DNA of 22,409 nt, taken from a virus. How positions within the stretch are numbered: the first letter of the stretch is position 1; every line of letters starts with the position of its first letter. Shown piece after piece: positions 1 to 22,409 of the stretch. The stretch is taken from IMG/VR virus record IMGVR_UViG_3300010885_024105, positions 1-22,409 of that record; one strand, written 5' to 3'. The notes under the pieces are model-generated. The model worked only from the letters and a program-made list of their open reading frames with translations, had not been told where the DNA came from and did not search any database. Position numbers and translations under genes: made by a program.

Positions 1-66
1 CAGGCCCGCACCGGGGTTCTCATAAGTCCGTCCACGATAGGCTACGGACAGGCCGCTAGGGGTCAT
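1..66 (-). CDS. Partial gene running off the left edge, unknown
   Basis: An ATG at 64-66 opens a minus-strand frame that stays open for 22 codons to the window edge. It begins MTPSGLSVAYRGRTYE. It lies two bases after the TAA of the preceding gene, the same spacing as the junction at 755/758, so it is probably the next member of the head/neck operon. Too little is visible to assign a function. The upstream Shine-Dalgarno is weak (GGCGGT region). Confidence 0.55.
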   Translation of the reverse strand, partial: MTPSGLSVAYRGRTYENPGAGL

Positions 67-68
67 AG

Positions 69-755
69 TTACGGGACCGCCAGGGCTGAGGTCGCTGTGG
101 GCTGCACCATGCTATCTCCCACGGATGACAACACTGGGGTAATGCAATCGGGAGCATAGCGCAGATGCCCGTGTATAACGTCCGTGAACTCTCGCTGTAT
201 GGCCTTAATGTCCATACTGATCTTGGCGTCTTCCAAAGACGGGTTAGACACTAGGCTCATTTTGGCATGCAGTTTTGCAGCTATCTGCAACCAGTTGGGG
301 ACAACTGTCGTATCGTATGTCAAAGCATCCCCGCCACTAACAGGGAAACCTTTGGTATACGTGAACCTTAGCCATTTCTGCGTGTAATCGGTATACGCAT
401 CCAAGGCCACGCCCTTCTCCAACGCAAGCAACATTTGAGACGTTACGTTGACGGTGTTTCCAGAGGCAATGTCAGGCATGCTTGAAGAAGCCAAGGCCAC
501 TAGAGCGGGCGATGCTGTCAAGAACCCGTGGCTTAGGCATACCTTGGTGTAGAACCCCGCCCCCTGAGACAGCCTGGTCATTTCGTTTACGTAGAACATA
601 TCCACAATGGACACCTGTCTGAAGTCTGTGCGCAGCACTGATGCAAGACGTGCCGTTGCGGTATCCAGAGCAGCGCCTACAGCCTTCGTTATATTTACCA
701 GATTGGAGTCGTAACCCAACTCATCCAGCAAGTCTTGCACCAGTGCTAGTCGCAT
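69..755 (-). CDS. Putative head completion/neck protein
   Basis: This 228-residue protein has no motif I can name with certainty. It is the second gene after the major capsid protein, where tailed phages usually encode head-tail connector or head-completion proteins; the assignment rests on that position. The sequence looks helical and soluble, with no signal peptide or membrane segment. The start is ATG at 753-755 with AAGGAC about 9 nt upstream, two bases after the TAA of the previous gene. A degenerate copy of the dispersed palindrome (276-289) falls inside it, coding for LQIAA. It could also be a minor capsid or tail-joining protein. Confidence 0.75.
   Translation of the reverse strand: MRLALVQDLLDELGYDSNLVNITKAVGAALDTATARLASVLRTDFRQVSIVDMFYVNEMTRLSQGAGFYTKVCLSHGFLTASPALVALASSSMPDIASGNTVNVTSQMLLALEKGVALDAYTDYTQKWLRFTYTKGFPVSGGDALTYDTTVVPNWLQIAAKLHAKMSLVSNPSLEDAKISMDIKAIQREFTDVIHGHLRYAPDCITPVLSSVGDSMVQPTATSALAVP
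276..289 (+). repeat. Dispersed palindrome, degenerate copy
   Basis: TGCAGCTATCTGCA has both TGCA arms at the correct 6-bp spacing, but two core positions differ from the family consensus TGCARTTARNTGCA. It lies inside the putative neck gene. It is the weakest family member and could be chance. Confidence 0.4.
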
Positions 756-757
756 AA

Positions 758-1246
758 TTAGATGTCCTTCGCGCCGTCTGTGGTGGGGTCTGGGGCGGTT
801 GCCTTCTTGCGGATGATGCGCGCACCCGACGAAGGAGCTTTCTTGCGGAACACACGGTCCCGTTCTTCCTCCGTTACCCCATAGCCAGCGGCCTTGCTGA
901 GGGCTGCCAGGGTGGGGATGCCCTGCTCGTCGTAGGCATCATCATCGTCCGGGGAGATAAGGTCCACAGCCTCTTGGACGGTCATACGCTGGGGGGCAGC
1001 GGATGCCCGGTTGGAACCTGCCAAGGCACCGTATGCCTCGGCGTCCGAGGACTGCATAATGTTCGGTGCGGCTGCAGGATGGTCACGGCGGTAATCCACG
1101 CGGAAGAAGTCCGCTGCACCGTTGTCGGGGTTTTCAATGTAGGCTGCGATGTCATCAGTTACGGCTTGCTCCACCCCCCGCATGAACTTACTGCCCATAA
1201 CGGAATAACTTGCGGGGCCTGACGGAAGCAGTTTCAAAACTGGCAT
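758..1246 (-). CDS. Hypothetical virion-region protein
   Basis: The product is 162 residues and I do not recognise it. It has an acidic central stretch (DDDDAYDEQG, about residues 100-109) and a basic C-terminal third containing two RKKA motifs, so much of it may be disordered. It is the first gene after the terminator that follows the major capsid gene, suggesting a minor head or decoration role (inference). The start is ATG at 1244-1246 with AGGAG 7 nt upstream. The TAA at 758-760 is two bases before the next start. Confidence 0.75.
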   Translation of the reverse strand: MPVLKLLPSGPASYSVMGSKFMRGVEQAVTDDIAAYIENPDNGAADFFRVDYRRDHPAAAPNIMQSSDAEAYGALAGSNRASAAPQRMTVQEAVDLISPDDDDAYDEQGIPTLAALSKAAGYGVTEEERDRVFRKKAPSSGARIIRKKATAPDPTTDGAKDI

Positions 1247-1270
1247 TTTCGGTCTCCTACCTGTGCCGGA

Positions 1271-1303
1271 TAAAACAAAAGGGCCAGGGTTTCCCCCGGC
1301 CCT
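1271..1303 (-). terminator. Rho-independent terminator after the major capsid gene
   Basis: Read on the minus strand, GGGCC then GGG pair with CCC then GGCCC (plus 1281-1285 with 1298-1302, and 1287-1289 with 1295-1297). There is a one-base bulge and a five-base loop, followed at once by TTTTGTTTTA. This is a textbook intrinsic terminator about 26 bases past the capsid stop codon. It would separate very high capsid expression from the downstream genes. Confidence 0.88.
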
Positions 1304-1328
1304 CGTAGCGTAGCACCTAATCCGAGAA

Positions 1329-2330
1329 TTAGGAAGCAGCGATATTGGTGTATTTCACCAGACCATCAGGCTGCTCAACCTTGAAGTCCAGGCGCATCGT
1401 CAGCACGATGATATACACCCGCGAAGAGATGTCCTTATCGAACTCCATCGACACCTGCCGCTGAATGCCCATTATCAGGTTCATGGGGTTGCAGAACAAG
1501 CCGGTGGTTTCCGGCATGAGGGCAACCTGCTCGACGGGCGAACCGTGGGCATACGCCGGCAGGAGTCCGGTGATGTTGCCGTCGCCCAGCGAGGTCGCAC
1601 GATCCGCGAGGGTGTCGCGGTATTCGGTAAGGTTGTTCACAGACACGTAGTGGGTAAGTGCAGTGCGGTCCCGCAGGAACTGGTTGGGCATGTTCTTCAG
1701 GCCCGACTTGAACACGGCCTTGCTCACGGTGGCGTTGGCTTGGTCGGCCACGTGGCCGGAAGCACCGGCTATCTTCAACCAACCGTCAAGCTGGGCGAGG
1801 TAAGCCTGATCGTCGGTGTCACCCGCGTTGGTATAGGCGGTATCGGCCAGCAGGCCGAGTTCTTCCATATCCAGGGCGGCACGGTCGGCAATCAGTTCGA
1901 TGAAGGTCTGGCGCAGTCCGCCGGGGCCGGTGTTGGCGACTTCGTTGTTTGCGGCGGCGGCGCGTTCGACGTTGTCTTCCAGCACGTCATACGGGAGCCG
2001 GACTTCCGCGATCTGCTCCTTGGTGGTCAGCAAAATCTGGTCGGTGGTCGGCTTGGCGCGGCCATCGAGGACAGTGCTGTTGGAGCCGTTTGCAGTAAGA
2101 GCGGTGCCGGAAGTTGCGGAGCGCAGAATGCGGTTGCCGAAACCAATTTTGTTGATCTTGCGGGACGAGGCGTTCATTTCAACGACACGGCAGGTTTTGA
2201 TCATGGTCGGGGCTTTGATCAGGCGACGGATGAAGCTCGCGCCCTGCTCCGGGTTAAGCTGACCGCCGTTCGAAACGAGGTCGGCCATTACGATATCAGC
2301 CTTGCTCAGAAGGCTTTCATTGGTTGACAT
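1329..2330 (-). CDS. Major capsid protein, HK97 fold
   Basis: This 333-residue protein forms the icosahedral shell. The middle resembles HK97-type capsid proteins of the family found with XkdE/XkdF-like genes: TKEQIAEVRLPYDVLEDNVE near residues 103-122, an expected E-loop/spine region, then a helical A-domain-like segment (FKSGLKNMPNQFLRDR) and a C-terminal strand pair (SSRVYIIVLTMRLDFKVEQ). Position agrees: portal, protease, scaffold, capsid. No large N-terminal delta domain is present, which fits a separate scaffold gene upstream. The ATG at 2328-2330 has AAGGA about 11 nt upstream, and a strong terminator follows the gene. Confidence 0.9.
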   Translation of the reverse strand: MSTNESLLSKADIVMADLVSNGGQLNPEQGASFIRRLIKAPTMIKTCRVVEMNASSRKINKIGFGNRILRSATSGTALTANGSNSTVLDGRAKPTTDQILLTTKEQIAEVRLPYDVLEDNVERAAAANNEVANTGPGGLRQTFIELIADRAALDMEELGLLADTAYTNAGDTDDQAYLAQLDGWLKIAGASGHVADQANATVSKAVFKSGLKNMPNQFLRDRTALTHYVSVNNLTEYRDTLADRATSLGDGNITGLLPAYAHGSPVEQVALMPETTGLFCNPMNLIMGIQRQVSMEFDKDISSRVYIIVLTMRLDFKVEQPDGLVKYTNIAAS

Positions 2331-2366
2331 GCGAGGGGTGTTCCTTCGTCAAGGTTGATTGGAGAT

Positions 2367-3482
2367 TTAGGCTACGCGAGCAAAGGCGGTGTCGAGAAGT
2401 GGCGGGGGTCCGGAGTCACCCTTCGTTGCCCGCGTGGTCGTCCGTCCGGGTTTGTCCCCCGTAGCGTCAACCACCACTGTTCCATTCACGGCTTCTTCAG
2501 CTTTCTGGACGCGAGCATCCAAATCGGTGACCGTGATTTTGACTTCGTCGAGGCCGGCTAGAATGCGGGCGCTGAAGGCGTCCACACTGGCTTGCAGGGC
2601 CTGCATGCCGGCAGCCATGACAGCAGCGTCATCGGCCTTCTTGGCGTCTGTGACGGCGGGGACCGGGTCGTCTTCCTTGACCACGGCATCAACCACAGGA
2701 TCAGCCACAGCGGAGGCGTCGGCAGCGGCCTTGGTGACCTCCGTGACGGCCTCGGTAGTGGCCTCAGTCTGGGTGGCGTCACCATTCGCAACTTCTGCAA
2801 CCGCATCTACCGTTACAACTGCCTTGGCGGCTTTCTGCAACGCGGAATCGGCCTTGAACGCCGTGACGGGGATGCCCGAAAGTATGCCCGAGATATACGC
2901 CTTCGCGTCGTCGAAGGTGGTGGAGATCATAGCCTGGGCTTCGGCTGGGTCAGCAGCGTCGTCCATAATATTGGATACACATTTCGCCACCGACTCCATG
3001 GCCATGTATACTGCCGGATAGAACCCGTTGGTGTTCAGGACTTCGGTGAAGTTCGTGCTTTCGAGGTTCCACGCCTGGAAATCCTTGGTCACGGCCTGCG
3101 GGACATTGGCCAGACCAGACACGATAAAGGCCACATCGTCGTTGCATTTCAGCACGCCAGAGCGCGAACCGGCGACAACACCCGGCTGGGCGTATACCCA
3201 CGCGTCGTCAACCTCGGTCTGGGTGTCCATGTTGAAGCCCTGCGCCTTCAGGACCTCGACAATACTGGCCACGTCTGCGGTCTTCGAAAGCATGACGGAA
3301 GCAACAGCAACGGGAGCATCCGCCTTGCGGAAAAGCGACCGTCCAATTTGCGCCAAGTCGATCATATCGTCTTCCCCTTTGGTAATGCGGAACGGGATGC
3401 GTGTCGCATTGTGTTTCACCAGAGACACCCGAGCTACGTCGGTGCCAGCCAATCTAGTCACGTCCACGAGAACCTTAGCCAT
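2367..3482 (-). CDS. Putative scaffold or capsid-associated protein
   Basis: The product has 371 residues. The N-terminal ~60 residues (VARVSLVKHNATRIPFRITK) have a compact beta-like look. The region from ~220 to 290 is Ala/Val/Asp/Thr-rich low complexity. A predicted coiled-coil stretch (ILAGLDEVKITVTDLDARVQ) follows, then a flexible C-terminus. Location between prohead protease and major capsid gene, acidic low-complexity composition and a coiled coil are typical of scaffolding proteins. The start is ATG at 3480-3482 with GAGGG 8 nt upstream, overlapping the protease stop by 8 nt as in translationally coupled genes. A decoration protein or protease cofactor is the alternative. Confidence 0.75.
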   Translation of the reverse strand: MAKVLVDVTRLAGTDVARVSLVKHNATRIPFRITKGEDDMIDLAQIGRSLFRKADAPVAVASVMLSKTADVASIVEVLKAQGFNMDTQTEVDDAWVYAQPGVVAGSRSGVLKCNDDVAFIVSGLANVPQAVTKDFQAWNLESTNFTEVLNTNGFYPAVYMAMESVAKCVSNIMDDAADPAEAQAMISTTFDDAKAYISGILSGIPVTAFKADSALQKAAKAVVTVDAVAEVANGDATQTEATTEAVTEVTKAAADASAVADPVVDAVVKEDDPVPAVTDAKKADDAAVMAAGMQALQASVDAFSARILAGLDEVKITVTDLDARVQKAEEAVNGTVVVDATGDKPGRTTTRATKGDSGPPPLLDTAFARVA

Positions 3483-4119
3483 TTATGATACCCTCAACAA
3501 ATGAGAACCTGTGACTATGGTCGCCCGTCTTCTCGGTTGCCGCTCCCTTTATGATGCGGTGCACGTGTCCATCAGTTCCGCCCGGCAGCGTGTATCCCCC
3601 GAGATACCCGCCGTCAGCATCAAACTTCACCACAAACCTGTGGGCGTGACCTGCCACTTCGGTGGTGTCACCTTCCATGGAGTCAGGGATGTCCATCTCA
3701 AGCGCGGTCTCGATACGGACTCCAATACCGTCCAGGGAGAAGCCGTTGAGTTCGCCACTTTTCACCAGTCTCCACACGTCATCAGGGCACCATACCCCGA
3801 TAACCCAGGACCCCGGAATGAAATCTGAGTCTGTGTCCCGCGCCTGGAAACATTCGATGATGTGGCAACCGTTATCCATCTGGCTGTGCTGCGTGTCGAG
3901 CTTCTTCAGGCGATCTGCCTTCATAAAGCGCCACATCATAATCCGCACGTCTTCTACGGTCATAAAGTCGCCCTGGCTGTCTGGGATGTTTGGGGCATAC
4001 ACCTCGCCCCAAACAACCTGCAGTTCTTCGTCAGCCTTGGAGAAAGCAACAGTGGTTGGGGCAGATGCTTGCGCTGCTGCTCCCGACACTGTCTTGCGGC
4101 TCTCTCCAATGGTCTGCAC
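3475..4119 (-). CDS. Prohead protease, XkdF-like
   Basis: This resembles the XkdF serine protease family that matures the prohead. Numbered from the GTG at 4117-4119, GEVYAPNIPDSQGDFM is at 38-53, a likely catalytic His is in DTQHSQ (H78) and the likely nucleophile Ser is in NGFSLDG (S128). The C-terminal ~75 residues carry three spaced His pairs (GHAHRF, GHVHRI, GDHSHRF), an apparent metal-binding or fibre-like module. I prefer the GTG because GAGG lies 8 nt upstream; the frame stays open to a TTG at 4174-4176, but that start has no ribosome binding site. The gene sits directly between portal and scaffold, as expected. Confidence 0.85.
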   Translation of the reverse strand: MQTIGESRKTVSGAAAQASAPTTVAFSKADEELQVVWGEVYAPNIPDSQGDFMTVEDVRIMMWRFMKADRLKKLDTQHSQMDNGCHIIECFQARDTDSDFIPGSWVIGVWCPDDVWRLVKSGELNGFSLDGIGVRIETALEMDIPDSMEGDTTEVAGHAHRFVVKFDADGGYLGGYTLPGGTDGHVHRIIKGAATEKTGDHSHRFSFVEGIING

Positions 4120-4183
4120 GTTGGCTACCTCATAAATACAATCGTGCTTATGGCAGGACTGCCGGCTTCTAGGCAACCACTCG

Positions 4184-4197
4184 TGCAGTTAAGTGCA
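4184..4197 (+). repeat. Dispersed palindrome, intergenic copy
   Basis: TGCAGTTAAGTGCA is an exact match to TGCARTTARNTGCA. It is the only copy outside a coding region, lying between the portal and protease genes. Read in the portal frame beyond its TAG, the first following stop (TAA, 4189-4191) falls inside this site. Confidence 0.85.
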
Positions 4198-4224
4198 AAC
4201 GCTCGGTATAGTCGATGCCCCATT

Positions 4225-4240
4225 ACACGTGGTTACGTGT
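4225..4240 (-). other. Perfect hairpin just after the portal stop codon
   Basis: ACACGT and ACGTGT form a perfect 6-bp inverted repeat with a 4-base loop, two bases beyond the portal TAG. No T-tract follows on the minus strand, so it is unlikely to be an intrinsic terminator. It could protect an mRNA end, mark an RNase site or influence termination at the TAG. The rest of the 4120-4242 gap holds only the palindrome and the protease leader. Confidence 0.4.
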
Positions 4241-4242
4241 CT

Positions 4243-6078
4243 CTAGTGCGTGTCCTTGGCCTTGTCCCTAAGTTTACGAACCCCAGTCTTCAGGCTGTCT
4301 GCGTATGTCCCGCCCGCCGCAAAGGTTCCAACTTCCAAGGCTGCATCCACAAGTGTGTCCTCGTCGTCCGTTGCGTCCGATTTAGTGGACGTTGTGGCTG
4401 TTCTGGATGGTGTGGCCCTGGGGGGTTGGTGGGGTGTGCCTGAGGATGACCCTTTTGGACTGCTGGTAACGCCTTTCCCGACTGGGGACGGAGGCCCTGG
4501 TAGGGGGGTAGGCTGGACTTTTGAGGCTGCCTCAGCGCCTCTGAGGGGCAGTCCAGAATTCGGATTTGTCCCCGGCACCAGCCACGGCAATACGGGTCCG
4601 TCAGATACACGCAGCTTCAGCCCACACACTGCGTTGACAGCGGTAATGACTTCTGATTGCGCCACGTAGTTGGTGGAGTTAGCCAGGGTTATTCCTGTCA
4701 ACTGAGCAGTCACGTCGTTGATGTGCATGTTGTGGCTGCGCATACGATAACCGGAGTAACCCATCTCGGGCAACACGCGCAGTGTTATCATTTCGTCAAT
4801 CTTGTCTCGCTCGGGGCGGAACACCTGGGCTTCTGCAACCGTGTAGCTCGCATACGCAGTGGCGAACGAATAGTCGTGAGTTGTCCCCACAAATATGGAC
4901 GGGAGCCGGAATGCTCGACGGACTCGAAGCTCGCACTTGTCGTCATATTTTTCGAACATGCTGTCATTCTGACGCTCGTGCCCAAACCGCTCAACAGTGA
5001 TGCGAGCATTCGATGCGGAGTCCAGGGAGCCGCCTGTAGGTTCGGCTTCGATAACCTGCACTCGGTTGGCCCGCTTCGCCCCCTGTGTGAGGCCTAGGTT
5101 GATAGCGTTACGGGTTTCGGGGGCCAGGACGCCGCCCTGCAGCAATATCATAATCGGCGGCACTCCACCATTGTCGAAGAAGTCCAGATTGAATTCCTCG
5201 GCCTTCCGACTTCCCAACACGGACGGTAACTGCGAGGCCCAGCGGGGGACACCGTAAGGGGTGTGTGCGTCAGGCAGTGCAGTTAAATGCAATAGCTCAC
5301 TGGCCCTAAGGTTTGCGGGTAGCCGTTCCCCAGGCTTGGCCCATACCCCTGTGACCTTATTCAGGTCCCGCCTTGATCCGAAGTCTTTGAAGTATACGAG
5401 GGTGCGCCCGTTCAATATCTGGACGAACCGGCGTTCACGGACGGATATTTTCACCCGAACCGCTTGCCCTCTGCGAATTACTGTCTTCGTGACAACGGTG
5501 GAGTCGTCCAGTTTGATGCAGCGCACCATCTTTGAGTCAGCAACGCGCATGAACATTATCACGTCGGCGGCGTTGCGGATCACCTCGAAATAGCCGTTGC
5601 CCGTGCGCTCAATATCCCGGCGAACATTCTGGCGCATTTCTTTGAACGATACTCCAGGCCAAGGCTCGTCAAAGAAGTCCACCAATTCTTGCGTAGCAAT
5701 TAACTCAACAGCGTCGGTGGTGTTGCCGTGCACGGGTTCGAACACGAAGCCGGTGCCCTCAATATTGGTCACCATGGCTTCTATGCAGGGGCTGAGGGCG
5801 TTGTTCTCTTGGGATAGGCGGTCAAGGACCCGCAACACGTAGGGCGGTTCGATAACACCCCGGTTATTCACCCCGCCTGTGTAGAACCGAGAATACTCGT
5901 CTTCACGCTCATACAGGTTTGACTGCATCGCCCTGGACGCGTTCGGCGGATCGGCAGGCGGGGCGTCCGAAGCCATCCCCATAGCAATGCCGATGGAGGA
6001 TGTCATGGCGTCTTTTCGCAAGTTGGCGAAATGAATTACTTGTGACTTCTGCTTGTTAGTTTCGGGGGTGTCTGACAC
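4243..6078 (-). CDS. Portal protein, XkdE/PBSX-like
   Basis: The portal forms the dodecameric ring through which DNA is packaged and to which the tail attaches. The 611-residue product resembles PBSX-type portals, with LSQENNALSPCIEAMVTNIEGTGF around residues 88-111, a WPGVSFKEMRQNVRRDIERTGNGYFEV segment, and a later TTHDYSFATAYASYTVAEAQVFRPERDKI helix. The last ~120 residues are Pro/Ser/Thr-rich and probably disordered. The start is GTG at 6076-6078 with GGAGG 8 nt upstream. It ends in TAG, and the frame remains open for 17 further codons to a TAA. A copy of the dispersed palindrome (5278-5291) is inside. It lies directly after the DNA polymerase gene, which is unusual. Confidence 0.92.
   Translation of the reverse strand: MSDTPETNKQKSQVIHFANLRKDAMTSSIGIAMGMASDAPPADPPNASRAMQSNLYEREDEYSRFYTGGVNNRGVIEPPYVLRVLDRLSQENNALSPCIEAMVTNIEGTGFVFEPVHGNTTDAVELIATQELVDFFDEPWPGVSFKEMRQNVRRDIERTGNGYFEVIRNAADVIMFMRVADSKMVRCIKLDDSTVVTKTVIRRGQAVRVKISVRERRFVQILNGRTLVYFKDFGSRRDLNKVTGVWAKPGERLPANLRASELLHLTALPDAHTPYGVPRWASQLPSVLGSRKAEEFNLDFFDNGGVPPIMILLQGGVLAPETRNAINLGLTQGAKRANRVQVIEAEPTGGSLDSASNARITVERFGHERQNDSMFEKYDDKCELRVRRAFRLPSIFVGTTHDYSFATAYASYTVAEAQVFRPERDKIDEMITLRVLPEMGYSGYRMRSHNMHINDVTAQLTGITLANSTNYVAQSEVITAVNAVCGLKLRVSDGPVLPWLVPGTNPNSGLPLRGAEAASKVQPTPLPGPPSPVGKGVTSSPKGSSSGTPHQPPRATPSRTATTSTKSDATDDEDTLVDAALEVGTFAAGGTYADSLKTGVRKLRDKAKDTH
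5278..5291 (+). repeat. Dispersed palindrome inside the portal gene
   Basis: TGCAGTTAAATGCA matches TGCARTTARNTGCA exactly. The portal frame reads it as LHLTA on the coding strand. Confidence 0.75.
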
Positions 6079-6128
6079 GGTGCAATCCTCCAGGGCATGT
6101 ATAGCCCCAGAGGTAACACCTTATTGGT

Positions 6129-8510
6129 TCAGGCCGCAAGTTTCAGTTTGGAAAGTGATGCCAAAGTAGGACCAGCTTCCCCATCTGCCGGGAAGGCAAG
6201 CTGCGGAACCCAATCTAATTCACCAAGCGGGAGGTGCTGCATTACTTGCCCTGCCTGCCCCGCCCAGTAAGCATAATCAGTGGCATCAGCGTATGCAATC
6301 AAAGCATCGTGGATCATCCCAACAACAGCGAATTTTTCTTCCGGTATATTAGCCTCAATCTCAGCAATAGCCCATATCATCATATCCGTCAGCGCGGCTT
6401 GAACAGGACTGTTGATAGCCTGCCGTTCTGCTTTTGAGGCCACCTTGCGATCCCACGAACGTATCGTCTCTAGGTGGCGTATACGGCCCATAGGGGACCG
6501 GACAAACTGATAGGCCCTGACGAATTTGCGCATGGCTTCGTGGTAGTTGATCAAGCCTGGGTAGAGTTCGAAGAATGCGTTGCGCATGGCTTCGGCTTCT
6601 TCGTGGGTAAGCTCCAACCCGTAACTGGCCCAGCAGAAGATTTGGAACCCTTCCACACCCATACCGTAAAGGAGTCCGAAATTGGCCGGTTTAGCCTTGT
6701 CTCGGATCAGACTATATAGGGATGGATCAGAAATCTTGAGGGCGGCAAAGGTGGCGTATGTGTAGCCCCCAAGCTTGGCCCCTGTAACAGCGTGCAAGTC
6801 CAACCCCTGCTCGTAGGCGGCAATCATCATCTTCTCTGGGGCAATGCAGGCAACAACCCGCAACTCGCCCTGACTGTAGTCAAGAACGACAATAACCTTG
6901 CCTGGAGGTGCGGGGAAGCATTCACGGATACGCTTAGCCCACTTCGTCTTTTTAGGCAGCGTCTGGAATGCGGGGTCCTTACATGACAGACGGCCCGACA
7001 CCGTCCCGCTCTCATCTTCCTCGTCGTCGTTGAACCCGCCGTGGAACAGCATGTATGTCGGATGTAGTTTACCATCCGGGCGGATGTGCTTCATAAAGCC
7101 ATCCACGAAAGTGGACTTGGTCTTCGATGCTGACCCCATGCGCTCCATTACTGAAATCATGGACGAGGCTAGGGGGTTATGTGCAAACATCTTCAAATGT
7201 GCACGCGCAGTGCTGGGTTCATTAGTCTTGCCAGTCTTCATCACAGGCTTCAAATTCAAACCTAGAGGCGTGAAGAAGTATTCCTTGATTAAGGCCGGCG
7301 TGAACGGGCTTTTCCCGCGATCCCGTTGGCTGGCAATCTTGTCAAAGTGTTTTAGTCTAAGTCTGCGGGGAATGAGGTCCAAGGCCTCTAACTCACATTC
7401 CTTAATCTCCACGGCCAATTCAGTGCTGAGCACTGCCATTTTCTGCTGGTCTACCAGAACGCCTCTGCGCTCTAGCTTTTCGAAGGCCCGCGCAGCGGGG
7501 TGCACTACCCGGATATAGAACCGGGCTAGTTCGCCGTCCTCTAGCAGTTCGTCCCGCAGAACCTCTGCAACTTGGAATGTTCCGTCCAAGTCTCCCCCGA
7601 AATACGAGGTCATCTTAGTAACAGGTATCTTCTCCATTTCCCCCTTATCATATGTGGAGTTCAGTTCGGTGTCGTAGCCGCCCAGATCGGTCATTGTCTT
7701 CGTGTGCGTGGTCAAGCCGTTCGACCTGTTCTCGTTGAGCAGACTTCCAACAAGCGCCGTGTCAAACTTGAAGTTTGTGCATTCAATGCCCCATTTTTCT
7801 GCGATCCATGTCAGGTCATACTTGCCGTTGGCCAAGCGCAGCGTAATCATGGGGCTAGTTAGCAACCAGCGAATTTGATCCCATATCAGGTCTGGGTCTC
7901 CCGAAGGGACAGGGTCGGGATACTGGTCACTGGTTACCAGCATGTCGGCCCTACCTTTATCGACGGTAAAGCCTATGGTGAGGATGTCCTTGCCTTCGTA
8001 ATACGGATACAGGCCCATGGTCTCCGTGTCCGTTGATACGGGGACCGGGACTCCAGTCTGGGTATACAGAACTTTGATACGAGCTATAATGTCGGAGAAG
8101 TCTGACACCCACCTATAGTCCCCGAGCTTGGGTATCAGGTTGCCCGTGTCCATCAAACGCTTCACAAGACGGACATCGTATTGAATGAGGTCACGCTTGT
8201 CCGGTTCGCTGGCAATGACACCAGGGTCATACGTCATCATGTAAAAGCCACCTGCCGCGAACGGCTTGAAGGCCTTCTCCCGCAAACTTCCCAAGGTGCG
8301 GTTCTTCTGGATTAGGTTACTAGCTTTCAGTATATCTAGCGTCTTGGCCCCGCAACAAACAACAATGTCGTTAGGACCGCCAGTAACTACTTCGCCTTCC
8401 ACGATAGGCCGGAACTCATGTTCGGGGATGTTGGGCTTCATAGCCTTCAACGCTTCCCCGATAGTCTTCGTTATCGAGTCGGTCTTCGCGCTAGTCCAGA
8501 ATATAATGAT
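6129..8510 (-). CDS. Family A DNA polymerase with 3'-5' exonuclease
   Basis: This is a Pol I-like replicative polymerase. Numbered from the ATC at 8508-8510: exonuclease motifs are DTET (D161, E163), NGKYD (N228, D232) and the YFGGDLDG region. Polymerase landmarks are TVSGRLS near 503, motif A DYSQGELR (D544), motif B KPANFGLLYG (607-616) and motif C IHDAL (D735). No 5' nuclease domain is present, as usual for phage enzymes. The first standard start is TTG at 8448-8450, but the frame is open upstream and reads IIIFWTSAKTDSITKTIGEA, a plausible first strand and helix. AAGGAGG ends 8 nt before ATC ATT ATA, with no in-frame ATG, GTG or TTG there. I therefore place the start at the ATC or the adjacent ATT. 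The gene ends in TGA. Confidence 0.93.
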   Translation of the reverse strand: MIIFWTSAKTDSITKTIGEALKAMKPNIPEHEFRPIVEGEVVTGGPNDIVVCCGAKTLDILKASNLIQKNRTLGSLREKAFKPFAAGGFYMMTYDPGVIASEPDKRDLIQYDVRLVKRLMDTGNLIPKLGDYRWVSDFSDIIARIKVLYTQTGVPVPVSTDTETMGLYPYYEGKDILTIGFTVDKGRADMLVTSDQYPDPVPSGDPDLIWDQIRWLLTSPMITLRLANGKYDLTWIAEKWGIECTNFKFDTALVGSLLNENRSNGLTTHTKTMTDLGGYDTELNSTYDKGEMEKIPVTKMTSYFGGDLDGTFQVAEVLRDELLEDGELARFYIRVVHPAARAFEKLERRGVLVDQQKMAVLSTELAVEIKECELEALDLIPRRLRLKHFDKIASQRDRGKSPFTPALIKEYFFTPLGLNLKPVMKTGKTNEPSTARAHLKMFAHNPLASSMISVMERMGSASKTKSTFVDGFMKHIRPDGKLHPTYMLFHGGFNDDEEDESGTVSGRLSCKDPAFQTLPKKTKWAKRIRECFPAPPGKVIVVLDYSQGELRVVACIAPEKMMIAAYEQGLDLHAVTGAKLGGYTYATFAALKISDPSLYSLIRDKAKPANFGLLYGMGVEGFQIFCWASYGLELTHEEAEAMRNAFFELYPGLINYHEAMRKFVRAYQFVRSPMGRIRHLETIRSWDRKVASKAERQAINSPVQAALTDMMIWAIAEIEANIPEEKFAVVGMIHDALIAYADATDYAYWAGQAGQVMQHLPLGELDWVPQLAFPADGEAGPTLASLSKLKLAA

Positions 8511-8525
8511 GGCACGGTCCTCCTT
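8511..8525 (-). promoter_or_regulatory. Ribosome binding site of the polymerase gene
   Basis: AAGGAGG (8519-8525) followed by an 8-nt spacer (8511-8518) points to ATC at 8508-8510. A GTG in the spacer is out of frame and its frame closes after 14 codons. Spacing of 5-8 nt is typical of other genes in this window, so the site decides the noncanonical start. Confidence 0.6.
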
Positions 8526-8534
8526 GTCCGGATA

Positions 8535-8954
8535 CTACTTTAGCACAGACCAAGCCCCGGAGCCTAGACGTAAAAACGTGGCCACTTCAGCGGGCTTCAC
8601 CAAGGCCCGGTGGTGTGCTGCCCCCTTCTGGTCGCCCGCTGCCTCCAACAGGCCCAACCCCCGCTGGGGAAGCATAGGTAGGTTAAGTATGGCTGCGTAG
8701 ACGTTGTGTGCCTCCTCCCGCCCAGTCAAAGGCATTGTCATAAATAGGCCGACATCGTGCATAGTCTCCACAATCATGGATACGTGGTCAGGACCGATGC
8801 GTGACGATAGCACGGCACACTTGACCTTCAGCTTACTGTTGCCGAACTTGACGGTCTGGTCGCTGTTCCCGGTGAGTCTTTGCCCGTCGCGGGTGAGGTC
8901 CATGCCTACAACGTCTGCTAGCATATACATGTCGGTGTATAGTGGTTCTATCAT
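8535..8954 (-). CDS. Hypothetical protein upstream of DNA polymerase
   Basis: I do not recognise this 139-residue product. It is soluble, with no membrane segment, and ends in a TAG in the same reading frame as the polymerase gene that follows, so readthrough would fuse the two. The ATG at 8952-8954 lies just past the TGA of the previous gene and is preferred to a TTG at 8988-8990, which would overlap that gene by 34 nt; the Shine-Dalgarno is weak for both. Proximity suggests a replication-associated role, but nothing in the sequence proves it. Confidence 0.75.
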   Translation of the reverse strand: MIEPLYTDMYMLADVVGMDLTRDGQRLTGNSDQTVKFGNSKLKVKCAVLSSRIGPDHVSMIVETMHDVGLFMTMPLTGREEAHNVYAAILNLPMLPQRGLGLLEAAGDQKGAAHHRALVKPAEVATFLRLGSGAWSVLK

Positions 8955-8956
8955 CT

Positions 8957-9196
8957 TCACGATAGTTGCCCCCCTGCAATGCCGGACCAAACCACCTTGT
9001 CTTTTTTGATGGTGGCCACCCAGGTCCCCATATGTATCCCCATATAGCTGGCCAGGAAACCTACCGTGTAGGGTTCTTCTTTCTCGACAACAGCGGTGTG
9101 TAACGATACCTGAGCGGTTGATAGTCCGGCAAACAGCGGGCCGACTTCGACAACATCGGATACGTCCAGACTGCGTAGCGTGTCAGCGTCTAACAT
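8957..9196 (-). CDS. Small hypothetical protein
   Basis: The 79-residue product is not recognised. It is rich in short alternating hydrophobic stretches (GTWVATIKKDKVVWSGI), suggesting a small beta protein. The start is ATG at 9194-9196 with a strong AAGGAGG 6 nt upstream, and it ends in TGA just before the next start. It belongs to the same run as its neighbours. Confidence 0.75.
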   Translation of the reverse strand: MLDADTLRSLDVSDVVEVGPLFAGLSTAQVSLHTAVVEKEEPYTVGFLASYMGIHMGTWVATIKKDKVVWSGIAGGQLS

Positions 9197-9211
9197 TCTG
9201 ATCCTCCTTGA

Positions 9212-10177
9212 TCACTTGCCCTTATTCACGATTAAAAATATATTGGGTATGCTCGTGTTGAACACAGCCCCAACACCGAGCAACACGGCACCTAAGCACT
9301 TGGCAGCAGTCAAGTGGTCGCCTACTGATAAATGCAACGAAGCGTATTCTGATCCATTCGCTAGGTGCGCCCCGAAACCTAGACTATCAAGGGCCGTCCC
9401 ATATTTTTTCCAGTTAGCACCTTCCACCCGCATAGACAGTTGGCTTTGCAGATACCGGGCCGCAAGCTTGATGTTCGTGTTACCAGCCATCAGAAAATAA
9501 CGGCTGCCTGAAGAACTAGCACTCACCGGCTGATACAGGTGCGTTGCGTCCCGCAGCTTGACGGTCTCTGCCAAATCCATAGCGTCAACAGACACAGGTG
9601 ACCAAAGTGCTGTAGGAGACCCCTCCGCCTTGTCACCAGCAGCGTCATCCGAAATGTCTGTGTCTGGAGTTTCAGCTATGTCTTTGTGTTTCTTCAGCAA
9701 AGTCATAGCGGATGCGAAAGCGACATCCGGACCTATCGGCAAACCCCCGACTCCGAAGGCTTTAGCTACCTCCCCCAGAGAAGCCACCTTTACAGGTTCT
9801 AACCCCTTACCGTATCCGGGGGGCTTAACCGTCTGGCTGTAAAATCCTACGTTACCTCCACCAGCATCGGTCAATCCCAGGCTTACAAGGTCGGAAGCAG
9901 AGCCAGCAGCATGCACCTGTTTGATCGAGGACTGCACCTGCATACGCAATGCTTGCTTAGCAAGCCCCGATAATGTCCCTTGTTTCAGGGCTAGCAGGTG
10001 TTGCATCTTCACCGGGACTGATAGGCTGATTGAAGCGTCCTTGCTCTGGACCCTAATTTCGTTGGCCATGACGAACACCTGCACGCCTGCCGCAATTGCC
10101 TCTGCCACTAGATGTGGATCGACGGCAAGCAGTATCAGAAGTTCCTGTGGAGACACCCCTTTCACCGTTATGGCCAC
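9212..10177 (-). CDS. Hypothetical protein, 321 aa
   Basis: I do not recognise the family. The N-terminal ~65 residues look like a mixed alpha/beta segment. A Gly-rich stretch (GGGNVGFYSQ, about 110-119) and an acidic linker (DTDISDDAAGDKAEG, about 172-186) divide it into at least two parts. The C-terminal ~110 residues have no signal peptide; GAVLLGVGAVFNTSIPNIFLIV is hydrophobic enough to be a buried helix or a single membrane-associated segment. The start is GTG at 10175-10177 with AGGAG 8 nt upstream. It is the first gene after a gap holding a perfect -35-like box. Confidence 0.8.
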   Translation of the reverse strand: MAITVKGVSPQELLILLAVDPHLVAEAIAAGVQVFVMANEIRVQSKDASISLSVPVKMQHLLALKQGTLSGLAKQALRMQVQSSIKQVHAAGSASDLVSLGLTDAGGGNVGFYSQTVKPPGYGKGLEPVKVASLGEVAKAFGVGGLPIGPDVAFASAMTLLKKHKDIAETPDTDISDDAAGDKAEGSPTALWSPVSVDAMDLAETVKLRDATHLYQPVSASSSGSRYFLMAGNTNIKLAARYLQSQLSMRVEGANWKKYGTALDSLGFGAHLANGSEYASLHLSVGDHLTAAKCLGAVLLGVGAVFNTSIPNIFLIVNKGK

Positions 10178-10235
10178 TGTATCAACTCCTGTAGGTATTG
10201 GTTTATGTGTCTATCGTCTTAGTAATGCGTGGGAG

Positions 10236-10241
10236 TGTCAA
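10236..10241 (-). promoter_or_regulatory. Possible promoter -35 box next to a palindrome
   Basis: The minus strand reads TTGACA, a perfect sigma-70 -35 hexamer, three bases downstream of the palindrome at 10244-10257 and pointing to the gene starting at 10177. The best -10 at 17-bp spacing is only GACGAT (three of six matches), so the promoter is uncertain. Confidence 0.25.
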
Positions 10242-10930
10242 TTTGCAGTTAGCTGCAAACCCTTCGGGGCATTCCACACCGACCGTAGATCAAACTGGTG
10301 ACGTGCCGTGGTTTTGTCGGGGAACGGTGACGTAACCTTGCTTGCTGGTTTCTTGGCTTGGTTATGGAAAACAGTGTCGGGTGCTTGCATTACATGAGAA
10401 TGCTCTTTGTGCCCGGTGATCTTCTTCACGCCGTAGAATTTATGCAGCCAGTTAACCTGCTCTGCGCTCTCCACGGCCTTATGGCAGTAATGCTCACGGA
10501 CATACGTTGTGGCATCTTTCTCCCCCGTCATCTGGCACACCAGGGCCGCGAAGAACATACCTGTGCGACCGTGCCCTCCGATGCACCCACAATGAACCTT
10601 CAAACCGGCTTTCAACGAGTCAGCCACGAACAGCAAGGCTTCATCGAAGTCGGCCTTGTTACGCGGGACGCCCATGTCGGGTATTTCGATGAAAAGGTCT
10701 TGCCCCGGAACCCAAGGCAAAGACTTCCGTGAAAGACGCATACCCGAGTCGAACCCTACGTATACGTGCGCGTCTGTCACTTTTGGATGGATGCACGACC
10801 CTCCATGGATAAAATGGTCCCCCACTAGCATGGGTTTGTGCGTTTCGTAGCATTTGTGTGAAGGCTGTCTTTTAGACCCCCAATGTTCTTCGTCTTGTGG
10901 CTCCAATTCCCACCAGTTCTGCTTTGCCAT
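10238..10930 (-). CDS. Cysteine-dependent (dual-specificity-like) phosphatase 1
   Basis: This 230-residue protein carries the protein tyrosine/dual-specificity phosphatase signature. The P-loop CIGGHGRTG (C116-x5-R122) is preceded by VHCG (H113, C114), and a general-acid loop IPDMGVP has D85, the usual ~30 residues upstream. It should hydrolyse phosphate monoesters on Tyr/Ser/Thr, or on RNA 5' ends or other small substrates as some family members do. Two Cys near the P-loop allow redox control. The C-terminal ~60 residues are a basic extension ending in the palindrome-encoded LQLTAN. The start is ATG at 10928-10930 with AAGGAG 7 nt upstream. A paralogue lies at 12100-12624. Confidence 0.85.
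   Translation of the reverse strand: MAKQNWWELEPQDEEHWGSKRQPSHKCYETHKPMLVGDHFIHGGSCIHPKVTDAHVYVGFDSGMRLSRKSLPWVPGQDLFIEIPDMGVPRNKADFDEALLFVADSLKAGLKVHCGCIGGHGRTGMFFAALVCQMTGEKDATTYVREHYCHKAVESAEQVNWLHKFYGVKKITGHKEHSHVMQAPDTVFHNQAKKPASKVTSPFPDKTTARHQFDLRSVWNAPKGLQLTAN
10244..10257 (+). repeat. Dispersed palindrome at the phosphatase 1 C-terminus
   Basis: TGCAGTTAGCTGCA matches TGCARTTARNTGCA exactly. It covers the codons just before the phosphatase 1 stop and lies upstream of a TTGACA box for the next gene. Confidence 0.85.
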
Positions 10931-10941
10931 ACCCAGTCTCC

Positions 10942-12042
10942 TTACGCCGCTCTAGCGGGTTTGAATTTCGGAACGTATTGCCCAGGCATAATCTCCCAAT
11001 TGTCTTTCAGGAATTGTGCCTTCTTCTCCTCGGCAAACTTGGCGTCTGCAATGGCCTTCGCCTTTACCAAGGCTGCCTTATTAGCCTGCATCTTGTCTGC
11101 GTCTGTAGACCATGTAGAGGCCCCGTGCTTCTGGAGTTGCTCAGTCTTATACATGGGGTATTTTTTGTTGGAGCCGAGAGCCTCCACCTTGAACCAGTCA
11201 ATGTAATCCCCGACAGTTCCGTTGCTCCACGTCTTCACCAAAGTCATGTTCGTGCTCAGGTGGCTGGGAGTGTGCAGGGAATACTTACCGGATAGCACGG
11301 CCTCAGGTATCTGCCCAGACCGCTGAATATCCAATATTTCCAGTAACTCAGAACTATGCTTTGAATACAGCATACCTTTATTGAATATCGGTCCGTTATT
11401 GTGGGACAGCGTCCATACGGTGTCCAGCATCATTTCCGCTGTAAATTCACCCGACACGAAGCGGCATAGACAGTCGGTCACCTGACCCCATGCAGGGCCA
11501 CCGTAACCGCCGTTAAATTTACCATTGTAGAATATGTGCCTCAGACTGTTCACGTAATCCCCCAGGCCTCCTAACATGTGACTGGCCAGGAGATTTTTGT
11601 AAGCGTCCGTGGAACCGCACCCCGATATTTGCTTGTTGAACGAACTGAACTCCACACCAAATGTATCCGCAACGTTCGAATACAGTTTTTCGTTCTTGTA
11701 TACGTGACGGCTCTCACGAGTGCATATCAAGGTTAGGTAGTAAAACGCACGCACAGCCATCTCACTCATAATGTCGTAATACTGTTCGACGAAGTCTCGG
11801 GCACCGGGGGCCAAAGGCTCGTAGGGGTCGAACTTCTTGGCTATCTCCGCCACCCCGTGGTTCATTCCGTAAAACACCAGGGCCTCTGTATCAGGTTGGC
11901 ATGTGGCCTGAATGTCTGTCTTCATAAAGGCGGATATGGCCTGGGTTACTTTCCAAGTGGGGACCGCACTCAAGTCCCGCGAAGTAGTCAGCGGTCGTGA
12001 GGTGTGGAAAGCAAGAGTGTCTTGCGGGTCTGTCAGGGCCAT
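10942..12042 (-). CDS. Unknown conserved-looking protein between two phosphatases
   Basis: The 366-residue product is not recognised. It is mainly helical, with an aromatic core (ARDFVEQYYDIMSEMAVRAF), a Gly-rich segment (YNGKFNGGYGGPAWGQ, about 170-185) and a striking polar motif, LSHNNGPIFNKG, near residues 210-221 that could be a catalytic or binding loop. The last ~60 residues form a lysine/alanine-rich helix likely to be coiled coil. No membrane segment is visible. The start is ATG at 12040-12042 with AGGA 8-9 nt upstream. Its position between two paralogous phosphatases suggests a shared pathway, perhaps as substrate or partner (inference). Confidence 0.8.
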   Translation of the reverse strand: MALTDPQDTLAFHTSRPLTTSRDLSAVPTWKVTQAISAFMKTDIQATCQPDTEALVFYGMNHGVAEIAKKFDPYEPLAPGARDFVEQYYDIMSEMAVRAFYYLTLICTRESRHVYKNEKLYSNVADTFGVEFSSFNKQISGCGSTDAYKNLLASHMLGGLGDYVNSLRHIFYNGKFNGGYGGPAWGQVTDCLCRFVSGEFTAEMMLDTVWTLSHNNGPIFNKGMLYSKHSSELLEILDIQRSGQIPEAVLSGKYSLHTPSHLSTNMTLVKTWSNGTVGDYIDWFKVEALGSNKKYPMYKTEQLQKHGASTWSTDADKMQANKAALVKAKAIADAKFAEEKKAQFLKDNWEIMPGQYVPKFKPARAA

Positions 12043-12072
12043 ATCCGACTTCCTGGGTGGTTAGGTGGTAGA

Positions 12073-12103
12073 ACTATACTAACTGGATGCCGGGGTGGGT
12101 CAA
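12073..12103 (-). promoter_or_regulatory. Possible sigma-70 promoter
   Basis: The minus strand has TTGACC (12098-12103), then TAGTAT at 16-bp spacing or TATAGT (12073-12078) at 19-bp spacing, in the 57-base gap upstream of the gene starting at 12042. Matches are good but the spacing is imperfect. Nothing else is visible in this gap. Confidence 0.3.
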
Positions 12104-12624
12104 ATAGGTATTGTGACACTCAATCCCATGAGCTTGCGAATGCCATACAACATAAACGCACGCCGCACGGGCCTAATATCGTAACGGTCAATGAAAGCTT
12201 CTTGCTGATTGGTCTCAACCGCGTGACCCAAGTAAGCTGCACGCACATGCAATATTGGGAACGCAATTCCGTGTATCTTCGCCACTAGAGACAGGAACAA
12301 TCCTGTGCGGCCAATTCCCCCGGCGCACCCCACATACACCGGGCGACCTTCTGAAGCTTCGATGTATACCCTCAGTAAGGCAGCGTTCAGGCGATTAATG
12401 TCTGCTGGGACCGAGAAATCAGCGATTGGCATACTAAATGTGCCCGGCTGCTGGGTAAAACTGTTGGGGACCTCCAACAGGCAGAACCCCATCATGTCGA
12501 GGTCTGTCATGTATCGGTTCCGGTAAGGACCCCCATGCATAATCACCTGCGGGAGAAACGCTAAAGGTCGCTTGTTCAAAACAAGAACGCCATTAGCTCC
12601 GGGAAGTTTTTTTATCTGCTGCAT
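12100..12624 (-). CDS. Cysteine-dependent phosphatase 2
   Basis: This second phosphatase-fold protein (174 residues) has the P-loop CAGGIGRTG (C100-x5-R106) and an upstream acid loop IADFSVP (D69), so the catalytic Cys, Arg and Asp are all present. The residue before the Cys is Gly (YVGC) rather than the usual His, which may change the Cys pKa or substrate range. The C-terminal half is helical (FIDRYDIRPVRRAFMLYGIRK without any membrane segment). I place the start at ATG 12622-12624, 5 nt after AAGGAGG. A TTG at 12643-12645 is in frame but lies upstream of that ribosome binding site. It is a paralogue of phosphatase 1, with little similarity outside the catalytic loops. Confidence 0.83.
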   Translation of the reverse strand: MQQIKKLPGANGVLVLNKRPLAFLPQVIMHGGPYRNRYMTDLDMMGFCLLEVPNSFTQQPGTFSMPIADFSVPADINRLNAALLRVYIEASEGRPVYVGCAGGIGRTGLFLSLVAKIHGIAFPILHVRAAYLGHAVETNQQEAFIDRYDIRPVRRAFMLYGIRKLMGLSVTIPI

Positions 12625-12647
12625 CATGCCCTCCTTGGCATTCAAGG

Positions 12648-12938
12648 TTATTTACTGTCAGGAAAGTGTTTAGCTATAGCCTGTATAACTCGTTCTTTAT
12701 CCAGCAGGCGTTGTTCTTCTGTCCGGTGGCTGGATACCACCGTTACCAAAGTGTGCACTCCTTCTACTACCCCCGCCTCCACTCGGAGCACGTAGCCCCC
12801 ATTGCGGCGGTTACCCCAAGCATGCGTGACTGGCGCGCTCCACCGCGCGAGTCTAGCTAGCTCAATCCCTGTTATACCCAAGGCCCCTGCCTGCTCCATG
12901 GCCGCAGGGGAAATTTCAAACTCCCTAAACCCGGCCAT
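12648..12938 (-). CDS. Small hypothetical protein, 96 aa
   Basis: Not recognised. A short N-terminal helical region is followed by a likely beta-hairpin (GGYVLRVEAGVVEGVHTLVTVV) and a charged C-terminal helix. The start is ATG at 12936-12938 with GAGGAA about 9 nt upstream, and the TAA lies 23 nt before the start of the downstream phosphatase 2 gene. The tight spacing places it in one operon with the CsrA-like gene and the phosphatase. Confidence 0.7.
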   Translation of the reverse strand: MAGFREFEISPAAMEQAGALGITGIELARLARWSAPVTHAWGNRRNGGYVLRVEAGVVEGVHTLVTVVSSHRTEEQRLLDKERVIQAIAKHFPDSK

Positions 12939-12941
12939 AAA

Positions 12942-13223
12942 TTACGTATTCCTCTCCCCTCGATACAGCCGGCCTCGAACGATTGCTAGCCTTCGAGGGG
13001 CTTCAATAGCCAAGCGAGCTAAAACCGCGTCTGGCTTGGTGCCGGCTGAAACGAACACGTCGGCCATTATCTCCACAGCGCGTTCATCCGTAATGGTGAA
13101 CAAATCACCGTTTACTGCCCTGCGTAGAACAAATTGGGTATCAGCGGTTACGTTATGGACATAGAATTGCTCCTCCCCTACGTAGAAATCCTGACCAGTC
13201 TTCAACGACAATACCAGAGGCAT
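12942..13223 (-). CDS. CsrA/RsmA-like RNA-binding regulator (divergent)
   Basis: The 93-residue protein resembles CsrA split by an insertion. The N-terminus LVLSLKTGQDFYVGEEQFYV aligns by eye with CsrA strands 1-3 (LVLxRKxGExIxIGD). The C-terminus ARLAIEAPRRLAIVRGRLYR aligns with the conserved VRIGVNAPKEVSVHREEIY segment. About 35 residues, probably with a short helix, are inserted between them. The strand-1 arginines that bind RNA in CsrA are largely absent (LSLK), but the basic strand-5 region is retained. CsrA proteins bind GGA motifs in mRNA leaders to control translation. It lies directly downstream of the PPDK-like gene. The start is ATG at 13221-13223 with AAGGA upstream. The family match is by eye only. 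Confidence 0.5.
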   Translation of the reverse strand: MPLVLSLKTGQDFYVGEEQFYVHNVTADTQFVLRRAVNGDLFTITDERAVEIMADVFVSAGTKPDAVLARLAIEAPRRLAIVRGRLYRGERNT

Positions 13224-13234
13224 CCTGCCAATCC

Positions 13235-15418
13235 TTATGCTGCTTTGGCATTGGACAACGCCATATACACAGCATACTCCACAGGGGCACCCATTGGAAC
13301 CGTCTTGACCGCGTAGCCGGCACTATTTAGAGCCGCCTTAATTACTGCCCAAGCATGCGATCCCCCGATTACATCTGTAATGAACTCGTTAGACACCTCA
13401 CAGGCACGGTTCAACGTGTCGGCCAGGGTCTTAGCCTTCTCCGTTACTATGTAACCGTTCGTCTCCAAATTGACCACAGTATGGGGCATTAAAGGCCCCC
13501 CGCACACGGTTGGTCCTGTCCCCAATGCCTGCCCGTCAACTATCATAAATTGGTAGCCTTTCATGTTGAACCATTCTGGGTCAACGTATGGGGCTTCCCC
13601 GACACATGCAAGCAATTGGTGATCCTGCCCGATAACCTTGGGAGGCGTGACATCCATATAGGTGAAAGCGGCTGCTTTGGTTTCTGCAACTCGCTCCAGT
13701 ATTTCTTGTAGCTTTGCAGGTTGCCCCCAATACGCGGACAGTGGAATATTCCTTGGCCCTTTACCTATTTCGGACAGGTCTGAAGTGGTTTCCACAAAAC
13801 CAAGCGTGTTCATACAAATCCCCTTGAACCATGCCAAATCTGGGTCAGATGTAGCATCCTGCACGGGGACTTCTGTGTCGATCCATACCCGGCCAGTGGC
13901 TCCACAAAGCGCCACCTTCTTACCCTCCAAGTAAGACAATTCGATGGGGAGGCCTCGGCAGCCTACAATACAGGGCTTGTCCATAGCCCTAGCTACCACG
14001 GCTGCGTGACTGGTCGATCCACCTGTCCGGGTTAGGATGCCTTGTGCCTTGAACATTCCCGCGATGTCGTCGGGGTTGGTCTCGTTGGTAACCAAGATGC
14101 AAGGCTCTTTGCAATTAACTGCAGCGTCCGCTGTCAGGACAACCACCCCAATGGCTACGCCGGGGGAGGCCCCATTGCCTTCCAAGTGCGGGGGCTGTTT
14201 GAAGTTAGCTGCAATCGTCGGGCGTCGCAGAACCTTGTATTGCGCAACGGTCACACGTTTGAGGACTTCGCTTTCAGTAATGGTACCGTGTTCGCAGAAA
14301 TGCTTCGCAATCTTCACGGCTGCCAGGGCCGAGCGCTTCCCAATGCGGCACTGCAGCAACCATAGCTTCTTGTCTTGGACTGTGAACTCAATGTCCATCA
14401 TATCCGAGTAATGACCCTCCAGGGTGGTGGTGAGTGTCATCAGTTCGTGATGCACAACCCCCCAACCCAAATCGTCCAGTTCCGGGGGCCTGTGGGGCTT
14501 GCACATGGCCTTGATCTTCAAGGGCGTGCGGATACCCGCCACCACATCTTCACCCTGCGCATTGGGCAGAAACTCCCCCAACGCCACATCTTCCCCCGTG
14601 GACGGGTCCTTGCTGAAAAGGACTCCAGTCCCGCTACTCATGCCAGTGTTACCGAACACCATACACTGAACAGTTACAGCGGTGCCCATAGCGGCTGGGA
14701 TATTATGAATACGACGATACTCAATGGCTCGCGGGTTCATCCAACTATCAAAAACAGCCATCACTGCCGAACTCAATTGTTCTTCCACAGTCTGGGGGAA
14801 ATACTGGTTCGTGTGCACCTTGAATATGCCGCCAAAGATTGTTACCAACTCGACCAATGCGTCGGCGTTCAGGTCCGCGTCGTGGATCACCTTCTTCTGG
14901 AATTTGAGCTTTGTCAAAGCCGCTTCAAATTCGTCCGAAGGCACCCCATATGCTGTGTGGCCAAGCATCTGTATCAGTCGGCGTTGGCTGTCTCGTGCTG
15001 CGCGCAGGCTAAGCCTATCCGCCCAATCGTTGACGGTGTCATGTGTAAGTCCCACGTTCAAGATGGTGTCCATCATCCCCGGCATGGAAACTGGCGCCCC
15101 CGACCGAACCGACACGAGAGGGGCATACCCCATCAAGTCTGTGAGTGCATCATACATTTCCATTACTTCTAGCATCAAGTCGGCAATGAAATTTTGAACT
15201 TCGGGGGTGTGAACCGTATACTCTTGCACGAGTAGGGCTTCGTATGCTTTACACACATCCGTTGTAATTGTGAAGCCTGGGGGCACCGGGATGCCGAGAT
15301 TGGCCATCTCTGCCAAATTGGCTCCCTTACCCCCCAGCAACATAGCCATGCTTGCATCCCCATCAGCAACTTTCCCGCTGACATTGGGCATTCCGAAAGT
15401 GTAAATTCGTTTGGCCAC
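13235..15418 (-). CDS. PPDK-like ATP-grasp/phosphohistidine protein lacking the PEP barrel
   Basis: The 727-residue product is clearly related to pyruvate phosphate dikinase. The ATP-grasp domain is at ~20-380, with GGKGANLAEM (29-38), SVRSGAPVSMPGMMDTILN (R104), FPQTVEEQL, a long NPRAIEYRRIHNIPAAMGTAV block, NAQGEDVVAGIRTP and LLQCRIGKR. The swivelling phosphohistidine domain at ~400-520 has TGGSTSHAAVVAR with H470. Bacterial PPDK continues into a ~350-residue TIM barrel that binds PEP/pyruvate. Here that is replaced by ~190 residues I cannot identify, so the acceptor is unknown. The first half-reaction (ATP and Pi to phosphohistidine) looks intact; PEP synthesis does not. The start is GTG at 15416-15418 with AAGGAGG 5 nt upstream. 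Two palindromes lie inside. Confidence 0.9.
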   Translation of the reverse strand: MAKRIYTFGMPNVSGKVADGDASMAMLLGGKGANLAEMANLGIPVPPGFTITTDVCKAYEALLVQEYTVHTPEVQNFIADLMLEVMEMYDALTDLMGYAPLVSVRSGAPVSMPGMMDTILNVGLTHDTVNDWADRLSLRAARDSQRRLIQMLGHTAYGVPSDEFEAALTKLKFQKKVIHDADLNADALVELVTIFGGIFKVHTNQYFPQTVEEQLSSAVMAVFDSWMNPRAIEYRRIHNIPAAMGTAVTVQCMVFGNTGMSSGTGVLFSKDPSTGEDVALGEFLPNAQGEDVVAGIRTPLKIKAMCKPHRPPELDDLGWGVVHHELMTLTTTLEGHYSDMMDIEFTVQDKKLWLLQCRIGKRSALAAVKIAKHFCEHGTITESEVLKRVTVAQYKVLRRPTIAANFKQPPHLEGNGASPGVAIGVVVLTADAAVNCKEPCILVTNETNPDDIAGMFKAQGILTRTGGSTSHAAVVARAMDKPCIVGCRGLPIELSYLEGKKVALCGATGRVWIDTEVPVQDATSDPDLAWFKGICMNTLGFVETTSDLSEIGKGPRNIPLSAYWGQPAKLQEILERVAETKAAAFTYMDVTPPKVIGQDHQLLACVGEAPYVDPEWFNMKGYQFMIVDGQALGTGPTVCGGPLMPHTVVNLETNGYIVTEKAKTLADTLNRACEVSNEFITDVIGGSHAWAVIKAALNSAGYAVKTVPMGAPVEYAVYMALSNAKAA
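14110..14123 (+). repeat. Dispersed palindrome inside the PPDK-like gene, copy 1
   Basis: TGCAATTAACTGCA matches TGCARTTARNTGCA exactly. The gene reads it in a different codon phase (AVNC) from the copies that encode L-Q/H-L-T/I-A, showing the conservation is at DNA level. Confidence 0.85.
14200..14213 (+). repeat. Dispersed palindrome inside the PPDK-like gene, copy 2
   Basis: TGAAGTTAGCTGCA has one mismatch to the consensus. It is 90 bp from copy 1 in the same orientation, the closest pair in the window. Confidence 0.65.
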
Positions 15419-15453
15419 GTGGCCCTCCTTGGCCTGTTGTGGTTTTGGTATGC

Positions 15454-15963
15454 CTAATACTGCTGGTTTACCGGAGTTTGAGCAAGTGTTTTTGTGTAAT
15501 ACCCGCTAAGCCGTGCACGTATGAGCATACTGTCCGCAGCCGCTTGCAACTGCGCTGTATGCCCAGGCAAATCAGAACCCATGTCCTTGCTGTCATCAAT
15601 CAGAAGCGTGGATATAAGCACGGCTTGATTGGTTACGTCGGGGAACAGGCCCTCGGACACGAGCCGCAGAGTGAACAAGGCGCAGGCCATGATACCGGTG
15701 CGAGGATCGGAGAACGATTGGTCCCGTAGAAGGGCAGCGGCGGTGTTGTCAATCTCCGTGGCCAGTCTCCTGGCCGTCAGGGTGTCAAAGCCCGCCAGAG
15801 CGGCTGCAGCAGCCCTGGACAGGTGCATAAACACGTCCTGGCGCAGCACCCACCCTTTGTTCCTGATGTCGTCTGCCATACACCACAGCAAATGTGCCGG
15901 CAGACCTGCTTCAATGGCAACGTGCTGCTTTGCACGCTCTAACAATTCCACAATACTTAGCAT
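15454..15963 (-). CDS. Hypothetical helical protein, ~169 aa
   Basis: Not recognised. The sequence looks almost entirely helical (AAAAALAGFDTLTARRLATE) with no signal peptide or membrane segment. GTG at 15964-15966 and ATG at 15961-15963 are adjacent in-frame starts overlapping the TAG of the preceding gene; GAGGA is 6 and 9 nt upstream, so both work. It ends in TAG. If that TAG were read as sense, the frame would run about 280 nt out of frame into the PPDK-like gene, so TAG must normally be a stop in this phage. Confidence 0.75.
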   Translation of the reverse strand: MLSIVELLERAKQHVAIEAGLPAHLLWCMADDIRNKGWVLRQDVFMHLSRAAAAALAGFDTLTARRLATEIDNTAAALLRDQSFSDPRTGIMACALFTLRLVSEGLFPDVTNQAVLISTLLIDDSKDMGSDLPGHTAQLQAAADSMLIRARLSGYYTKTLAQTPVNQQY

Positions 15964-15965
15964 CA

Positions 15966-16151
15966 CTATTCTTCCTCGTGTTCGGTTATAAAGGCACCCA
16001 GGTCGCGGGCTTCATCCAATAGCTCGGGGTCCTGTGCAGTTAAGTGCACATAGTCTAACCCAATACATTCGACATAGCACCGTGCCAAATCTGCTTTTTC
16101 CAAGAACAGTGCCTTGTTACCGTCCGAGAAAAACTCTAAGCGGGTTATCAT
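15966..16151 (-). CDS. Small acidic hypothetical protein, 61 aa
   Basis: Not recognised. The C-terminus is strongly acidic (ITEHEEE). It overlaps its neighbours on both sides, sharing one base with the TAA of the terminase frame and ending at a TAG followed immediately by an in-frame TGA, so it looks translationally coupled. A palindrome copy (16035-16048) encodes VHLTA inside it. Small size and acidity are reminiscent of phage host-takeover proteins, but this is only a suggestion. Confidence 0.65.
   Translation of the reverse strand: MITRLEFFSDGNKALFLEKADLARCYVECIGLDYVHLTAQDPELLDEARDLGAFITEHEEE
16035..16048 (+). repeat. Dispersed palindrome in the small acidic gene
   Basis: TGCAGTTAAGTGCA matches TGCARTTARNTGCA exactly and is identical over all 14 bases to the intergenic copy at 4184-4197. 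Confidence 0.85.
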
Positions 16152-17230
16152 TATGCTCTCAATCCTGGGTGCGTGGGTTGGCGGTTTTCAGTCTGGTTCA
16201 AACTACCTCTGCTCTTGTCTTCCGCTTTAAGCAACCCTCGGGGTATGCTGGTGATTGGGATGCCGTGCTGTCTCCACACGTCACGCCGCATTGTCAACCC
16301 GTAGCATACCCCAGCCATTGCGTCTGACACGTCCTTCGATCCACGTGCGGGATGGTCGATCTTCTTCGTCTTAGGATCACGCTCTAATCGCACAATCTCC
16401 CCCTGGGCCTTGGCGTGTTCGGGGGCGACTATTCTGCGATCATACAGGGCTTGCTTCGTCACGTCATACGCTAGAGTGTCTGTGTCCATCGACAGCAACC
16501 CCGTTATGAACCCTCGCTGCCTCAGCATCTGGATAGTGTCCGTGGATTGGAAGCTGTCGAAAGTGGCCCATTTAATGGGAAGCCCTAAATCGCGTAAACG
16601 ATACATAAGTCTCCTTACGTGATCAAACTCTATCTCCCCTCCTCTGGGCGGGCGTATTTCCAACAGACAGTCATACTGGATAATCGGCATTATTTCGACC
16701 TCATGGCCTCGCCTAATTGTCTTGAACCCCGGCACGTGCCCGATAGCAAAACCGAAGCTGTCCCCCGTCAAACCCATATCCCCGTGCATGAAGCGAGGGA
16801 ACTGTAGGTTGGTGAAGCGTTTCGGGTATATCTGGATGATTTGGTCCTTGAAGTCACAAGACTCACTGCTCAACACAGACTTTACGATACCGAATGAGTC
16901 AACGACTGCCTGTGTGTCCATAATGAATGGGTGCAAGGCCAAAGTGCTCACGCCAGCAATGTCCCGTAGCGCGGCAAGTATGTCTGTGTCAAAGCTGTCG
17001 CGGTATTCCACGGGCACGGACAAGCGGTATGTCTCGTCTGCGGGGGTCAGGACTTCTCCTTCCAACAAGACGCGGGGCCGGCGCGTGGCGTCCCCGGTAA
17101 ACACGTCGAACCTAGGTCCTGAGAAGCGTCCAGGCCTTATGTCCCACAAGCGTTTATCGTAGATGTATATGCGGGGGTTGGTCTTCGCCTCCTTCTCCTT
17201 CTGGTCAGTGAATTGGCCGGGGTAATTACG
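16151..17230 (-). CDS. terL: Terminase large subunit, nuclease half (after in-frame TAG)
   Basis: This is the C-terminal half of the packaging motor, in the same reading frame as the ATPase half and separated only by the TAG at 17231-17233. The 27 codons after the TAG read RNYPGQFTDQKEKEAKTNPR and onward, continuing family-like sequence, so this is not a new gene start. The RNase H-like headful nuclease motifs are visible: HGDMGLTGDS (acidic motif I), WATFDSFQ (motif II) and KDVSDAMAG (motif III), at about 447, 522 and 597-600 of the joined chain. The first possible start downstream of the TAG is TTG at 17147-17149, without a convincing ribosome binding site. It ends in TAA overlapping the next ATG. 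Confidence 0.9.
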   Translation of the reverse strand, partial: RNYPGQFTDQKEKEAKTNPRIYIYDKRLWDIRPGRFSGPRFDVFTGDATRRPRVLLEGEVLTPADETYRLSVPVEYRDSFDTDILAALRDIAGVSTLALHPFIMDTQAVVDSFGIVKSVLSSESCDFKDQIIQIYPKRFTNLQFPRFMHGDMGLTGDSFGFAIGHVPGFKTIRRGHEVEIMPIIQYDCLLEIRPPRGGEIEFDHVRRLMYRLRDLGLPIKWATFDSFQSTDTIQMLRQRGFITGLLSMDTDTLAYDVTKQALYDRRIVAPEHAKAQGEIVRLERDPKTKKIDHPARGSKDVSDAMAGVCYGLTMRRDVWRQHGIPITSIPRGLLKAEDKSRGSLNQTENRQPTHPGLRA

Positions 17231-17233
17231 CTA
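17231..17233 (-). other. In-frame amber codon interrupting terminase
   Basis: A TAG lies at codon 297 of the joined terminase frame (from ATG 18119-18121), in LPGMLCLVS-TAG-RNYPGQF. Family members usually have a Ser pair at this place, near the ATPase coupling motif III, so TCG to TAG by one substitution is the simplest origin. The frame is open on both sides, with protein-like sequence throughout. Confidence 0.95.
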
Positions 17234-18121
17234 AGACACCAGACATAGCATGCCAGGAAGCAGCCCCTTAGCGTTCATAAACCGGCTCTGGCGACGACGG
17301 GCAATAGTGTTGTAATTCTGCATGGCTTGGTCGTAGACCCCGCCGTCCGTGGACATTTTGGACTTCTCAACAACGGCCATGAAGTTCACTTCGTCCATAA
17401 TGCCACCGATGACGTTCTGACCGATGGCAGCTTGGTCGTGCCCGGCCACCGGCTTGATGATTATCCGGCGCGGGAAAATCATTAGGCTTTCGAGTTCTTT
17501 GTTGAACGGGAACGTGCTCCTGAAATACGGGGCGTGCTCCAGCATGTCTCGGAAGCGGCTGTAATCAACGTCCTTGGCTAGGTTCTTCGAAATCGACTGG
17601 AATACTATCAGTATCTCCGAACTTGGATCGAGGTCGAACACGGCGTGTGCGTTCCGCAGACAGCTTAGCAAGTAAGTCTGGTATGCTTGCGTATAGAGTG
17701 CCAGCGTGGTTTTGGCCACGCCGATGCCTCCCGTCAAAACACACTCCACACGCGTCCCGTCGTTGATCGCTTGCAATTCCTGCATCACCGGGGGCCATAG
17801 CACGCCTTTCTTATTCATTAGGAGAGGGTGTTCTACAAACGTTCTAGGGTCTACAGGCAGGTGGAAGTATCTCCCCGGCCCGTGCGAAGCCATAGTCTTC
17901 AAGTGCCCTATGGCATAATGCAGATACTCTAGGCGATCCTGCTGCGCCTGCCTTTCGGATATGCCCTGCTCAGACGCGTCAGCGGCTATCTGCTTGCCTA
18001 CGGTCCATACCCATTCACCACTGCACCCCATGCCCTGCAGGATAGCCATAGCCGCCTCTAGCGGGTGTAGCGTCTTGGGGGTTTCTACCTGTAGTATCTT
18101 AGGCTTCTTGGACATGGACAT
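17231..18121 (-). CDS. terL: Terminase large subunit, ATPase half (ends at in-frame TAG)
   Basis: This is the N-terminal ATPase that drives DNA into the prohead. Walker A is GGIGVAKTT (131-139) and Walker B is IGGIMDEVNF with D243 and E244. The N-terminal ~110 residues form the usual helical lead-in. Translation would stop after LPGMLCLVS, before coupling motif III is complete, leaving an ATPase without a nuclease. The start is ATG at 18119-18121, or the second ATG at 18113-18115, which is 7 nt after GGGG. Both overlap the small subunit gene by about 20 nt. A TTG-type start at 18196 would overlap far more and is not favoured. Confidence 0.92.
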   Translation of the reverse strand: MSMSKKPKILQVETPKTLHPLEAAMAILQGMGCSGEWVWTVGKQIAADASEQGISERQAQQDRLEYLHYAIGHLKTMASHGPGRYFHLPVDPRTFVEHPLLMNKKGVLWPPVMQELQAINDGTRVECVLTGGIGVAKTTLALYTQAYQTYLLSCLRNAHAVFDLDPSSEILIVFQSISKNLAKDVDYSRFRDMLEHAPYFRSTFPFNKELESLMIFPRRIIIKPVAGHDQAAIGQNVIGGIMDEVNFMAVVEKSKMSTDGGVYDQAMQNYNTIARRRQSRFMNAKGLLPGMLCLVS

Positions 18122-18683
18122 ACCCCGCGTCGGCCCCAATAGACTTGAACAAGTCTTCCTGTTCCTGGGTCCATTCGAACATAGACACTTTGCCATCGTT
18201 GTCTGTTAGTTGCCCCGTTATCTTCTTCGGAGCGCGGTGCAGCACACCCGTCTCCAGTTGTAGACGGCCTAGCTCTACCAACATTTCTTTCAGCAACCTG
18301 CCCTCGTCAGATACATTCTTGAGAAGCAGCGGCATAGTCTGCTCCTTCACCAGCATCTTCTTGAAGCGTGTCGTCTGTATGTCAACCAGTTCTTGCAGCG
18401 AGTCCATAGCCGAGGCTCGTTTCTGCAAAGTGCTGGTTCGCATACCTTGGGAGGCCCCCGCAATATCCGCGACTACACGATCCCGTAGTTCAGTCCCGCG
18501 ATACCGCTCCAGAGTCTTCTTGACGCTGTCGGGCCTTAACTGTTTCAAGTCCCCCCATTCGTTGTGGATAATAGCGGCAATCTGGCTTGCGGGCATGCCC
18601 TTCTTGAGCATGTCATCAATACGACCCACCTTTTCTTCGCCCAGGGCCTTCAGAGACGCGAAAGCCACCTTACTCCCGGCCAT
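18099..18683 (-). CDS. terS: Terminase small subunit
   Basis: The 194-residue protein precedes the ATPase gene, as small terminase subunits do. An N-terminal helix-turn-helix-like segment (GMPASQIAAIIHNEWGDLKQ, about 29-48, then RPDSVKKTLERYR) would recognise packaging sites. A central helical, coiled-coil region (MDSLQELVDIQTTRFKKMLV) suits ring oligomerisation. The C-terminal tail (MFEWTQEQEDLFKSIG) may contact the large subunit. The start is ATG at 18681-18683, forming an ATGA overlap with the ParB-like gene, with GGGGAG 8 nt upstream. Assignment rests on architecture and position. Confidence 0.8.
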   Translation of the reverse strand: MAGSKVAFASLKALGEEKVGRIDDMLKKGMPASQIAAIIHNEWGDLKQLRPDSVKKTLERYRGTELRDRVVADIAGASQGMRTSTLQKRASAMDSLQELVDIQTTRFKKMLVKEQTMPLLLKNVSDEGRLLKEMLVELGRLQLETGVLHRAPKKITGQLTDNDGKVSMFEWTQEQEDLFKSIGADAGYVHVQEA

Positions 18684-19540
18684 CAGCCTAGCTCCCCAAT
18701 AGAAGCTATATTCTGCTTAGTTGGTATCAGTTGCATGTTGGCGGGCAAAACAACCTTAGGGGCCTTGGCTATAATGGCCATGACCTGATCCTTGAGGTCA
18801 CCTTTTGCAATTAGCTGCAAAACCCCTCCGATGACATCGTCCACCGTAACGTCCTTGTCTTGGCATAGTGCCCCTATGACATCGAAAGTCTTGATGGTTT
18901 TCTCACTAACCTGCAACCATACGCTGCGCTGGCCCCCGTGATCAAACACCATAAATGCCCAAGGCAGCGTATCCCCGTATTTCGTGAACAACTCGTTTAG
19001 GATGCGGGCCAGACCGTCGATAGTCTTTACTTCCTTGGCCGCTTCCTTGAAGCGAGTCTTCATGGCGGGGTCTTCTATGGTTGAAGCAGTCTGCTCAACC
19101 ATTTTACGGAATTCCGCTTCTTCTGCAAAGCCGAAGGCGTCTTGTAAAACTGCGTCGGAATACTTGCTGGATAGCGAGTCATACATAGCAAAGAAGGCGG
19201 CGGGGTCCATCTTGCCTCGGATCATATTCATCCTGACAACCTGGAATGTTTCGGCTTCTTCGTCGAAGTCTGGGTCAGTAATGACAGTGCAAGGCACGCC
19301 TTCAAAACCCAAATACATGGCAGCGTCGAACCTATGATGCCCCCCGACAATCTTAAATGTTTTGGTCTTCGGTATTGGCCGAACCAGTATAGGGTCCGTT
19401 ATTCCGGTCTTCTGGATGTTATCTACCAGAAGATCGAAATCGCGGGGTTTCATCTTGTTGGGGTTCTTATCATTCTTCACAAGCAACCCAACAGGGATGT
19501 CTTTTCTTATAAGCGATTTGGTCTTGTCCACGGCGTCCAT
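18683..19540 (-). CDS. ParB-like N-terminal domain protein
   Basis: The 285-residue protein has a ParB/Srx-type N-terminal domain: DIPVGLLVKNDKNPNK (14-29), ILVRPI (51-56) and GGHHRFDAA (66-74), the position of the GxxRxxA nucleotide-binding box. Family members bind CTP or DNA, or act as nucleases. The helical remainder has no recognised DNA-binding helix. The start is ATG at 19538-19540, 5 nt after AAGGAG; longer starts at 19732 would overlap the methyltransferase gene. The gene precedes the terminase pair, a common place for ParB-like genes in phages. The palindrome at 18806-18819 encodes LQLIA near its C-terminus. Confidence 0.82.
   Translation of the reverse strand: MDAVDKTKSLIRKDIPVGLLVKNDKNPNKMKPRDFDLLVDNIQKTGITDPILVRPIPKTKTFKIVGGHHRFDAAMYLGFEGVPCTVITDPDFDEEAETFQVVRMNMIRGKMDPAAFFAMYDSLSSKYSDAVLQDAFGFAEEAEFRKMVEQTASTIEDPAMKTRFKEAAKEVKTIDGLARILNELFTKYGDTLPWAFMVFDHGGQRSVWLQVSEKTIKTFDVIGALCQDKDVTVDDVIGGVLQLIAKGDLKDQVMAIIAKAPKVVLPANMQLIPTKQNIASIGELG
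18806..18819 (+). repeat. Dispersed palindrome in the ParB-like gene
   Basis: TGCAATTAGCTGCA matches TGCARTTARNTGCA exactly, flanked by TTT and AAA so that it extends as a near-palindrome to about 20 bp. Confidence 0.85.
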
Positions 19541-19578
19541 AACGGCTCCTTGCGTCCCTGCGAATGTCTCTACGCACT

Positions 19579-20262
19579 CTATACAGGTTTTGTGCCGTAT
19601 GCCAACAGGCTGAGTTGCGAAGCCCATCTGAAAAACTGCACCCCGGTAGTCTTGGACAGCCACAGACTGAATTCTACAGGGGTGAACCACCGCCACAAAG
19701 TGGCCACCCCGCGTAGCCAAGGTCGAGTCCACATAGCTGGATACTGGTAAACGCGCTCACAAGTGACATTCTCTAAACCCGATGCCTTCAACAGGTCCGA
19801 GAGAGACACGACATCATAAGGCCGGATGTGCGTGTAATCATCATAGAAGGTTTTCATATAGGTGCGCCAGTCGGGGCACATGACTATGATCACAGCCCCA
19901 GGGCGCATTAACATTAGGGTCTGCTCCATCATATGCTCGGGGTCGCGGATATGCTCTATAACGTTCTTGTGAAACACGACATCAAACTGGTGTCTGTCCT
20001 TCAACCAACAGCCCCACTCGTCCTCACTTAGGTCAGCCTTCGTGTCCGTGAGTTCAGTCCCGCTGCGGTCAACAGTGTGCGTCTCCATCCCCACATCGCG
20101 CCACGCTTTCGTGAAATCCCCGGTGCCCGGACCAAGTTCCAGCAAGGTTCTAGGCCCCCGAAGACTGAACTTCTCCTCCAAGAAGTCAATCAGCCTTCCT
20201 GGGAATTCGTTATGCTTCCGTTTTGCGGCGTCCCCGTATTGCAGCTCAAGATACTTCGACAT
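19579..20262 (-). CDS. SAM-dependent methyltransferase (class I)
   Basis: The 227-residue protein has Rossmann methyltransferase motif I LLELGPGTGDF (40-50), an acidic residue at the end of strand 2 (HTVDRSG, D65), a FDVVFHKNVIEHI motif and the HIRPYDVVSLSDLLKASGL segment typical of UbiE/methyltransferase-11-like enzymes. The C-terminal ~55 residues are rich in Trp/Phe/Leu (PWLRGVATLWRWFTPVEFSL) and may bind membrane or a lipid-linked substrate, as in bacterial glycan methyltransferases. It follows a glycosyltransferase-like gene, so a glycan substrate is plausible; a DNA target is less likely because no DNA-methylase catalytic motif is seen. The ATG at 20260-20262 overlaps the region of the upstream stop. 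Ends TAG. Confidence 0.85.
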   Translation of the reverse strand: MSKYLELQYGDAAKRKHNEFPGRLIDFLEEKFSLRGPRTLLELGPGTGDFTKAWRDVGMETHTVDRSGTELTDTKADLSEDEWGCWLKDRHQFDVVFHKNVIEHIRDPEHMMEQTLMLMRPGAVIIVMCPDWRTYMKTFYDDYTHIRPYDVVSLSDLLKASGLENVTCERVYQYPAMWTRPWLRGVATLWRWFTPVEFSLWLSKTTGVQFFRWASQLSLLAYGTKPV

Positions 20263-20263
20263 C

Positions 20264-21772
20264 CTATTTTACCTTCTTCAAGTGTCCGACTGCAGAACTA
20301 GCGTCTGTAAAGCCTAGGAAAGCTTTGAACATGACTCGGAACTCGTTCCAAGGGGTAGCAAACGTGATCCTGCGGCGGTTTCTATCCCCGTCCTTGGTCT
20401 TCTCCTGCAGGAAGTCGAACAGCCCGGCCTTCCCGAGGTCCCGGATGAAATCAAACATCACGAGTTCGTCCAGCTTTGCCGCTTCCGCTGCCAGGACCGG
20501 GAACATGCCTTCCCCTGTGGTGCGACCCGCCATCATCTTTCGTAGGCCGTCCCCGTGCAGGAATGTCTCATGGTCTGCGAGGAATTTGTGAATTATCGGG
20601 TAATACGTCGTGGAGAACTCGCCGTCTTCGAACTTCGGATTGAAGACCTCCACCATATATTTCCAGAATTTGGCATACATGTTGTCGTAGTCATCACGGA
20701 ATGCTTTGGCCACCGCGTAAGCCTCTACCTCGTTTGACACGAGGAATGGGTATTTAGGCCCCCAAATAGACCGGGTCCACGCCTGATCTATGATGATTGC
20801 CGGAACACCCAGCAACATGGGTTCAATCATAGACAGCCCCATTTCTGCGTGGTTGAATAGAATCAGCATTACGTCCATTTCTTCCCTCGCTATACGCCAG
20901 AATTCCTCCCGCACAGGCCGGCGCAATTCGACGAAGTCCGGGGGCGGTTCAGGGGCTGCCTTACTCACGGTGCATATCAGCAGCTTTATGCCTTGCTCAC
21001 CGCCCATGATGAACTGGTTGGTCATTACTGCGTATATCGCGTCCAAGTTGGACGACACTTTCTCCATGCGCCCGGTGAAGCTCAAGCACATTTTCCTTTC
21101 ACCCTTCTTGAACATGAACTCCGGTGCCTTCCGCTTGGGCTTGTCCAGAGTGGCGGCAACCGAATTGATGATACGGCTGCTCATGTCGATAACAGTGGAC
21201 GGCGACAGATACTTGCGGGCGGTCTTGATCATATCATGCTTGTCTTGCAGAGACGGCACAATGGTGAGGTCCGAGCATAAATAGCCTGTGATGGTCTGTA
21301 GTTCTTGCCCTATAACGTCACTCTTTGCCACCGTGGGCTTCGTGTCGATGATTAGCATTTCCTCCAGGCATACAATCTTTTTCAGCCTGCGCCCGATGGA
21401 CTTCTGGCGCGGACTGGAAATAACGGCGCGCATGTTTGCAATCTGCGATGTCCGCACCGTAATGATGGCGTCAAAGTCCCAGAAGTCTCCGTTGAAGCCA
21501 AAGATCATGTCCATTTGGTCATTGAACCGCATGTATTCGCGCATGCGATCCTCGTGCACGGGGAACTCAATGTATTTGATCTGTGGGTGTCTGGGCATCC
21601 ACGCAAGCTCGTCCTCGGTCATGTTAGAGAACGGCGGGATAACCCAATAGAAGAACCAGTCAGTCTTGCCTTCGGCCAAACTGTATTCGATGATGGAGCG
21701 ATACTTGAACGCTGTCGAACAGCGTGACATGTGACCCGAGTAGATGGGGTCTAGCAAAATCTTCAAAGACAT
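20264..21772 (-). CDS. GT-B glycosyltransferase-like protein
   Basis: This 502-residue protein has a two-lobed GT-B outline: an N-terminal lobe starting MSLKILLDPIYSGH, and a C-terminal lobe with KMCLSFTGRMEKVSSNLDAI (228-247) and NHAEMGLSMIEPMLLGVPAI (307-326), resembling the nucleotide-sugar loop of GT4-type enzymes, though the first Glu of the usual ExxxxxxxE pair is shifted. A ~100-residue C-terminal extension is unassigned. Possible roles are glycosylating modified DNA bases, capsid or host surface glycans. The start is ATG at 21770-21772 with AAGGA 7 nt upstream. The TAG is one base before the methyltransferase ATG. Confidence 0.75.
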   Translation of the reverse strand: MSLKILLDPIYSGHMSRCSTAFKYRSIIEYSLAEGKTDWFFYWVIPPFSNMTEDELAWMPRHPQIKYIEFPVHEDRMREYMRFNDQMDMIFGFNGDFWDFDAIITVRTSQIANMRAVISSPRQKSIGRRLKKIVCLEEMLIIDTKPTVAKSDVIGQELQTITGYLCSDLTIVPSLQDKHDMIKTARKYLSPSTVIDMSSRIINSVAATLDKPKRKAPEFMFKKGERKMCLSFTGRMEKVSSNLDAIYAVMTNQFIMGGEQGIKLLICTVSKAAPEPPPDFVELRRPVREEFWRIAREEMDVMLILFNHAEMGLSMIEPMLLGVPAIIIDQAWTRSIWGPKYPFLVSNEVEAYAVAKAFRDDYDNMYAKFWKYMVEVFNPKFEDGEFSTTYYPIIHKFLADHETFLHGDGLRKMMAGRTTGEGMFPVLAAEAAKLDELVMFDFIRDLGKAGLFDFLQEKTKDGDRNRRRITFATPWNEFRVMFKAFLGFTDASSAVGHLKKVK

Positions 21773-21787
21773 GGGGTGTTCCTTAGG

Positions 21788-22409
21788 TTAAGTTCTGAGG
21801 CCTTGCCAATCATACAAGCTTCCGTCGGCTGACTCCCATACCCCACAATTGCGGATGTATTCAAGAGGATCGTCGCTGTTTGCAATTAACTGCAAAACGC
21901 TGAACGGGTTAATTGCCTTCTTTAGTATCTGAAATCGGGTCTCGGTGGCTGCTTGTATGGTGTTGAACCCTAGGTAAGACCGCCCCGCCGATCCCTGTAG
22001 ATACAATGCCCCTTGACCTCCAGTGTGTCGGGATATTGTGTCGTTCAGCTTTTCAACCTTCCCGAGGTGCCCTCGGTCTCGGATGTCCAATCTGAAACTA
22101 GCGGTGTTAGCAACACCAAGCACACCAGCCACGCTTAACAATGTGTCTTGACAAACTTTAATCAGCCTGTCTCCCGGTTTGGCATACTTCAAAGGCAGTA
22201 GCGCCCGTATAACCTTCTCTGGATATTTTACTTGGTCCCACACCAAGGTGCGCTGTATTTTTGCAATCAGTTCAGCCCCTGAGAACTTCTCGGCCAAGTG
22301 TATGTCCCGGATCAGCTTGTTGCGCGAATGCGCCTCCACCGGACAGGTGCACCACACGCCATTGATTTTTGTGCGATGCATGTAACCGCTTTGGTCAAAC
22401 TTTACCCCA
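21788..22409 (-). CDS. Unknown protein, open to the right edge
   Basis: The frame has a first ATG at 22379-22381 but stays open to the window edge and that ATG has no clear Shine-Dalgarno, so the true start is probably outside. The visible ~200 residues are not recognised. There is a small Cys pair (WCTCPVEAHSRNK), a basic/helical middle (KVIRALLPLKYAKPGDRLIK) and a Gly-rich stretch (RHTGGQGALYLQGSAGRS). The palindrome at 21881-21894 encodes LQLIA. It lies upstream of the glycosyltransferase gene with a 15-base gap and ends in TAA. Confidence 0.7.
   Translation of the reverse strand, partial: GVKFDQSGYMHRTKINGVWCTCPVEAHSRNKLIRDIHLAEKFSGAELIAKIQRTLVWDQVKYPEKVIRALLPLKYAKPGDRLIKVCQDTLLSVAGVLGVANTASFRLDIRDRGHLGKVEKLNDTISRHTGGQGALYLQGSAGRSYLGFNTIQAATETRFQILKKAINPFSVLQLIANSDDPLEYIRNCGVWESADGSLYDWQGLRT
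21881..21894 (+). repeat. Dispersed palindrome near the right edge
   Basis: TGCAATTAACTGCA matches TGCARTTARNTGCA exactly, and is identical to the copy at 14110-14123; TGTT and AAAA flanks extend the symmetry. Confidence 0.85.

Follow-up and report, generated by a model that had tools for sequence, protein, structure and literature searches.

An ATC codon at the homologous start position of a phage family-A DNA polymerase gene

The window analysed here is the whole stretch of 22,409 bases of the virus record IMGVR_UViG_3300010885_024105, and its main genes lie on the minus strand. Its DNA polymerase gene raises the question of where translation starts. The polymerase frame is open from the TAG at 8537-8535 to its stop and possesses no ATG, GTG or TTG before the TTG at 8450-8448. 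At the homologous start position an ATN codon stands in place of ATG, GTG or TTG, and the minus strand reads TAG(8537-8535) TAT CCG GAC AAG GAG GAC CGT GCC ATC(8510-8508) ATT ATA TTC TGG. A first-pass annotation had described this frame as open from the TAG at 8535 to the first TTG at 8448, with an AAGGAGG 8 nt before the ATC; the coordinates were found to be right and the motif was located at 8525-8519. The features of the locus, together with one in the terminase gene, are as follows.

6129..8510, minus strand: family-A DNA polymerase gene, 793 codons from ATC, then TGA
6129..8510, minus strand: polymerase domain layout, with a UDG-like N-terminal domain, 3'-5' exonuclease and polymerase
8508..8510, minus strand: ATC codon where the homologous starts fall, opposite GTG1 of RcZahn and TTG1 of L026
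8441..8450, minus strand: first in-frame conventional candidates, TTG 8450 and ATG 8441, residues 21 and 24
8519..8525, minus strand: Shine-Dalgarno sequence AAGGAGG, 8-nt spacer to ATC 8510-8508
8513..8515, minus strand: out-of-frame GTG, 3 nt after the Shine-Dalgarno sequence, opening a 14-codon frame that ends in TAA
8535..8960, minus strand: upstream gene, ending in TAG 8537-8535; its homologues, too, end a few residues past the same conserved W
17231..17233, minus strand: in-frame TAG in the terminase large subunit; Ser in relatives (TCC, TCC, TCG)

The polymerase belongs to family A, as DNA_pol_A (PF00476, 3.1e-59) and 3'-5' exonuclease (DNA_pol_A_exo1, PF01612, 7e-11) domains are both present in Pfam matches, and a fold search with the whole model gave the Klenow fold with a Z of 31.4. 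The main minus-strand genes are colinear with gp1 to gp20 of Rhodobacter phage RcZahn. The shared gene order is ParB-like, small protein, terminase, pyruvate phosphate dikinase (PPDK), tyrosine phosphatases, polymerase, portal, protease and capsid. A nucleotide search of phage records gave no match to the whole window. RcZahn gp15 (MW677529) and the polymerases of Rhizobium phages RHph_TM16 and RHph_Y1_11 are orthologous family-A polymerases set in the same neighbourhood (terminase, PPDK, tyrosine phosphatase, polymerase, portal, capsid).

The start position was fixed by these and other relatives. Residues 1-798 of RcZahn gp15, annotated with a GTG start, align to 8510-6132 at 54% identity with no offset and the same last residue. 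RcZahn thus has GTG at the ATC position of the window, while the Rhizobium-type phages, RHph_TM16 and RHph_Y1_11 among them, have ATG 9-10 codons upstream of it. The closest relative found, L026, is 62% identical and shows TTG at the homologous start (TTG ATC CGC TTC TGG, against ATC ATT ATA TTC TGG in the window). Most other relatives have ATG at the ATC codon or 1-3 codons before it, and L036, L074 and L056 start two codons further upstream. In a tally made by hand, in which two of the 46 relatives are nearly identical to each other, all 46 that were read have a conventional start (ATG, GTG or TTG) at the ATC position or a few codons upstream, about 39 of them ATG and 7 GTG or TTG. A near-cognate start was found in none of the 46. 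This comparison of start codons, proposed in the first-pass annotation, thereby upheld the location of the start and spoke against the near-cognate codon. Judged from the alignments, the polymerase start is securely placed, and its ATC codon is not conserved. Where the annotation had offered either ATC or ATT as the start, the aligned starts and the spacing favour ATC, since ATT lies 11 nt from the Shine-Dalgarno sequence and one codon past the point where the homologues begin.

Other window genes with a recognisable Shine-Dalgarno sequence have spacers of about 4-9 nt, and that of the polymerase sits at a functional distance from ATC. AAGGAGG occurs five times on the minus (coding) strand and not at all on the plus strand. 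As four of the five copies stand directly before gene starts, the copy before the polymerase is not due to chance.

The N-terminal region was analysed by AlphaFold2 on an alignment of 22 sequences, with the model starting at ATC 8510. Mean pLDDT was 87 over the full-length protein and reached 94 when the N-terminal 137 residues were modelled by themselves. A strand at residues 2-6 (the IIIFW segment) and a helix at 10-22 were predicted with pLDDT above about 90. As Klenow matches filled the whole-model search, the N-terminal domain was modelled and searched separately. The isolated domain matched family 4 uracil-DNA glycosylases (4zbx, Z 10.2, rmsd 2.8, 120 residues, from residue 1) and also a domain of the phiLo family-A polymerase (9qhs, Z 8.9). 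The first residues from ATC onward are predicted to be strand 1 of a UDG-like domain. The phiLo enzyme likewise appears to carry a UDG-fold domain in a family-A polymerase, the likeness being structural only. None of the PHROG families matched the polymerase N-terminal domain (8100-8510, minus strand). Exact alignment to the starts of relatives, the Shine-Dalgarno spacing and the predicted structure make a translation start at 8510 well supported. The analysis thus shows the site, its Shine-Dalgarno sequence, its homology to the starts of relatives and a structural requirement for the N-terminal residues.

How such a codon could serve is suggested by known near-cognate starts. In bacteria, AUN codons do function as starts, though weakly. 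The infC gene of E. coli has a natural AUU start, and a 2017 study by Hecht reportedly dealt with initiation from all 64 codons. In S. aureus, starts at AUU and AUA that follow extended Shine-Dalgarno sequences reach roughly 10% of AUG (PMC13009471). IF3 favours strong third-position pairs and selects against weak or mismatched ones, for example AUC with a non-cognate anticodon (PMC10158994). The window shares with infC (AUU/AUA), S. aureus cvfC1 (AUU) and ccpN (AUA) an AUN start at a normal distance from a long Shine-Dalgarno sequence (PMC13009471). Those genes, however, keep the codon in different species and it is linked to low expression, whereas the relatives of the window all use ATG, GTG or TTG. 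A literature search on AUC/ATC starts in phages found nothing relevant. By analogy, AUC could plausibly serve as the start of a phage gene that has a full AAGGAGG, with a lower yield.

We propose, with roughly even confidence, that the polymerase is translated from ATC 8510-8508 by ordinary Shine-Dalgarno-directed initiation. The 30S subunit would bind AAGGAGG and AUC would be placed in the P site 8 nt downstream. The initiator tRNA, with its CAU anticodon, would read AUC as formyl-methionine through a third-position mismatch, and the product would begin M-I-I-F-W-T.... A normal polymerase would be expected at a reduced yield, for which the strong Shine-Dalgarno sequence would partly compensate. 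We infer that the virus truly carries ATC and that initiation there is sufficient, although at reduced yield. On sequence grounds the ATC start would belong to a known kind, as a case seen once and not conserved. A rather improbable reading is that the polymerase is naturally throttled by AUC, its synthesis depending on the stringency of host IF3 where close relatives use AUG, GUG or UUG. The controlled near-cognate start suggested in the first-pass annotation was not supported by the conventional starts of the relatives, and neither a structured leader nor a regulator was found; RNA structure at the polymerase start was no more stable than that of shuffles (z +0.71) and an Rfam scan gave no match.

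If ATC is real, it represents the natural use of AUC to start an essential phage gene. AUC lies outside the ATG/GTG/TTG set that was the default for ORF calling here, so that such a start is easily misannotated by 20 or more residues, which in this case would cost a folded domain its first strand and helix. If it is an error, it illustrates how a gene model can be truncated by one wrong base in a metagenome contig. We put the odds of a real, functional ATC at about even against all other explanations together, of which a one-base error is the main rival.

A one-base sequencing or assembly error, already raised as an option in the earlier annotation, is appreciably less probable than a true ATC start but deserves serious weight. 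The virus would then have a conventional codon at 8510-8508 and the site would be ordinary. One substitution is enough, every relative read has its conventional start codon at the position or a few codons upstream, and the ATC base is covered by one contig only. No second record of the start base was found in viral_contigs, where a degenerate DNA pattern over the start gave two unrelated contigs. The upstream gene as query also found no relatives there, so no second copy of the start region was available to check the base. In addition, a second one-base oddity is present in an essential gene of the same contig, the terminase, which makes an error or a defective genome likelier. This terminase TAG, pointed out before, is indeed present and occurs also in L089/L092. 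The record L092 (IMGVR_UViG_3300009161_002429), of 8,483 bases, is identical to window 13927-22409 with no mismatch, so the consensus is reproducible over 13927-22409. It looks independent, but its end coincides to the base with that of the window, so that it is not fully independent; the two may have common reads or a common assembly break. The terminase TAG is either real in the virus or shared through common reads, and its repetition speaks against random errors, provided that the two records do not come from common reads. Apart from this TAG, the 22 kb are without frame breaks, and no indels were seen. Substitutions at otherwise invariant polymerase columns numbered 12 in the window, 13 in L026 and 13 in RcZahn, a frequency no different from that in relatives at equal distance, though the test is weak.

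It is unlikely that ATC is a true lesion in a decaying or helper-dependent virus, comparable to the terminase amber codon and leaving little polymerase made. Two essential genes are affected, and the terminase TAG, which stands in place of a conserved serine, is found again in the second record. Yet all other genes are intact and their Shine-Dalgarno sites are preserved.

The out-of-frame GTG at 8515-8513, absent from the first-pass annotation, would serve as the start only if the record lacked one base; the protein would then begin M-P-x-I-I-F-W or similar. The starts two codons further upstream in L036, L074 and L056 agree with such a position, and non-ATG starts are known in the polymerase family and in the window. 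Its 3-nt spacer is short for the window, the starts of the closest relatives coincide with the ATC position, and an indel would be required in a contig with no other sign of one, which makes this explanation very improbable. A programmed frameshift from GTG 8515 was also considered and set aside for its poor spacing and because the closest relatives start at the ATC position. Slightly more improbable still is a downstream start at TTG 8450 or ATG 8441. These are the first conventional codons in frame, but strand 1 and helix 1 of the confidently predicted domain would be deleted along with a conserved segment, and the Shine-Dalgarno sequence at 8525 would be orphaned.

Readthrough of the upstream TAG, with the polymerase fused to the upstream protein and the terminase TAG read through too, is hardly credible: the frame is shared and both oddities involve TAG, but the homologues of the upstream gene stop at the same place, TAG ends several other window genes, a tRNA scan of the window found none, and a Shine-Dalgarno sequence is present in the gap between the genes. 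That the upstream gene and the polymerase share a frame separated by a TAG had been remarked earlier and is correct as a fact; it carries little weight, as the upstream gene of several relatives is likewise in the polymerase frame. TAG 8537-8535 is taken as the true end of the upstream gene because its homologues end a few residues past the same tryptophan. TAG as a sense codon of an alternative code was rejected, since TAG ends the portal and several other window genes and the terminase holds the single in-frame case. The stop site of the homologues and the use of TAG to end several other genes disfavour a readthrough fusion and a changed code alike.

A few further observations were made in the window. 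An AAGGAGG at 17188-17194 (minus strand) falls within the terminase gene, about 37 nt past the TAG, and no conventional start codon stands at usable distance from it; it is probably a coincidence of coding sequence, formed by Lys-Glu codons. Between terminase and polymerase, 13235-15418 (minus strand) encodes a pyruvate phosphate dikinase-like protein with PPDK_N and PEP-utilizers domains, and this gene is also present in RcZahn and RHph_TM16. The genes at 10238-10930 and 12100-12645 (minus strand) are homologues of RcZahn gp11 and gp9, annotated as tyrosine phosphatases, and they flank phrog_20946, a conserved gene with no assigned function.
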